A stretch of 64,000 nucleotides of DNA from Sphingomicrobium sp. (GTDB taxonomy: Bacteria > Pseudomonadota > Alphaproteobacteria > Sphingomonadales > Sphingomonadaceae). The notes under the pieces are model-generated. The model ran no database searches. It was not told the DNA's origin and saw only the letters and a program-made list of their open reading frames with translations. The position numbers and the translations under genes are program-made. Every line of letters starts with the position of its first letter. Positions within the stretch are counted from its first letter, which is position 1. Positions 1-64,000 of this stretch are shown here, piece by piece. Location: positions 1,014,938 through 1,078,937 of the forward strand of contig DATCMI010000001.1 of assembly GCA_036563485.1 (NCBI GenBank), in the 5' to 3' direction.

Positions 1-17
1 CCGCCGATGGTCACGGC

Positions 18-551
18 TTATTGGTAGGCGGCAGTGACGTTGAAATTGCCGGTGTAGACGCCGTCCGGAGTCGTGTTGGCAACCGTGACTTCGCCGCCGA
101 TGTTGAAGGTGCCGGCGCCGGTCGTCGCATCCAGGGTGACAGTCGTCGGGTAATATGCAGCGCCGCCCGAGTCAGTCGTCTTAAGCGTCAGCGTCACGGA
201 ACCTGGACCAGTCATGGTGACGTCCGGAGCGCTGATCGTGACCACCTGGCCCTTCGTGCCGGTGAGGTCGTACTTCGCGACGGTCGTCGTGCCCGAGCAG
301 GTGACATTGGCCGCACAGGTGCGGACATTCCCGCTGCTCAGCTTGACGGTTGCACTGTAGGTGCCCGTGCCGGAAAGCACGATGTCGCCGAGGTTGAGGT
401 TCGCGCTGCTGACGAGCGTCAGCGGACGAAGGATGCGGACCTTGGCCGTAGCGTCGGTGCCGGAGGTCACGGCAGCAGCAGCCGGGGTCGCAGCAAAGGC
501 CAGCGCCGCGGCCGTCGCGGCGAGCGACGTCATGCGAAGAAGCTTGTTCAT
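18..551 (-). CDS. DUF4402 domain secreted protein
   Basis: A 177-residue secreted protein. Residues 1-26 form a clear Sec signal peptide (basic MNKLLR start, alanine-rich core, AAAA cleavage area). The mature part is rich in Thr, Val and Gly, with the alternating pattern of a beta-sandwich, and ends in NVTAAYQ, as usual in DUF4402 proteins. The family is common in sphingomonads; members resemble pilus or surface subunits, but their function is not established. The next gene upstream on the same strand encodes a second DUF4402 protein, so the two may form one surface-protein pair. A GGGGA ribosome site precedes the ATG. Confidence 0.85.
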   Translation of the reverse strand: MNKLLRMTSLAATAAALAFAATPAAAAVTSGTDATAKVRILRPLTLVSSANLNLGDIVLSGTGTYSATVKLSSGNVRTCAANVTCSGTTTVAKYDLTGTKGQVVTISAPDVTMTGPGSVTLTLKTTDSGGAAYYPTTVTLDATTGAGTFNIGGEVTVANTTPDGVYTGNFNVTAAYQ

Positions 552-679
552 CTTATATTCCCCACTGGTTCAGTTCGCGGCTCCCGGCACTGAGCGCGGT
601 TTACCGTGACGACGCTATTAACCCTGCCCGCTTACATCTTCCCTCAAGGGCATGGTTAATGGCGGCTTAGGGATTGGCC

Positions 680-1204
680 TCACTGATATTCGACGGTGAT
701 CGGCATCTCGCCGCGATAATTGCCCTCGGCGTCACCGCTGATTGTCACCCGGCCGCCGAAGCGAAAGCTGAGCTTGCCGGCGGAGTCGAGCTTGGGCAGC
801 GCCGGCAGGTCGGTCATCACTTCGTCGACGCTGATCCGCCCGCCGCTGGTCGAATAAAGGTCGATGCGGCGCGGCATCTCGACACGGACCGCACGCGACG
901 GTTCGCCGCGGACCACTGCACTGCCGACCATCGCGCGTGCGCTCATCAAGGCCACCGCGCCCTCGACGCGGTTGCTGCCGTCGGGCCGGACGACCGCTGC
1001 GCCACTGCCGGCTGCAGCAAGAACCAGGCGGTCGAAGTTGAGGTTCGTCTCGATCTCGAGCGTCAGCCCATCCGCATCGCTGCCGCCGTCGCGAGTCGTA
1101 CTCGGCTGGTCGCACAGGCGGCATTGCGCCGGCGCCGGAGCCACGCTTCCGCCGCCGGCGGCAAGTGCCGCAACCATAAGGGCAAGGAGTCTCGAAGCGC
1201 CCAT
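680..1204 (-). CDS. DUF4402 domain protein, second copy
   Basis: A 174-residue exported protein with an alanine/glycine-rich signal peptide (residues 1-26) followed by CRLCDQP, so two cysteines sit just after the likely cleavage site. The C-terminal half (RFGGRVTISGD, then GEMPITVEYQ at the end) matches the closing strands of DUF4402 domains. It lies 128 bp upstream of another DUF4402 gene on the same strand and diverges from the PBP1A gene. No enzymatic motif is visible; a structural surface or pilus-like role is inference from the family. The ribosome site is weak, so the start is less certain. Confidence 0.75.
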   Translation of the reverse strand: MGASRLLALMVAALAAGGGSVAPAPAQCRLCDQPSTTRDGGSDADGLTLEIETNLNFDRLVLAAAGSGAAVVRPDGSNRVEGAVALMSARAMVGSAVVRGEPSRAVRVEMPRRIDLYSTSGGRISVDEVMTDLPALPKLDSAGKLSFRFGGRVTISGDAEGNYRGEMPITVEYQ

Positions 1205-1325
1205 CGACGAGCGGAATAGGGGACGCAGCCTAAAACAGGGTTAACGGCGCGATAACGCCCGCCGCTTGCCGGGCTGCAGCAGCCCTATTGTCGGGTGGGG
1301 CGCAGCTTTCTATCCCAGCAGCCCA

Positions 1326-3449
1326 ATGGCTCGCAATCGCTCCGCTCCGTCGAGAGGCTTCTCGTTCATGGGTCTGGTCAAATGGGCGGCCTATGCGGCG
1401 TTGCTCGGGATCCTCGGCCTGGTCGTCGCCGTCGCGGTCGCGACCGCTTACCTGCCGAGCTACGGACAGCTGACGCAGCGTTCCGATCTTGGGCAGATGA
1501 TCCGCGTCCGCGCAGCGAACGGCCAGGTGCTGCTGTCCCTAGGCCCGAGCTTCGGGCGCTGGCTCCGCTACGACCAGATCCCGCCGGAGATGCGGGCGGC
1601 GATGATCTCCACCGAGGACCGGCGTTTCCGCAGCCATATCGGCGTCGATCCGCTCGGGATCGGCCGCGCGCTCGGGTCGGCGGTCACCAAGGGCCATCGC
1701 GTCCGCGCGACTTCGACCATCACGCAGCAGCTGGCGCGGAACATCTTTCTGACCAACAACCGCAGCTTCGTCCGCAAGATCAAGGAAGCCATCCTGGCGA
1801 TCGCGCTCGAGCGGAAGTTCGGCAAGGACCAAATCCTCGAACTCTATCTCAACCGCGTCTATTTCGGCGGCGGCGCCTACGGGATCGACGCGGCGTCGCG
1901 GAAGTTCTTCGGCCATGGCGCGGATCGCCTAAGCCTCGGCGAAGCAGCGATCATCGCGGGGCTCGTCAAGGCGCCGTCAAACTATTCGCCGACCGCCGAT
2001 CTCGAGGCCGCCCGCTCGCGCTCTGGCGTCGTCCTGCAGACGATGGTCCGCAACGGCTTCATCAGCGCCGACCAGGCCGCCGCAGTCGATCCCGCGGACG
2101 TCAAGATCCAGCAGACCACGAACAACAATAGCGTTCGCTACTTTACCGACTGGGCGCTGCCGCAGCTCGAGACATTGATCGATCAGACCAGCGACCCGAT
2201 CGACGTCTGGACGACACTCGATCCTGCGCTTCAAGTCGCCGCCGACAAAGCAATCCGTGCGAATGCACCGAGCGGCGCGCAGGGCGCGCTCGTGTCGCTC
2301 GACCGCGACGGCGCTGTCCGGGCGATGGTCGGCGGCAAGGATTATGTCGCCTCCATCTACAATCGGGCGACCCAGGCGGAGCGGCAACCAGGATCGGCCT
2401 TCAAGCTGTTCGTCTATTTGTCAGCGCTCGAATCGGGCATGAAACCGACCGACACCATCGCCGACGAGCCGGTGACGATCGACGGCTGGACGCCGCGCAA
2501 CTCGACCCGGACCAACCTCGGCCCGGTGACGCTGCGCGAAGCCTTCTCGCGGTCGATCAACACGATCAGCGCCAAGATCGGCCAGCAGGTCGGCTTCGGC
2601 ACCATCGCCGATATGGCGCGCCGGTTCGGCATCACCACCCCGATCTCGACCTACCCGTCGATGGTGCTCGGATCGAGCGACGTCCGGCTGATCGAAATAA
2701 CCCGGGCCTTCGCGTCCGTTGCAAACAAGGGTACGGCGGTGACGCCCTACGGCATCCGCAGGGTCGTCACGGCGGACGGGCGCCTGCTCTACCAGCATGA
2801 TTCGGACGAGGGCCGGGTGCTCGTGGCGCCTTGGGTGGCGGCGGAAATGACCGACCTTCTGCAGTCGGCGGTCCTCTCCGGAACCGGACGTGCAGCGCAG
2901 ATCGGCCGGCCCGTCGCCGGCAAGACCGGCACCACCTCCTCGAACAAGGACGGCTGGTTCATCGGCTTCTCGAGCGGGCTGACGACCGGCGTGTGGATGG
3001 GACGCGACGATGCGAAGCCGATCGGCGGCCTCCAGGGAGGTACGGCGCCGGCGCGCGCATTCCACGATTTCATGACCGTCGCCGTCGCCAAGCGGCCGGT
3101 CGAGCAGTTCGAAACGCGCGTCCCGCTGCCGGACTGGCAGCTGACGCCCGAGGAGCAGCTGTTCGGTGACCCAGGATTTGACCTTAACGGCGTTGGCGCG
3201 ATGGTGGACGAGAACGGCTTGCCGATCGGTGGGCAGCCGGTCGGCGACCCGAATTACGAGCCGAGCCAACCGATGATCCGCCCGGACGGCACCGGCGACC
3301 CGAGCCAGCAGGAGCTCGACCAGGCCTTCCCGCCGCAGCAGCCGTCTCAGCGTCTACCTCAACCCCAGCCGCGGCAGCCTCCGCCGCCGGGGCCGGCCGG
3401 GCGCTCACCCCCGCCCGATCAGGCGCAGCCGGGGGCCAATCCGGCGTAG
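1326..3449 (+). CDS. mrcA: Penicillin-binding protein 1A (bifunctional)
   Basis: A class A penicillin-binding protein of about 707 residues that polymerises and crosslinks peptidoglycan in the periplasm. One N-terminal membrane segment (about residues 18-42) anchors it. The GT51 glycosyltransferase domain carries the catalytic glutamate in STEDRRF (about residue 96). The transpeptidase has the nucleophile motif SAFK (about 356), SIN (about 410) and KTG (about 533). The last 100 residues are proline- and glutamine-rich. I chose the ATG at 1326 (MARNRS) because the residues from an earlier ATG at 1266 do not look like this family. Its 3' end overlaps the opposite-strand metallopeptidase gene by 45 bp. 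Confidence 0.93.
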   Translation: MARNRSAPSRGFSFMGLVKWAAYAALLGILGLVVAVAVATAYLPSYGQLTQRSDLGQMIRVRAANGQVLLSLGPSFGRWLRYDQIPPEMRAAMISTEDRRFRSHIGVDPLGIGRALGSAVTKGHRVRATSTITQQLARNIFLTNNRSFVRKIKEAILAIALERKFGKDQILELYLNRVYFGGGAYGIDAASRKFFGHGADRLSLGEAAIIAGLVKAPSNYSPTADLEAARSRSGVVLQTMVRNGFISADQAAAVDPADVKIQQTTNNNSVRYFTDWALPQLETLIDQTSDPIDVWTTLDPALQVAADKAIRANAPSGAQGALVSLDRDGAVRAMVGGKDYVASIYNRATQAERQPGSAFKLFVYLSALESGMKPTDTIADEPVTIDGWTPRNSTRTNLGPVTLREAFSRSINTISAKIGQQVGFGTIADMARRFGITTPISTYPSMVLGSSDVRLIEITRAFASVANKGTAVTPYGIRRVVTADGRLLYQHDSDEGRVLVAPWVAAEMTDLLQSAVLSGTGRAAQIGRPVAGKTGTTSSNKDGWFIGFSSGLTTGVWMGRDDAKPIGGLQGGTAPARAFHDFMTVAVAKRPVEQFETRVPLPDWQLTPEEQLFGDPGFDLNGVGAMVDENGLPIGGQPVGDPNYEPSQPMIRPDGTGDPSQQELDQAFPPQQPSQRLPQPQPRQPPPPGPAGRSPPPDQAQPGANPA

Positions 3450-4139
3450 CTCCGACTTGGCGGCGGCGACGCCTTGGCCGAACAGCCGCGCTTCCAGGGT
3501 CTTGAACTCAGGGCCGTGATTCATGTGCACAAGGTGTGCGACCTCGTGCGCGGCGACGTAGCGTCGCACCTCCGGCGGGGCGAAGATCAGGCGCCAGCTC
3601 ATCCGGATCCGCCGTTGCGACGAGCAGCTCCCCCAGCGCGTCGCCGCGTCTCCAACCGTCACGGAGCTCGGCCGAACGCCCGCCTTGAGAGCGAATTCGG
3701 CAATGTCGTCCGACATCAATATTCGCGCCCGCCGCTTCAGGAATGCCTCTATACGCGAGGCGAGGCTGGTTTCAGGCCCGCCGCAATGGAGCTCGTTTCC
3801 GGCAAGGCGCGGCGTCCGCGGCCAGTCCTCGCGCCAGACAATCGCGACCTCACGGCCCTCGAGCGGGATCGAGCGCCCGGGTGCGAAGGGTTCGCCCGGC
3901 AAGGCGCGCGCCATTTGCATGTCGATCCATGCGCGCTGGTCGAGCGCCCAGGCGAGCGCGGACCGGCGGCTGTGGCGCCACGGGCAGGTCAGCTTCAGCG
4001 TGCCGGAGGCTTCGTCAAAGCGCAGCCGCAACCGCCGCGCCCCTTTCACGCGCCTGATGTCGATCGGTGCCGGAAGTGCCGATTCCAGGTCGGCTTCAGA
4101 GCGGCCGGTCGACCACATGATATTCGAGTTCGCCGGCAT
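3405..4139 (-). CDS. YgjP-type M48-like metallopeptidase
   Basis: About 244 residues of the YgjP/DUF45 family, putative cytosolic zinc proteases related to SprT and M48. The C-terminal part has RWGSCSS followed by the zinc motif HEVAH (HExxH), then NHGPEF, which supplies the third ligand region. The substrate is unknown. The start is uncertain: the ATG at 4139 has a GAGGAAG directly before it, while an ATG at 4118 lacks a ribosome site. Either way the start lies inside the end of the upstream YcgN-like gene, suggesting translational coupling. The 3' end runs 45 bp into the end of the convergent PBP1A gene. Confidence 0.85.
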   Translation of the reverse strand: MPANSNIMWSTGRSEADLESALPAPIDIRRVKGARRLRLRFDEASGTLKLTCPWRHSRRSALAWALDQRAWIDMQMARALPGEPFAPGRSIPLEGREVAIVWREDWPRTPRLAGNELHCGGPETSLASRIEAFLKRRARILMSDDIAEFALKAGVRPSSVTVGDAATRWGSCSSQRRIRMSWRLIFAPPEVRRYVAAHEVAHLVHMNHGPEFKTLEARLFGQGVAAAKSELRRIGPRLRLIGRG

Positions 4140-4533
4140 CTTCCTCGCTGACCGTCCATCCGCGTGTCGACTGGCCGGCCTCGTGCACGGTCTCGCTGCT
4201 GCCGGAGATCAGATAGTGCCATTCCGGCAGCGGCTTGTCTTCGGCCCGCAGCCGGTAGGCGCAGGTTTCGGGAAGCCACTCGAGCTTACCGAGGTTGCTC
4301 CGGTCGAGCTTCACGCAGTCGGTGACCCGCTTCATCCGGTGCTTGTAGTCCAGGCAGCGGCCATTCCGCCGGTCGAGCAGCTTGCACGCGACATTGGTCG
4401 CGTAGAGGATTCCCGTCTCTTCATCCTCCAGCTTGTGGACACAGCAGCGGCCGCAGCTATCGCACAACGCCTCCCACTCGCCGCGGTCGAGGCTCGTAAG
4501 CGGCTTTTCCCAGAATGGCTGACGGGCGTTCAT
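4096..4533 (-). CDS. UPF0260/YcgN-family cysteine-cluster protein
   Basis: About 145 residues of the UPF0260 (YcgN) family. The N-terminal cluster CDSCGRCC plus later cysteines (NVACKLL, RCLDY, VTDCVK, ETCAYRL) resembles the YkgJ-type zinc- or iron-binding cysteine cluster. The biochemical role is unknown. The start at 4533 (MNARQPFW) fits the family; an in-frame upstream extension reads like shadow sequence. The gene overlaps the start of the YgjP-like peptidase gene by up to 44 bp and follows the MmcB-like gene at about 70 bp on the same strand. Confidence 0.9.
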   Translation of the reverse strand: MNARQPFWEKPLTSLDRGEWEALCDSCGRCCVHKLEDEETGILYATNVACKLLDRRNGRCLDYKHRMKRVTDCVKLDRSNLGKLEWLPETCAYRLRAEDKPLPEWHYLISGSSETVHEAGQSTRGWTVSEEDAGELEYHVVDRPL

Positions 4534-4600
4534 GACTGGCAGCAGATGCGCCCGCGACGCGGGGCAATCAAGGGCCGGTGGATGGCCGTAAGCTGTTGAA

Positions 4601-5086
4601 TTAGCTGAAATCGCCCAGCGATGGGTCGATCTGCGCCGATAAGCGGCGAGCGGCGCGACGGGCGAAGCGGAGCAATTCCGCCTTTCGCCGCGCGGGCGCC
4701 AGCGGGCGGTGAGCGGCAGCGCGAACCACGGCCGCATCATAACGGTCGGCGACGATCAGCCCGGCATCGCCGGGAAGGAACCTTTCTTCATCGAGAAGCG
4801 GCGCCAGGTGCGGCGGCACCGCCCAGAAGAAGCGGTCGCAATATTCGAGATAGTCCGTCCACTTGCTGTCACCGAGCAGGTCGGACTTGGCGACCTTGAT
4901 CTCGACGATCGTCAGTCCGCCCTTTGCATCGATTGCCATCAGGTCGGCGCGGCGGCCGTTCGGCAGCGGGACTTCGCAGATGGCGAACAGGTCCTGGCGG
5001 CAGAACAGCCGGGTGACGCCGCGCGCGACCTCACCGGCGACCGGCGGCGCATCGGTGAAGCAAAGAGACTCGGGCTGGCTGGCCAT
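4601..5086 (-). CDS. mmcB: MmcB family DNA repair protein
   Basis: A 161-residue protein of the MmcB (formerly DUF) family, typical of alphaproteobacteria, where Caulobacter MmcB is linked to the response to mitomycin-type damage. The central part has features of a PD-(D/E)xK nuclease fold: RRADLMAID, then TIVEIKVAKSD, where the D and the ExK are candidate metal ligands. Nuclease activity is inferred from the fold, not shown. No LexA box (GTTC-N7-GTTC) was seen before it. A strong terminator of the upstream cell-wall hydrolase gene lies just before, so it probably has its own promoter. Confidence 0.85.
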   Translation of the reverse strand: MASQPESLCFTDAPPVAGEVARGVTRLFCRQDLFAICEVPLPNGRRADLMAIDAKGGLTIVEIKVAKSDLLGDSKWTDYLEYCDRFFWAVPPHLAPLLDEERFLPGDAGLIVADRYDAAVVRAAAHRPLAPARRKAELLRFARRAARRLSAQIDPSLGDFS

Positions 5087-5122
5087 CCGCTCCTGCTAGA
5101 ACAGAACGGCAACAAAAGAAAA

Positions 5123-5148
5123 GGCGGACGAGGTTGCCCTCGCCCGCC
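5123..5148 (-). terminator. Rho-independent terminator of the cell-wall hydrolase gene
   Basis: Read on the minus strand, an 11-bp stem with one mismatch (GGCGGGCGAGG pairing with CCTCGTCCGCC, GCAA loop) is followed by TTTTCTTTT. It lies 26 bp after the stop codon of the cell-wall hydrolase gene. Confidence 0.85.
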
Positions 5149-5173
5149 GCCCGCCCGCTTTCGAAAATGATTT

Positions 5174-5827
5174 TTAGCGGAAGAAGATGTGGTTGCCGAT
5201 CGACGCGACGCGCTTCAGGCGCCAACCCGGCGACACGTAGCGCGCGTGGAAGAACAGAGCGTTGCCGACTTCCGAATCCTTGAGGTCCTGGTCGACGATC
5301 TTCGCGATCGCGACGGCGGTCTGCCACTGGCGGCTCGCCCGCGGCACCTTCGGCAACGTCTTGCCGTGCACGAACGAGAATTGCCCGCGCTGGAACAGCA
5401 CGCCGCAATAGCTCGACGGGAAGCGCCCGCCGCTTTCGGCGCGATTGGCGATCACCTGACCGACGGCGAGCTGGCCGGCGAGCGGTTCGCTCTTGGATTC
5501 GAAATAGATGCCGGTCGCAAGGCATTCGATCTCGCGGCTGCCCGCTTCGGAGCTGCGCAGATCTTCAACCATCGAGGCGAGTGTCTGCTTGCGATCGACC
5601 TGCGGCTCGTCGGCGGCTTCAGGCTCAACCACTGCTTCCTGCGGAGCGGGAGGCTGGGCAAGCTGCGGTTGGCCGTTGGGATCGAGCAATTGCTGCACCG
5701 GAACCTTGCCAAGGGTCGCGTTAGCAACCGAGACCAAAGGTTCGCTTGAAGGACCGGCCTTGGCCGGCGCAATCAAAGAGGCGGTAAGCGCAGCACAAAT
5801 CAGCAGCGCCGAACGAATAGAAGCCAA
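5174..5827 (-). CDS. Cell wall hydrolase (SleB/Hydrolase_2 family)
   Basis: A 217-residue exported protein with an N-terminal signal peptide (about residues 1-24). The second half (from about residue 100) is a Hydrolase_2/SleB-like domain: CLATGIYFESKSEP contains the conserved Glu/Ser segment, followed by GQVIANR, YCGVLFQ and FFHARYVSPGW. Such enzymes are thought to cleave the glycan strands of peptidoglycan. The middle (about 55-85) is proline/glutamate-rich and low in complexity, probably a linker. A strong terminator follows. The upstream 178 bp to the DUF1491 gene is non-coding and presumably holds the promoter. Confidence 0.9.
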   Translation of the reverse strand: MASIRSALLICAALTASLIAPAKAGPSSEPLVSVANATLGKVPVQQLLDPNGQPQLAQPPAPQEAVVEPEAADEPQVDRKQTLASMVEDLRSSEAGSREIECLATGIYFESKSEPLAGQLAVGQVIANRAESGGRFPSSYCGVLFQRGQFSFVHGKTLPKVPRASRQWQTAVAIAKIVDQDLKDSEVGNALFFHARYVSPGWRLKRVASIGNHIFFR

Positions 5828-6005
5828 AACTGAAGCCGTATCTCTGCGGTGAACCGCCGTATTTTCGAGCGCCTGTACTTTGCACTACTTCCGCGTGCGC
5901 TCGCGGTGATTCCCCGTCTCGCGTGGCATTCCTGGCTATAACTGCCGAGGTAATGCCCCCCGCTCGTGTTGTCGTCAGCGGGTGTCGGGCAGCAACTCTG
6001 CCGGG

Positions 6006-6350
6006 TCAACCCGACGAGGTCGTTTCAGCGATGAACCGTTCGGCGTCCGCGATATCCAGTTCGATTGCCCACAAATCCGCGTCGAAGCGTGCCCGGCGCG
6101 CGAGGAAGTCGCTCACATCGGCGGAACTCGCCGATTCGCCCGGCCCGACGCTCTCCCAGCGGTAAGCGCCATCGCTTAACGAGAGCACCCGCTCAAGACA
6201 CCGGACATGAGCGCCGCGGCTCGCGACGAACAGAAGGATCGACCCCCGCTCGGCATCGCCTTTTCGCAGCACGGTTGCGAAATCGCCCCCCGTAGCAGCG
6301 CGCCGGAGGATCGCGCTCACTTCAACGTGCGCGGGGAGGCGCTCGTCCAC
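6006..6350 (-). CDS. DUF1491 family protein
   Basis: A 114-residue protein that matches DUF1491, a small alphaproteobacterial family of unknown function. Recognisable features are the LPAHVEVSAILRRA start, the GDAERGSILLFV strand and the C-terminal FDADLWAIELDI helix. No signal peptide or membrane segment. It starts 2 bp after the ptsN stop codon on the same strand, so it is almost certainly cotranscribed with ptsN and perhaps hpf. Confidence 0.88.
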   Translation of the reverse strand: MDERLPAHVEVSAILRRAATGGDFATVLRKGDAERGSILLFVASRGAHVRCLERVLSLSDGAYRWESVGPGESASSADVSDFLARRARFDADLWAIELDIADAERFIAETTSSG

Positions 6351-6352
6351 CC

Positions 6353-6817
6353 TTAGGCGGCGTCGCGCTCGTCGGCGGCCAGCAGCACCGCAGCCAGTGC
6401 GTCCCGACTGCGCGCGCCCCGCATCTTCTCGAGCGTTGCGGCATTGCGCGTGATCCGGCTGATCGCCGCCAGCGCCTTCAGGTGCTCGGCGCCGGAGTCG
6501 GGTGGCGAGAGGAGCAGGAACACCAGGTCGACTGGCCGCCCGTCGATCGCCTTATAGTCGAGCGGCTCAGCCACCCGCGCAAACAGGCAGTAGATTTGCT
6601 TCAGCCCCTCGACCTTGCCGTGGGGGATCGCAACGCCCTGGCCAAAGCCGGTCGAGCCGAGTTGTTCGCGTTCGACGAGGCTGGCGAGGATCTCCGCCGC
6701 ATCAAGGCCGAGCCGCTGTGCCGCGACATTGGCGAGCTGCTGGAGAAGCGTCTTCTTGTTCCCGCCCGGCAGCGCTGGCTTGATCGCGTCGAAATCCAGG
6801 AAGTCGGAAAGGTGCAT
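6353..6817 (-). CDS. ptsN: PTS IIA-like nitrogen regulatory protein PtsN
   Basis: A 154-residue EIIA-Ntr domain protein, the last phosphoacceptor of the nitrogen phosphotransferase relay. The phosphorylated histidine is in IPHGKVEGL (about residue 65), with the conserved GSTGFGQGVA before it. It signals nitrogen and carbon status through protein contacts rather than transporting sugar. Start chosen at MHLSDFLDF (6817), as in the family; an earlier ATG would add ten atypical residues. It follows the hibernation factor gene, the usual hpf-ptsN pair, but rpoN, a frequent third partner, is not adjacent. Confidence 0.92.
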   Translation of the reverse strand: MHLSDFLDFDAIKPALPGGNKKTLLQQLANVAAQRLGLDAAEILASLVEREQLGSTGFGQGVAIPHGKVEGLKQIYCLFARVAEPLDYKAIDGRPVDLVFLLLSPPDSGAEHLKALAAISRITRNAATLEKMRGARSRDALAAVLLAADERDAA

Positions 6818-6882
6818 GACAAGGACTCGGGTGACCGCGGCAGCCACATGCCCGCCGCTCTGTTTGAATGCTTTGCCGGGGC

Positions 6883-7449
6883 TCAGGCGTCGTGCGGTTC
6901 GACCCAGCCGATGTTCCCGTCTTCGCGGCGGTAGATCATGTTGTACTCCCCCGTCGCGCTGTTCTTGAACAGCAGCGCCGTGGTGTTCCTGAGATCCATC
7001 AGCATGACGGCGTCCGAGACGCTCGATTCCGGGATGTCCACGCGGGTCTCGGCAATGATTGCCGGCGCGTCGGCTGCCTCGGCTTCTTCGGGCCCGGGCG
7101 AGAAGATCCGGTAGCCGGCATTCTCGACCACGGGACGCGCGCCGTCGTCGACCTTGTGGTCCTTCAACCGGCTCATGTAGCGGCGAAGCTGCTTTTCGAT
7201 GCGGTCGGCCGCGCCATTGAACGCCATTTCAGGCTCACGGGCGCTGTGAGAGGCCTTGAGGACGACGCCGTTCACAATGGGGGCGACGATGTTGCACGAA
7301 AAGCCATTGTCTCCGCCCGGCTCGAACGTGACGTTCGCGCCAATGGCCCGGGAGAAATACTTTTCGGTGATTTCAGCCATGCGGCGTTGCGCGAGGTCAT
7401 GCACCGAATCGCTGGTGTCGACCTGATGATCTGCAACGCGAATGTCCAC
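6883..7449 (-). CDS. hpf: Ribosome hibernation-promoting factor (long form)
   Basis: A 188-residue long-type HPF/RaiA homologue. The N-terminal part (about 1-105) is the S30AE ribosome-binding domain. After a variable linker the C-terminal dimerisation domain is clear (AVMLMDLRNTTALLFKNSATG, with the IYRREDGNIGWVEP end). Long HPFs drive formation of inactive 100S ribosome dimers in stationary phase. The start codon is GTG, with a good AAGGAG eight bases before it. The next gene downstream is ptsN. Confidence 0.93.
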   Translation of the reverse strand: MDIRVADHQVDTSDSVHDLAQRRMAEITEKYFSRAIGANVTFEPGGDNGFSCNIVAPIVNGVVLKASHSAREPEMAFNGAADRIEKQLRRYMSRLKDHKVDDGARPVVENAGYRIFSPGPEEAEAADAPAIIAETRVDIPESSVSDAVMLMDLRNTTALLFKNSATGEYNMIYRREDGNIGWVEPHDA

Positions 7450-7502
7450 TTGGCCTGCTCCTTCCGTAATCGGGGCCGCTTAGGACCGCCGAAAAGCTGG
7501 CG

Positions 7503-8201
7503 TCAACTGACCCCGGCGAAGCGTGCCCAAAGCGGATTGACGAACTGAGCCATAAACGCGCGGTGCCGTTCTAGTTCCTCATCGGCAGGCGCATGGGGGC
7601 GCGGGATTCTCGGTTCGCGGACCGTTACCGAGCCGGAAGATTCCTGCACCTTGACCTGCTCGGTGTCGGCAACGAGCCCGAGCCCGATCTGCCGCCCGCC
7701 GGTCAGCTCGACATAGACTTGCGCGAGGAGCTGCGCGTCGAGCAGTGCGCCGTGCTTGACGCGGTGGCTGCGGTCCACGCCGAAGCGCATGCACAAGGCG
7801 TCGAGGCTATGCTTCGCGCCAGGGTGCTTGCTGCGCGCGAGCACCAAGGTGTCGACCATCCGGCTGATGCAGACGCTCGGCCGGCCGCAGCGCTCGAGCT
7901 CATGGTTGAGGAACCCGAAATCGAAGCTGGCATTGTGCGCGACGAGCGGCGAATCCTCGAGGAAGTCGAGCAGCTCTTCCGCCTTTTCGGAGAAACGCGG
8001 CTTGTCCGACAGGAAGATCGTCGACAGCCCATGCACGGCTTCCGCCTCGAACGGCATGTCGCGCTCGGGGTTGAAGTAGGCGTGGAAGTGCCGGCCTGTC
8101 TCGACACGGTTGAAGATCTCGACGCAGCCGATCTCGACCATCCGGTCGCCGGCCAGCGGGCTCAACCCCGTAGTTTCCGTATCGAAGACGATTTCCCGCA
8201 C
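7503..8201 (-). CDS. dnaQ: DNA polymerase III subunit epsilon
   Basis: The 3'-5' proofreading exonuclease of the replicative polymerase, about 232 residues. ExoI is FDTETTG at the N-terminus, ExoII is HNASFDFGFLNHE, and ExoIII has the HRVKHGALLDAQ segment with the catalytic His and Asp. I set the start at a GTG (8201), which gives the usual VREIVFDTETTG beginning; an AAGGAGG lies 12 bases upstream. The gene starts 8 bp after the coaE stop. The order maf-coaE-dnaQ next to the hemE gap is the conserved alphaproteobacterial origin neighbourhood (aroE, often between maf and coaE, is absent). Confidence 0.93.
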   Translation of the reverse strand: MREIVFDTETTGLSPLAGDRMVEIGCVEIFNRVETGRHFHAYFNPERDMPFEAEAVHGLSTIFLSDKPRFSEKAEELLDFLEDSPLVAHNASFDFGFLNHELERCGRPSVCISRMVDTLVLARSKHPGAKHSLDALCMRFGVDRSHRVKHGALLDAQLLAQVYVELTGGRQIGLGLVADTEQVKVQESSGSVTVREPRIPRPHAPADEELERHRAFMAQFVNPLWARFAGVS

Positions 8202-8209
8202 GGCCGAAA

Positions 8210-8803
8210 TTATCCTCCTTTGAGGATTCCGAGACAAGCGAGAATGTCGCGCACCTGGCCCTCAGTTGTGGATAGGTCGCACCCTGTATCGACGACAAAA
8301 TCCGCGCGCCCGCGCTTCTCCGCATCCGGCATCTGGCGGGCGAGAATGGCCTCGAGCTTGTCCGGGCTCATGCCGGGCCGCTGGAGGACCCGAGCGCGCT
8401 GCACCTCGGCAGGCGCGGATACCACAACGATCTTGTCGAACTCGCCTTCCCCGCCAGTCTCGAACAGCAAAGGAATGTCGAACAACAGAGCCGGCGCATC
8501 GGCATGTACATCAATAAAACGGCGCCGCGCCTTCTGAACGGCAGGATGAACCGCGCTTTCGAGCAGCTGCAATTTCTCCGGATCGCCAAGTACCGCCGCC
8601 GCCAGAGCATCGCGGTCGAGAACGCCGTCCGTCACTGTCCCCGCAAAAAGCTCGCCAATCTGTTGGAGCAGAGGCGAGCCGTCGGACTGCAGCTTGCGCA
8701 CCTCAGCATCGGCATCGAACACCGGCACTCCAGCGGCTTCGAACATCTTCGCCACCGTCGACTTGCCCATGCCGATCGAGCCGGTGAGACCGATCTTGAT
8801 CAT
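8210..8803 (-). CDS. coaE: Dephospho-CoA kinase
   Basis: A 197-residue P-loop kinase that phosphorylates the 3' hydroxyl of dephospho-CoA, the last step of coenzyme A synthesis. The ATP-binding loop is GLTGSIGMGKST at residues 5-16; FDADAEV and FDIPLLFE are family hallmarks. The start ATG (8803) overlaps the maf stop codon as ATGA, so translation is probably coupled. An AAGGAGG near its 3' end serves dnaQ downstream. Confidence 0.94.
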   Translation of the reverse strand: MIKIGLTGSIGMGKSTVAKMFEAAGVPVFDADAEVRKLQSDGSPLLQQIGELFAGTVTDGVLDRDALAAAVLGDPEKLQLLESAVHPAVQKARRRFIDVHADAPALLFDIPLLFETGGEGEFDKIVVVSAPAEVQRARVLQRPGMSPDKLEAILARQMPDAEKRGRADFVVDTGCDLSTTEGQVRDILACLGILKGG

Positions 8804-9372
8804 GCGGCGATCAACCCGCGGTCGCGCAAGGCGCCGAGCAAAGGCAGAAGCGGCATGCCCAGGATGGTGAAATAGCTGCCGTCGATGCGGTCGAACAATT
8901 GCACCCCGCGGCCCTCCATCCGGAACACGCCGACGCAATAGCCGACCTCCGGCCATTCGGCGTCGAGATAGGCGCCGATGAAGGCGTCGCTCAGCGGCCG
9001 CACCGATAATTCCGCCGTGTCTGCGATGCTCCATTCAACAGTGCCACCGCGGGCAAGAGCGACAGCGCTCGTCAACCGCATGGTCTTGCCGGAAAAGAAA
9101 CGCAGGTGCTCCGCCGCCTCATCCCGGTCGTGCGGCTTGTTGAACTGGCGGCCCTCAACCGCAACCACACTGTCGCTGCCGATCACCCAGGCTTCTCCTG
9201 CGACGCTGCTCGCCTTGGCCTTGGCAAGCTCGAGCGCGATGGTGGCCGGATCATCGAGGCGCTGCTTGAGGACGTCTTCGTCCACGTCAGGTTTCACAGC
9301 TTCATAGCGGACGCCGGCAGCATCGAGCATCTGGCGGCGAATGGCGCTGGTGGAAGCGAGGATCAGGCTCAA
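8800..9372 (-). CDS. maf: Maf/YhdE-type nucleotide pyrophosphatase
   Basis: A Maf family protein of about 190 residues. It has the signature LILASTSAIRRQML at the N-terminus, the AWVIGSDSVV loop and the GYCVGVFRMEGRG segment. Characterised Maf proteins hydrolyse modified or canonical nucleoside triphosphates and can affect septum formation. I chose a TTG start at 9372, giving the normal family N-terminus; an ATG at 9432 would add 20 residues running into the presumed origin. The stop overlaps coaE as ATGA. Confidence 0.88.
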   Translation of the reverse strand: MSLILASTSAIRRQMLDAAGVRYEAVKPDVDEDVLKQRLDDPATIALELAKAKASSVAGEAWVIGSDSVVAVEGRQFNKPHDRDEAAEHLRFFSGKTMRLTSAVALARGGTVEWSIADTAELSVRPLSDAFIGAYLDAEWPEVGYCVGVFRMEGRGVQLFDRIDGSYFTILGMPLLPLLGALRDRGLIAA

Positions 9373-9676
9373 GGAACAACCTTGTGGAAAAAGGGCAAAG
9401 GAATCGTAGCGCGAGGCTGGGGAGCGCCTCAACCAATGATTCCGCGCACGCCCGCCGAGCTTTGTTCAACGATTAATCCACGGGGACGAAAACTGCCCCC
9501 AGCCTGTGAATCATGGGAGCAGCTCAGCGCGACTCGCGGACTTCTCAGGGGAGGGTGGCACAAGGCCCTTGTTGGCAATTTCGGGAGCCGCGCCTAAACC
9601 CCGCGCTTCACCGCCCAATCACATCATCAATCTTCTTCTATAAATATATAAAAGAAGAGAAGAGGAGTGGCTTTCC
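9373..9676. other. Candidate chromosomal replication origin (oriC), hemE-maf intergenic region
   Basis: This gene-free gap lies between divergent maf and hemE, the conserved oriC position in alphaproteobacteria such as Caulobacter and Rickettsia. It holds one DnaA-box-like 9-mer with one mismatch (TGTGGAAAA, 9383-9391), two weaker ones (TAATCCACG near 9474 and TGTGAATCA near 9506, two mismatches each), and four GANTC sites (9401, 9438, 9508, 9531) that the cell-cycle methylase CcrM could use. A 15-base A+T-only run (9639-9653) sits in an imperfect inverted repeat (9631-9658) close to hemE, a plausible unwinding element or promoter. Genes to the left point left and genes to the right point right. 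Origin function is inference. Confidence 0.6.
9631..9658. repeat. AT-rich inverted repeat before hemE
   Basis: Arms TCTTCTTCTATA (9631-9642) and TATAAAAGAAGA (9647-9658) pair at 11 of 12 positions across a 4-base spacer. The centre is purely A+T in an otherwise GC-rich region. It could be an origin unwinding element, the hemE promoter, or both. Confidence 0.7.
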
Positions 9677-10729
9677 ATGCCTTCCGAGCTTCCGAACACG
9701 CCTGCGGCCAAGCCCCTGCTGGCGGTCCTCAAAGGCGAGCGGGTCGGCCCGCCGCCCATGTGGATGATGCGCCAGGCCGGGCGCTATCTGCCGGAATATC
9801 GGGCGCTGCGGGCGGAGAAGGGAAGCTTCCTCAACCTCGTCTACGCTCCGGACGCCGCGGCGGAGATCACGCTTCAGCCGCTCAAGCGTTTCCCGGAGCT
9901 CGACGCCGCCATCCTCTTCTCCGATATTCTGATCGTTCCCTTCGCGGTCGGTCAGAACCTGACCTTCATCGCCGGCGAGGGGCCGCGGCTGACACCGCCG
10001 CTGGGCTCAGCGGCACTCAACGACCTGACGCCGGTGCTCGCGCGGCTGGAGCCGATCTATGAAACCGTGCGCAAGGTGAAGGCGCAGCTTGCCGCCGAAA
10101 AGACGCTGATCGGCTTTGCGGGCAGTCCCTGGACCGTTGCGACCTACATGATCGCCGGCGAGGGCAGCCGCGACCAGGCCGACGCGCGACGCATGGCCTA
10201 TGCCGACCCGCAGCGTTTCGGCGAGATCATCGGCCGGATCGAGGAAGTCACGCTCGACTATCTGTCGCGGCAGATCGACGCCGGCGCGGAGGCAGTGCAG
10301 CTGTTCGATAGCTGGGCAGGCAGTTTGTCGCCGAGCCAGTTCGAGCAATGGGTGATTGCGCCGACCGCAAGGCTGACGGCGGCGCTTCACGAGCGGCACC
10401 CGGGCGTGCCCGTAATCGGCTTTCCCAAGGGCGCCGGTGGCAAGCTCCCCGCTTACGCACGCGAGACCGGCGTCGATGCCATAGGTGTCGACGAGACGGT
10501 CGACCCGGCCTGGGCTGCGCGCGAACTTCCGGCTGGGCTGCCCGTCCAGGGGAACCTGGACCCATTGGCGCTGATTGCCGGCGGTGAGACTTTGGACAGC
10601 GCAGTCGATCGCGTCCTTGACGCCTTCGCCGGACGCCCGCACATCTTCAACCTGGGGCACGGAATCCTGCAGGACACGCCGATCGCGCATGTCGAGCAGC
10701 TGATCCGGCGGGTGAAAGGCAAAGAGTGA
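9677..10729 (+). CDS. hemE: Uroporphyrinogen decarboxylase
   Basis: A 350-residue cytosolic enzyme that converts uroporphyrinogen III to coproporphyrinogen III in heme synthesis by four decarboxylations. It has the N-terminal signature PMWMMRQAGRYLPEYR (substrate-binding arginines), the ILFSDIL segment with the catalytic aspartate, and the GFAGSPWTVATYM motif. A GAGGAG ribosome site lies before the ATG. The stop overlaps the GTG start of hemJ (GTGA). Its position beside the origin candidate is conserved in alphaproteobacteria. Confidence 0.96.
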   Translation: MPSELPNTPAAKPLLAVLKGERVGPPPMWMMRQAGRYLPEYRALRAEKGSFLNLVYAPDAAAEITLQPLKRFPELDAAILFSDILIVPFAVGQNLTFIAGEGPRLTPPLGSAALNDLTPVLARLEPIYETVRKVKAQLAAEKTLIGFAGSPWTVATYMIAGEGSRDQADARRMAYADPQRFGEIIGRIEEVTLDYLSRQIDAGAEAVQLFDSWAGSLSPSQFEQWVIAPTARLTAALHERHPGVPVIGFPKGAGGKLPAYARETGVDAIGVDETVDPAWAARELPAGLPVQGNLDPLALIAGGETLDSAVDRVLDAFAGRPHIFNLGHGILQDTPIAHVEQLIRRVKGKE

Positions 10730-11178
10730 GCGATTTCGTCGGCTGGCTGGGCGCCGCTTATCTGTGGGTCAAGGCCGCGCATCTGACCTTCGTCATCTTC
10801 TGGATGGCGGGCCTGTTCCTGCTTCCCCGCTTCTACGTCTACCATCAGGAGACCGGCGTCGGATCGCCGGAGGACCGCGCCTGGATCGAACGGGAATCGC
10901 GAGTCCGGTCGATCATCCTGACGCCCGCGATGATCCTGGTTTGGGTGCTCGGGCTGATGCTCGCCTTTCACATCGATGCGTTCAGCCAAGGCTGGTTCCA
11001 CGCCAAGCTTGCGCTGGTCGTCGCCTTGAGCGCCTATCAGGGCTGGCTTGGCGCCTATGGCAAGAAACTGGCTCGGGGGGAGCGGCCGCTCTCCGGCAAG
11101 GCGGTGCGGATGATCAACGAAGTGCCGGGCATCGCCGCGGCGATCATCGTCGTCCTGGTGATCGTCAAACCGTTCTAG
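10726..11178 (+). CDS. hemJ: Protoporphyrinogen IX oxidase HemJ
   Basis: A 150-residue membrane protein with four hydrophobic segments, in the HemJ/CopD-like family. It is the oxygen-independent protoporphyrinogen oxidase, taking heme synthesis to protoporphyrin IX. Conserved features are KAAHLTFVIFWMAGLFLLPR, with the functionally important histidine, and YHQETG. The GTG start overlaps the hemE stop, so the two heme enzymes are translationally coupled. Confidence 0.92.
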   Translation: MSDFVGWLGAAYLWVKAAHLTFVIFWMAGLFLLPRFYVYHQETGVGSPEDRAWIERESRVRSIILTPAMILVWVLGLMLAFHIDAFSQGWFHAKLALVVALSAYQGWLGAYGKKLARGERPLSGKAVRMINEVPGIAAAIIVVLVIVKPF

Positions 11179-11357
11179 TTCCGCGTCCCGATGCGCAGTG
11201 CTGATTGACAGCGGCGCCGGCCAGACATACCTCGAATCCCACGCGGCCGCGGTGAGTTCATGCGCCGGCCACGCTTCCCATTAGCGGCGTCCTGCCGCCT
11301 CCGGCTTTGACGACAGTTTGTAAGCTCGAGCACCAAATCCCAAGAAAAGACTGTTCC

Positions 11358-12614
11358 ATGCACTTGAAAGAATTGAAGAAGAAAGCCCCCGCCGAGCTCG
11401 TCGCAATGGCCGAGGAGATGGGCGTCGAGGGTGCATCGACCCTGCGCAAGCAGGACTTGATGTTCTCGATCCTCAAGGTCCAGGCCGAAAACGGCGCCGA
11501 GATCATGGGGTCGGGCACCATTGAGGTGCTGAACGATGGCTTCGGCTTCCTGCGTTCGCCCGAGGCCAACTATCTCGCTGGGCCAGACGACATCTATGTC
11601 GCGCCGCAGATGGTGCGCCGCTTTGGCCTCCGCACCGGCGATACGGTCGAAGGCGAGATCCGGGGGCCCAAGGAAGGCGAGCGTTATTTCGCGCTGACCC
11701 GCGTCACCACGATCAATTTCGACGATCCCGACCAGGTTCGTCATCGCGTCAATTTCGACAATCTGACGCCGCTCTATCCGGACGAGAAGCTCAAGCTCGA
11801 CACGCTTGACCCGACCATCAAGGACAAGTCGGCGCGGGTGATCGATATCGTCTCGCCGCTCGGCAAGGGCCAGCGCGCGCTGATCGTCGCGCCGCCGCGC
11901 ACCGGCAAGACGGTGCTCCTGCAGAACATCGCTCGGGCGATCACCGACAACAATCCGGAGGTCATCCTGATCGTCCTGCTCATCGACGAGCGGCCGGAAG
12001 AAGTCACCGACATGCAGCGCTCGGTCAATGGCGAGGTCATCTCCTCGACCTTCGACGAGCCGGCGCAGCGCCACGTCCAGGTCGCCGAAATGGTGATCGA
12101 AAAGGCCAAGCGCCTGGTCGAGCACAAGAAGGACGTCGTGATCCTCCTCGACTCGATCACGCGTCTCGGCCGCGCCTACAACACGGTGGTGCCGAGCTCC
12201 GGCAAGGTGCTGACCGGCGGCGTCGACGCCAATGCGCTGCAGCGTCCGAAGCGCTTCTTCGGCGCGGCCCGCAATATCGAAGAGGGCGGTTCGCTTTCGA
12301 TTATCGCCACGGCGCTGATCGACACCGGCTCGAAGATGGACGAGGTCATCTTCGAAGAGTTCAAGGGCACCGGTAACAGCGAAATCGTGCTCGACCGCAA
12401 GGTCAGCGATAAGCGCATCTTCCCGTCGCTCGACGTGGGCAAGTCCGGCACCCGCAAGGAAGAGCTGCTGGTCGACCAGAACGTCCTTACCAAGATGTGG
12501 GTGCTACGCCGCATCCTGATGCAGATGGGCACCGTCGACGCGATGCAGTTCCTTCTCGACAAGATGAAGGACGCTAAGTCGAACGAGGACTTCTTCGCCA
12601 GCATGAATCAGTAG
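11358..12614 (+). CDS. rho: Transcription termination factor Rho
   Basis: A 418-residue hexameric RNA helicase that ends transcription of untranslated RNA. The N-terminal domain (to about 50) is followed by the cold-shock-like RNA-binding domain ([12 protein letters not shown]), then the RecA-like motor with P-loop APPRTGKT (about 178-184), [13 protein letters not shown] and the R-loop [13 protein letters not shown]. The length equals that of the E. coli protein. Start chosen at MHLKELKKK. The 179-bp gap after hemJ is non-coding and could hold a leader for Rho autoregulation; I see no clear hairpin-plus-U terminator there. Confidence 0.97.
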
Positions 12615-12665
12615 GCGTTTGACGGTTCAGGTCAGAAGAGCCGTGGCTGAAAGGGACACCCAGCG

Positions 12666-13397
12666 TTGATCATCGACCTCCTCATGGCCGCCGCGCCTGC
12701 CGCCGCATCTGAAGGCTTCGGCGGGGTCGGCGGCATGTGGGACGCGATCGTTCGGGACTTTTCGAACATCACGGAGCCGGCGGCGTTCGCCGCCTTCGTC
12801 CAGGTACTGATGATCGACCTGGTGCTCGCTGGAGACAATGCGATCGTCGTCGGAGCGCTCGCTGCGGGCCTGTCGGCCGCGGAACGGCGCAAGGTCATCT
12901 TCATCGGCGTGATCGCAGCGCTTGTACTGCGAATCATCTTCGCCCTCGTCGTCACCCAGCTCCTGCAGGTGGTCGGCCTGATCATGGTCGGCGGCCTGCT
13001 GTTGCTGTGGGTGGCTTGGAAGATGTGGCGCGACCTTCATCACGGCAATGAGAGCGCCGGCTCGCCCGAGATTGAGGGCGATGAGCATAGCGGCGTTAGG
13101 TCAGCGAAGAGCTTTGCGGGCGCGGTGTGGGCGGTCGCGGTCGCCGACGTTTCGATGAGCTTGGACAATGTCCTCGCCGTAGCGGGTGCTGCACGCGAGC
13201 ACCCGGGCATCCTCATCGTCGGCCTGATCTTCGCCGTCGCACTGATGGGTATCGCTGCAAACGTGATCGCCAAATATATCGAGCGCTACCGGTGGATCGC
13301 CTACGTAGGCCTGGTCGTGATCGTCTATGTGGCTGGCAAGATGATCTACGACGGCTGGGTCGATCCGCGGGTCGGCATCGGCACGCTCTTCGCCTAG
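12666..13397 (+). CDS. TerC/YjbE family integral membrane protein
   Basis: A 243-residue membrane protein with about seven hydrophobic segments. The paired motifs LAGDNAIVVGAL and SLDNVLAVAGAA are the acidic-asparagine repeats of the TerC family (in place of the exact DNAIV/DNVLA pair of other members). Members have been linked to manganese export and to tellurite resistance. The start is TTG at 12666 (MIIDLLMAA) or an ATG at 12684. Gene order rho-terC-mnmE on one strand makes cotranscription likely. Confidence 0.88.
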   Translation: MIIDLLMAAAPAAASEGFGGVGGMWDAIVRDFSNITEPAAFAAFVQVLMIDLVLAGDNAIVVGALAAGLSAAERRKVIFIGVIAALVLRIIFALVVTQLLQVVGLIMVGGLLLLWVAWKMWRDLHHGNESAGSPEIEGDEHSGVRSAKSFAGAVWAVAVADVSMSLDNVLAVAGAAREHPGILIVGLIFAVALMGIAANVIAKYIERYRWIAYVGLVVIVYVAGKMIYDGWVDPRVGIGTLFA

Positions 13398-13423
13398 CGG
13401 CTGCGCTGCCGTAGAGGGCAGCG

Positions 13424-14704
13424 GTGGCTGAAAGCACCATCTTCGCTTTGTCCAGCGGGCGCCCGCCAGCGGCCGTGGCGATTATCCGCGTGAGCGGCCC
13501 TGGAGCTCACGACGCAGGCCGAGCCCTTGCAGGGACGCTACCGGAGCCGAGGACTGCTGCCGTGCGGGAACTGCGGCATCCTGGCAACGGAGAGCTCCTG
13601 GACGAAGCACTGGTGCTGCGGTTCGACGCGCCGGCGAGCGCGACTGGCGAAGATGTCGTGGAATTGCAGTGCCATGGCGGCCGCGCAGTCGTGGACGCCG
13701 TGCTTGACGCCTTGGCGTCACTTCCTGGACTGCGGGCCGCGCAACCGGGCGAATTCACGCGACGCGCTTTCGCTAGCGGCCGGATCGATCTTACCGAAGC
13801 GGAAGGGCTCGCCGACCTCCTCGAGGCCGAGACCGAAACGCAGCGCAAGGCAGCGCTTGCGCTTGCCGAGGGCGGACTGCGCAAGCAGGTCGCCGAGTGG
13901 CAGGAGCGGCTGCTTGGTCTGTCCGCGGCGGCAGAGCGGGCGATCGACTATGATGACGAGGATGAAGCGCCTGATCCTGCGCTCGCTCGCGGCTGCGGCG
14001 CTCTTGCGCAGGAGCTCGAAGCGTGGCTCGCAAAGCCCCCCGCCGAGCGGCTGAAAGACGGCATCCGGGTCGTGGTCGCCGGTCCGCCGAATGCCGGGAA
14101 GTCCAGCCTTCTCAATGCGATAGCCGGGGAAGAGCGAGCGATCGTCACGCCGATTGCAGGAACGACGCGGGACCACATCGAGGTCCCGCTCAGCCTCGCT
14201 GGCGTTCCGTTGATACTTACCGACACAGCAGGGCTTCGCGAGGCGGACGACCAGGTCGAGGCGATCGGCGTTGCCCGCGCGGAGGCATTGATCGATGCAG
14301 CCGACATCCTTTTGTGGCTGGGGGCGCCGGAGGATGCCCCTGCTCACCCGAGGTGCCTTCTGGTTCACTCCAAGGCCGATCTGCCGGAGCGCGCGGATGC
14401 GCCGACGGGGTCGTTTCAGCTTTCCTCGATGACCGGGTCCGGGATCGATCGCCTTTTGGAGCAGGTGGTCCACCTCGCCCGCTCGCTTCTACCGACGGAG
14501 GGGGCGGTCGCGCTGAACCGCCGCCAGTCCGAACAGCTCCGCATCGCGGCAGTGTCCCTAGCGAGTGCCGCCTCCGCAGCTGAGGCGATCATCATCGCTG
14601 AGGAGCTCCGGTCCGCGCGAGCCGCCTTCGATCGCGTGACGGGCCGTGCCGGGGTGGAGGATGTCCTCGACGCGCTCTTCTCCCGCTTTTGCCTGGGCAA
14701 GTAG
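13424..14704 (+). CDS. mnmE: tRNA modification GTPase MnmE
   Basis: A 426-residue GTPase which, with MnmG, makes the 5-carboxymethylaminomethyl or related group on U34 of tRNAs. The N-terminal tetrahydrofolate-binding domain starts ESTIFALSSG; the G domain has GPPNAGKSS (about 221-229), TTRD and DTAG; the protein ends in CLGK, the CxGK motif with the catalytic cysteine. The start is GTG. Its stop codon lies in the same stretch as a perfect parS palindrome, and mnmG follows 38 bp downstream. Confidence 0.96.
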   Translation: MAESTIFALSSGRPPAAVAIIRVSGPGAHDAGRALAGTLPEPRTAAVRELRHPGNGELLDEALVLRFDAPASATGEDVVELQCHGGRAVVDAVLDALASLPGLRAAQPGEFTRRAFASGRIDLTEAEGLADLLEAETETQRKAALALAEGGLRKQVAEWQERLLGLSAAAERAIDYDDEDEAPDPALARGCGALAQELEAWLAKPPAERLKDGIRVVVAGPPNAGKSSLLNAIAGEERAIVTPIAGTTRDHIEVPLSLAGVPLILTDTAGLREADDQVEAIGVARAEALIDAADILLWLGAPEDAPAHPRCLLVHSKADLPERADAPTGSFQLSSMTGSGIDRLLEQVVHLARSLLPTEGAVALNRRQSEQLRIAAVSLASAASAAEAIIIAEELRSARAAFDRVTGRAGVEDVLDALFSRFCLGK

Positions 14705-14722
14705 CGTTTCACGTGAAACGCT
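14703..14722. promoter_or_regulatory. parS centromere-like site 1
   Basis: A perfect 20-bp palindrome containing the full core GTTTCACGTGAAAC (14706-14719), the consensus ParB-binding site. It lies between mnmE and mnmG, about 5 kb from the origin candidate and 2-3 kb from parA-parB. Confidence 0.95.
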
Positions 14723-14742
14723 GATGGTGTAAGGCGCTGGCC

Positions 14743-16422
14743 ATGCACGACGTTCTGGTGATCGGCGCCGGCCATGCCGGGTGCGAAGCTGCGGCTGCGG
14801 CCGCACGCCGTGGCGCGCGTGTGGCGCTGCTGACGTTCCGGCGTCAGGATCTCGGACAGATGTCCTGTAACCCGTCGATTGGCGGCGTCGGCAAGGGGCA
14901 CCTCGTACGCGAGCTCGATGTCTTCGACGGCATTATGGCGCGCGCCGCAGATCGGGCCGCCATTCAGCGGCGCATGCTCAACCGCAGCAAGGGCCCGGCC
15001 GTGTGGGGCCCGCGCGTCCAGGCCGACCGGAAGCTTTACCAGCGCGCGGTGGCTGACTCGATGGAGGAGAGCGGTGTCGACGTCGTCATCGCCGAGGCCA
15101 TCGGGCTCATCATCGCTGGCGGGCGAGTCACCGGCGTCAGGACAAGTGTCGGCGATCTGTCCTGCCGCGCCGTTGTGGTCGCGACGGGCACATTCCTCGA
15201 TGCGCGCATGTTCGTCGGGGAGCGCGTTCTTGAGGGCGGACGGCAGGGCGAGCGCTCTGCGGTCCCACTCGCGTCGCAGGTCCGCGAGATTGGACTCGGC
15301 CAGGGCCGTCTCAAGACCGGGACGCCGCCGCGTCTGGACGGACGCACCATCGATTGGTCGCGTCTTGTCGAGCAGCCCAGCGATGCGGACGCCTGGACGA
15401 TGTCATCGCTCGACGATGGCGTCCGGCTCCCACAGCTTCGCTGTGCGATCACGCGCACAAGCGAGAAGGCGCATGACATCATCCGCGCGAACTTTGATCG
15501 TTCGCCGCTGTTTGCGGGCGCGATCGAAGGCCGAGGGCCGCGTTATTGCCCCTCAATCGAGGACAAGGTGAAGCGGTTCGGCGATCGGGACGGTCACCAG
15601 ATCTTTCTCGAGCCGGAGGGTCTCGACGATGCGCTCGTCTATCCCAACGGCATCTCGACTTCGCTCCCCGCGGATGTCCAGCAGGCGTTCGTACAAGCGA
15701 TCCCGGGCCTCGAACGAGCAGTGATCGCTCGGCCGGGCTATGCGGTCGAATATGAATATGTCGACCCGCGCAGGCTCAACCAAAGCCTGGAAGTGCGGGA
15801 CATCCCGGGCTTGTTCCTTGCTGGCCAGATCAACGGTACTACCGGCTATGAGGAAGCCGCAGCTCAAGGGCTGGTGGCGGGCCTCAATGCGTCGGCGGCC
15901 GCACTAAGCCTGGATGAGGTTCGCTTCGACCGCCGTAGCTCGTACATCGGGGTCATGGTCGACGATCTGACGCTGCAAGGTGTCAGTGAGCCGTACCGCA
16001 TGATGACGGCGCGCGCCGAGTATCGGCTCGTGTTGCGAGCCGATAATTCAACAACGCGGTTGGGCCAGACCGCTTTGGCTGCGGGCTGTATCGGCGATCG
16101 CAGAGCAGTGCACATACAGGCGCACCTGGATGCTCGGACGAGGTCCGGTTGGGCCGAAACGGCCGAAGGTCAGGCAGACATGCTCTATGCGCCTTACGTA
16201 GAGCGCCAGCAGCGCGAGTGGGACGCCATTCGACGCGACGCGCGCATATGGATACCGCCCCAGTTCGACTATCGATCAGTCCCTGGCCTATCGACGGAGA
16301 TGGTCGAACGATTGGTAGCTGCGGGTCCGGAGACGCTGGACCAGGTCTCGCGCGTCCCAGGGATTACTCCGGCGGCAGTAGCTGCCGTCTATGTAGCCGC
16401 AAGTCGTCGCGCAGCCGCATGA
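14743..16422 (+). CDS. mnmG: tRNA uridine-5-carboxymethylaminomethyl(34) synthesis enzyme MnmG, shortened
   Basis: The FAD-dependent partner of MnmE for wobble uridine modification. The FAD loop [10 protein letters not shown] is at residues 8-17, followed by [20 protein letters not shown], with a conserved cysteine; [17 protein letters not shown] binds FAD again. The C-terminal domain that meets MnmE is present (YVERQQ, GLSTEM, GITPAA). At 559 residues it is clearly shorter than the roughly 610-630 of relatives: about 55-60 residues are missing from the helical region between [12 protein letters not shown] and YVERQQ. The reading frame stays open, so this looks like a natural deletion. The stop overlaps the rsmG start (ATGA). 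Confidence 0.95.
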
Positions 16423-17027
16423 TCGAGCGACTCGAGCAGGTCACAGGGCGGCCTGTTTCACGTGAAACAATCGAACGGCTCGAGGCCTATGTTGCGCTGT
16501 TGCGGGACGAGAGCCGCCGCCAAAACTTGGTTTCTGCGGCGACGCTCGACCAAATCTGGGAACGCCACATTGTCGACTCTGCGCAGCTCGTTCGGTTCGC
16601 AGAGGAGCCACAGGCTTCGTGGATCGACATTGGATCGGGAGCAGGCCTGCCGGGCGTTGTGATCGCCTGCATGGTTGAAGGTCCCGTCACTCTTGTCGAG
16701 CCGCGCCGCCTGCGCGCCGATTTTCTCCACAAGGCCTGCGAATCGCTCCGCATCGACGCCAATGTGATCTGCGGCAAGGCCGAGCGCGTCGAGGGAAAGT
16801 TCGACGTGATCACCGGACGCGCTGTCGCGGTACTCGCTCGCTTTCTTGAGATATCCCAGCATCTGTCCACAGGAAAAAGCCTGTGGGTGCTGCCCAAGGG
16901 ACGAAGTGCCCAGACCGAACTGGCCGACGCCCGGCGCGCGTGGCAAGGTGTGTTTCACGTGGAACCAAGTGTCACCGACGCCGAGTCCTTCATCGTTGTC
17001 GGTACGGGGGTGAGGGCGAAACAATGA
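16419..17027 (+). CDS. rsmG: 16S rRNA (guanine(527)-N7)-methyltransferase RsmG
   Basis: A 202-residue SAM-dependent methyltransferase for G527 (or its equivalent) of 16S rRNA. The SAM-binding motif is [13 protein letters not shown], preceded by RHIVDSAQL, both family hallmarks. The ATG overlaps the mnmG stop and the stop overlaps the parA start. Two ParB sites lie inside its coding sequence: a perfect one near the start, encoded as PVSRET, and a two-mismatch one near the end, encoded as VFHVEP. Confidence 0.95.
16454..16469. promoter_or_regulatory. parS centromere-like site 2 (inside rsmG)
   Basis: TGTTTCACGTGAAACA, an exact match to the 16-bp parS consensus, within the first codons of rsmG. 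Confidence 0.96.
16951..16966. promoter_or_regulatory. parS-like site 3 (inside rsmG, near-perfect)
   Basis: TGTTTCACGTGGAACC matches the parS consensus at 14 of 16 positions; the central CACGTG is intact. It lies about 60 bp before parA and could also contribute to autoregulation of parAB. Confidence 0.8.
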
Positions 17028-17806
17028 TCCGCATCGCGGTTGCGAACCAAAAGGGCGGGGTCGGCAAGACCACGACCTGCATCAACCTCGCCACGGCACT
17101 CGCCGCAATCGGTTGGCGCGTCCTCCTGGTCGATCTCGATCCGCAGGGAAATGCCTCAACCGGGGTTGGTATCTCTGCCTCACATCGCACGCTGTCGAGC
17201 TATGATGTCTTGATCGGCAGGGCGTCGGCCTCAGAAGCGGCGGTGGCGACGCGTGTCCCGCGGCTCGACCTACTCCCGGCCACTGTCGACCTGTCCGGCG
17301 CGGAGGTGGAGATGGTCTCCCTCGAAGATCGCGCCCACCGCCTGGACAAAGCCTTGGCGGCGGCGGGGCCGCAGCGCTGGGACATCTGCCTGATCGACTG
17401 CCCGCCATCGCTCGGACTGCTTACCGTCAATGCGCTTGTCGCTGCACGGCACTTGCTCGTGCCCCTGCAGTGCGAATTCTTCGCGCTCGAGGGGCTTAGC
17501 CAGCTCCTTCAGACCGTCGAACGTATTCGCACCGCCTTCAACCCGGAACTGAGCATCCTCGGCGTAGCGCTGACGATGTTTGATCGCCGTAATAATCTCT
17601 CGCAGGCTGTTGCCGAAGATGTGCGGGCGTGCCTGGGCGCGGCAGTGTTCGATACAATTGTGCCACGGAACGTGCGTTTGTCGGAGGCGCCGAGCCATGG
17701 CCTGCCGGCGCTGATCTACGACCTCAAATGCCCCGGCTCCGAAGCTTATGTCCGCTTGGCGCGGGAGTTGATCGGGCGCCTGCCGCAGATCGCGGAGGCG
17801 GCATGA
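17024..17806 (+). CDS. parA: Chromosome partitioning ATPase ParA
   Basis: A 260-residue deviant-Walker ATPase that moves newly replicated origins by a ParB-stimulated DNA-binding cycle. The Walker A motif KGGVGKTT (residues 10-17) has the signature lysine; CLIDCPPSLGLL is the Walker B region. The ATG at 17024 overlaps the rsmG stop; the stop overlaps parB. Three ParB sites lie within 2.3 kb upstream. Confidence 0.97.
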   Translation: MIRIAVANQKGGVGKTTTCINLATALAAIGWRVLLVDLDPQGNASTGVGISASHRTLSSYDVLIGRASASEAAVATRVPRLDLLPATVDLSGAEVEMVSLEDRAHRLDKALAAAGPQRWDICLIDCPPSLGLLTVNALVAARHLLVPLQCEFFALEGLSQLLQTVERIRTAFNPELSILGVALTMFDRRNNLSQAVAEDVRACLGAAVFDTIVPRNVRLSEAPSHGLPALIYDLKCPGSEAYVRLARELIGRLPQIAEAA

Positions 17807-18702
17807 GCGCCGAGCGGCCGGCGAAAGGCCTCGGCATGGGTCTCTCGGCCCTGCTCGGTGAAGCCACGCGCAGTCCGGCTGCGGAGAGCGGCGCCGACGA
17901 AGGCTCGGGTGTCCGCGAAGTCGAGCTTTCGCGCATTCACCGCAATCCCGAGCAGCCGCGCACCCATTTCAGCGAGGAGGCGCTCGACGAGCTTGCCGAT
18001 TCAATCCGTCAACGCGGCGTGCTCCAGCCGATCCTGCTGAGGCGCGACGGCGACGGGTTCATGATTGTCGCCGGCGAGCGCCGTTGGCGCGCCGCGCAGC
18101 GTGCGCAGCTGCACAAGATCCCGGCCATTGTCCGCGACATCGACGAGAATACGACGGCCGAGCTGGCGCTGATCGAGAATATCCAGCGGCAGGACTTAAA
18201 CGCGCTCGAGGAGGCCGAGGGCTACCGGCAACTGATCAAGCGCTACGGCCACACGCAGGACGCGGTCGCCGGCATCGTCCACAAGTCGCGAAGCCATGTC
18301 GCCAATCTGCTGCGCCTGCTCGAACTGCCCGAGTTCGTGAGGCAATCGCTATTGAAAGGCGATATCAGCATGGGCCACGCTCGCGCTGTCGCGGCGTCCG
18401 AGGACCCTGAAGCGCTCACGCGCGAGGTCATTCGCCATGGCTGGTCGGTGCGTCGCACGGAGCAGGAGGCAAAGAAAGTAAGGCCGGGCGCCGGGATCGA
18501 CTTCGGGCGCGCCGCCGCGCGGAGAGCGGCAGCCGGACCCGTCAATGCGGACCTTGCTGCGCTCGAGCGCCAATTGAGCGACATGCTCGGCCTCAAGGTC
18601 CAGGTTGCGCACAAGGGGCAGGGTGGTGCCGTCACCCTCAGCTACTCGAGCCTCGATCAGCTCGACATGATCTGCCAGCGGCTGAGCGGAGAGCCGATCT
18701 AG
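17803..18702 (+). CDS. parB: Chromosome partitioning protein ParB
   Basis: A 299-residue CTP-dependent DNA clamp that loads at parS and recruits ParA and SMC. After a short N-terminal tail (KGLGMGLSALLGE, the ParA-contacting end) comes the nuclease-like fold with the CTP-binding GERRWRAAQRA motif, then the helix-turn-helix (AGIVHKSRSHVANLLRLLEL), and a C-terminal dimerisation domain. It overlaps parA as ATGA. The convergent holA gene ends 3 bp downstream. Confidence 0.97.
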   Translation: MSAERPAKGLGMGLSALLGEATRSPAAESGADEGSGVREVELSRIHRNPEQPRTHFSEEALDELADSIRQRGVLQPILLRRDGDGFMIVAGERRWRAAQRAQLHKIPAIVRDIDENTTAELALIENIQRQDLNALEEAEGYRQLIKRYGHTQDAVAGIVHKSRSHVANLLRLLELPEFVRQSLLKGDISMGHARAVAASEDPEALTREVIRHGWSVRRTEQEAKKVRPGAGIDFGRAAARRAAAGPVNADLAALERQLSDMLGLKVQVAHKGQGGAVTLSYSSLDQLDMICQRLSGEPI

Positions 18703-18705
18703 GCT

Positions 18706-19728
18706 TCAGCGGCCGGCGCTGCGCGCCTTGCGAGCAATCGCCAGCAACTCTTCTCCCAACGCTTCACGCTGTGGGGCGGGGCTGAACATGAAGGATCGCT
18801 CGAGGGCACCGGCCCGCTCGGCAACCGTCGCCAGATCGTGCGCCGTCCAGGTACGCAGCATTCGCTCCACCGCCGGTTTGTCCTTCCAGAACAATGATTT
18901 GCCAAGTGACGCCAAGACGGCATCCAGTCGTTCGCCGCGCTCGACCCGGGCCCGGGCAGGCGTGAGCATCAGCAGCCGGCGCTGAAGAGCGCGAATGGCC
19001 GGAATGGCTTCAGAACCCTGGGCCGGGAGCCGGGCGACGGTTTCGGAAAGGCCCGCAATGTCTCCCGTCAGCGCCATGTCGCCAAGCTTGAGGATGTCTT
19101 CCTCATTGCTGTCTGCCCCGACGTCGTCGACAGCGTCGAGTTCCAGGTCCTTCGGCGCATGAGGCGACGCGCCGACGTACAGGGCGAGCTTTTCGAGTTC
19201 CTGGGCAACGATCGCCTGGTCGTTGGCGCAGCTCTCGGCCAGCCGCGCAGCCACGGGCGGGCTGATCTTCAGGCCGTAGCGGCGCCCGAGTTCCGAAACG
19301 ACGCGGAGCGCATCATTGCCCTCCGGCGGATAGGCCGTGAAAGCTTGAGCGTCCCGCGACGCTTCCGCGAGCTTGAGGAGCGCGGAGCTCTTCGTCAGCG
19401 CGCCGGCAATCGCCACCACCGGGCTTTCGATCGACGGCGCGGCAAGCAGCGCCTCTACGCCGTCGGCGATTTCGTTGCTGGCTGGCTCGATCCAGATCAG
19501 CCGGCGCTCGCCGAACAGGCTAAGCGCCGCCGCTTCATCGGCCAGCAGCGCCGGATTGGCCCTTACTTCCCCGCTGCTCACCGCGAGTTTCGCGGCGCCG
19601 AGGGCTGCAAGCAGCCGAGCCGCAAGCGCGCGCGACTGCGATTCGTCCGGGCCGCAGAACAGATAGAAGCGGGTCGCGCGATCGGGCTGGTCGACGACGC
19701 GGGCGATCGACTGCTTTGCGACTTTCAC
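18706..19728 (-). CDS. holA: DNA polymerase III subunit delta
   Basis: A 340-residue clamp-loader subunit that opens the beta clamp (dnaN, 38 kb away here). Family features are the RATRFYLFCGPDESQ start, the GERRLIWIEPA segment and the helical RALQRRLLML region. No P-loop is expected in delta, and none is seen. The GTG start overlaps the lptE stop (GTGA), so it belongs to a leuS-lptE-holA unit. The gene converges on parB. Confidence 0.93.
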   Translation of the reverse strand: MKVAKQSIARVVDQPDRATRFYLFCGPDESQSRALAARLLAALGAAKLAVSSGEVRANPALLADEAAALSLFGERRLIWIEPASNEIADGVEALLAAPSIESPVVAIAGALTKSSALLKLAEASRDAQAFTAYPPEGNDALRVVSELGRRYGLKISPPVAARLAESCANDQAIVAQELEKLALYVGASPHAPKDLELDAVDDVGADSNEEDILKLGDMALTGDIAGLSETVARLPAQGSEAIPAIRALQRRLLMLTPARARVERGERLDAVLASLGKSLFWKDKPAVERMLRTWTAHDLATVAERAGALERSFMFSPAPQREALGEELLAIARKARSAGR

Positions 19729-20216
19729 CTTGTGCGCGCGGCGTAGACCGCGAGCCGTGCAACGATCTGGTCGGCGAGGATTCGTGAAAGGTTTTCCAGC
19801 GCTGTCTGCTCGGCAGCGACGGTCGCATATTCGCTGCTGACCGTATCGATGCTGACGTCCGACCCTGCAGTCGCGTCGAGCACGGTCGTTCCATTCGCCA
19901 GATCCACGAGCTGGTAGCGGGCGCGGAGGGTGCGGCGTTCCTGGGTAGCGGCGCGTTCGGCGCGAAGGCCGTACAGGGTCAAATTATCGTCCAGCTTCAC
20001 ATCCAGCCGGTACCGCGGCGTTCCGCTCCCCGTCCGCGTCAGGCGGTCGACAAGCTTGGTCCGCACCAGCCACCCAGGCTGGCCGGGAATGGGCGCGACC
20101 TCGACCGACTGGAGCACGCCTGCGACCGGGCCGTCGTTCCCGCCGGCGTAGAGTGGGCGAAGCCCGCAGCCCGTCAGGGGCAGCAGCAAGGCGGCGATCA
20201 TCAGGCGCGGCTTCAT
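19725..20216 (-). CDS. lptE: LPS assembly lipoprotein LptE
   Basis: A 163-residue outer-membrane lipoprotein: signal peptide ending in the lipobox LTGC (Cys17), followed by GLRPLYAGG, the typical LptE opening. LptE plugs the LptD barrel during lipopolysaccharide insertion. It overlaps leuS upstream (ATGA) and holA downstream (GTGA); leuS-lptE-holA is a common order in alphaproteobacteria and others. Confidence 0.92.
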
Positions 20217-22732
20217 GCGACGATGTTCACCAGCCTGTCCGGAACCACAATCACTTTTCGCGGAGCGGCGCCGGCAAGCTGCCGCTGCACATTCTCCGAC
20301 GCGAGCGCCAAGGCTTCGGCCGCGCCGCGGTCGAGCCCCCGCGGCGCAGTCAACGTGTCGCGGAGCTTGCCGTTGACCTGCACGGCCAGGGTCACCTGAT
20401 CTTCGACCAGCATGGCCGGGTCGAACGTCGGCCAGGCCGCGTCGGCGATCAGTCCCTGCTCGCCCATGGCGGACCAGCATTCCTCGGCGAGGTGCGGGGC
20501 CATCGGCGCGACCAGCAAGACGAGCGTGCGAACCGCCTGCCCCCGGGAGGCGGATGGCTTCGCCTTTTCGATGGCGGTCACCAGTTCATAGAGCTGTGCG
20601 ACGGCCTTGTTGAACTGGAGCCCATCGATGGCTTCGCCGACGGCCGCGACGGCGCGGTGCCATTTGCGGTCGAGCGCTTCGTCCGTGCCTTCGGCCGTCA
20701 GATCCGCAGTTGCCAGGCGCCAGACGCGCTGGACGAAGCGGGCGGCGCCCTCAATTCCCCCGACCGACCATTCGAGGTCCCGTTCGGGCGGGCTGTCGGA
20801 CAGCATGAACCAGCGAACTGCGTCCGCGCCATATTCATCGAGGATCGGTTCGGGATCGACGGTGTTGCGCTTCGACTTGGACATCTTCTCGACGCGGCCG
20901 AGCGTCACCGGCTGTCCGCTTTCGATGTGGATCCAGTCGTCGCCGTTGCGCTTCACTTCATCGGGGCTGAGCCAGCTACCGTCACCCGCGCGATAGGTCT
21001 CGTGCGTGACCATGCCCTGGGTGAACAAGCCACGGAACGGCTCGGCGACGGAAAGCCTGCCGATCCGCTGCAAAGCGCGCGTCCAGAACCGGGCGTAGAG
21101 GAGGTGAAGGATCGCGTGCTCGACGCCCCCGATATATTGCGCGACCGGCAGCCACTTTTCGGCTTCCGAAGGGTCGAACGGCCTGTCGGACGGCTGGCTG
21201 GCGAAACGGATGAAGTACCAGCTCGAATCGACGAAGGTATCGAGCGTGTCTGTCTCTCGCCGCGCCGCGCCGCCACAGCTCGGGCAGTCGACATTCTTCC
21301 ACGACGCGTGGCGGTCCAGCGGGTTGCCGGGAATGTCGAAGCTGACGTCCTCGGGAAGAACCACCGGCAGCTGATCACGTGGGACCGGCACCGCTCCGCA
21401 CCCGCTGCAGTGGATGATCGGGATCGGTGTGCCCCAGTAGCGCTGGCGCGAGACGCCCCAGTCGCGAAGACGGTATTGCGTGGTGCCCTGGCCCCAGCCG
21501 GCTTCCTCGGCCCTGCGGATGATCTCCGCGGCGGCCTGCTCGGTCGTCAGTCCGTCGAGGAAGCGCGAGTTGACGGCGATGCCGGGCGCATTCTCTGCCG
21601 CGTCGCCGATCGGCTGACTCGCTACGTCGGAAGCAGCAGCAACGACGCGGCGAATTGGGAGGTGATATTGCTTCGCAAATTCGAAATCGCGCTGATCGTG
21701 CCCGGGCACACCGAAAATGGCCCCCGTACCGTAGTCCATGAGCACGAAGTTCGCGATGTAGACCGGCAGCCGCCACTGGGGGTCTAGCGGGTGGACGACC
21801 TCGAAGCTGGTGGCGAAGCCCTTCTTCTCCGCGGTCTCCAGCTCCGCTGCCGTGGTGCCGCCCTTCTTGCATTCGGCGATGAACGCCGCCGCTTCTGGGT
21901 TCGCCGCTGCCGCTGCCTGGGCGATCGGATGATCGGCAGCGACCGCCACGAAGCTCGCGCCGAAGATCGTGTCGGGCCGGGTCGTGAAGACTTCGACGCT
22001 GTCGATGTCGCCGGCAGGCTGCGCGAGGCGGAAGCGGAATTGCAGCCCGGGGCTCTTGCCGATCCAGTTCTCCTGCATCAGCCGAACCTTTTCCGGCCAG
22101 GCGTCCAGCTCCCCGAGGCCTTCGAGCAATTCTTCTGCGAAGTCGGTGATCTTCAGGAACCACTGGCTGAGCTTGCGCCGCTCGACCGGGGCTCCGGAGC
22201 GCCACCCGCGGCCATCGATGACCTGCTCGTTGGCGAGCACGGTGATGTCGACCGGGTCCCAATTGACCTCGCTTTCCTTGCGGTAGACCAGCCCGGCGTC
22301 GAACAGGTCGAGGAACAGCGCCTGCTCGTGACCGTAGTAAGCGGGATCGCAGGTGGCGAGCTCGCGGCTCCAATCGAGGGCGAAGCCGATGCGCTTCAGC
22401 TGATCGCGCATCGTTGCGATGTTGGCCCAGGTCCATTCCCCCGGGTGCACCTTGCGCTCCATGGCCGCATTTTCGGCTGGCATGCCGAACGCGTCCCAAC
22501 CCATCGGGTGGAGAACCTCGTGGCCCTGCATCCGGCGATAGCGGGCGATCACGTCGCCCATCGTGTAGTTGCGGACGTGGCCCATGTGGATGCGCCCCGA
22601 CGGATAGGGGAACATCTCGAGGACGTAGGTCTTGGGCTTGTTGCTGTTGCTGTCGGCAGTGAAGCAGGCTTCGTCGGCCCACCGCGCCTGCCACCGGCGG
22701 TCGGCCGCGACCGGGTCGAAACGCCCGCTCAT
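20213..22732 (-). CDS. leuS: Leucyl-tRNA synthetase
   Basis: An 839-residue class I aminoacyl-tRNA synthetase. The HIGH motif appears as HMGH within [15 protein letters not shown] (about 42-56) and the second catalytic loop as KMSKSKRN (about residue 617). Between them lies the CP1 editing domain that removes mischarged amino acids, with zinc-type cysteines in HCSGCGAVP and [11 protein letters not shown]. The length is close to the 860 of E. coli. It is the first gene of the leuS-lptE-holA unit, and the DUF3576 gene ends 14 bp upstream, so that gene may be cotranscribed too. Confidence 0.97.
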
Positions 22733-22746
22733 GTCAGCAGCTTGCC

Positions 22747-23184
22747 TTAGCGCGCGAGGGGAACGCGCCGCAGGTCACGGGCGCGGGTGAGGATGATGTC
22801 CTCAAGCTTCTGCACCGTGGCCGCCGCTACCGGCGCATCGACCCAGGCTCCGTTCTGGTTCACCTGCCGGGCCGCCGACACGCGCAGCGCATCGGCGCGC
22901 AGCTCAGGGTCGAGGATCGCGACGGTCAGCTTGACGCGCTCGCCGGGCGCCCGCGGATTGGAATACCAGTCGGTGATGATCACTCCGCTGCTCGGGTTGG
23001 CCTGAAGCAGGGGAGCGAACGAGACGGTGTCCACCGCCGCGCGCCACAAGTAGCTGTTCACCGCAATCGTGGTCATGCGCGCCGGCGCGAGCTTGGCCGG
23101 AGCAGCGTTCCTGTTCCGGGCGCAGCCGGTGCTTGCGAGGGCAGCCGCAACCAAGACGGCGGCAGTGACGTGCAGACGATTCAT
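22747..23184 (-). CDS. DUF3576 lipoprotein
   Basis: A 145-residue protein with a lipoprotein signal peptide (LASTGC, Cys21) and a DUF3576 domain containing [23 protein letters not shown] and [10 protein letters not shown]. The family is confined largely to alphaproteobacteria and its role is unknown; the location should be the periplasmic face of a membrane. The start at 23184 has an AAGGAC before it. It ends 14 bp before leuS and diverges from the outer-membrane protein gene across 185 bp. Confidence 0.88.
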
Positions 23185-23369
23185 CGGCGGTCCTTGATCA
23201 GACGAAAGCTTCACAGCCGGCGTTATAGCGGACACACTAGTCCCGCAAGCACCGGTCCCGGCAGCGGCTATGTGGTTCCACGGCAACAGGGGCTGAACGA
23301 ATCGACTCCGGACATGGAACCTTCAGGTTCGCCGGACTATATCGACTCGCGGAACAGGGAGTTCTTCAG

Positions 23370-24095
23370 TTGGTGAAGATCGCGAAGAGCAGGGAAGCAG
23401 CCGTCGCTGCGGCAGTTGCCGCGGCGGGCCTCGTCTTGACCCCCGCGTTCGCAGCACCGTCCGCGAAGAAGCGCCCGGCGCCCGTTTCGCTCAGCTTTGA
23501 CGCTCTGTCGACGTTCACGCCGGCCAATGGCGATCCCAAGCTCGCGGCTGCGCTGGCCGGTAAGAGCCTGGCGCTCACCGACTTCCAGTTCACGCCCGCT
23601 GCGGCAAAGGGCCGCCCGTCGCAGATCCGAGTCGCGATCCGTGCTCGCGGCAATGCGCCGAAGACCATGCTCGCACAGGCCAGCGCTCCGGTGCCGGCGA
23701 CCGCCGCAGTCACTTCGCTGAACCCGACCAGCTATAATCTTGGCGTTGCCGTCGGCTGGAAGCGCCTCGCCGTGTCCGGCGACGTCGCCAAGGTGAAGAG
23801 CGCCGATCCGGCGCTTGGCAGCCGCGAAACCGCAGTGGTCGGTGTCAGCTACTCGCTCAAGCGCTTCACCGGCCGTGTTGCGGTTGGTGCCGACAAGGCG
23901 GACGGACGTCCGCTCCCGGCGCTTCGCCAGGGCGATACCTATTCGGTCGACGTCGGCGCGTCTTATGCGCTTTCGCGGCGCGTCGCCCTCACCGGCGGCG
24001 TCCGCTACAATGTCGAGCGCGATCGCTTGTCGGCGCTTCAGGACGACCGCCGCGACAGCCAGGCCGTCTACGTCGGCACCGCGTTCAAGTTCTAA
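23370..24095 (+). CDS. Porin-like outer-membrane beta-barrel protein
   Basis: A 241-residue protein with a signal peptide (cleavage near AFAAPSA, about residue 28). The mature part from about 120 alternates polar and hydrophobic residues in short strands (YNLGVAVGWKRL, AVVGVSYSLKRF, TYSVDVGASYAL, ALTGGVRYNV) and ends in VGTAFKF. A C-terminal phenylalanine is the signal recognised by the Bam machinery. The residues 30-115 are less barrel-like, perhaps a periplasmic plug. I cannot name a substrate. The start codon is TTG (23370) or GTG (23373). The 3' end overlaps the convergent gene by 11 bp. Confidence 0.75.
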   Translation: MVKIAKSREAAVAAAVAAAGLVLTPAFAAPSAKKRPAPVSLSFDALSTFTPANGDPKLAAALAGKSLALTDFQFTPAAAKGRPSQIRVAIRARGNAPKTMLAQASAPVPATAAVTSLNPTSYNLGVAVGWKRLAVSGDVAKVKSADPALGSRETAVVGVSYSLKRFTGRVAVGADKADGRPLPALRQGDTYSVDVGASYALSRRVALTGGVRYNVERDRLSALQDDRRDSQAVYVGTAFKF

Positions 24096-24540
24096 ACGCC
24101 GAAATCCCTGCCCATCCGCTGAAGCCCAGCCGCGCCACGCGCGCGTAGCGCTTTGCGTCCATCCCGCCGAGTGCAACCAGCCGTCGACCGCCAAGCCGCG
24201 CGACCGCTGCTGCCTGCATGCGCCCAAGCGGCTGCCAGTCCGGGTGGCTGCGCGTCGGGTACAACGGCGACAGCATGATGATGTCGGTCCTTCGCAGCAA
24301 AGCGCGCCGCAGTTCCTTGATGTTGTGAACCCGCGCGGCCGCTCCGGGCGCTTCTTCAGTGACAGTCAGGCGCCGAAGCGCCGCGATGTACCGCAGGCGC
24401 AGCATTTGGGATGAGACGAGGGGCACCAGCACGAGGATTCCGCTTCCGGCTGGCAGCTGCCGCGCGAGCTCGAGCACCTCCGCGCTGTTCGCATCGGTGA
24501 CGAGGAGCCAGCGGCTTGGACTGGTCTGGCGGCGCGGCAT
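24085..24540 (-). CDS. Thiamine phosphate synthase/TenI-like protein (reduced)
   Basis: About 151 residues, related to ThiE/TenI barrels: LLVTDAN near the start, IIMLSPLYPTRSHPDWQPLG and LVALGGMDA fit beta-strands 5 to 7 of that family. It is shorter than ordinary ThiE (about 210) and lacks the usual DGVHLG-type phosphate motif, having ARVHNIKEL in that area. True thiamine phosphate synthase activity is doubtful; an isomerase or regulatory TenI-like role is possible. Start chosen at MPRRQTSP (24540). It diverges from yggS by 23 bp. Confidence 0.7.
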   Translation of the reverse strand: MPRRQTSPSRWLLVTDANSAEVLELARQLPAGSGILVLVPLVSSQMLRLRYIAALRRLTVTEEAPGAAARVHNIKELRRALLRRTDIIMLSPLYPTRSHPDWQPLGRMQAAAVARLGGRRLVALGGMDAKRYARVARLGFSGWAGISAFRT

Positions 24541-24563
24541 GGCGGTTCCTATAGCGGCGAGCG

Positions 24564-25217
24564 ATGGCACAGGCGGCACAAAGACGACAGCAGATCCTCG
24601 ACCGGCTCGCCCGCGCCGCCGAGATCGCCAGACGCGACCCCGCGGACGTTCAACTGATTGCGGTCAGCAAGGGCCGCTCGGCGGAAGAGATCGCGCCGCT
24701 GATCGACGCGGGGCAGCGCGACTTCGGAGAGAGCCGCGTCCAGGAGGCGCTCGGCAAATGGCCGGCCCTGCTGGCAGCGAACGATGGCCTCAGGCTCCAC
24801 TGCATCGGCCGCTTGCAGTCGAACAAGGCGGCTGAAGCGCTCGAGTTCTTCGACACGATCCAGTCGGTAGACCGCCGCTCACTCCTGGAAGCACTGATCA
24901 AGGAAGCGGGCGATCGAACCCCTAGCGTCTACGTCCAGGTCAACATCGGCGAGGAGGAACAGAAGGGCGGCTGCGCAATCGGCGAAGTGGGCGACCTTGT
25001 GGAAGCCGTTCGCCGATCGGCCCTGCCGCTCGCCGGGCTGATGGCGATTCCACCTCTGGGCGTAGAGCCGGCGCCCTACTTCGCCTTGCTTGCCAAACTC
25101 GCGCGGCGGCATGACGTCACAGGCTTGAGCATTGGTATGTCAGGCGATTTCGAAGCGGCGGTGATGCTCGGCGCGACCGCGGTGCGGGTGGGCACCGCCT
25201 TGTTCGAGGAATCATGA
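24564..25217 (+). CDS. YggS family PLP-binding protein
   Basis: A 217-residue member of the YggS/PLPBP family (human PROSC) that buffers pyridoxal phosphate and affects amino-acid homeostasis. The cofactor lysine is in LIAVSKGRSAEEI (about residue 36); the C-terminal LSIGMSGDFEAAVMLGATAVRVGTALF segment is the family's phosphate cradle. Fold type III barrel, cytosolic. The HAD phosphatase gene overlaps its stop as ATGA. Confidence 0.93.
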   Translation: MAQAAQRRQQILDRLARAAEIARRDPADVQLIAVSKGRSAEEIAPLIDAGQRDFGESRVQEALGKWPALLAANDGLRLHCIGRLQSNKAAEALEFFDTIQSVDRRSLLEALIKEAGDRTPSVYVQVNIGEEEQKGGCAIGEVGDLVEAVRRSALPLAGLMAIPPLGVEPAPYFALLAKLARRHDVTGLSIGMSGDFEAAVMLGATAVRVGTALFEES

Positions 25218-25885
25218 TCCCCTTCGATGCCCTGATCTTCGACTTCGACGGCGTTCTGCTCGAAAGCGAGCTGCCGATGAACCAAATCATCGCCGACGTG
25301 CTTACGGACCTTGGCCATCCAACCACGCTCGACGATGCGCTTCAACATTCTGTCGGGCACACCGGGCGTGAGGTGTTCCGCATCATGGAGCAGCGCATCG
25401 GCGGGCCCTTGCCGGACGAATTCCACACGAACATGCGTGAAGCGGGCGCGCGCGTGCTTGCGGAAGGGCTGGCCCCGGTCGCCGGCGCGATCGAGTTCAT
25501 CGAGGGGCTGCCGTCGGAGATTCCGAAGGCAGTTGCGTCATCGAGTTCGACCAGATGGATCCGCACCCACCTCGACCATCTGGGGCTGCGATCCGCGTTC
25601 GAGCCCCACATTTACAGCGGCAGGGAGCACGTCGAGCGCGGCAAGCCTGAACCCGACCTCTACATCCATGCGGCGCGAGCGCTTGGGGTGCCGATCGAGC
25701 GGACGGCCATCATCGAAGACTCGCGCGTGGGCGCCATCGGCGCGCTCGCCTCAGGCGGAACGGTGATCGGTCTCGCGGCCGGGAGCCACTGCCGCGATGG
25801 CCATGAGGAAATGCTGCGTGGCCTCGGCGTGGAGCACGTCGCGCATAGCTTTGACGACGTGAGCCGAATGCTCGGACTCGCCTAG
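25214..25885 (+). CDS. HAD family hydrolase (beta-phosphoglucomutase-like)
   Basis: A 223-residue HAD phosphatase or phosphomutase. Motif I is FDFDGVLLESE, with the nucleophilic and second aspartates; motif II is VASSSST; motif III/IV are in GKPEPDLYIHAARALG and AIIEDSRVGAIGA. A helical cap lies between residues about 16 and 80, as in the beta-PGM subgroup. The substrate cannot be told from the sequence. It is translationally coupled to yggS and its end overlaps the convergent ribA gene by 4 bp. Confidence 0.88.
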   Translation: MIPFDALIFDFDGVLLESELPMNQIIADVLTDLGHPTTLDDALQHSVGHTGREVFRIMEQRIGGPLPDEFHTNMREAGARVLAEGLAPVAGAIEFIEGLPSEIPKAVASSSSTRWIRTHLDHLGLRSAFEPHIYSGREHVERGKPEPDLYIHAARALGVPIERTAIIEDSRVGAIGALASGGTVIGLAAGSHCRDGHEEMLRGLGVEHVAHSFDDVSRMLGLA

Positions 25886-26943
25886 ACGAGCAGATGACCG
25901 CTGCGCTTGCGCTTTGTCGCGAGATAGTCGGCATTGTGGGGATTGGCAGGCATCTGATGGGCGACCCGTTCCGCGACCGCGATGCCGGCGGCTTCCAAGC
26001 CCCTCACCTTCTCGGGGTTGTTCGTCAGCAGCCGCACCTCGGCGATGCCGAGCGCACGAAGCATTGCGGCGGCGTGGCCGTAGTCCCGCTCGTCGTCGGC
26101 GAAGCCGAGCCGGCGGTTCGCATCCACCGTGTCGAGTCCCTGGTCCTGCAGCGAATAAGCGCGGATCTTGTTGGCGAGGCCGATTCCGCGGCCCTCCTGG
26201 CGGAGGTAGAGCAGCACGCCGCCGCCCGCATTGCCGATGATCCGTAAGGCTTGCTTCAGCTGTTGCCCGCAATCGCACTTGAGCGATCCGAACACGTCGC
26301 CGGTCAGGCACTCGCTGTGCAAGCGGATCAGCGGCGGCTTTCCGGCAAAGGCGCCGACCACCAGTCCGACATGCTCCTGCCCGTCATCGGAGGCGCGAAA
26401 CGCGACGATCTGCGTTGGCGGCAATTCGTCGAGCGGAAGCTTTGCTCGTGCCACGATCTCGACCGCCGGGTGGCGGCGCTGCTCAGCGACTTCGGCAGCG
26501 GCAACCTCCGGATCGCCATCGACGGGTTCGAGCATCCACAGCGCCGGAAGGAGCCCTGCCGACCTCGCGAGCGACAGTGCCGCCTCGGCCGTCTCCACGC
26601 ATGCCCCGCCGACCGGCTGGAGTGGCCCCAGCGGGCCACGGTCGAGGTCGCGCGCCGGATCGGCGATCGCCTTCGCGGCCGCGGCGTCGAGCCACGGGGC
26701 CCGCTCGATGATGACCGGGTTCGCCGGGTCGGCGGCGTCGCGCTCGTTCGCCAGCTTCAGCGCGGCTGCACGATTGCCGCTGATCAGCAGCCGCGCTGTG
26801 CGCCCGGCGTCGCGCAGCTCAAGTAACTCCGCGCTCGTGGTTTCGACTGCTGCGGCAGTGAAGTCCGCCGAGCCAATGATTCGGACGGGGCGGCCGGCGC
26901 GCAGCAGCGCAATGGCGCGCCGAACGGCCTCCCCTCCGGTCAA
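25882..26943 (-). CDS. ribA: GTP cyclohydrolase II with degenerate N-terminal domain
   Basis: A 353-residue enzyme for the first committed step of riboflavin synthesis. The C-terminal GTP cyclohydrolase II domain is intact: RLHSECLTGDVFGSLKCDCG holds the three zinc cysteines, and LRQEGRGIGL and YGTG-equivalent positions follow. The N-terminal 150 residues resemble the RibB fold only weakly, lacking the DDxxREnE acidic loop, so the protein is probably monofunctional. This complements the RibB protein of this window, whose cyclohydrolase domain lacks those cysteines. The TTG start overlaps the xth stop (TTGA). Confidence 0.9.
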   Translation of the reverse strand: MTGGEAVRRAIALLRAGRPVRIIGSADFTAAAVETTSAELLELRDAGRTARLLISGNRAAALKLANERDAADPANPVIIERAPWLDAAAAKAIADPARDLDRGPLGPLQPVGGACVETAEAALSLARSAGLLPALWMLEPVDGDPEVAAAEVAEQRRHPAVEIVARAKLPLDELPPTQIVAFRASDDGQEHVGLVVGAFAGKPPLIRLHSECLTGDVFGSLKCDCGQQLKQALRIIGNAGGGVLLYLRQEGRGIGLANKIRAYSLQDQGLDTVDANRRLGFADDERDYGHAAAMLRALGIAEVRLLTNNPEKVRGLEAAGIAVAERVAHQMPANPHNADYLATKRKRSGHLLV

Positions 26944-27734
26944 ACCTCAATCTCGCAGATCAGCGGGACATGGTCTGAAGGCCGCTCCCACGCACGGCAC
27001 GGCTCGAGGACATAATGGGCGGCAAGGTGGGATCCCAGTTCCGGCGAGCACCACATGTGGTCGAGCCGCCGGCCGCGGTCGTTCTTGGTCCAGTCGGCCG
27101 AGCGATAGCTCCACCAAGTAAAACAGCGGCCGGGCGCCGGATGGAAGCGGCGGCCGATGTCGATCCAGCGATGGGCGTCTTGAAGACGAGTCAGCGCCTC
27201 GACCTCGACCGGCGTATGGCTGACGACCGTAAGCAGCGCCTTGTGGCTCCACACGTCGCATTCCAGCGGCGCGACGTTGAAATCGCCGACGATGATGGTC
27301 GGCTCATTCAGGCCGTCCGACCAGCGCGTCATCCGCTCGATAAAGTCGAGCTTCTGGCCGAACTTGGGATTGAGCGTGCGGTCGGGCGTGTCGCCGCCCG
27401 CCGGCACATAGACGTTCTCGAGCCGGATCCCGCACGGCAGCCGAACGCCAATGTGCCGCGCTTCGCCATTGTCCTGCCAGTCGTGCTTGCCGGGATCGGC
27501 AAGAGGCACGCGGCTGAGGATCGCGACTCCGTGATGCATCCGCTGGCCGTTCAGCTGCCGATGGACATAGCCGTGCCGGTCGAACATCTCGCCTGGGAAG
27601 ATGCTGTCCAGCACCTTGGTTTCCTGGAGGCACAGGATGTCGGGCTGCTCCTCGACGATCAGGCGTTCGACCAGCCCGGCCCGCGCGCGCACCGAGTTGA
27701 TGTTCCAGGATGCAATTTTCAGCTTATTGCCCAC
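26940..27734 (-). CDS. xth: Exodeoxyribonuclease III
   Basis: A 264-residue AP endonuclease/3' exonuclease of the ExoIII family used in base excision repair. SWNINSVRAR at the start, LQETKV with the metal-binding glutamate, VGDFNVAP and the C-terminal SDHVPLICEI with the catalytic His all fit. It is the last gene of an ftsK-lolA-xth order found in many alphaproteobacteria, but a terminator precedes it. The stop overlaps ribA. Confidence 0.94.
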   Translation of the reverse strand: MGNKLKIASWNINSVRARAGLVERLIVEEQPDILCLQETKVLDSIFPGEMFDRHGYVHRQLNGQRMHHGVAILSRVPLADPGKHDWQDNGEARHIGVRLPCGIRLENVYVPAGGDTPDRTLNPKFGQKLDFIERMTRWSDGLNEPTIIVGDFNVAPLECDVWSHKALLTVVSHTPVEVEALTRLQDAHRWIDIGRRFHPAPGRCFTWWSYRSADWTKNDRGRRLDHMWCSPELGSHLAAHYVLEPCRAWERPSDHVPLICEIEV

Positions 27735-27766
27735 GCGTCCCGCTTAGCCCGCTTGGCCCCACAAGA

Positions 27767-27836
27767 AAAAGGCCCCCGCTCCGCCGCCTTCCCGCTTGCG
27801 GGAAGAACACAAAGAAAAGGCCCCCGCTCCGGGGGC
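27767..27836. repeat. Duplicated terminator segment between lolA and xth
   Basis: A 17-bp sequence (AAAAGGCCCCCGCTCCG) occurs exactly at 27767-27783 and 27815-27831. The second copy is half of a full terminator hairpin; the first lacks its pairing arm. Between them, 27788-27805 is an 8-bp perfect stem with a TT loop. The 271-bp stretch 27735-28005 otherwise shows no gene. Confidence 0.75.
27820..27836 (-). terminator. Rho-independent terminator downstream of lolA
   Basis: On the minus strand a 7-bp GC stem (GCCCCCG, loop of 3, CGGGGGC) is followed by CTTTTCTTTG. It stands about 170 bp beyond the lolA stop and before xth. Confidence 0.85.
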
Positions 27837-28005
27837 ATGGAGCGAGGGCCGACCGAGCGTTGTCACGCAAGGGATCCAGCCGGCCCGGGTAACAGGGGGA
27901 AACCCCAAGCATTGGCGGGATCGAGTTTCCATCTAAACCCGTCAGCCTGACGGGGCGATGAACAAGTCGCAAATCGAAACTGTTGTTCGCGAAGTTTTTC
28001 GCGCC

Positions 28006-28614
28006 CTACTTCTTTTTCTGCGGCTCGCGGTAGGTGAAGGCGCTTTCCGGCACCGCGACATTGTAGCGGACATTCGACAGCTTCACCTTGGTCAACCGGT
28101 TCTGCCCGTCGATGGCGGTCCAGCCGTAGAGCTGGAGGCCGCCGGGCGCCGCGCCGTTGCGCAGGAAAACCAGCGTCAGCGATCCGAAGTTCGACGGGTC
28201 CTTGGCGGCAACCGCCACCACGTTCGGATTGCCGCTCTTCACGATCTTGGCGCGTCCCTTCAAGTCGGGCGAGCCCGACAGCAGCACGCCGAGCGGCGTC
28301 CTGTTGAGCGGCCAGCCGGACTTCTGTCCGACCTGATAGTCGATCAGGTTCAGGCGCTTGCCGTCGGCGACCAGCAGCAGGTCGCCGCTGCCGTACTGGA
28401 ACCGCACCTTGCCCGGGCGCTTCATCTTCATCGTGCCGGCGGCCGAGCGGCCCTTGGCATCAGTCTGGACGAAGTTCGCCGTCATCGTGTCGACGGCGGT
28501 GATGTGCGCTTTCAGCTTGGCCAAATCGGGCGAGTCGGCGGCAGCGCTGGGCGCGGCGACGGCAACGAGCGCGATCGGCGCAAGCGCGCGCGCGAGTTTC
28601 GTCGGAAAAGTCAT
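28006..28614 (-). CDS. lolA: Outer-membrane lipoprotein carrier protein LolA
   Basis: A 202-residue periplasmic chaperone that ferries lipoproteins to the outer membrane. Signal peptide residues 1-26 (TFPTKLARALAP core, cleavage after SAAA). The mature domain has MTANFVQTDAKGRSAAGTMKMKRPG, typical of LolA, then GDLLLVADGKRLNLID and the C-terminal NVRYNV strand. It lies directly downstream of ftsK, the order seen in many alphaproteobacteria. The start ATG at 28614 is preceded by AGGAGC. Confidence 0.9.
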   Translation of the reverse strand: MTFPTKLARALAPIALVAVAAPSAAADSPDLAKLKAHITAVDTMTANFVQTDAKGRSAAGTMKMKRPGKVRFQYGSGDLLLVADGKRLNLIDYQVGQKSGWPLNRTPLGVLLSGSPDLKGRAKIVKSGNPNVVAVAAKDPSNFGSLTLVFLRNGAAPGGLQLYGWTAIDGQNRLTKVKLSNVRYNVAVPESAFTYREPQKKK

Positions 28615-28700
28615 GTCAAAGCTCCTGGATTGTTGCGCCAGGGTCTGGCGTTCCGCCATTGAATGCGCACTGAACCTTGCGGTTCCGTTCCGTTCAGGTC

Positions 28701-31022
28701 TCAGATCGGGTGCCCATCGGTGTCGATCAGGACTTCGCGGCGGCCGACATGGTCCGGCTGCCCGACCAGCCCGTCCTTTTCCATCCGTTCGATCAGCCGC
28801 GCGGCGCTGTTGTAGCCGACGCGAAGCTGCCGCTGCAGGTAGGAGGTCGAGGCCTTCTGGCTTTCGGCAACGATCTGGATAGCCTTGCGATAGAGCTGGG
28901 TCTCGGCATCCTCTTCGCCCGTCGGCTGCCCGTCGAACAGATAGCCGCCGTCCTCCGGCTCCTCGGTGACGGCCTGGACGTAGTCCGGGGTGCCCTGCTT
29001 GCGCCAATGCTCGGCCACCGCGCGGACTTCCTCGTCGCTGACGAACGGACCATGGACGCGGATGATCTGCTTGCCGCCCGGCATGTAGAGCATGTCGCCC
29101 TTGCCGAGCAGCTGCTCGGCGCCCTGTTCGCCAAGGATGGTGCGGCTGTCGATCTTGCTGGTGACCTGGAAGCTGACGCGGGTCGGCAGGTTCGCCTTGA
29201 TGACGCCGGTGATGACGTCGACCGAGGGACGCTGCGTCGCCATGATCAGGTGGATGCCGGCGGCGCGCGCCTTTTGGGCGAGGCGCTGGATCAGGAATTC
29301 GACTTCCTTGCCCGCGGTCATCATCAGGTCGGCGAGCTCGTCGACGACGACGACGATCTGGGGCAGCACCTCGTAGTCGAACTCTTCGTCCTCATAGACC
29401 GGCTGGCCGGTGTCGCCGTCATAGCCGGTCTGGATGCGACGCTTGAGTTTCGAGCCCTTGGCGCGTGCCTCGCGCACCTTGGCGTTGAAGCTCGGCAGCG
29501 CGCGAACGCCAAGGTTGGCCATCTTGCGATAGCGCTCCTCCATCTGCTCGACCGCCCATTTCAGCGCGCGCACCGCCTTGCCGGGCTCGGTCACGACAGG
29601 GGCGAGGAGGTGGGGGATGTCGTCGTAGATGCTGAGCTCCAGCATCTTCGGGTCGATCATGATCATTTTGCACTCGTCCGGACCGTACCGGTAGAGCAGC
29701 GACAGGATCATGCAGTTGAGGCCGACTGACTTGCCGGAGCCGGTGGTCCCCGCGACCAGCAGGTGCGGCATCGGCGCGAGGTCGGCGATTACGGGGTCGC
29801 CGGCGATATTCTTGCCCAGGATCAGCGGCAGCGACATGTTCTGGTCTTCGAAGGCCTGGCTGCCGACGAGTTCGGACAGCGAGACCATCTCCCGCTTCGG
29901 ATTGGGAAGCTCGATGCCGATGACGCTACGGCCCGGAATGGTCGCAACGCGCGCCGACAGGGCCGACATGTTGCGGGCAATGTCATCGGCGAGGGCGATG
30001 ACGCGGCTGGCCTTGATCCCGCTGGCGGGCTCCAGTTCGTACATGGTGACAACGGGGCCGGGCCGCACCTCGATGATCTCGCCCCGGACGTTGAAGTCTT
30101 CGAGCACGGTTTCGAGAAGCCGCGCGTTGCGCTCGAGCCCGGCGCGATCGATCTGCTGGCGGCCTTCCTTGGGCGGCGGCGACAAGAGGTCGAGGGTCGG
30201 CAGCTGGAAATTGTCGCCCAGCGCAAGGCTCGGCTGGGACGCGGGCTTGCGGTCCTTCGGCCGGGCGGCTGCGAGGACCGGCTTCGCCGCCTCGGCGACG
30301 GCGACCGTCGGACGTGTGCGCGGCGGCGCGGCGGACACGGCTTTGTCTTCCTTGATCTGAGTCGCGCGCGGCGCAGCGCGCGGTTCGCGCGGGTTCCGTT
30401 TGAACAGGCTGCCGAACCAGCCCCGTTCATCACTGCTCAGCCCGAGTGCGAGGTAGCCCAGCGTCAGCCCGGCGATCGCGAGTAGAAGCAGCGTGGCAAG
30501 GCGCGTCGGCCCGGCGATCTGCGGGTTCGGGATCAAGCCGATCAGCGAATTGACGCCATGCGCCGCCGCGAGGCCGAACGCCCCGCCCCAGCCGCCGGGG
30601 AGACCGGACACGGCCGACCCGCTGGTCAGCCCAAGCGCAGTGCCGACGAGGATCGCGCCGCCAGCCGCGACGAGGAGACCGCGACCCACCCGCCCGGCGG
30701 GCTGGAGCCGAAGCATGCGGATCCCTGCGATTGCGACGACCGGCAGGAACAGCGCCGAGCCGATGCCGAACAGCAGCAGCAACGCGTCACTGAAATAGGC
30801 GCCCCCCGTGCCAAGCCAGTTCGACGCCTGCCCGCCCGCGGCCGTGGTCAGCGACGCATCGGTCGGGCTGTGGGTCGCGAGCGCAACGGCGGCCGCGACG
30901 CTGAGCAGCAGCAGCAATGCGCCGATGCTGCGTACGGCAAAGCGCCGCACTGCGCCGCTTAGCGCGTCGCGCCAGTCAGGTGCCAGGTCGCGCTTCGACG
31001 TGCGCGCGGCAACACTCGCCAT
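28701..31022 (-). CDS. ftsK: DNA translocase FtsK
   Basis: A 773-residue septum-anchored DNA pump that clears the chromosome and activates dimer resolution. Four to five hydrophobic segments fill the first 185 residues; a charged linker follows; the motor has Walker A GTTGSGKSVG (about 420) and the PQIVVVVDELADLMM Walker B region. The C-terminal gamma domain (SYLQRQLRVGYNSAARLIERME) reads KOPS-type polarity sequences. The linker is short compared with E. coli (1329 residues total), as common in alphaproteobacteria. Divergent from the Ubi monooxygenase. Confidence 0.96.
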   Translation of the reverse strand: MASVAARTSKRDLAPDWRDALSGAVRRFAVRSIGALLLLLSVAAAVALATHSPTDASLTTAAGGQASNWLGTGGAYFSDALLLLFGIGSALFLPVVAIAGIRMLRLQPAGRVGRGLLVAAGGAILVGTALGLTSGSAVSGLPGGWGGAFGLAAAHGVNSLIGLIPNPQIAGPTRLATLLLLAIAGLTLGYLALGLSSDERGWFGSLFKRNPREPRAAPRATQIKEDKAVSAAPPRTRPTVAVAEAAKPVLAAARPKDRKPASQPSLALGDNFQLPTLDLLSPPPKEGRQQIDRAGLERNARLLETVLEDFNVRGEIIEVRPGPVVTMYELEPASGIKASRVIALADDIARNMSALSARVATIPGRSVIGIELPNPKREMVSLSELVGSQAFEDQNMSLPLILGKNIAGDPVIADLAPMPHLLVAGTTGSGKSVGLNCMILSLLYRYGPDECKMIMIDPKMLELSIYDDIPHLLAPVVTEPGKAVRALKWAVEQMEERYRKMANLGVRALPSFNAKVREARAKGSKLKRRIQTGYDGDTGQPVYEDEEFDYEVLPQIVVVVDELADLMMTAGKEVEFLIQRLAQKARAAGIHLIMATQRPSVDVITGVIKANLPTRVSFQVTSKIDSRTILGEQGAEQLLGKGDMLYMPGGKQIIRVHGPFVSDEEVRAVAEHWRKQGTPDYVQAVTEEPEDGGYLFDGQPTGEEDAETQLYRKAIQIVAESQKASTSYLQRQLRVGYNSAARLIERMEKDGLVGQPDHVGRREVLIDTDGHPI

Positions 31023-31123
31023 TGTCCCACCCCATGCAAATCAGAAGCTAAGAATCCCCCAGCCGGACTCCGCGGTCAAGCGAACTTCTTGGCGTCACTG
31101 CGTCGCGCGCGTAGGGCGGCGGC

Positions 31124-32338
31124 ATGGATCGCGCAGACGTCATCATCTTCGGCGGCGGCCTGGTCGGGCTCGCGCTCGCTTCGGCCCTAGATTCGAGTGG
31201 CCTTTCTGCCATCGTCGTCGATCCCGCCGATCCGGCGCCCCGCGCGGCCGCATCGTTCGACGGCCGGACGAGCGCGGTGTCCTCGAGTTCGATGCGGATG
31301 CTGGAGACGATCGGCGTCGCTGACCACCTGCAGCAGCCCGGTTGTCCGATCTGGCGGATCGCGGTCGCGGATGGCCTGGAGCCCGGCGGCCTTCACTTCG
31401 ACCCCGACGATCAGGAGCCGCTCGGCTTCATGCACGAGAACCGCAGCCTTCTCGCCGCACTTCAGGCGCGGGCCGAAGCTGGGAAGAACGTGGCGATTTT
31501 CTGGAAGTCTCGGGTCGCATCCGCCGACCGAACGGCGGCTGGCGTGAAAGTCGTCCTAGACGACGGACGCGTCCTTCAGGCGCCGCTGCTGATCGGCGCT
31601 GACGGCCGCAACTCGGCGACGCGCGATGCCGGGGGCATCAACATGGCGCGGTGGAAGTACAACCATCAGGCGATCGTCTCGGTGCTCCGCCACGAACGGC
31701 CCCACGAGCATGTCGCCTACGAAATCTTCTATCCGACGGGGCCGTTCGCGCTGCTGCCGATGAACGACGACGAGGCGGGCCACCGATCGGCGATCGTCTG
31801 GTCGGTGCCGCAGGCCGACGCCGCCGGCTGGCTTTCGCTCAGCGACGAGGATTTCGCCGCCGAAGCGCAGGCAGCAATGGGCGGCTTCCTCGGCAATGTC
31901 GCGATGCTGGCGCCGCGCTCATCTTATCCGCTCGGCTTCCACCACGCGGCGCAGATCACGGCCGAGCGCTTGGCGCTGGTCGGCGACGCCGCGCACGCCA
32001 TTCACCCGATTGCTGGCCAGGGTCTCAACCTCGGCTTCCGCGATGCCGCGGCGCTCGCCCAGGTGCTGGTCGAAGGCGCCAGGCTCGGACTCGACCTCGG
32101 CGACCGGCAGTTGCTCGACCGTTACCAGCGCTGGCGTTCACTCGACGCGCTGTCCGTCGCTTTCGCGACCGATACGCTGACGCGGATCTTCGGCGTGCCG
32201 GGCCGCACCGCGTCGGGCATTCGCCGCTTCGGCATGGGGCTGGTCGGGCGCATCTCGCCGCTTCGCAACAAGCTGATGAGCGAAGCGCGCGGCACCAGCG
32301 GCGACCTCCCGCTGCTGCTCAGAGGCCTGCCGATCTAG
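31124..32338 (+). CDS. UbiH/UbiF/COQ6-type FAD monooxygenase
   Basis: A 404-residue flavoprotein of the ubiquinone hydroxylase family. The FAD dinucleotide fold GGGLVGLALA is at about residues 8-17; the second FAD motif GDAAHAIHPIAGQGLNLGFRDA is near 290, with the DG motif LIGADGRNS in between. It should hydroxylate a polyprenylated ring at the membrane surface. Which ring position cannot be told from sequence alone. It diverges from ftsK across 101 bp. Confidence 0.9.
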   Translation: MDRADVIIFGGGLVGLALASALDSSGLSAIVVDPADPAPRAAASFDGRTSAVSSSSMRMLETIGVADHLQQPGCPIWRIAVADGLEPGGLHFDPDDQEPLGFMHENRSLLAALQARAEAGKNVAIFWKSRVASADRTAAGVKVVLDDGRVLQAPLLIGADGRNSATRDAGGINMARWKYNHQAIVSVLRHERPHEHVAYEIFYPTGPFALLPMNDDEAGHRSAIVWSVPQADAAGWLSLSDEDFAAEAQAAMGGFLGNVAMLAPRSSYPLGFHHAAQITAERLALVGDAAHAIHPIAGQGLNLGFRDAAALAQVLVEGARLGLDLGDRQLLDRYQRWRSLDALSVAFATDTLTRIFGVPGRTASGIRRFGMGLVGRISPLRNKLMSEARGTSGDLPLLLRGLPI

Positions 32339-32341
32339 ACC

Positions 32342-32977
32342 TTACTGAAGGGTGGGTTCGACCTCGACGCCGCCGGTGATGGCGGCTCGGTGGAATTGCA
32401 TCAGCTGGACCAGCAGGTCGGCGCGACCGTCGAGCGTCGCCTGTTCCAGCAGCGCCTGCTTCGCCCCCACGTCGAACGGTGCGACCTGGGCGATCGCGTT
32501 GACCAGCATCTCGTCATCGAGCCGGCTGACCGCCGCCCAATCGACGACGAGCCCCATCGCATCCCCGAGCCGCCGCGCTTCCTGCTCGACTTCCGCGCGC
32601 TGGCCGAGTGACAGCGGGTCCGGCTCATCGTCGTCGAAGGCTTCGATGTCGGCGTCGGCGCAGCGGTAAGGAGCCTCGGGTTTAGGCTCCCGCTCGATCC
32701 GGAACCGGTTGGTGCCGAGAAGGACGATGTTGAAGCGTCCGTCCTCAAGCTCCTCCATGCCGACAATCTCGCCGACGCAGCCGACGTTATAAAGCGGCGC
32801 CTTGTTGTCGTCGTCGATCCGGTGCGGCTGGATCATCGCAATGCGGCCGGCGCCATCGACGGCGTCCCGCACCATCTCCCGGTAGCGCGGCTCGAAAATG
32901 TGCAGCGGCAGCTGGGATCGAGGAAACAGGAGCGCTCCCGGTAGAGGGAACAGGGGAACGCGGATCATCCGGCTCAT
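32342..32977 (-). CDS. LON N-terminal domain protein
   Basis: A 211-residue protein consisting of a single LON peptidase N-terminal (substrate-binding) domain: RVPLFPLPGALLFPRSQLPLHIFEPRY is the family hallmark. There is no ATPase or protease domain, so it is not Lon itself; it may bind peptides or assist degradation. The start ATG at 32977 overlaps the thioredoxin/TPR gene as ATGA, so the two proteins are probably made together. Confidence 0.9.
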   Translation of the reverse strand: MSRMIRVPLFPLPGALLFPRSQLPLHIFEPRYREMVRDAVDGAGRIAMIQPHRIDDDNKAPLYNVGCVGEIVGMEELEDGRFNIVLLGTNRFRIEREPKPEAPYRCADADIEAFDDDEPDPLSLGQRAEVEQEARRLGDAMGLVVDWAAVSRLDDEMLVNAIAQVAPFDVGAKQALLEQATLDGRADLLVQLMQFHRAAITGGVEVEPTLQ

Positions 32978-33879
32978 GTGAACAGGAGCGCGGACAAGCG
33001 GCGGCGCTGGGCGCTGGACCAGGGGTCTTCCAGACCCTGCGCTTCCAGGAGCTGAAGAAATTTCTGCCGCGCCGCGCCATCGTTCCACTCGCGGTCGCGG
33101 CGGACGATCTCGAGTAAGGCGTCGGCCGCACCGTCCCGGTCCCCCGCGCCCATTTTCGCGGAGGCGAGTTCGAACCGCGCCTCGTGGTCGTCGGGGTCCG
33201 CGGCCAGGCGAGCTTCCAGCGGTCCGGTCTCCGCCTTCGGAGCGGTTGCGACTTCCAGCGCGGCTCGGGCGCGGGCGATCTCCGGCTTCTTCGCAAGCTC
33301 GTCCGAGACGGAGTCGAGGAGCGCGCGCGCCTCGTCGGTCTGGCCGGCTGCGATCTGGGCGCGCGCAAGCCCGCCGATCACCTCCGGCTTTTCGGGCGCC
33401 ATTTCGCGGATCTGCTCGAAAATGTTCACGGCGCGGGAGGCGTCGCCCTCGTCGAGCACCTGCTCGGCCATGGCGATCAGCGGCTCTATCTCCGCTTCCA
33501 CCGCGGCGCCTTCGCCCTCGATGTGAAGCTGGGCGAGCAGCTGGTCGAGCACCTTCTTGATCTGACCTTCGGAGCGGTAGTTGGTAAGGTCGGCGACCGG
33601 CTGCCCGCGATAGATCGCGTATACGGTCGGGATGGACTGGATCCGGAACTGCGCCGCGAGCATCTTATCCTTGTCGACGTCGATCTTGGCGAGCCTGACG
33701 CCCTTGTCGGCATAATCGGCTGCAACCTTGTCGAGGACCGGCGAGAGCTGCTTGCACGGGCCGCACCATTCCGCCCAGAAATCGAGGATGACCAGCGAGG
33801 TCATCGACGGCTGCATCACTTCGGCCTCGAATCGCTGGATTGATTCGCGCTCGGCTTCGCTCAGGCCCAGGGTTGCCAC
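32974..33879 (-). CDS. Thioredoxin/TPR co-chaperone (CnoX/YbbN-like)
   Basis: A 301-residue protein with an N-terminal thioredoxin domain (WAEWCGPCKQLSP, about residues 34-46) followed by helical tetratricopeptide-like repeats (from about 130), including EKPEVIGGLARAQIAAGQTDEAR and DPDDHEARFELA. The CGPC site is intact, unlike in E. coli YbbN, where it is SxxC, so redox activity is likely. CnoX proteins hold client proteins and hand them to GroEL or DnaK. It is coupled to the LON-domain gene. Confidence 0.9.
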   Translation of the reverse strand: MATLGLSEAERESIQRFEAEVMQPSMTSLVILDFWAEWCGPCKQLSPVLDKVAADYADKGVRLAKIDVDKDKMLAAQFRIQSIPTVYAIYRGQPVADLTNYRSEGQIKKVLDQLLAQLHIEGEGAAVEAEIEPLIAMAEQVLDEGDASRAVNIFEQIREMAPEKPEVIGGLARAQIAAGQTDEARALLDSVSDELAKKPEIARARAALEVATAPKAETGPLEARLAADPDDHEARFELASAKMGAGDRDGAADALLEIVRRDREWNDGAARQKFLQLLEAQGLEDPWSSAQRRRLSALLFT

Positions 33880-34053
33880 GTCTCGCTGTTGCTCCTTGTC
33901 ACTCGACGAGGGCTCATATGGTCCGCTGTGCCGGTGGTCACAAGCCGTGCGCGAGAGAGCCTTGCAGGAGCCGACATGAGCGTGCTAGGCGCGCGCCTCA
34001 CCTCAGCCGCAGGGCGCCACGCGAAGCGTGCCGCCGAGCGGCTCAGCTGTCGA

Positions 34054-34128
34054 GCGGGCGTAGCTCAGGGGTAGAGCACAACCTTGCCAAGGTTGGGGTC
34101 GAGGGTTCGAATCCCTTCGCCCGCTCCA
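34054..34128 (+). tRNA. tRNA-Gly (GCC)
   Basis: A complete 75-base cloverleaf with an encoded CCA end. The acceptor stem GCGGGCG pairs with CGCCCGC, the anticodon stem CAACC pairs with GGTTG around the loop TTGCCAA (anticodon GCC), and the T loop is GGTTCGAATCC. It is the only tRNA gene seen in the window. Confidence 0.97.
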
Positions 34129-34278
34129 GCAATTCACTGAACCGAATGAACCGGATAACGAACCCCTCAGGGGGCGGGTGAGCATAGGCGTCGGCCGGTT
34201 CGCTGCACAGCAGGGGGCGAGGGCAGCGCGCCAAGCGGCTGAGCGAATGCGCACCGACGCCGCTGAGTAAATAAAAAA

Positions 34279-34304
34279 GGGCGCCGCGGACCAGCCGGGC
34301 GCCC
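34279..34304. terminator. Bidirectional terminator between tRNA-Gly and rplT
   Basis: GGGCGCC (34279-34285) pairs with GGCGCCC (34298-34304). It is flanked by an A-run on the left (T-run on the minus strand, ending rpmI-rplT) and TTTTCTATTCTTT on the right, so it can stop transcription from either side. Confidence 0.85.
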
Positions 34305-34329
34305 TTTTCTATTCTTTAGCGGACGAGTC

Positions 34330-34719
34330 TTAAGCGGCCTTCGCCTCGCTGTTCGGCGCATGCTTCTCGAGCGCGCCCTTCGCCTGAGCGATGATGGCGC
34401 TGAACGCTTCCGCTTCGTGCATCGCGATGTCCGCGAGCACCTTGCGGTCGAGCGTGATGCCGGCGAGGTTCAGCGCGTGGATGAACTGACCGTAGGTCAG
34501 GCCTTCGGCGCGAACCGCGGCGTTGATGCGCTGGATCCACAAAGCGCGGAAGCTCCGCTTCTTCACCTTGCGGTCGCGATAGGCGTACTGCCCGGCCTTC
34601 TCGACGGCCTGGCGGGCGATTCGGATCGTGTTCTTGCGACGGCCGTAATAGCCCTTCGCCAGTTCCAGGATTCGCTTGTGCTTTGCGCGGGTGGTTACAC
34701 CCCGTTTAACGCGTGCCAT
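34330..34719 (-). CDS. rplT: 50S ribosomal protein L20
   Basis: A 129-residue rRNA-binding protein, a few residues longer than the usual 118-120 because of an [12 protein letters not shown] tail. [18 protein letters not shown] and the [11 protein letters not shown] segment are standard. It is cotranscribed with rpmI 14 bp upstream. infC, the usual first gene of this operon, is not next to it here. A terminator follows. Confidence 0.96.
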
Positions 34720-34733
34720 GTCTCGCTAGCTCC

Positions 34734-34937
34734 TTATTTCAGGCCGTAGGGGGCCCAGGCCTTCACGCGCGCCGTATCGGCGTCGGCGAGGACTTCGGTG
34801 CCGCGGTTCTGGCGGATATATTTGGCGTTGTGGCTGATCAGGCGGTGGCGCTTGCCGGCGACACCATGCTTGATCTTGCCCGTCGCCGTGAGCTTGAAGC
34901 GCTTCTTGACGCCGCTCTTGGTCTTGAGCTTCGGCAT
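34734..34937 (-). CDS. rpmI: 50S ribosomal protein L35
   Basis: A 67-residue basic ribosomal protein: MPKLKTKSGVKKRFK at the start and the HRLISHNAKYIRQNRG body identify L35. A strong AAGGAGA lies before the ATG. The 131 bp upstream, to the SDR gene, hold its promoter region; I see no infC. Confidence 0.95.
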   Translation of the reverse strand: MPKLKTKSGVKKRFKLTATGKIKHGVAGKRHRLISHNAKYIRQNRGTEVLADADTARVKAWAPYGLK

Positions 34938-35068
34938 TTTCGTCTCCTTTGTGCGTCTCTGGGACGCGACGTTATCCAACCGCCACGGCATGCCTTCAGG
35001 CCGGGCCATTGGTTTTCCAACGATCTGGAAAGCGCGCGCCTATAGAGGGCAAGGCGCGCTAAGGCAAC

Positions 35069-35719
35069 CTACCAGCCGTGGCGCGAGCCGTCGCGTTTCA
35101 GGAACGCGCCACTGTCGTCGGGCCCCAGCCGGTCGAAGAGGCGCCGCATGTCGCCGACGCTTTGCTCGACCGGCAAGGGCGCGCCGCTGCCGCCCATCCG
35201 CGTCTTGACCCAACCCGGATCGACGACGGCGGCGATGACGCCGCGCTCCCGCGCTTCGAGCGCCAGGTTGCTCCACGCCATGTTCAGCGCCGCTTTCGAC
35301 GTGCGGTACGGCACCCATCCGCCGTCATTTTCCGTGATGCTTCCCATGCCGCTCGACAAAGCCAGCATCTTGCCGCCGTCGTTCATGCGCGGGAGCAGCG
35401 CGCGGCCGAGCTGGTAGGGCGCGATCATGTTGACCATCATCATCGCTTGCCACTCGCGGGCGTTTTCCGCCCCTTGGGTGTTCATCGGCTGGTTCGTGCC
35501 GGCATTGGCGATGAACAGGTCGAGCGGTTCGCTGACGCGGAACGCGGCGACGCCGTCGGCCTCCGAGAGGTCGAGCGCTTCGACACGGACGCCGAGCGCG
35601 TCCAGCTCGGGGCTGGACTGGCGGGCGGTCGCGATCACCTCCCACCCGTCGGCTGCATATTGGCGGGCGAACTCGAGGCCGATTCCGCGGTTCGTGCCGG
35701 TGATCAGGACTGTTGGCAT
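35069..35719 (-). CDS. SDR family oxidoreductase
   Basis: A 216-residue short-chain dehydrogenase/reductase. The NAD(P) motif TGTNRGIGLEFA is at about residues 7-18 and the catalytic Y-x-x-x-K is in VPYRTSKAAL; ANAGTN is the NNAG equivalent. The pattern and length resemble C-factor-like SDRs. Substrate unknown. It precedes rpmI on the same strand, but a 131-bp gap makes an operon unlikely. Confidence 0.9.
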   Translation of the reverse strand: MPTVLITGTNRGIGLEFARQYAADGWEVIATARQSSPELDALGVRVEALDLSEADGVAAFRVSEPLDLFIANAGTNQPMNTQGAENAREWQAMMMVNMIAPYQLGRALLPRMNDGGKMLALSSGMGSITENDGGWVPYRTSKAALNMAWSNLALEARERGVIAAVVDPGWVKTRMGGSGAPLPVEQSVGDMRRLFDRLGPDDSGAFLKRDGSRHGW

Positions 35720-35750
35720 ATGTCGCTAACCCGCCGGGGAGCGACTTGTT

Positions 35751-36326
35751 TCAGGCGCCGACGACTTCGAGGTCTCCGGCCGCGCTCGGCGCCAGCATGT
35801 CGAGCGAGCGCGCGGAGCCCTCGAGCCATTGGCGCCACGTCTCCGGCCTCAGCAGCGCAATCTGCCGGCCGTGGTAAGGCTCGATGTCCGGCCCGGGCGG
35901 CACCGTCAGCAAAGTGAAGGCTTCGCCGACCTCGGGATCCGCCCGCAATAGGCCGGCTATTGCGAACTGTCCGCCGCCCGGCGGACGGAACAGCCAGCAG
36001 TCCTTGCGCTTCTGCTTCGGGTCCTTGGGCGCGGTGTGCTCGTAGAAGCCGTCGGCGATCACCAGGCAGCGGTCCTTGCCGAACTCGCGGCCGTCGGACC
36101 GCATGTTGAAGACCGGCTTGCCGTTGGGCGCAGGCCACGACCAGCGGCGCTCGACCAGCTCCGCAGTGCCGCCGATCCAGCGGACGACCGGCGCTCGGTC
36201 GGTGATCCGGATGTCGCGCGGCTGCATGTTCGGGATGCCTTCGGGGAAGGCCAGCGGCACCTGGATGTCGGCAAACAGCCGCCGGATCTCGTCCGGGCCT
36301 TTTTCCAGCCGGTAGAGATTGCACAT
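35751..36326 (-). CDS. SOS response-associated peptidase (SRAP, YedK/HMCES-like)
   Basis: A 191-residue SRAP protein. Family members form a stable thiazolidine crosslink between the N-terminal cysteine (Cys2 after removal of Met, here MCNLYR) and abasic sites in single-stranded DNA. The FNMRSDG, GFYEH (active-site glutamate and neighbours) and PYHGRQIALL (histidine) segments match. Sequence around PNMQPRDIRIT differs from the usual NIAPTQ, so it is a divergent member. No LexA box was recognised. Confidence 0.88.
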   Translation of the reverse strand: MCNLYRLEKGPDEIRRLFADIQVPLAFPEGIPNMQPRDIRITDRAPVVRWIGGTAELVERRWSWPAPNGKPVFNMRSDGREFGKDRCLVIADGFYEHTAPKDPKQKRKDCWLFRPPGGGQFAIAGLLRADPEVGEAFTLLTVPPGPDIEPYHGRQIALLRPETWRQWLEGSARSLDMLAPSAAGDLEVVGA

Positions 36327-36347
36327 CGGCTTACCCTCGCTCCCTGA

Positions 36348-37004
36348 TCACGCGCAGGATGCATAACGGACGTCGCGCACAGCTGTCGGTGCGCACTTAC
36401 CGGTGAGCATCTTCTGAATGCGCCGCACCCGCTCGCGGTTTGCCTCTGCATGGCGGAGCGGGCTGAGCTCGTTGGGCGCGATCGTCATCGCCACTAGGCT
36501 GAGGAACTGCTCGTCCGAAAGCTGCCGGAACTCGCGGCCATGATAGGTCCGCGCGGCGGCCGCATATCCGGTTAGCTGGCGCCCGCCCGCGCGCCCGAAA
36601 TAGGCATGATTGAGATAGGCGCGCAGCTGCTCATCCTTGCTTAGCGCCGGGTCGAAGACGAAGCGGGCGATCAGGCTTTGTTCGATTTTCGCGAAGCCCG
36701 GCTTGAACCCGCGATCGAAGTAAAGCCGCTTCACCAGCGCCTGGGTAATCGTCGTAGCGCCTTGTCCGGGGGTCGAGAAATCGACGCCCCGATGCTCATA
36801 GAAACCCGGATCCTCGACCTTCAGCAGCATCGCTTTGCGCTGCGGCGGCAGGTCGCTCGGCTGGAGCTCGCCGGACCGCGCGGTCGCAAGCGCAGCGGGC
36901 GTGCGCTCATGGGCACGGACTAGAGCGAACGCTTCCCAAAGCACGAATGCCAGCACTAGGGCGCAAAGCGCGTAGAGCAGATGGCGGCCCGGCCGGCGCC
37001 TCAT
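36348..37004 (-). CDS. Monofunctional peptidoglycan transglycosylase-like protein
   Basis: A 218-residue membrane-anchored GT51 protein (one N-terminal segment, about residues 8-28). The catalytic glutamate lies in KVEDPGFYEHRGVDF (about 64), and TTITQALVKRLYF and YLNHAYFGR match the glycosyltransferase core. The domain is compact compared with MtgA and there is no transpeptidase. It should polymerise lipid II. The start overlaps the prs stop by one base (TGATG), so the two genes are coupled. Confidence 0.82.
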   Translation of the reverse strand: MRRRPGRHLLYALCALVLAFVLWEAFALVRAHERTPAALATARSGELQPSDLPPQRKAMLLKVEDPGFYEHRGVDFSTPGQGATTITQALVKRLYFDRGFKPGFAKIEQSLIARFVFDPALSKDEQLRAYLNHAYFGRAGGRQLTGYAAAARTYHGREFRQLSDEQFLSLVAMTIAPNELSPLRHAEANRERVRRIQKMLTGKCAPTAVRDVRYASCA

Positions 37005-37939
37005 CAGTCGAAGAGGCTGGAGACCGAGGCTTCGTCGGAAATGCGTTTGATCGCCTCGGCGAGCAACGGCGCGATGGTCAGCCGGCGGATGTTGCTGTCC
37101 TTGGGGTCGGGCTCGCCGGTCCAGATGGTGTCGGTCACGACCAGTTCGCTAAGCTCCGACTTGGCCACTCGGGCGATGGCGCCGCCCGACAGCACGCCAT
37201 GGGTGCAATAAGCGAAAACTTCAGTCGCGCCCTGCTGCTTGAGCGCCGCGGCGGCGTTGCAGAGTGTGCCGGCCGAATCGACGATGTCGTCGACCAGGAT
37301 GCAGGTGCGCCCGGCGACGTCGCCGATGATGTTCATCACTTCCGATTCGCCCGCCCGCTCGCGGCGCTTGTCGACGATCGCCAGCGGGGCGTTGTTGAGG
37401 CGCTTGGCGAGACCGCGGGCGCGCACCACGCCGCCCACGTCCGGCGAAACCACCATCAGCTCCTTGCCGCCGAAGCGCGCGTGGATGTCGGTGGCGATGA
37501 CCGGCGAGGCGAAGAGGTTGTCCGTAGGGATGTCGAAAAAGCCCTGAATCTGCCCCGCATGCAGGTCGATCGACAGGACGCGATTGGCCCCCGCGGTGGT
37601 GATGAGGTTGGCGACCAGCTTGGCCGAGATCGGCGTCCGCGGGCCAGGCTTCCGGTCCTGCCGCGCATAGCCGAAATAGGGGAGTACCGCGGTGATCCGC
37701 TTGGCCGAGGCGCGCCGCAGGGCGTCGATGCAGATCAGCAGCTCCATCAGATTGTCGTTGGCCGGGTAGCTCGTCGATTGGACCACGAACACGTCCTCGC
37801 CGCGGACATTCTCGTTGATCTCGACGAACACTTCCTCGTCGGCGAAGCGGCGGACGCTCGCATCGGTGAGCGGCATTTCGAGATAGTCGGAGATCGCCCG
37901 CGCCAGCGGCAGGTTCGAGTTCCCGGCAAGCAGTTTCAT
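37004..37939 (-). CDS. prs: Ribose-phosphate pyrophosphokinase
   Basis: About 311 residues. It makes PRPP from ribose 5-phosphate and ATP, the precursor of nucleotides, His, Trp and NAD, and so also feeds the NAD synthetase gene next to it. The PRPP-binding loop is [13 protein letters not shown] and the flexible loop [18 protein letters not shown] follows the family. I chose the inner ATG at 37939 (MKLLAGNSN) because GGGGA sits at a workable distance from it, whereas it touches the ATG at 37948. Divergent from nadE across about 110 bp. Confidence 0.93.
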
Positions 37940-38056
37940 GTCGGTCATTCCCCGCAGCGGATGCTCGGCGCTTTAGCGAGCGAGTCGCGCCGGCGTAAAG
38001 GCGCGTCCTCATGATACGAGGATTGCTAGGCAGTGTTCGTGCGTTAAAGCGCCGCC

Positions 38057-39730
38057 ATGGCCGCCGACGCACCCGAACAGCTCCGCATCGCCCTTGTCCA
38101 GATGAACCAAAGGGTCGGCGATCTTGCCGCCAATGCGGCGGCGATGCTGGAGATGCGGCGGCGGGCCGAAGGCGCCGATTTGCTGATGGTGCCGGAGCTG
38201 CAGCTGACCGGCTATCCCCCGGAGGACCTGCTGCTGAAGCCGGAGTTCGTCCGCCGCACGCACGAATGGACCGACCGGCTGGTCGCCGCGACGATCGAGC
38301 CCGGGCCTGCGCTCTTGTTCGGCACGGTCGTGAGCGAAGGCGGCCTCAACTACAATGCAATGGTGCTCGCCGATGGCGGCCGGGTGATCGGGCGGACGCT
38401 GAAGCGCGAGCTGCCAAATTACGGCACCTTCGACGAGAAGCGCGTCTTCGCCGCCGGACCGCTCCCCGAACCGATGCTGTTCCGCGGCGTGAAGATCGGG
38501 GTTCCGGTCTGTGAGGACATCTGGCTGGAAACGGTCTGCGCGCACCTCGCCGACGCCGGCGCCGATTTCATGCTGGTCCCGAACGGCAGCCCCTATGAGC
38601 TGGACAAGGACGACACGCGGTACCGGCTCGTCCGCAACAGGGCGCTCCAGACCTCGCTGGCGATCGCTTATCTGAACCGCGTCGGCGGCCAGGACGAGCT
38701 GGTGTTCGACGGCTCCTCCTTCATCGTCCATCCGGACGGCGAGCGGGTCGTCCAGCTGTGCGACTGGGAAGAGGCGCTGTTGATGACCGACTGGCAGCGC
38801 ACGCCGGAAGGCTGGCGCTGCATGACCCGCGAAGCCCACGACCTCGATGCCTTTCCGGAGGACGTCTACCGCGCGATGATGGTGGGGCTGCAGGATTATG
38901 TGCAGCGCAACGGCTTTGCCGGAGTCATCCTCGGCCTGTCCGGCGGTATCGACAGCGCCCTCTCCGCGGCTGTCGCGGTCGATGCGCTGGGGCCGGAGCG
39001 CGTGCGCGGCGTGATGATGCCGTCCAAATATACCAGTGACACCAGCCTTGAGGATGCTCGAGAGAACGCACGCATGCTGGGCTGCCGCCATGACGTCATT
39101 TCGATCGCGCCTGCCGTCGCGGCGGTCGACGAGATGCTTCCGGACATGAGCGGGCTGGCCGCGGAAAACGTCCAGGCGCGGCTGCGCATGGTAACCTTGA
39201 TGGCGCTTTCGAACTCGAGCGGCGAAATGCTGCTGACCACCGGCAACAAGAGCGAGATGAGCGTCGGTTATGCGACGCTCTATGGCGACATGGCCGGTGG
39301 CTATTCGGTGCTGAAGGACGCTTACAAGACGACCGTGTTCGCTTTGTCCCGGTGGCGGAATGCGAAGAAGCCCGACAAGGCGCTCGGCCCCGACGGGCCG
39401 GTGATGCCAGACCGGATCATCACCAAGCCGCCGACGGCCGAGCTTCGCCCCGACCAGAAGGACGAGGACAGCCTGCCGCCTTATTCGCTGCTCGACCGCA
39501 TCCTCGAAGGTTTCGTCGAAAAGGAAATGTCGGTCCCAGAGGTGGCGGCGTCCACCGGAGCGGACATCGCGCTGGTCGCCGACATCGAATCCAAGCTGTT
39601 GAAGGCTGAATATAAGCGCCGCCAGGCACCGCCTGGCGTGAAGATTGGCACGCGCAATTTCGGCCGCGACCGTCGCTATCCGATCAGCAATTTCTTCCAC
39701 AGCGGCCCCGAAACCGACCTGCCGCGATGA
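38057..39730 (+). CDS. nadE: Glutamine-dependent NAD+ synthetase
   Basis: A 557-residue two-domain enzyme. The N-terminal nitrilase-like glutaminase has the Glu (PELQLTGYPPEDLL, about 52), Lys (KRELPNYGTFDEKR) and Cys (PVCEDIW, about 152) triad. The C-terminal synthetase has the PP-loop LGLSGGIDSAL (about 294-304) that adenylates deamido-NAD. It makes NAD with glutamine as nitrogen donor. The stop overlaps gltX as ATGA. Confidence 0.96.
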   Translation: MAADAPEQLRIALVQMNQRVGDLAANAAAMLEMRRRAEGADLLMVPELQLTGYPPEDLLLKPEFVRRTHEWTDRLVAATIEPGPALLFGTVVSEGGLNYNAMVLADGGRVIGRTLKRELPNYGTFDEKRVFAAGPLPEPMLFRGVKIGVPVCEDIWLETVCAHLADAGADFMLVPNGSPYELDKDDTRYRLVRNRALQTSLAIAYLNRVGGQDELVFDGSSFIVHPDGERVVQLCDWEEALLMTDWQRTPEGWRCMTREAHDLDAFPEDVYRAMMVGLQDYVQRNGFAGVILGLSGGIDSALSAAVAVDALGPERVRGVMMPSKYTSDTSLEDARENARMLGCRHDVISIAPAVAAVDEMLPDMSGLAAENVQARLRMVTLMALSNSSGEMLLTTGNKSEMSVGYATLYGDMAGGYSVLKDAYKTTVFALSRWRNAKKPDKALGPDGPVMPDRIITKPPTAELRPDQKDEDSLPPYSLLDRILEGFVEKEMSVPEVAASTGADIALVADIESKLLKAEYKRRQAPPGVKIGTRNFGRDRRYPISNFFHSGPETDLPR

Positions 39731-41046
39731 GCGTCACCCTCCGCTTCGCGCCGTCGCCCACGGGCCGGCTCCACGTCGGCAACATCCGCACGGCGCTCCA
39801 CAACTTCCTGTTCGCGCGGAAAAACGGTGGCACCTTCGTCCTTAGGATAGACGACACCGACCGGGAGCGGTCGACGGCCGAGTTCGACCGCCTGATCCGA
39901 GACGACCTCGACTGGCTGGGGCTTACGCCCGACAAGGTCATCCGCCAGTCGGAGCGCTTCGATCTCTACGAACGCGAGTTCGAGCGGCTGAAGGCGGCTG
40001 GGCGGGTCTACGCCTGCTACGAGACGCCCGAGGAGCTCGACCTTCGCCGCAAGGTGCTGCTCGGGCGCGGCCTCCCGCCGGTCTATGAGCGCAAGCCGGC
40101 GGACGCCCCCGTACCCGATGGGCGCCGCCCGCACTGGCGCTTCCGCCTCGATCATGACGCGCCGATCGCCTGGACCGACCTCATCCGCGGCGAGCAGAAA
40201 TTCGACCCCAAGCTATTGAGCGATCCGGTCGTACGGCGGGAGGACGGCAGCTGGCTCTACCTGCTGCCGAGCGTAATCGACGACGTGGATCTCGGCATCA
40301 CTCATGTCGTGCGGGGCGAGGACCATGTGTCGAACAGCGCCGCGCAGATCCAGATGTTCGAGGCGCTCGGCGCCAGCCCACCGCAATTCGCCCATGAGGC
40401 ACTGCTGGTCGCCGCCGAAGGCAAGCTATCGAAGCGGCTCGGCTCTTATGGTGCCGAACATCTGCGCGAGGAGGGTGTCGAGCCCATGGCCCTGCTCGAC
40501 GTGCTGGCGCGCATCGGCACGTCGCAGCCGGTCGAGCCGATCCCGTCCTTGGAGGAGCTGGCGGCGACGTTCGAATTTTCGACCTTCGGCCGCGCACCTG
40601 CCCACTTTGATCCGCACGAGGTCGAGCTGGTCAACGCAAGGCTTCTCCACCGTCTAAGCTATGCGGACGTCGCCGACCGCCTGCCGGCCGACGCGACGGA
40701 ACAAGACTGGCTGGCTCTTCGCGGCAACCTAGAACGAATTGGCGACTTCAGCCGCTGGTTCACCATCCTCCACGGCGATGTGGAACCGCCAGAGCTCGGT
40801 CACGAGGAGCGGCTGCTGGTCAAGCAGGCGGCCGCGATCGCCGAGACGCTTGACTGGAACGAAGAGCCTTGGCGCCGCCTCACCGGCGAGCTGAAGGGAA
40901 TTACCGGCAAGAAGGGACGCGAGCTGTTCCACCCGCTGCGCCTCGCGCTGACCGGGCTCGACAGTGGTCCGGAAATGGCTCCCCTCGTCGCCGCCATGGG
41001 CAAAGAGCGCGTCGTCCGCCGCCTCGAAGCCGCCGTGCGCCGCTGA
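39727..41046 (+). CDS. gltX: Glutamyl-tRNA synthetase (GltX)
   Basis: A 439-residue class I synthetase. The HIGH-type motif is RLHVGNIRTAL (about 14-24) and the KMSKS equivalent is KLSKRLGS (about 233). It is of the shorter GltX type; sphingomonads often have two GltX paralogues, one of which may charge tRNA-Gln, so strict specificity cannot be told here. The ATG overlaps the nadE stop, so they are coupled. Confidence 0.93.
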   Translation: MSVTLRFAPSPTGRLHVGNIRTALHNFLFARKNGGTFVLRIDDTDRERSTAEFDRLIRDDLDWLGLTPDKVIRQSERFDLYEREFERLKAAGRVYACYETPEELDLRRKVLLGRGLPPVYERKPADAPVPDGRRPHWRFRLDHDAPIAWTDLIRGEQKFDPKLLSDPVVRREDGSWLYLLPSVIDDVDLGITHVVRGEDHVSNSAAQIQMFEALGASPPQFAHEALLVAAEGKLSKRLGSYGAEHLREEGVEPMALLDVLARIGTSQPVEPIPSLEELAATFEFSTFGRAPAHFDPHEVELVNARLLHRLSYADVADRLPADATEQDWLALRGNLERIGDFSRWFTILHGDVEPPELGHEERLLVKQAAAIAETLDWNEEPWRRLTGELKGITGKKGRELFHPLRLALTGLDSGPEMAPLVAAMGKERVVRRLEAAVRR

Positions 41047-41084
41047 GGCTGGCGGACGGGGCGCGCGCGCCTTATCTTTACGCA

Positions 41085-41408
41085 ATGTCCTGGTTTCCAA
41101 AGCCCTCGTCGCCGACTGCCGCCCTGAAGGACCTGCGTGCGTTCATGCGCCAGCGCAGCCGTGAGCAAGTGATCGGCGCCGGCGTCGCGCTTGGCCTCAC
41201 TGGTCTCATCCTCGTCGGCTTCTCGCTCGACACCGAGGACGCGATGAAGCCGCCGCCGCAGGTCGTCGTGGTCGACCTCTATCCCTCGAATCGCACCGAC
41301 GCCGACATCATCGCCGACCAGAAGAAGGACCAGGCGGCCTACGAAGCGGCGAAGAAGGAAAAGATGCGGCAGTTCAAAGAGCTCGAGAAAAGATTCGGGA
41401 TTGAGTGA
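41085..41408 (+). CDS. Small single-pass membrane protein of unknown function
   Basis: A 107-residue protein between gltX and ribD. One hydrophobic segment (about residues 34-53) is followed by a charged part with PQVVVVDLYPSNRTDADIIADQKK and a Lys/Glu-rich predicted coiled coil at the C-terminus (AAYEAAKKEKMRQFKEL). I do not recognise a named family. The ATG lies 38 bp after gltX and the end overlaps the TTG start of ribD by 8 bp, so it appears to be a real member of the unit and may be membrane-linked to it; that is inference. Confidence 0.75.
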   Translation: MSWFPKPSSPTAALKDLRAFMRQRSREQVIGAGVALGLTGLILVGFSLDTEDAMKPPPQVVVVDLYPSNRTDADIIADQKKDQAAYEAAKKEKMRQFKELEKRFGIE

Positions 41409-42378
41409 CGACAGAGCTTGGATGGCCGAGGCCGTCGCGCTCGGGAATGAAGCGCGCGGCCAAAGCGCGCCCAACCCGAACGTCGGCTGCATCATCGTCT
41501 CCAGCTCCGGCCGGCTAATCGGCAGGGGCGCAACGGCTCAGGGCGGAAGGCCGCACGCAGAAGCCATCGCGCTTGCCCAGGCCGGCAAGAGAGCAGCCGA
41601 TTCGACCGTCTACGCGTCTCTCGAACCGTGCGCGCATGACAGCGACCGCGGCCCTGCCTGTACCGATCTGCTCTTGAATGCTGCGCCGGCGCGTGTCGTC
41701 GTCGCCCTCAAGGATCCGGACCCGCGCACCTCGGGCAAGGGGATCCGCCGCTTGCGCCGTGCCGGCATCGAAGTGACGCTCGGCGTCGGCCGTGAGTCGG
41801 CGAAGCGCTCGCTCGCCGGGTGGCTGACGCGGCTGGAGCTGGGACGGCCGCGGATCACGCTAAAGCTGGCGCTGTCAATCGACGGCAAGATCGCGCTGCC
41901 GTCGGGCGAATCGAAGTGGATCACCGGCGAGGACGCCCGCCGCCACGTCCACCTGGAGCGCGCGCACAGCGACATGATCCTCGTCGGGCGCGGGACCTAT
42001 TTGGCAGACGAACCGCGGCTGGACGTGCGCCTGCCGGGCCTCGAGGACCGCTCTCCACGCCGCGCGTTGCTGACTCGCGGCGATGCCGTCGAAGGGTGGG
42101 AAACGCTGCGAAATCCGCAGGATGTGCATCGACTTCATGACGTCAACGACCTGCTGGTCGAAGGCGGATCGACGACCGCGACGGCGTTCCTGACCGAAGA
42201 CCTCGTCGACCGCATCCTGATCTACCGCGCGCCGATCATCGTCGGCGAAGGCAAGTCGAGCTTCGGCTATGTCGGCCTCGACGCGATCGCCGACGCCCAT
42301 GGCCGCTGGCAGATGGTCGACGAGCAACGCCTCGGCGTCGACCGGCTCGAAGTTTACGAGCGGGTGAGGGCGGACTAA
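41401..42378 (+). CDS. ribD: Bifunctional riboflavin deaminase/reductase RibD
   Basis: A 325-residue two-domain enzyme for two successive steps of riboflavin synthesis. The N-terminal deaminase has the zinc motif GGRPHAEAIAL and PCAHDSDRGPACTDLL (about 50-90); the C-terminal reductase has KLALSIDGKIALPSGESKWI and the ILVGRGTYLADEP segment. The start is TTG at 41401 (MSDDRAW), overlapping the membrane-protein stop; ATG at 41422 is another option. It is the first of ribD-ribE-ribB-ribH. Confidence 0.93.
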   Translation: MSDDRAWMAEAVALGNEARGQSAPNPNVGCIIVSSSGRLIGRGATAQGGRPHAEAIALAQAGKRAADSTVYASLEPCAHDSDRGPACTDLLLNAAPARVVVALKDPDPRTSGKGIRRLRRAGIEVTLGVGRESAKRSLAGWLTRLELGRPRITLKLALSIDGKIALPSGESKWITGEDARRHVHLERAHSDMILVGRGTYLADEPRLDVRLPGLEDRSPRRALLTRGDAVEGWETLRNPQDVHRLHDVNDLLVEGGSTTATAFLTEDLVDRILIYRAPIIVGEGKSSFGYVGLDAIADAHGRWQMVDEQRLGVDRLEVYERVRAD

Positions 42379-42387
42379 GCCGCCGCC

Positions 42388-42996
42388 ATGTTCACCGGGA
42401 TCATCACCGACGTCGGCATTGTCCGAAGCGCCGAGCAGCGTGGAGACCTCCGGCTGGTGATCGAGACCAGCTACGACATGGCGAGCGTCGATCTCGGCGC
42501 GTCGATCGCCTGTTCGGGCGCATGCCTGACCGTGGTTGACAAGGGCGACGACTGGTTCGCGGTCGACGTGTCGGGCGAAACCGTATCGAAGACCGCGGCT
42601 GGCCACTGGCAGGAAGGCGCGCGGCTCAATCTCGAACGGTCGCTGCGCCTTGGCGACGAGCTTGGCGGCCATATCGTCACCGGCCACGTCGATGCGGTCG
42701 GGACGGTCGTCGGCGTCTGCCCGGAAGGCGATTCCAAACGCATCGGGATCAGCGTGCCGCGAGCCCTCGGCGAAATGATCGCGGCCAAGGGCTCGATCGC
42801 GCTCGACGGCGCCTCGATGACCGTTAACGACGTCCGCGATGCGGAGGACGGCACCACCCATTTTTCGATCAACCTGATCCCCCATTCGGCGCAGCACACG
42901 ACCCTCGGCGAACTCGACGCAGGGAAACAGCTCAATGTCGAAGTGGACGTGCTCGCCCGCTATATTGATCGCATGCTCGCCGCCCGCTCACATTAG
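42388..42996 (+). CDS. ribE: Riboflavin synthase alpha subunit
   Basis: A 202-residue enzyme that dismutates two lumazine molecules into riboflavin and the pyrimidine. MFTGIITDVGIV opens the first barrel and GHIVTGHVDAVGTV the second, the two-fold repeat of the family. It starts 9 bp after ribD. Its stop codon is inside the first of two palindromes before ribB. No FMN riboswitch was recognised anywhere in the rib cluster. Confidence 0.95.
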   Translation: MFTGIITDVGIVRSAEQRGDLRLVIETSYDMASVDLGASIACSGACLTVVDKGDDWFAVDVSGETVSKTAAGHWQEGARLNLERSLRLGDELGGHIVTGHVDAVGTVVGVCPEGDSKRIGISVPRALGEMIAAKGSIALDGASMTVNDVRDAEDGTTHFSINLIPHSAQHTTLGELDAGKQLNVEVDVLARYIDRMLAARSH

Positions 42997-43036
42997 GAAC
43001 AAGCTTGTTCCTGCTTGTCGTCACATTGCAGTGTGA
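42996..43036. promoter_or_regulatory. Two palindromes before HTH-fused ribB (candidate operator)
   Basis: 42996-43011 is a perfect 16-bp palindrome (GGAACAAGCTTGTTCC). 43021-43036 is TCACATTGCAGTGTGA, a palindrome with one asymmetric pair. They fill the 52-bp gap between ribE and ribB, 13 bp before the ATG. Operator function, and any link to the N-terminal domain of RibB, is inference. Confidence 0.55.
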
Positions 43037-43048
43037 TATCTGGCAGCC

Positions 43049-44332
43049 ATGAGTACGACCCTCATCGACCGCCTCGAAGCGATCATCGCCACTGGCGAAG
43101 TTAGCCGCGCCGGCCTTGCCCGCGCCGCCGGCCTTCACCCCAACTCCCTGCGCAAGCTCGGCTCGCCGGAGTGGAACCCGACCGCCGACACGCTGACCCG
43201 GCTCGAAAAGCTCATCCAGCGCGGCAACACCGAAGTGCTGGTCGGGCCCGAGGCGATCATCAACGAAGCGCGCAACGGCCGGATGTTCATCCTCGTCGAC
43301 GACGACGACCGGGAAAATGAAGGCGACCTCGTCATCCCGGCCCAGATGGCGACGCCCGACGCGATCAACTTCATGGCGCGGCACGGGCGCGGCCTCATCT
43401 GCCTGGCGTTAGGCAAGGAGCGGGCGGACCAACTCGGTCTCGAGCCGATGACCCGCACCAACCGCAGCCGCAACGAAACCGCGTTCACCGTGTCGATCGA
43501 GGCGCGCGAAGGCATCACGACCGGCATCAGCGCCGCCGACCGCGCCCGCACGGTTGCCGTCGCAATCGACGCTTCGCACGGCGCCGATGCCATCGTGTCT
43601 CCCGGCCACGTCTTCCCGCTGGTCGCCAAGCCAGGCGGCGTCCTGGTTCGCGCCGGTCACACCGAAGCGGCGGTGGACGTCTCCCGCCTCGCCGGGCTCA
43701 ACCCTAGCGGCGTCATTTGCGAGATCATGCGCGAGGACGGGACCATGGCCCGGCTCGAAGACCTGATGGACTTCGCGCGCACACACGGCCTGAAAATCGG
43801 CACCATCCGCGACCTCATCGCTTACCGGCTCAAGAAGGATCATCTGGTCGAGCGCGTCGCTTCGACCCCCTTCACCGCGGAAAGCGGCGGGCAGTGGCAG
43901 GCCCAGGTCTTCCGCGACAAGGCGAGCGGCGAGGAGCAGCTGGCGCTCGTCCACGGCACGCTGAACCCCGACGAGCCGGTGCTCGTCCGCATGCACAGCC
44001 TCGACCTGTTCGCCGACGTCATCGGCGAGAAGGGGCCGAAGTCCGGCATCATGCATACGGCGATGCGGATGATCGAGCAGGAAGGCTCCGGCGTCGTCGT
44101 TGCGCTCCACGCGGCCGCGCCAGGGTCGCTGTCGCGAAGCATCGACATCCGCTCGGGCAAGCCGGCGGAAATCGGCGATTCCGTGCGCGGCTACGGCACC
44201 GGCGCCCAGATCCTCGCCGCCCTAGGCATCCACGACATGATCCTGCTGTCCAACTCGCGCCACTCGCCCGTCGGCCTGTCGGGCTATGGCTTGGCGATCG
44301 TCGAAGAACGGCCGATCGAGGGGGCGCACTGA
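43049..44332 (+). CDS. ribB: 3,4-dihydroxy-2-butanone 4-phosphate synthase with HTH-like N-terminus and degenerate RibA domain
   Basis: A 427-residue, three-part protein. Residues 1-55 look like a lambda-repressor-type helix-turn-helix ([20 protein letters not shown], then [10 protein letters not shown]). From about 60 comes the RibB synthase: [18 protein letters not shown] is the acidic active-site loop, and [22 protein letters not shown] is standard. From about 265 it resembles GTP cyclohydrolase II, but [19 protein letters not shown] replaces the zinc-cysteine motif, so that activity should be lost (RibBX-like). GTP cyclohydrolase is provided by ribA elsewhere. It overlaps ribH as TGATG. 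Confidence 0.9.
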
Positions 44333-44754
44333 TGGCCACTATCCTGCTCGTCGAGGCTCGCTTCTACGGCCACTTGAACGACATGCTCGTCGAAGGCGCA
44401 CGCCGAGCCGTCGAAGCGGCGGGGCACAAGCATGAGACGCTGACGGTGCCGGGCGCGCTCGAGCTGCCAGGAGCCATCGCGCTTGCCGCGCGCAGCGGCC
44501 GCTTCTGCGCCTTCGTCGCGCTCGGCGTCGTGATCCGCGGCGAGACCTACCATTTCGAAGTGGTCTCGAACGAAAGCGCGCGCGGCCTCATGGATCTGAC
44601 GCTCCAGGGCTTTGCGATCGGTAACGGCATCATGACGGTCGAGAATGAAGCGCAGGCGATCGTCCGCTGCGACCCCGACCAGCTCGACAAGGGCGGCGCC
44701 GCGGCCCGCGCAGCGCTCGCGCTCTTCGAGCTGAGGGAGACGTACGGTCCCTAA
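44332..44754 (+). CDS. ribH: 6,7-dimethyl-8-ribityllumazine synthase
   Basis: A 140-residue enzyme that joins the pyrimidine and the RibB product into lumazine, the substrate of RibE. Features: [30 protein letters not shown], with the catalytic histidine, and [13 protein letters not shown]. Slightly shorter than the E. coli protein. It is the last gene of the rib cluster, coupled to ribB, and ends in a 4-bp overlap with the convergent Old Yellow Enzyme gene. Confidence 0.95.
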
Positions 44755-45839
44755 GCCGCCTTCGCGTCCTCCAGAAGCGGATAGTCGGTATATCCGCGCG
44801 CATCGCCCGAGTAGAAGGTCGCCGGGTCGCCCTCGTTGAGCGGAGCGCCGAGCGAGATCCGCTTCACCAGGTCGGGGTTGGCGATGAACGGCCGGCCGAT
44901 GCTGATCGCGTCGGCGATGCCGTCGATCACGCTGCGGTGCGCGCCGCTCCAGTCGCCGTCGGTGTTTAGGACGATCTTGCCGGAATAAAGGTCGCGGACG
45001 GCGGGACTGACCGGTGCTGTCGGGACCACGCCGAGGGCGGTCGGCAGCCGCGGCTCGCGCAGCTCGATCCACGGCACCGCGAGCGCTTCGACCCGGCGCG
45101 CCACCGCCTCGAACAACGCCGGCGGATCGCTGTCTTCGACCCCCTGGGCGAGCACGTTGGGCGAAAAGCGGATGCCGACCCGGTCCATGCCGATGGCGGC
45201 CCCGACCGCTTCGAGGACTTCGGTCATGAACCGGAGTCGGTTGTCGATCGAACCGCCATAAGCGTCGGTTCGCTGGTTCGTGCTGTCGCGCAGGAATTGG
45301 TCGATCAGATAGCCGTTTGCGCCGTGGATCTGGACGCCGTCGAACCCGGCCGCGATCGCGTTGCGCGCCGCCGCCGAATAATCGGCGACGATCCGCTTGA
45401 TGTCTTCGCGAGTTGCCGCGCGCGCTTCGACATACGGCTTCTTGCCGTCATAGGTGCGCGCGAAGTCGGGCGCTGTCGTCGCCGACGACGAGAGCGGCTG
45501 TCCGCCGCCCAGGTCGGGGTGCACGACGCGCCCCATGTGCCACAGCTGGGCGACGATCCGACCGCCAGCTTCGTGAACGGAGCTTGTGACGCGCCGCCAG
45601 CCGGCGACCTGCTCGTCGCTCCACAATCCTGGCGCGTCGGGCCAGCCGAGCCCTTCGCGGCTGATGCCGGTGGCTTCGGTGATCAGCAGCCCGGCACTCG
45701 CGCGCTGTGCATAATATTCGGCCATCAGCGCGTTCGGCACGGCCTCGCGGTTGGAACGGGCGCGGGTCAGCGGCGCCATGATGATTCGGTTGGGAAGCTC
45801 GAGAGCGCCGAGCTGAAGCGGGTCGAACAAGCAGGCCAT
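44751..45839 (-). CDS. Old Yellow Enzyme family alkene reductase
   Basis: A 362-residue FMN-dependent TIM-barrel reductase. [10 protein letters not shown] is the family's FMN-binding start; [29 protein letters not shown] includes the usual N/H substrate-binding and FMN segments; [12 protein letters not shown] ends the barrel. It reduces activated C=C bonds with NAD(P)H, for example enones or nitro compounds. Being next to the riboflavin operon fits its flavin need, but is not proof of a link. A divergent region to the EamA gene has an ATAAGC/GCTTAT hairpin near 45930. Confidence 0.9.
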
Positions 45840-45996
45840 ATTCGTCTTTCTCAGAAGATCCCCTCTGCGCCGGAGAAAATGGTTGCTTGGGGAAACTCTT
45901 CAACGCGGAAACTATGCAGCACCCGATAAGCCCCGCTTATGATCTGTCCTGATCTTGTCGCTTCCTAGCGCGAGCGCGTGCGCCTAACGGGCTCGG

Positions 45997-46887
45997 ATGG
46001 AGCAGCCGCAGCAGCACCGCCACGCCTTTTCAGCCCTGCTGGTCGGCGCCTGGGCCCTGGCATTCGGGCCGTGGTTCGTGCGCCTGGCGGACGTGGGGCC
46101 GATCGCCACCGGCTTCTGGCGGCTCGCCATCGCCCTGCCGTTCCTGTGGGTGCTGGCGAGGTTCAAGGGGCAGCCGGCGCACTGGCCGCGGCGCGGGCTC
46201 ACCTACGCGATCCTCGGCGCGGCCATCTTCTATGCGCTCGACCTCGCGCTGTGGAACGTCGGCATTCGGATGACCAAGCTCGGCAATGCGACTTTGTTCG
46301 GCAATGCCGGTAGCCTCGTCTTCGCTTGCTGGGGGCTGTGGCTCGCGCGGCGCCTGCCGCTTGTGCAGGCGATTGCGATCGTGCTGGCGACCGGCGGCTC
46401 CGTGCTGCTGATGAGCGGCAGCTATGAGCTTTCGCCGAAGAACCTTGCCGGCGACGGCTTCGCGCTGGTGGCCGGGCTCCTCTACGGCGGCTACCTGATC
46501 CTGGTCGACAAGGTGCGCAGCGAACTTCATCCGCTGCCGCTCCTGTTCCTTGCCACCGCATTCGCAACGCCGATCCTGCTCGTCCTCAGCTTTGCGGCCG
46601 GCGAGCGGATCTGGCCGCACGATTGGACGCCCGTCGTCATGTTCGCGCTGTCGAGCCAGGTGCTCGGGCAGGGCTTGCTAGTCTTCGCCATCGGCAACCT
46701 GTCGCCGCTAGTGGTCGGCCTCGTCCTGCTCAGCCAGCCGGCGATCGCCGCACTGATCGGCTGGTTCGCCTATGACGAGCGGCTCAGCGCGACGGACATC
46801 GCGGGCGCGTTGGCGATCGCCGCGGCGCTCGTCCTCGTCCGCCTGCCGGACCGGGGGTTGCGAGTCGCCGCCGACCAGCCCAGTTGA
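45997..46887 (+). CDS. DMT/EamA family transporter
   Basis: A 296-residue membrane protein with about ten hydrophobic segments in two repeated halves of five, the EamA arrangement (first half ending near LLMSGSYEL, second near LVLLSQPAIAALIGW). Members export amino acids, metabolites or drugs; the substrate here is not evident. The COQ9 gene begins at or just after its stop. Confidence 0.88.
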   Translation: MEQPQQHRHAFSALLVGAWALAFGPWFVRLADVGPIATGFWRLAIALPFLWVLARFKGQPAHWPRRGLTYAILGAAIFYALDLALWNVGIRMTKLGNATLFGNAGSLVFACWGLWLARRLPLVQAIAIVLATGGSVLLMSGSYELSPKNLAGDGFALVAGLLYGGYLILVDKVRSELHPLPLLFLATAFATPILLVLSFAAGERIWPHDWTPVVMFALSSQVLGQGLLVFAIGNLSPLVVGLVLLSQPAIAALIGWFAYDERLSATDIAGALAIAAALVLVRLPDRGLRVAADQPS

Positions 46888-46892
46888 GCGGC

Positions 46893-47561
46893 ATGGAATC
46901 GACCAGCGACCTGCAACCCAGTCCGCTCGAACGCCTCCGCCGTGAGCTTGCCCTGGCCGTGGGCGAGAATGCGGTGTTCGACGGCTGGACGGTGAAGGCG
47001 GTCGACGCCGCCGCTCAGCAGCTCGGCATCGACCCGGCCCAGGCGCGGCTGGCGATGCCCAAGAACCCGGCCGGCATGGTCGACGTGTACATCCAGGAAG
47101 TCGATCGCGGCCTGGAGGCTTATTTCACGCCCGAGCGTCTCGCCGCGCTCAAGATCCGCGAAAAGATTCGCGCCTTGGTTTGGCGGCGGCTCGAGATCAT
47201 GGAGCCGGCGCGTGAGGCGGTCCGCCGTGGGCTGGCTATCCTCGCCATGCCGCAGAACGTGGCGCTTGGCCTACGCATCTCCTGGCGCAGCGCCGACGTG
47301 ATGTGGCGCATTGCCGGCGACACCAGCAGCGACTTTAATCATTATACCAAACGCATGATCCTCAGCGGCGTCTACGGCTCGACCTTGCTCGTATGGCTGG
47401 AGGATCAGAGCGAGGGTTGGGCCGACACGGCCGCCTTCCTCGACCGCCGCATCGACGACGTGATGAAGTTCGAGAAGTTCAAGGCGCAGTGGCGCGGCTC
47501 CGCCGACCAGCGGCTGAGCCTGACGCGCTTCCTCGGGCGGCTGCGCTATCCGCCTAGGTAA
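46893..47561 (+). CDS. COQ9 family protein (ubiquinone biosynthesis accessory)
   Basis: A 222-residue protein of the COQ9 family, which in mitochondria binds isoprenoid lipids and helps COQ7 in ubiquinone synthesis. The C-terminal half has DVMWRIAGDTSSDFNHYTKRMILSGVYGSTLL, the diagnostic segment, including DFNHYTKR. Also annotated in bacteria as an rpsU-divergently transcribed protein. I chose the ATG at 46893; a TTG at 46884 overlapping the transporter stop is possible. It complements the Ubi monooxygenase in this window. Confidence 0.9.
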   Translation: MESTSDLQPSPLERLRRELALAVGENAVFDGWTVKAVDAAAQQLGIDPAQARLAMPKNPAGMVDVYIQEVDRGLEAYFTPERLAALKIREKIRALVWRRLEIMEPAREAVRRGLAILAMPQNVALGLRISWRSADVMWRIAGDTSSDFNHYTKRMILSGVYGSTLLVWLEDQSEGWADTAAFLDRRIDDVMKFEKFKAQWRGSADQRLSLTRFLGRLRYPPR

Positions 47562-47619
47562 TTGCCCGGATCGCCAGGCGCTTGCCGGCGGCTACATTGC
47601 CTATGGCCAATGCAGCTCG

Positions 47620-47637
47620 TTAATGATAATCACTCGC
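47620..47637. promoter_or_regulatory. Fur-box-like site before feoAB
   Basis: TTAATGATAATCACT near 47620-47634 contains TGATAATCA, a partial match to the ferric uptake regulator consensus (GATAATGATAATCATTATC). It ends about 5-8 bp before the feoA ATG and is well placed to repress ferrous-iron uptake genes when iron is high. Confidence 0.5.
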
Positions 47638-47641
47638 AACA

Positions 47642-47908
47642 ATGAACGCGCCGTTCCAGCCTGACGTGACCAGCCTCGACCTGCTTACGGTCGGCACCAA
47701 AGCGCGCGTCTTGTCGGTGGATTGGGCGTCGCTCGAGGAATCGGAAGCGTGCCGCCTCCGTCACTTCGGGTTCGACGAGGGCGTCGTCGTCGAGCCGCTT
47801 CACCTTGGGCCGTTCGGGCGCGATCCGATTGCCATTCGCGTCGGCCGGATGACGGTGGCGATCCGGCGCCGGCAGGCGTGCGCCATCCGGGTCACCTCGG
47901 CCGCCTGA
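47642..47908 (+). CDS. feoA: Ferrous iron transport protein A
   Basis: An 88-residue SH3-like protein, the cytosolic helper of FeoB. Typical elements are LDLLTVGTKARV near the start, LRHFGFDEGVVVEPLH and MTVAIRRRQACAIRV at the end. feoB follows 16 bp downstream. A Fur-like site precedes it. Confidence 0.9.
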   Translation: MNAPFQPDVTSLDLLTVGTKARVLSVDWASLEESEACRLRHFGFDEGVVVEPLHLGPFGRDPIAIRVGRMTVAIRRRQACAIRVTSAA

Positions 47909-47924
47909 CCCCTACAAGCTTCAC

Positions 47925-49772
47925 GTGAACCCGCTTCCGCTCGTCGCCATGGCCGGCAGCCCGAATGCTGGCAAAAGCGCGCTCTTCAACGCGCTCACCG
48001 GCGCTCGCCAGAAGGTCGGCAATTATCCCGGCGTCACGGTGGAGCGGCACTCCGGGCGGATGACCCTCGGCGACGGCCGGCCGGTCGAACTGGTCGACCT
48101 TCCGGGCGCCTATAGTCTCGATCCGGCAAGCCTCGATGAAGCGGTCACCCGCGACGTGCTGCTCGGCAAGCAGCAGGGCGAGCGCCAGCCCGATGCATTG
48201 GTGGTGGTGCTCGATGCGTCGAACCTCGACAACCACCTCCGCTTTGCGCTCCAACTGATCGAATTGGGCCTGCCGACGATCGTCGCCTTGAACATGGTCG
48301 ATCTCGCCAAGCGGGACGGGCTCGAGCTCGACGCGGCCGCTCTGTCGCGCGAGCTCGGCGTGCCGGTCCTGGAGACCGTCGCCGTGCGCCGCCGCGGCAT
48401 CGCCGAACTTGGGCAGGCGCTCGACGAGCTGCTCGCCGGGCCGGTCCGGCGGCCGATGCCGGCCACGCCGAGCGACCTCATCCACCTGCAGCGCCGCGCG
48501 CGCGAAATTGCGACAGCGGCAGTAATCAGCGAAACGCCGGTCCGGCGTTGGACTCACCGGCTCGACAGCGTGCTTCTGCATCCCGTCGCGGGTCCGATCA
48601 TCCTCGCGCTGGTGATGTTCGTGATGTTTCAGGCCGTGTTCGCCTGGAGCGAGACGCCGATCGCCTGGATCGAGAGCGGCGTCGCCTGGCTGTCCGACCT
48701 CGCAAGCCGCGCGGTCCCGGAAGGGCTGCTGCGCTCGATGGTCGTGGACGGCGCCATCGCGGGTGTCGGTGCCGTCATCACTTTCCTGCCGCAGATCCTG
48801 ATCCTGTTCTTCTTCATCCTGCTGCTCGAGGGCACCGGTTATATGGTGCGGGCGGCGTTCCTGATGGACCGGCTGATGCACGGCGTGGGCCTGTCCGGCC
48901 GGGCCTTCATCCCACTCTTGTCGAGCTTCGCTTGCGCAGTGCCGGGCATCATGGCGACGCGGACCATCGACAATGAAAAGGATCGGCTGACGACCATCCT
49001 GATCGCCCCGCTGATGACCTGCTCGGCTCGGCTTCCGGTCTACACATTGCTGATCGCCGCGTTCATCCCGAACCGTCAGCTGGTGTGGGGGGTCGGCCTC
49101 CAGGGCACCGTCATGTTCGCCCTCTACGTCAGCGGCATCCTCGGTGCGCTTGGCGCTGCCTTCGTGCTCCGCCGCGGCGTGCTCAAGGGCGGCAGCAGCG
49201 GATTCATGATGGAGCTTCCGAAATACCAGCTCCCGCCGCTGAAGGACGTCGCAATCGGCCTCCTCACCCGCGCCGAGATTTTCCTGAAGCGCGCGGGCAC
49301 CATCATTCTCGGCACCACGATCGTCTTGTGGGCGCTCGCGAGCGTGCCGCAAGCTGGCCCCGGCGAGAAACAGAGCGAAGTGTCGATTGCCGGAAAGATC
49401 GCCAGCGGCATCGAGGTCGTCGTGCGGCCGATCGGTTTCAACCACGACATCGCGCTTGCGCTGCTTCCGGCAATGGCCGCGCGCGAAGTGGCGGTCAGCG
49501 CCATCGCGACCGTCTATTCGCTCGACTCCGACGATGAGGAAGCGATCGAGAAAAGCCTTGCCGAGCGGCTTCGCCACGCCTGGCCTCTGCCCACCGCTTT
49601 GGCGTTCCTCGCCTGGTTCGTGTTCGCGCCGCAATGTGTGTCGACCATCGCGGTCACGCGCCGCGAGACGAACGGCTGGAAATGGCCGCTCTTCATGATC
49701 GGCTACTTATTCGCCTTGGCCTACATCGCGGCGGGTCTGACCTATTGGACGGCGGTGGCGCTCGGCCTATAG
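47925..49772 (+). CDS. feoB: Ferrous iron transporter FeoB
   Basis: A 615-residue GTP-linked Fe2+ transporter of the inner membrane. The cytosolic G domain has AGSPNAGKSALFNALTG (about 9-25), the G2 loop NYPGVTVER and DLPGAYSL. After a helical GDP-dissociation-inhibitor-like segment come Gate-type membrane regions, with SFACAVPGIMATRTI and CSARLPVYTLL (conserved cysteines). The protein is shorter than the E. coli one (773). The GTG start at 47925 is within a degenerate parS-like palindrome. Confidence 0.94.
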   Translation: MNPLPLVAMAGSPNAGKSALFNALTGARQKVGNYPGVTVERHSGRMTLGDGRPVELVDLPGAYSLDPASLDEAVTRDVLLGKQQGERQPDALVVVLDASNLDNHLRFALQLIELGLPTIVALNMVDLAKRDGLELDAAALSRELGVPVLETVAVRRRGIAELGQALDELLAGPVRRPMPATPSDLIHLQRRAREIATAAVISETPVRRWTHRLDSVLLHPVAGPIILALVMFVMFQAVFAWSETPIAWIESGVAWLSDLASRAVPEGLLRSMVVDGAIAGVGAVITFLPQILILFFFILLLEGTGYMVRAAFLMDRLMHGVGLSGRAFIPLLSSFACAVPGIMATRTIDNEKDRLTTILIAPLMTCSARLPVYTLLIAAFIPNRQLVWGVGLQGTVMFALYVSGILGALGAAFVLRRGVLKGGSSGFMMELPKYQLPPLKDVAIGLLTRAEIFLKRAGTIILGTTIVLWALASVPQAGPGEKQSEVSIAGKIASGIEVVVRPIGFNHDIALALLPAMAAREVAVSAIATVYSLDSDDEEAIEKSLAERLRHAWPLPTALAFLAWFVFAPQCVSTIAVTRRETNGWKWPLFMIGYLFALAYIAAGLTYWTAVALGL

Positions 49773-49799
49773 CCGCTTTCGAGGAAGAGGAGAGCGACG

Positions 49800-50297
49800 A
49801 TGGCGGGCGTGAACAAGGTGATTCTGGTCGGCAATTTGGGTGCAGACCCGGAGTCGCGTTCGTTCAGCAATGGCGGGGAGGTCGTGAACCTCCGCATCGC
49901 TACCTCGGAGACCTGGAAGGACCGCGACGGCAACCGCCAGGAAAAGACCGAATGGCATTCGGTCGCCATCTTCAACGAGAACCTCGGCCGGGTCGCCAAG
50001 AACTATCTGCGCAAGGGCTCCAAGGTTTACGTCGAAGGACAGCTGCAGACCCGCAAGTGGCAGGACCAGTCGGGCAACGACCGCTACACGACCGAGATCG
50101 TGCTGCAGAAGTTCCGCGGCGAGCTCGTCCTGCTCGACAGCCGTGAAGGCGCGGGCGGCGGCCGCGGCTCATTCGGCGGCGGCAGCGACAGCTATGACGA
50201 TTTCGGCGGCGGCAGCTCGAGCGGCAGCCAGCGCAGCCAGTCGCGTCCGCAGCCGGCGGCGTTCGACACCGATCTGGACGACGACGTCCCCTTTTAA
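49800..50297 (+). CDS. ssb: Single-stranded DNA-binding protein
   Basis: A 165-residue SSB: an OB-fold domain ([18 protein letters not shown] to about residue 110), a glycine/serine-rich linker ([12 protein letters not shown]) and the acidic tail ending DDDVPF that recruits partner proteins. It protects single strands at forks. An AGGAAGAGG precedes the ATG. No LexA box was recognised before it. The stop overlaps the convergent YceD gene by 4 bp. Confidence 0.96.
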
Positions 50298-50815
50298 GAA
50301 TCGCTGCCCTTCTTGAGGGCGGCAAGCGCGGCGAACGGCCCCGCTTGCTCTTCGGTCAGGACGCCCGCTTCCTTCAGCGCGACCTCCGCGCCTGCGCTGC
50401 GCGGATAAGGATCGACGCTCAGCGCCAGCGTGTCGGCGATCGCGCCGCCGAGATCGATCTGCGCCCCGTCGTAGAAAACTGTGTCGCAATCTTCCGCGCC
50501 GAGCTCGATCTCCTCGTCCGGAGCCGACGTCTCAGGCTCCGGCATGAACAGGAGCGCGAAGGGTTCGTCGACATGGCCGGCGACCGGCTCGCCGGTGACG
50601 ACGCAATTCTGGTCGAGCGCCGCGCTCAGGCGGCCCTCGGCGCGCACGATCTCACCGGTGCGCGACAGCACCACATGAGCCTCCAGCCGTTCGAGGCCGG
50701 CAAGCCCGAGCCGCTCGCCGATCGCCTTGCGCTCGGCGTCGTCGGCAATCAGGTCCAGCCGCTCGCCGTCGCGGATCTGGTCCAGGCGCAGCTGATGGGC
50801 AAATCGGTCGCTCAT
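50294..50815 (-). CDS. DUF177/YceD family protein
   Basis: A 173-residue protein of the YceD (DUF177) family. The core has [26 protein letters not shown] with a conserved cysteine and ends in [10 protein letters not shown] and a [10 protein letters not shown] tail. Plant and bacterial relatives take part in 23S rRNA accumulation; the exact role is not fixed. Usually it sits before rpmF, but here it is coupled to the CBP3 chaperone gene (ATGA overlap). Confidence 0.88.
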
Positions 50816-51324
50816 TCCACGCGTCCCTTCTCGATGTCGGCAAGGCTCGCTTGGTCGAGCCGGGCCCAAAGTTCGCGCAGCGCGGCAGCGGCGTGATCCA
50901 GCGCTTCCTCGGCTGCCTCCCCTTTGAACAGACTGTCGCGTGCAGCCTCGCGCCAGTCACCTTCACCGGCCACCGCCGTCCGCCACAGCTCGGTGCGCCG
51001 AGCCAGCGATCCGACTAGTTTGCGCACGGTCTTGCCGAGCGTCGGGTCGCCGAGGCCCAGTTCGCGATGCTCCGATTCCATCACTTCGATGAAACGCTCG
51101 GTGACGGCCACCGAGGCGGCATTGCCGGCCTGCCCCTCGGCTTCGAGCCGAACCAGGACCAGCGCCTGCACCGTCGTCAGCACCGCAAAGCGCCCGTCGA
51201 GCGTGTCGGCTACGCCGCCCTCGACATACCAATGGGGCCGGCGCGCGATCGCGGTCACCGCTTCGAACAGGTCAGCGCCGCGCTGCGGGTCCGCCGTTAA
51301 TCTCCGGAACAGGAAGTTCAGCAT
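50812..51324 (-). CDS. Ubiquinol-cytochrome c chaperone (CBP3) family protein
   Basis: A 170-residue protein of the CBP3/UQCC1 family, chaperones that help assemble cytochrome b of the bc1 complex. ARRPHWYVEGGVADTLDGRFAVLTTVQALVL and FIEVMESEHRELGLGDPTLGKTVRKLVGSLARR are the recognised family segments. I set the start at MLNFLFRRL (51324); an in-frame extension upstream runs antisense to bamE and is not believable. It overlaps YceD (ATGA) and diverges from bamE. Confidence 0.9.
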   Translation of the reverse strand: MLNFLFRRLTADPQRGADLFEAVTAIARRPHWYVEGGVADTLDGRFAVLTTVQALVLVRLEAEGQAGNAASVAVTERFIEVMESEHRELGLGDPTLGKTVRKLVGSLARRTELWRTAVAGEGDWREAARDSLFKGEAAEEALDHAAAALRELWARLDQASLADIEKGRVE

Positions 51325-51459
51325 AGCGTCCTTGGGTTCGGGCAGCGCTTGCGCCTGCAGCCAGCCGCGGCATATGAGGCGCGCACGCGACTTGCTCAAG
51401 CACGCTTGATAGTAAGAAGCGACAAGGGCAGCCGCTGAGCGGTCCGCAGAAGGAACATG

Positions 51460-51942
51460 ATGCACATGAAGTTCGGGTCGTTCGGCGTCGCCACCATCGC
51501 ACTTGCAGCGCTGCTCGCCTCGGGCTGCGCCACCAATCGGATGCACAAGGGCGCGGTGATCGATCGGGAACTGGCAAGCGCGATTCAGCCAGGCGTCGAT
51601 AACAAGACGTCGGTGCAGAAGGTTTTGGGCACGCCGACGCTGACCGGCACGTTCACGCCGAACGACTGGTATTATGTCTCGCGCGATACCAACCAGCTCG
51701 CGTTCCGCAGTCCGCGGGTATCCAGGCAGACGGTGCTCCTGGTCCGCTTCGACCAGGCGGGCAACGTCGTGTCGACCCAGCAGACCGGCCGGGAATTGGT
51801 GCTCAACGTCGATCCGTCCGGGCGCGAAACCCCGACCTTCACCGGCAAGCGCGGCTTCTTCGAGGAGCTGTTCGGCGGCATCGGCCAGGTCGGCGGGCTC
51901 GGCGGCGCGCCGGCCAGTGATGGCGGCGGCGCCCCGCAATAG
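51460..51942 (+). CDS. bamE: Outer-membrane assembly lipoprotein BamE
   Basis: A 160-residue lipoprotein (lipobox LASGC, Cys about 23) of the SmpA/OmlA family, part of the beta-barrel assembly machine. The IQPGVDNKTSVQKVLGTPTLTGTFTPNDWYYVS segment is the family's core. The C-terminus is glycine-rich. Three in-frame ATGs (51457, 51460, 51466) follow an AAGGA; I prefer 51460 for its spacing. The tryptophan dioxygenase gene starts 43 bp downstream. Confidence 0.9.
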   Translation: MHMKFGSFGVATIALAALLASGCATNRMHKGAVIDRELASAIQPGVDNKTSVQKVLGTPTLTGTFTPNDWYYVSRDTNQLAFRSPRVSRQTVLLVRFDQAGNVVSTQQTGRELVLNVDPSGRETPTFTGKRGFFEELFGGIGQVGGLGGAPASDGGGAPQ

Positions 51943-51985
51943 CGGATCTGCTTCCGCAACTCCGGCCTTTGTCCTAAGCCGGGGC

Positions 51986-52753
51986 ATGACCGCGACGCCC
52001 GCCGGCATGACCTATGCCGACTATCTGAAGCTCGATCAGCTCCTGTCGGCGCAGCAGCCGCTGTCGCCCCTTCACGACGAGATGCTGTTCATCGTCATTC
52101 ACCAGACAAAAGAGCTGTGGATGAAGGAGATGCTTCACGAGTTGGTGCTGGCGATCCGCCTGGTCGGCGAGGAAAGGTTCGCCGAAGGCTATAAGGCGAT
52201 GGCGCGGATCAGCCGCATCCAGGCGGTGATGACGCTGTCGTGGGACGTTCTCGCCACCCTCACGCCCGTCGATTACATGAAGTTCCGCGACGTGCTCGGC
52301 ACCAGTTCCGGCTTCCAGTCCGCGCAGTTTCGCGAAATCGAATACCGGCTGGGCCTGAAGAACCCCGCCTTCGTCGAACATTATGCTGACGGGTCGAACG
52401 AGCGTGCGCGCCTCAGCCTCGCTCTCGACGAACCAAGCCTTCGCGACGCGGCGGTCGCCGCGCTCGAACGTGTCGGCTTCGACATTGGGGACGGTTCCGT
52501 GGAGGCGCTCGCCGGCGCCTGGGTCCAAGTCTACCGCGATGCCGACCGCTGGTTCGAGCTCTACGAGCTTGCCGAAAAGCTGGTCGACATCGACGACGCG
52601 CTCGCCGCCTGGCGCCACAAGCATGTGCTGACCGTGGAGCGCATCATCGGCAACAAGCGGGGGACCGGGGGCTCGGCCGGCGCCGCCTACCTCCGCTCGA
52701 CGCTCGACAAGCGCGTGTTCCCGGAGCTGTGGTCGCTAAGGACGGAGCTTTGA
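51986..52753 (+). CDS. kynA: Tryptophan 2,3-dioxygenase
   Basis: A 255-residue heme enzyme that opens the indole ring of tryptophan to N-formylkynurenine. The SPLHDEMLFIVIHQTKELWMKE segment holds the active-site histidine region; the C-terminal HKHVLTVERIIGNKRGTGG is the classic family signature, with the proximal heme histidine. It heads a cluster with a kynureninase-like enzyme and an MFS transporter. The second step enzyme, formamidase, is not adjacent. Confidence 0.93.
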   Translation: MTATPAGMTYADYLKLDQLLSAQQPLSPLHDEMLFIVIHQTKELWMKEMLHELVLAIRLVGEERFAEGYKAMARISRIQAVMTLSWDVLATLTPVDYMKFRDVLGTSSGFQSAQFREIEYRLGLKNPAFVEHYADGSNERARLSLALDEPSLRDAAVAALERVGFDIGDGSVEALAGAWVQVYRDADRWFELYELAEKLVDIDDALAAWRHKHVLTVERIIGNKRGTGGSAGAAYLRSTLDKRVFPELWSLRTEL

Positions 52754-53907
52754 CCTTCAAGCCGCTGTTCAGCCGCAGCCTCGCGGCCGACCCGACGCGC
52801 CTCCACTTCGCCGCACACAGCCACCATCTGTGGCCCGACGCGGCGCTCGCGGGTCATGCCCAGGCCGGCGAAGACGCCGCGCGTCTCGCCGACCGCAAAT
52901 GGGACAAGGTGATGGGCGAGGTCTGGCCCGAAGCCCAGGCCCATGTCGCGCGCGAGATCGGCACCGATGACCCGGACGCCATCGTCTTTTCCTCCAATAC
53001 CCACGACTTCCTCGTGCGGCTCTTCTCGGTCGTTCCGCGCACCGGGCGGCTGAAGGTGCTGACCACCGATGGCGAATTCCACAGTGCGCGGCGGCAGCTC
53101 GCCCGATGGGAAGAGGCGGGCACCGTCGAGGTGGAGCGCGTCGCCGCCGAGCCCTTCGAGACTTTGGGCGACCGCTTCATCGAGCGCGCCCGCTCCGGCG
53201 ATCATGAGCTGATCCTCGTCAGCGAGCTGCTGTTCGGCTCCGGCGCATTGTTCCAGCCGCTTTCCGAACTGACTGCGCTCGGGCGTCCCGAGGGACCGTG
53301 GGTCGTCGTCGACGGCTACCATTCCTTCATGGCCATCGAAGCGCCGTTCGCGGAGGCGGCCGGCGACCGCGCCTTCTTCCTCGGCGGCGCGTACAAATAT
53401 GCGATGTCGGGCGAAGGCGCGGCCTTCATGCATGCGCCCCCGGGATACGGCCTACGTCCCTATGTCACCGGCTGGTTCGCCGAGTTCGAGGATTTAAGCC
53501 TGCCGCCGGGCGCCGTCGGCTATGCGCCCGACGCGCGGCGATTCCTCGGCGCCACCTTCGACCCGTCGGCGCTTTACCGGTTCAACGCGGTCCAAAGGAT
53601 GCTTCGGGAGAACGGCCTCACCACGGCCCGCATCTCCGGCCACGCCGCAACCCTCCAGAAGCGCCTGCTGGAGCAGCTGGACCGCACCCCGCTCGCCGAT
53701 GCCGAGCTGCTCAACCCCCTGACCGAGGGGCCGCATGCCCGCTTCCTCGCCTTCCGCAGCCCCGACGCGCAGCGCTGGTACGAGCGGCTGAAGGCCAAGA
53801 ATGTCATCACCGACGTGCGCGGGCAGGTGCTCCGGATCGGCTTCGGAATCTACCAGGACGACGGCGACGTCGATGCCCTCGTCTCCCATCTCGAGGGCTT
53901 GCGATGA
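52750..53907 (+). CDS. Kynureninase-like class V PLP enzyme
   Basis: About 385 residues of the aminotransferase class V fold. The PLP lysine is in LGGAYKYAMSG (about residue 218), after VVDGYHSFMAIEAPFA, with the cofactor aspartate. Next to tryptophan dioxygenase this points to kynureninase, which splits kynurenine to anthranilate and alanine, but the sequence is not a textbook KynU and the substrate is inference. I prefer a TTG start at 52750, overlapping the dioxygenase stop (TTGA) with AAGGACGGAG before it. A GTG at 52729 is an alternative. The stop overlaps the MFS gene. Confidence 0.78.
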   Translation: MTFKPLFSRSLAADPTRLHFAAHSHHLWPDAALAGHAQAGEDAARLADRKWDKVMGEVWPEAQAHVAREIGTDDPDAIVFSSNTHDFLVRLFSVVPRTGRLKVLTTDGEFHSARRQLARWEEAGTVEVERVAAEPFETLGDRFIERARSGDHELILVSELLFGSGALFQPLSELTALGRPEGPWVVVDGYHSFMAIEAPFAEAAGDRAFFLGGAYKYAMSGEGAAFMHAPPGYGLRPYVTGWFAEFEDLSLPPGAVGYAPDARRFLGATFDPSALYRFNAVQRMLRENGLTTARISGHAATLQKRLLEQLDRTPLADAELLNPLTEGPHARFLAFRSPDAQRWYERLKAKNVITDVRGQVLRIGFGIYQDDGDVDALVSHLEGLR

Positions 53908-55166
53908 TCAGGGCTTCACCGGCGCAACGCAGTGCCAGGCTCGTCCTGGCTCTTCTGCTCGTCGCCTACATCTTCAACTTCCTCGACCGGCAGATCCTCG
54001 GCATTCTCCTGGAGCCGATCAAGAAGGACCTGCAGCTCAGCGACAGTGAGCTCGGCGTTCTCACCGGTGCGGCTTTCGCACTCGTCTACAGCCTGTTCGG
54101 CATCCCGCTGGCGGTGCTTGCCGACCGCACCAGCCGAGCAGCCGTGATTACCGGCGCGCTTGCCGTCTGGTCGGGCTTCACGGCACTGTGCGGCGCCGCC
54201 GCAGGTTTCGGCCAGCTGTTCCTTTGCCGGCTCGGGGTCGGCCTTGGCGAAGCCGGCGGCGTTGCCCCGTCCTACGCTTTGATCTCCGACTATTTCCCGC
54301 CCGAACGGCGGGCCCGCGCCATGGCCATTTTCTCGCTCGGCGTGCCGATCGGACTGGGCAGCGGCGCTATCTTCGGCTCGTGGATCGCCTCCGCGTTCGA
54401 CTGGCGTACCGCCTTCATCGTCATGGGCGCGTTCGGCCTGCTCCTCGCGCCTGTGTTCGCCTTCGTCGTCCGCGACCGGCCGCGGCCGCAGGGCAGCGCT
54501 GCGCCCGCCATGCGCGACCTGACGGCGACCTTCGCCCTGCTCGCGCGCAAGCCGAGCTTCTGGCTGATGGCGTTCGGCGCCTCCTTGAGCTCGCTGTGCG
54601 GCTACGGTCTCGCCACCTGGGTCGCCTCGATCCTGATCCGCAGCTTCGGCATGAGCCTCAGCGGCGCCGGGCAGTTCCTGGGATCGCTGCTGCTGATCGG
54701 CGGCACCGTCGGCGTCTTCATGGGCGGCTGGCTGGCCGACCGCCTCGGCCGCCGCGACCGCCGCTGGTACGCCTGGCTCCCCGCGATCGCGTGGCTGATC
54801 ACTGCGCCGCTCTACGCCGCCGGACTGATGACCGAGAACCTGACTGTGGTCTGGGCGCTCCTTCTCGTCCCGAACGCGCTCAACATCCTGTGGCTGGGCC
54901 CGATCACGACGGCGGTCCAGCACCTCGTCGAACAGCCGATGCGAGCGACGGCAAGCGGGGCCTTCCTGCTGATCAACAATCTCGTCGGCCTCGGCGCTGG
55001 GCCACTGCTGATCGGCGCGATCAGCGACTCCTTGCGCGCGACCTATGGTGCGGATTCGCTGCGGATCGCCGCCCTTGCGGTCCTCGCATTCTATCTCGTG
55101 GCCGCCGCACTCCTCTACCTGGCCGGCAAGCGGCTGCGCGGCGACTGGATCGACGAACGCGCCTGA
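53904..55166 (+). CDS. MFS transporter
   Basis: A 420-residue major facilitator with twelve hydrophobic segments in two halves. FNFLDRQILGILLEPIKKDLQLSDSELG and LADRTSRAAVITGAL match the motif-A region (spinster-like group); LGEAGGVAPSYALISDYFPPERRARAM is the usual helix 4-5 signature. ATGA overlap with the kynureninase-like gene makes it part of that cluster; it could export anthranilate or import an aromatic substrate, which is inference. Confidence 0.9.
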   Translation: MIRASPAQRSARLVLALLLVAYIFNFLDRQILGILLEPIKKDLQLSDSELGVLTGAAFALVYSLFGIPLAVLADRTSRAAVITGALAVWSGFTALCGAAAGFGQLFLCRLGVGLGEAGGVAPSYALISDYFPPERRARAMAIFSLGVPIGLGSGAIFGSWIASAFDWRTAFIVMGAFGLLLAPVFAFVVRDRPRPQGSAAPAMRDLTATFALLARKPSFWLMAFGASLSSLCGYGLATWVASILIRSFGMSLSGAGQFLGSLLLIGGTVGVFMGGWLADRLGRRDRRWYAWLPAIAWLITAPLYAAGLMTENLTVVWALLLVPNALNILWLGPITTAVQHLVEQPMRATASGAFLLINNLVGLGAGPLLIGAISDSLRATYGADSLRIAALAVLAFYLVAAALLYLAGKRLRGDWIDERA

Positions 55167-55263
55167 GGGGCGCTTCGCCGCAACGCCCAACTATCTGAAC
55201 AGCAAAGCAATTTGCGGTTCACCCTGGCGCGGTAGGGTGCCGGTTCCAATCGTTGAGACGTGG

Positions 55264-55288
55264 GAACGGCGCTCCTGGAGAGCCGTTC
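55264..55288. repeat. Inverted repeat before the tyrosine-rich repeat protein
   Basis: GAACGGC (55264-55270) and GCCGTTC (55282-55288) form a 7-bp perfect inverted repeat with an 11-base spacer, 25 bp before the ATG. It could be an operator or an mRNA hairpin near the ribosome site. Confidence 0.6.
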
Positions 55289-55313
55289 TTGCCGTCCGAA
55301 AGGAGTTTTTGTG

Positions 55314-56810
55314 ATGACCAGGCTATTTCTCGCCGCAGGCGTTGCCGCCCTCGCAATCGCGACGCCGGCTGCCGCGGGCCCACATGGTGGCGGCGGCCCC
55401 AAGGGCGAGCAGGCGAAAGGACATGGCGGCGGCCAGCACGGTAACGTCCAGCGTGGCGGCGGCGGTGGCCAACAGGCCAAGGCGCAGCGCGGCGGCGGCC
55501 AGATGGCTCCGCCGCAGCAGGTGCGCGTGGAACGCCAGCAGGCGCGCCCGCAGCAGATGCGGCAGGCGCAGCGTATCGAACGCCAGCAGGCTCGTCCCCA
55601 GCAGTTCAGGCAGGCCCAGCGCATCGAGCGTCAGCAGATGCGGATCGAACAGCCTCGCCACGCCAATGTCCGCAAGGCGGAGCGTCAGCAGATGCGCGCT
55701 GAACGCCAGCAGGTAAGGAATTTCGAGCGCAAGCAGATGCGCGCCGATCGCGGTCAGGCGAAGAATCTCGACCGCCAGCAGGTCCGGATCGAACGCCAGG
55801 CGCAGCGCCTGAACACGCGCGACATGCGGATCGACAATCGTGAGATCCGTGACGTCCGCATGGGCGCAAACGGCCAGGGCTATGGCGTTGGCGGGTGCCC
55901 GCCGGGGCTGGCCGGCAAGGGCTGCATGCCGCCGGGGACCGCGCGAAACGACCAGCTGCAGGCGCTTCGCCGCGTCAATGCCGAGGCATTCCAGACCAGC
56001 CGCCTCCAGCTGCTGATGCCGCAGACGCGCATTCTCGCGCCGACCGAGGCGCTGCGCTACATCGGTGCGCCGCTTTCGACCGTTCGCAACTATGTGCCGC
56101 TCGCGGCGCTGCCGGCTTCCGTCGGCTATCTCTATCCGGAAACGCAGGATTATTATTACCGCTACGGCGACGGCTATCTCTACCAGGTCGATCGGTCTAA
56201 CGACCTGATCTCGTCGCTCCTGCCGCTGCTCGGCGGCGGCTACCTGCCCGGCACCTATCTGCCGCAGCAGTATATGAGCAGCTACGTGCCGGACTATTAC
56301 GGGCTGAACAGCTTCTACCCGGCCAGCTACAGCGAATACGGCGGCTATTCGGACTATTACGGCAACACCTGTAACCGCTACGCCAATGGCGTGGTCTACC
56401 AGGTCGACTGCGGCTCCGGCCTCGTCCAGAACATCGTTCCGACCTATGCGTCGGGCTATGGTGTCGGGCAGATGCTGCCGTCGTCGTACAGCTACTACAA
56501 CGTGCCGACGCAGTATCGCAGCATGTACTATCCGACCGACGACCGATCCTATTGGTACGCGCCGGGTGCGATCTACCAGTACGATCCGTCGAGCAGCCTG
56601 ATCACGTCGGTTGCGGCGCTGCTTTCGCCGGGCTTCTCGATCGGGCAGCCGCTTCCGGCCGGGTACAATATGTACAACGTGCCGATGGCGTATCGCAGCA
56701 CCTACTACGACACGCCGAACGCCTGGTACCGTTACAACAACGGCAACATCTACCAGGTCGACCCGACGACGCAGCTGGTGACGGCGATCGTTGCTTCGCT
56801 GCTGACCTAA
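55314..56810 (+). CDS. Secreted RQ-rich/tyrosine-rich repeat protein
   Basis: A 498-residue exported protein of unknown function. Signal peptide residues 1-21. Residues 22-70 are Gly/His/Gln-rich; residues about 70-185 are Arg/Gln-rich with imperfect repeats of ERQQARPQQxRQAQRI, probably helical. A GGCPPGLAGKGC segment follows. The C-terminal 220 residues contain at least four copies of a module around YQVD: a Tyr-Arg-Tyr-x-x-G start, YQVD or YQYD, then a hydrophobic helix (LISSLLPLL, ITSVAALL, VTAIVASLL), two with a following G-x-x-LP-x-x-Y-x-x-YNVP-x-x-YRS-x-YY. AAGGAGT lies before the start. It may be a cell-surface or periplasmic structural protein; that is inference. Confidence 0.75.
   Translation: MTRLFLAAGVAALAIATPAAAGPHGGGGPKGEQAKGHGGGQHGNVQRGGGGGQQAKAQRGGGQMAPPQQVRVERQQARPQQMRQAQRIERQQARPQQFRQAQRIERQQMRIEQPRHANVRKAERQQMRAERQQVRNFERKQMRADRGQAKNLDRQQVRIERQAQRLNTRDMRIDNREIRDVRMGANGQGYGVGGCPPGLAGKGCMPPGTARNDQLQALRRVNAEAFQTSRLQLLMPQTRILAPTEALRYIGAPLSTVRNYVPLAALPASVGYLYPETQDYYYRYGDGYLYQVDRSNDLISSLLPLLGGGYLPGTYLPQQYMSSYVPDYYGLNSFYPASYSEYGGYSDYYGNTCNRYANGVVYQVDCGSGLVQNIVPTYASGYGVGQMLPSSYSYYNVPTQYRSMYYPTDDRSYWYAPGAIYQYDPSSSLITSVAALLSPGFSIGQPLPAGYNMYNVPMAYRSTYYDTPNAWYRYNNGNIYQVDPTTQLVTAIVASLLT
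55530..55625. repeat. 48-bp tandem repeat inside the repeat-protein gene
   Basis: Two 48-bp units (55530-55577 and 55578-55625), each encoding ERQQARPQQ(M/F)RQAQRI, differ mainly at third codon positions; a partial third unit starts at 55626. The silent differences mean the repeat is old. Confidence 0.85.
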
Positions 56811-56836
56811 GCGGTATCGGCATCAGCGCTTTGACT

Positions 56837-56870
56837 TGGCCCGGTGTGGAACCCAATCCACGCCGGGCCA
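56837..56870. terminator. Hairpin after the repeat-protein gene
   Basis: A 14-bp stem (TGGCCCGGTGTGGA pairing with TCCACGCCGGGCCA, one G-U pair in RNA) with a six-base loop, then TTTCGC. The T-run is short, so termination is likely but not certain. It separates this gene from the fasciclin gene. Confidence 0.65.
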
Positions 56871-56902
56871 TTTCGCGTTCACAACAAAGAAGGAGCAAGC
56901 GC

Positions 56903-57523
56903 ATGAGGAATCATGCACTCGCGTTCGGGGTTGCAGCGGCGGCGCTGCTTTCGCTCGGCGCGTGCAACAAGGACGGCGGCAACGGCAATGGCGCGCGCGA
57001 CGTCCAGACGCCGCAGGCCGAAAAGGCGGCGGGCAACCAGACGATTGCGGCCGGCCTTCCCGCGAACAGCCAGTTCATGGCCGCCGCCAAGGCTGCAGGC
57101 CTCGACCAGACGCTCGCCGGCCCCGGCCCCTACACGGTCTTCGTGCCGACCGACGAAGCGATCGGCAAGGCGCCGCAGGGCACGTTCGCCGCGACCCCCG
57201 AAAACCGCGCTCAGCTGACCGGCACGATCACCAATTTGATCCTGCCGGGCACGGTCCTGGTCGCCGACATCGACAAGGCGATCGACGCCGGCAAGGGCAA
57301 GACGCCGCTCGCGACCATTAGCGGCGGTACGCTGACCGCCAGCAAGGAAGGCGGGCGCACCGTCCTAACCGACAGCGCCGGCAACAAGGCCGCTATCGTC
57401 CAGGCGGACCAGCAGTTCAGCAACGGCGTCGTCCACCAGCTCGACGCGCTGCTGGTGCCCGGCAAGTCCGGCGGCGCTGCGCCTGCAGTTGGCCAGAAGG
57501 CCGGACAGCAGCAGCAACCCTAA
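56903..57523 (+). CDS. Fasciclin (FAS1) domain lipoprotein
   Basis: A 206-residue lipoprotein (LLSLGAC, Cys21) with one FAS1 domain: TIAAGLPANSQFMAAAKAAGLDQTLAGPGPYTVFVPTDEAI at the start and GVVHQLDALLVP at the end are the family's H1 and H2 motifs. FAS1 domains act in adhesion or surface interactions; the specific role is unknown. The Gln-rich tail is unstructured. AAGGAG precedes the ATG. Confidence 0.9.
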   Translation: MRNHALAFGVAAAALLSLGACNKDGGNGNGARDVQTPQAEKAAGNQTIAAGLPANSQFMAAAKAAGLDQTLAGPGPYTVFVPTDEAIGKAPQGTFAATPENRAQLTGTITNLILPGTVLVADIDKAIDAGKGKTPLATISGGTLTASKEGGRTVLTDSAGNKAAIVQADQQFSNGVVHQLDALLVPGKSGGAAPAVGQKAGQQQQP

Positions 57524-57532
57524 AGTCCCCAC

Positions 57533-57581
57533 TTCCGCACGCGTGACGGGCCGCTATAGTCGTGCCGTCACGCGTGCGGAA
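57533..57581. promoter_or_regulatory. 17-bp perfect inverted repeat around a -10-like hexamer before dnaN
   Basis: TTCCGCACGCGTGACGG (57533-57549) pairs exactly with 57565-57581 across a 15-base spacer that contains TATAGT (57555-57560). The right arm ends 18 bp before the dnaN ATG. No T-run follows it on the plus strand, so it is unlikely to be an ordinary terminator for the fasciclin gene. It could be an operator or an mRNA hairpin. Confidence 0.6.
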
Positions 57582-57599
57582 AAATGGGGCAACGAAGCA

Positions 57600-58703
57600 A
57601 TGAAAGCGACGATTGAGCGGGCGGTCCTCCTGAAGAGCCTCGGCCACGTCCAATCGGTCGTGGAGCGGCGCAACACCATTCCGATCCTCTCCAACGTGCT
57701 GTTGGAAGCGCGCGAGGACGGCTCGCTGCGGCTGATGGCCACCGACCTTGATCTCCAGGTCGACGAGAGCGTTCCGGCCGACGTTTCGCAGCCCGGCGCT
57801 ACGACTGTCTCAGCCCACACCTTCTTCGACATCGTCCGCAAGCTGCCCGAAGGCAGCCAGGTCGAGCTGACCGCCGCGGAAGGCAAGATGCAGGTGATCG
57901 CCGGGCGCGCCCGCTTCAACCTGTCGACGCTTCCGCGCGACGATTTCCCGGTGATCGCCGAAGGCGACCTGCCGACCCGCTTCGAGCTTCCTGCGGCGAC
58001 CCTCCGCCAGATCATCGAGAAGACGCGGTTCGCCATCTCCAGCGAAGAGACGCGTTACTATCTCATGGGCATCTTCTTCCATGTCGTTGACGACCAGATG
58101 CGGGCGGCCGCGACTGACGGGCACCGCCTCGCGCGGGTCACCGTCCCGCGCCCGGACGGCGCCGACGGCATGCCGGACGTCATCGTTCCGCGCAAAGCCG
58201 TGCAGGAGCTCTACCGCCTACTCGAAGAGCTCGAAGGCACGGTCGAAATTTCGCTGTCGCCGACCAAGATCCGCTTCGGCCTCGGCAGCGCGATCCTGAC
58301 CAGCAAGCTGATCGACGGCACTTTCCCGGACTACAACCGAGTCATTCCGACCGCGAACGACAAGCTGCTGAAGCTTGACCCCAAGACCTTCGCCTCGGGC
58401 GTCGACCGCGTCTCGACCATCGCCAGCGAAAAGACCCGCGCGGTGAAGATCAGCGTCGACCGCGACAAGGTGACGCTTTCGGTTACCTCGCCGGAAAACG
58501 GGCTGGCGACTGAAGAGCTCGCGGCCGACTATGGATCGGACGGGATCGAGATTGGCTTCAACGCCAAATATCTTCTCGACATCCTTGGCGAGATCGACGG
58601 TGACACGGTCGAGGTCCACCTCGCCGACGCAGCCGCACCGACCTTGCTTCGCGAAAGCGACAAGTCGAACGCCCTCTACGTCCTCATGCCGATGCGCGTG
58701 TGA
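57600..58703 (+). CDS. dnaN: DNA polymerase III subunit beta (sliding clamp)
   Basis: A 367-residue ring protein that holds polymerase III on DNA. Three similar domains are visible; MKATIERAVLLKSLGHVQSVVERRNTIPILSNVLLE is the first, RFAISSEETRYYLMGIFF is the second, and the end ALYVLMPMRV is the standard C-terminus of the third. I chose the ATG at 57600. It is followed 138 bp later by recF, the usual neighbour; dnaA is not in the window. Confidence 0.97.
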   Translation: MKATIERAVLLKSLGHVQSVVERRNTIPILSNVLLEAREDGSLRLMATDLDLQVDESVPADVSQPGATTVSAHTFFDIVRKLPEGSQVELTAAEGKMQVIAGRARFNLSTLPRDDFPVIAEGDLPTRFELPAATLRQIIEKTRFAISSEETRYYLMGIFFHVVDDQMRAAATDGHRLARVTVPRPDGADGMPDVIVPRKAVQELYRLLEELEGTVEISLSPTKIRFGLGSAILTSKLIDGTFPDYNRVIPTANDKLLKLDPKTFASGVDRVSTIASEKTRAVKISVDRDKVTLSVTSPENGLATEELAADYGSDGIEIGFNAKYLLDILGEIDGDTVEVHLADAAAPTLLRESDKSNALYVLMPMRV

Positions 58704-58711
58704 GCCGCCAA

Positions 58712-58819
58712 CCATAAGCCAAGCGGAGCGAAGCGAGCGCGGCTTATGGGCGAGACGGCGAGCCGCGGACGGCCTGCAGCGTAGCTGACAGGACCGACGG
58801 CGCGGATTTACTCCGCGCC
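58712..58819. repeat. Two hairpins between dnaN and recF
   Basis: CCATAAGCC (58712-58720) and GGCTTATGG (58741-58749) form a 9-bp inverted repeat with a 20-base loop. GGCGCGGA (58799-58806) and TCCGCGCC (58812-58819) form an 8-bp stem with a 5-base loop. Neither has a T-run on the plus strand. Confidence 0.7.
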
Positions 58820-58841
58820 CGGACTGCCTAAGTCGTTACAA

Positions 58842-59897
58842 GTGCCCGTCAGCCGCCTGACACTGACCGATTTCCGATCCTACGGCTCGGCGACGCTCGA
58901 GCCGCGGGGCGGCTTCGTGCTGCTGTTCGGCGACAATGGCGCCGGCAAGACCAATCTCCTGGAGGCGGTGTCGATGCTCGCGCCGGGGCGCGGGCTTCGC
59001 GGTGCGCCGCTGTCGGAAATGGCGCGACGGGGCGGCAACGGCGCCTGGGCCGTCGCTGCGAGCCTCGATGGCACCGACCTCGGCACCGGAACCCTCGCGA
59101 CTGCGCCGGAGCGTCGCCAGGTGCGCATCAATGGCGCCGCCACCTCGGTCAACAGCCTGTCCGAATGGCTGTCGATCCTGTGGCTGACACCGGCGATGGA
59201 CCGCTTGTTCGCCGGTAGCACCGGGGAACGCCGCCGGTTCCTCGACCGGCTGGTGCTCGCGCTTGAACCCGGCCACGCCCATCATTCGACGCGTTACGAT
59301 GCGGCGATGCGGGCGCGGAACAAGCTTCTGGCGCAGGAGCGGTGGGACGACAGCTGGGTCGCTTCGCTCGAAGCGGCGATGGCGGAGCATGGCGCCGCGA
59401 TCGCAGAGGCGAGGGCGCGAACCGTGGCGGCGCTCGATGAACGCCTCGCCCACGCGCCTGAGGACGAATTCGCCCGCGCGTCGGTGTCGGTCGAAGGCTG
59501 GAGTGCGGCCGACCTTGCCGGCGCTCTTCGCACCAACCGCGGGCGGGACGCTGCGGCAGGTCGCGCGACCGAAGGACCGCACCGGCAGGACTTCGTCGTT
59601 CTCCACCGCGCGAAGCAAATGCCCGCCGCTCTATCCTCGACCGGGGAGCAGAAGGCGCTGCTGCTCGGCATCATCCTCGCCCATGCCGAGCTCGTTGCCG
59701 ATCGCCGCGGCGCACCGCCGATCCTGCTTCTCGACGAAGTCGCCGCCCATCTCGACCCGAAGCGCCGGGCGGCCCTTTTCGCGCGCCTCGAAGGCCGGGG
59801 TCAGGTGTGGATGACGGCCACCGAAGCAGCGCTGTTCGACGGCATTGGAGCTGCCAGCCGCTTCCATGTGCAGGGCGGCTCGGTGACCGCAATCTGA
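58842..59897 (+). CDS. recF: DNA replication and repair protein RecF
   Basis: A 351-residue SMC-like ATPase that, with RecOR, loads RecA at gaps. The Walker A motif is [13 protein letters not shown] (about 28-40), the signature motif is in [12 protein letters not shown] and Walker B is [12 protein letters not shown]. The start is GTG ([14 protein letters not shown]). It follows dnaN as in most bacteria, but the helicase gene lies between it and gyrB. Confidence 0.96.
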
Positions 59898-59905
59898 GCC
59901 GGTCA

Positions 59906-59933
59906 TGGACAATTAAGCTCTAGCCCCTATATT
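59906..59933 (+). promoter_or_regulatory. Sigma-70-like promoter of the DEAD-box helicase gene
   Basis: TGGACA (59906-59911), 16 bp, then TATATT (59928-59933): five of six matches to each consensus hexamer. It sits 8 bp after the recF stop and implies a leader of about 165 bases before the helicase ATG. Confidence 0.6.
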
Positions 59934-60105
59934 GCACCGCAACACGAGGCGCCTTGCAAGCGGCGTGATCGGTTCAACGCTTCGGCGGTAACCGGCCCGC
60001 GCCTCGACGGTTTGAAGTTCTCCACATCACGCGGGGTTCTTGTTTCTCCCGCTTACCGGGGGCGCAAGAGGCGCACCGGCTGAGCCTTCATGTGGAAGTT
60101 CATCA

Positions 60106-61500
60106 ATGTCGTTTCATAACCTTGGCCTTTCGAAGGGCCTTCTCGCCGCGCTTGCGGCTAAGAATTACACCAAGGCCACCCCGATCCAGCTGCAGGCGAT
60201 CCCGACGGTCCTGACCGGCCGCGACCTGCTCGGCATTGCCCAGACCGGTACCGGCAAGACCGCAGCCTTCATGCTGCCCTCGCTCGATCGCCTGGACGAA
60301 AACCGTCCGCAGTTCCTCAAGCCCGGCCAGATTCGAATGCTGGTGCTCGCCCCGACCCGCGAGCTCGCGGCCCAGATCGCCGCCAGCGCGGAGGCCTATG
60401 GCAAGAACATGAAGCTGTCGGTCGGCGTCATCTTCGGCGGCGTCCCGAACGGCAAGAGCGTGCGCACGGTGCAGCGTGGCCTTGACGTCCTGGTCGCGAC
60501 CCCGGGGCGCCTGCTCGACCTCGTCGACCAGCGCGCCGTAGACCTTCGCAGCCTCGAAATCCTCGTCCTCGACGAGGCGGACCAGATGCTCGACCTCGGT
60601 TTCATTCATGCGCTGCGCCGGATCGTGGCGCTGGTCCCGCCGAAGCGCCAGACCTTGTTCTTTTCGGCCACCATGCCGAAGGCGATCAAGGAACTGGCCG
60701 ACAAATATCTGACGAACCCGGCCGAAGTGTCAGTGACGCCCGCCGCGACCACCGTTGAGCGGATCGATCAGACCGTCACCATGGTTAACCAGGCCGAGAA
60801 AGCGGCACTGCTGTCGATGGTGCTGTGCCGTGAGCCGATCGAGCGCGCGCTCGTCTTCAGCCGCACCAAGCATGGCGCCGACAAGATCGTCCGCCAGCTC
60901 GAAGCAGCCGGCATCCCCTCGGGCGCGATCCACGGCAACAAGAGCCAGGCGCAGCGCGAGCGCGCGATTGCGCTGTTCCGCTCGGGCGAGCTGAAGGTGC
61001 TGATCGCGACGGACATCGCCGCGCGCGGGATCGACATCCCGGGCGTCAGCCACGTGGTGAACTTCGACCTGCCGGACGTGCCGGAACAATATGTCCACCG
61101 CATCGGCCGCACTGCGCGTGCCGGAGCCGATGGCATTGCGATCGCCTTCTGCAGCGCGGAAGAGCGCGGCAACCTGCGCGATATCGAGCGGACCACGCGT
61201 CAGAAGATCCAAGTGACTCCGCTTCCGGCGGACTTCAACGCGGCTGCCGAAGCGTTCAAGCGCCTGAAGCCGGCGCCCAAGCCGCAGCCGGAACGCACGC
61301 GTCCCGCGACCAAGTCGGACCGGCGCAACCAGACGCAGCAGCGCGCGACCCGTAACGAGCGCCCTGCCGGTCAGGGACAGCGCCATCCGCACCGCGCCGA
61401 CGGCCATGCGGCGCATCGCCCTGAAGGCGGCCAGCCGAAGCGCCCGTTCCGCGGGCGGCGCCGGAGTGGCGGCGGCCAGCAGCGGAATGCCCGCGGCTAA
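60106..61500 (+). CDS. DEAD-box RNA helicase (RhlE-like)
   Basis: A 464-residue ATP-dependent RNA helicase used in RNA decay or ribosome assembly. The Q motif region starts at FHNLGLSKGLL; motif I is AQTGTGKT (about 45-52), motif Ia PTRELAAQI, motif II DEAD (about 156), motif III SAT (about 187) and motif VI HRIGRTARAG (about 331). The last 90 residues are basic and glutamine-rich, an RNA-binding tail. Its promoter and long leader suggest regulation, possibly cold-responsive as for relatives. Confidence 0.93.
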   Translation: MSFHNLGLSKGLLAALAAKNYTKATPIQLQAIPTVLTGRDLLGIAQTGTGKTAAFMLPSLDRLDENRPQFLKPGQIRMLVLAPTRELAAQIAASAEAYGKNMKLSVGVIFGGVPNGKSVRTVQRGLDVLVATPGRLLDLVDQRAVDLRSLEILVLDEADQMLDLGFIHALRRIVALVPPKRQTLFFSATMPKAIKELADKYLTNPAEVSVTPAATTVERIDQTVTMVNQAEKAALLSMVLCREPIERALVFSRTKHGADKIVRQLEAAGIPSGAIHGNKSQAQRERAIALFRSGELKVLIATDIAARGIDIPGVSHVVNFDLPDVPEQYVHRIGRTARAGADGIAIAFCSAEERGNLRDIERTTRQKIQVTPLPADFNAAAEAFKRLKPAPKPQPERTRPATKSDRRNQTQQRATRNERPAGQGQRHPHRADGHAAHRPEGGQPKRPFRGRRRSGGGQQRNARG

Positions 61501-61740
61501 GCGCGCAAGCTGACCCCCGCTGCCGGTGCCGCTAAAATGGCATTCGGCAGACGGGGAGGACATTGGTGCTTCATTTTCCGACAGTCGCGGCGCTTGCAGC
61601 TCTTGCCGTGCCGGCATCGGCGACAATGGAAAAAGCTGTCCTACATGCAGGTGCCTGTGCAACCTGCTCCAATGCTGTCCGCCGGTCCTCGCGAATCTTC
61701 GCATAGGCCGTCCGTCACCGCGAAGATTGGCCTTTCCACG

Positions 61741-61762
61741 GCCTCCCCGAGAGGCGGGTTTT
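61741..61762 (+). terminator. Weak terminator-like hairpin after the helicase
   Basis: GCCTC (61741-61745) pairs with GAGGC (61751-61755), followed by GGGTTTT. The stem is only 5 bp, so this is a tentative call. Confidence 0.4.
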
Positions 61763-61785
61763 CGCTGGATTCCGGCAAAAGTTCT

Positions 61786-61835
61786 CACGCGTGCACGCGT
61801 GCGCGTATGCGCGCGTGCACGCACACACGCGCGTG
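61786..61835. repeat. 50-bp alternating purine-pyrimidine tract (potential Z-DNA) before gyrB
   Basis: All 50 bases from 61786 to 61835 strictly alternate pyrimidine and purine, mostly CG and CA/TG steps with a single TA step. It begins with two copies of the palindrome CACGCGTG. Long runs of this kind can flip to left-handed DNA under negative supercoiling. It ends 31 bp before the gyrB ATG. Confidence 0.9.
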
Positions 61836-61836
61836 A

Positions 61837-64000
<2,164 letters not shown>

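Follow-up and report, generated by a model that had tools for sequence, protein, structure and literature searches.

Alternating purine-pyrimidine tracts upstream of gyrase genes in Sphingomicrobium: candidate supercoiling-responsive elements

Introduction

The closest described counterparts of the locus reported here are the gyrase promoters of Escherichia coli. Menzel and Gellert reportedly described in 1983 and 1987 that the gyrA and gyrB promoters of this organism are stimulated by relaxation, and we know of no long alternating tract at them. Z-DNA-forming promoter sequences are known from eukaryotic examples and from engineered bacterial ones. The relaxation-stimulated gyrase promoters of E. 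coli are treated in PMC6170449, and PMC8422995, in the part available to us, states that promoter opening alone does not explain the activation of gyrase by relaxation and names nearby structural transitions as one possibility. Supercoiling-sensitive topoisomerase promoters have been described in actinobacteria and cyanobacteria (PMC4770202, PMC5055605, PMC9825172) and Z-DNA-forming sequences at mouse start sites (PMC3024258), and a survey found that prokaryotes generally suppress alternating patterns (PMC4060949); all of these are cited from the accessible portions of the papers. Among open-licence papers, searched by titles and the beginnings of abstracts, we found no account of alternating tracts or of Z-DNA at the gyrase or topA promoters of the bacteria studied here, and none of the three papers on actinobacteria and cyanobacteria was among the matches when Z-DNA was also required.

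Here, we analyzed a window of 64 kb from the genome of a Sphingomicrobium sp. (G000; a single contig of 2,331,341 bp), in which a perfectly alternating purine-pyrimidine tract precedes gyrB. As in E. coli, the genes concerned encode gyrase and their promoters would answer to supercoiling in a homeostatic manner, but for sphingomonads this response is a prediction from sequence. The actinobacterial and cyanobacterial promoters likewise belong to topoisomerase genes under supercoiling control, but in other lineages. With the Z-forming promoters the locus shares alternating CG, CA and TG tracts near starts and a low B-to-Z threshold under negative superhelicity; the sphingomonad tracts differ in being natural, bacterial and concentrated at genes that set superhelicity, and their Z form is a prediction of the model.

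Results

The tract extends from 61786 to 61835 of the window (no strand assigned), and all 50 of its 50 bases alternate, exactly as the earlier note had claimed. The second-longest alternating run in the window measures 14. Given that 0.522 of the steps in the window alternate, runs of at least 50 are expected about 4e-10 times in the window and 1.6e-8 times in the genome. The 24-nt pattern (RY)12 matched the genome only inside this tract, and the 18-nt pattern (YR)9 matched at three places, namely the gyrB tract, a site upstream of gyrA and a third one inside the end of a putative purD gene, the latter assigned by eye. In control tiles of 130 nt, cut from 30 gyrB loci with the upstream region excluded, a run of at least 14 occurred once in 770. 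Based on the run expectation, the genome pattern counts and these tiles, we rejected a chance origin. The tract was also said to consist mostly of CG and CA/TG steps, and in the pyrimidine-purine register we counted 13 CG, 11 CA/TG and 1 TA, i.e., 24 of 25 steps of the kinds expected of long Z-prone alternation. The gyrB tracts do not stand out in step composition from the shorter alternating runs in the rest of the window, and composition was dropped as a sign of tuning for Z-DNA.

The ATG at 61867, separated from the tract by the claimed 31 bp, starts the gene for DNA gyrase subunit B (gyrB, 61867..64000, plus strand; NCBIfam NF011501, 1065 bits at a cut-off of 796), which runs off the window. 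Further upstream are dnaN, recF and a DEAD-box helicase gene; the last is encoded on the same strand, ends at 61500 and resembles RhlE, although under the cut-offs of the models. A perfect 10-bp inverted repeat flanks the tract (no strand assigned), with its left arm GGATTCCGGC at 61767..61776 and its right arm GCCGGAATCC at 61844..61853, between the -35 and -10 boxes; it was not obvious in the relatives' gyrB upstream sequences when these were read by eye. Just upstream of the tract, at 61690-61735, there is a short REP-like element with the arms AATCTTCGC...GCGAAGATT, of which two more copies of 81-83% identity exist in the genome (L002 about 1501-1553; L003 about 1501-1542).

The putative -35 box, GTGACT (61833..61838, plus strand), takes its first three bases from the last three of the tract and was assigned by the conservation of TGAC[AT]; the -10 box, TATATC (61855..61860, plus strand), follows after 16 bp and was assigned by the conservation of CTATA. 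TGAC[AT] precedes the ATG by about 33 bp in 44 of 67 gyrB loci of the genus and is present at that place in none of 21 other named relatives. CTATA is present in the last 16 bases preceding the ATG in 45 of the 67 genus loci, in 18 of the 21 other named relatives and in 43 of the 44 loci with TGAC[AT], whereas a Shine-Dalgarno-like word occurs in these last 16 bases in just 1 of the 44 anchored loci. Because the two boxes would put the transcription start at or next to the ATG, and Shine-Dalgarno-like words are scarce, the gyrB mRNA is probably leaderless, with the tract upstream of the start and its end on the -35 box. We considered a leader peptide spanning the tract but dropped it; the open frame is uninformative because alternating DNA holds no stop codon in any frame. 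GANTC is the motif of the CcrM methylase, and a GANTC site lies at 61848-61852, just before the -10 box, with one at the same place in 15 of the 44 anchored gyrB promoters.

To follow the tract in relatives, we searched 71 genomes of the same genus for gyrB and obtained a match in 69 (the sole match in G062 being of parE-like strength); 67 of the 68 fetched loci were used, leaving out L164, which had no start, and including two contigs of one genome (G057). An alternating run of at least 14 between -120 and -20 is present in 43 of these 67 upstream regions, with lengths including 50, 44, 40, 36 and 30. In 26 of these 43, 31-32 bp separate the longest run from the ATG, and the run stops on the -35 box of a GTGACT/CTATAT promoter, while in six loci (L032, L034, L040, L043, L137 and L138) it lies about 11 bp further up and the TGAC and CTATA boxes are missing. 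The remaining 24 regions, without a run of at least 14, come from 11 genomes that form one clade (support 100/99) and from scattered other members. This clade, which either lost the gyrB tract or never had one, keeps a topA run of at least 12 in 11 of 11 genomes and a gyrA run of at least 14 in 4 of 11. On the tree, covering 62 of the 71 genomes (9 of the 62 bearing no group label), presence and absence of the gyrB tract require seven changes.

From 80 named gyrB loci, we examined L047-L080. One of them, from Sphingomonas caseinilyticus (L047), has a run of 27 nt, and its upstream sequence is the same as that of the genus member G010. The other 33 (L048-L080), mostly from other genera and with starts that were chosen by script and are uncertain for L053 and a few others, have no run of at least 14 within 140 bases upstream of the start, the longest being 13. 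Absence in close relatives, named in the earlier note as evidence against its supercoiling reading, applies in part, to the clade of 11 and the scattered species, with the topA run retained throughout this clade.

Next to the promoter, it is the alternation that is conserved. In the 44 sequences with the TGAC[AT] anchor, aligned on TGAC, the purine/pyrimidine class is kept at 89-100% at positions -1 to -14 and at 61-89% at -15 to -24, while the choice of base within the class is nearly free at many tract positions; beyond about -30, even the class is near random. Positions -1 to -5 (GCGCG before TGAC) are largely kept as bases too. The gyrA columns, anchored on GGGTGG, gave a weaker version of the same pattern, with 71-93% at -1 to -18 in a count that was stopped early, at 41 of 66 loci. 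A conserved class with free bases is what would be expected if alternation were selected, unlike the pattern expected from a base-reading protein or a stem. A conserved sequence beside the gyrase promoter, as relaxation-stimulated promoters would have, was thus found at the level of class in the 44 anchored of 67 loci and is lacking in the clade of 11. The transition/transversion ratio was 1.26 in tracts versus 0.52 in flanks, a weak support as it comes from loose pair alignments, in which unrelated flanks appeared about 70% similar because end gaps were free.

Comparable tracts accompany gyrA, and tracts of another form accompany topA. A run of at least 14 was found in 47 of 66 gyrA loci of the genus, usually before GGGGTGGCG, and in 11 of 28 loci fetched from other genera; the likely gyrA promoter follows shortly after this sister tract. 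At topA, all 65 loci (from 67 genus genomes with a match) have an alternating run, always of even length (18 in 16 loci, 16 in 17, 14 in 28 and 12 in 4), located after a CTTGAC box and ahead of the ribosome-binding site and comprising 30 different sequences. It is the longest run of its locus in 50 of 59 loci of at least 3 kb, with one tie. Within the family, a topA run of at least 14 occurs in 20 of the 29 best-scoring loci; in the two family searches the loci fetched, 29 out of 88 and 29 out of 89 without counting G000, were the best scoring rather than random ones. CG steps make up 0.63 of the steps in gyrB and 0.74 in gyrA tracts, and TA steps 0.28 in topA tracts. In L282 and the 64 further topA loci, the conserved CTTGAC box is followed by a GC-rich stretch at the expected -10 position and then by the tract next to the ribosome-binding site. 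No run of at least 14 was seen at 18 parE loci (longest 13; a 19th, L306, was dropped for lack of an anchor), which argues against a generic feature of topoisomerase genes.

We also scanned genomes without regard to genes. In the genus, (RY)12 matched in 24 of 71 genomes, in 20 of them at gyrB and in three others (G020, G038 and G062) at gyrA, i.e., at one of these genes in 23 of 24; G068 was placed via its gyrB locus L027, and the likeness of the G062 gene to gyrA comes from tblastn only. G056 has matches as well, but neither gyrB nor gyrA was found in that genome. Seven additional matches, in G037 (one), G056 (two) and G062 (four), are at other places. In the family, (YR)12 matched in 31 of 119 genomes from 89 genera. 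Among the 25 whose places were listed, 19 have a match at one of the three genes (15 at topA; three at gyrA, in G079, G114 and G140; and one at gyrB, in G000), and the other six have matches elsewhere only, some of them simple repeats. In the class, (YR)13 matched in 12 of 193 alphaproteobacterial genomes, and the fetched loci, reaching at most about 1.5 kb to each side, carried none of the topA, gyrA and gyrB motifs in the 11 genomes besides G000, which argues against a feature of all Alphaproteobacteria. Runs of at least 18 were surveyed in 16 genus genomes, hand-picked for few contigs and matched by hand to gene coordinates: 30 of 60 lie at gyrB, gyrA or topA and 30 elsewhere, by a pattern that misses runs with a purine start and a pyrimidine end. 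Four or five such runs each were found in G015, G024, G027, G034 and G035.

Tracts away from topoisomerase genes (L345, L446, L456, L254 and L255) lie among direct or inverted iteron-like repeats, such as AAGTTCCCAAGTTCCC ... GGGAACTTGGGAACTT in L345 and GGTTACAGAGGTTAC ... GTAACC in L456; alternating tracts may have a mobile or REP-like origin there. In G205, an alphaproteobacterium outside the family, the same 26-nt match, a nearly perfect palindrome, is located near both ends of a 4.6-Mb contig (L451, L462).

The earlier note had suggested running a Z-DNA predictor. With a simplified single-site model based on published dinucleotide energies and a cost of about 5 kcal/mol for each junction (PMC3024258), the tract is the easiest modelled B-to-Z site of the window, with a threshold at a sigma of -0.040 in a 5-kb domain and -0.035 in a 10-kb domain, compared with -0.051 and -0.050 for the next best site. 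The modelled Z segment spans 61788-61833, and these 46 bp would by arithmetic (10.5 and -12 bp per turn) absorb about 8 turns. The threshold was -0.045 for the gyrA tract of G000, and the medians were -0.044 for gyrB (43 tracts), -0.047 for gyrA (47) and -0.058 for topA (96, other genera included). Free superhelicity in vivo is about -0.03 in E. coli, and the modelled gyrB threshold may lie beyond it. Because the topA tracts are TA-rich and their threshold is near background, the Z model as such would not cover topA, and one model does not fit all three genes.

Discussion

These comparisons lend good support to the view that alternation next to gyrase promoters is under selection. The proposal that the tract is a direct supercoiling sensor, put forward in the earlier note, receives partial and indirect support, since alternation rather than sequence is kept, the tract adjoins a conserved -35 box, and there are comparable tracts at gyrA and tracts of another form at topA. 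We give an even chance to the reading that the tracts at gyrase promoters are a selected cis-element, defined by alternation, responsive to supercoiling and probably Z-forming.

The most economical mechanism would be action via Z-DNA, with the Z form lowering initiation, a direction suggested by the homeostatic logic known from E. coli. High negative supercoiling, either global or behind polymerases transcribing gyrB, would turn the tract left-handed and thereby absorb about 8 turns of underwinding. A B-Z junction would then lie on the -35 box and initiation would decrease. Once the DNA relaxes, the tract would return to the B form and gyrase would be made again, the net outcome being that gyrase transcription is stimulated by relaxation.

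Selection might instead act on another property of pyrimidine-purine steps, such as flexibility, easy melting or pinning of a supercoil tip by the promoter, which would answer to supercoiling without Z-DNA. We judge this doubtful but worth serious consideration: the topA tracts, perfectly alternating in 65 of 65 genus loci, are rich in TA (0.28 of steps), the weakest Z step yet flexible and easily melted, and one property would fit all three genes. The gyrB and gyrA tracts, however, are rich in CG (0.63 and 0.74), stiffest to melt and best for Z, and neither melting nor bending needs strict alternation over up to 50 bp. It is rather improbable that gyrB, gyrA and topA share a protein operator read by shape or as a degenerate alternating site. 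Such an operator would agree with the base-conserved tract ends (GCGCG before TGAC at gyrB; TCGCG and GTRAGG around the topA tracts), but the interior is nearly free within class and lengths from less than 12 to 50 would be unusual for it.

Less probable still is a cruciform or hairpin with self-complementarity as the selected property. The window tract is nearly self-complementary, as had been claimed, but its fold of -31.8 kcal/mol is no stronger than those of class-preserving shuffles of the same tract (mean -33.1, s.d. 2.9). A small folding excess over such shuffles exists at gyrB (z -0.44, s.e. 0.16) and gyrA (-0.48, s.e. 0.15), and the 10-bp inverted repeat surrounds the window tract, but topA has -0.19 (s.e. 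0.14); most of the hairpin folding follows from the alternation itself. An mRNA hairpin or attenuator over the leader, the other reading offered for self-complementarity, is unlikely in view of these shuffles and of the -10 position, which implies a start near the ATG; in the predicted leaderless layout the gyrB tract would lie upstream of the start and outside the mRNA. A neutral origin by (CG)n slippage in 2-bp steps, with decay by transitions keeping alternation without selection, would suit the near-tandem GCGTAC array of G034 (L146), the 2-bp steps of topA run lengths and the simple repeats among several long runs elsewhere, but is very improbable given that same-species flanks are saturated for transversions and the tract is not, that the transition/transversion ratio is 1.26 in tracts versus 0.52 in flanks by the loose pair alignments, and that long runs are concentrated at gyrB, gyrA and topA, with none at parE.

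Returning to a selected, supercoiling-responsive element, we tentatively extend it to a class of regulatory elements of Sphingomonadaceae that is written in alternation: the gyrB, gyrA and topA tracts would possibly read superhelical density by a switch of the helix, with length and steps setting a gene-specific threshold, as a thermostat without protein. The tracts number in the dozens; they are natural, graded in length, adjacent to promoters and located at the supercoiling-setting genes of environmental bacteria. They make the question of how relaxation activates gyrase directly testable here, with natural variants, including tract-less species, as controls.
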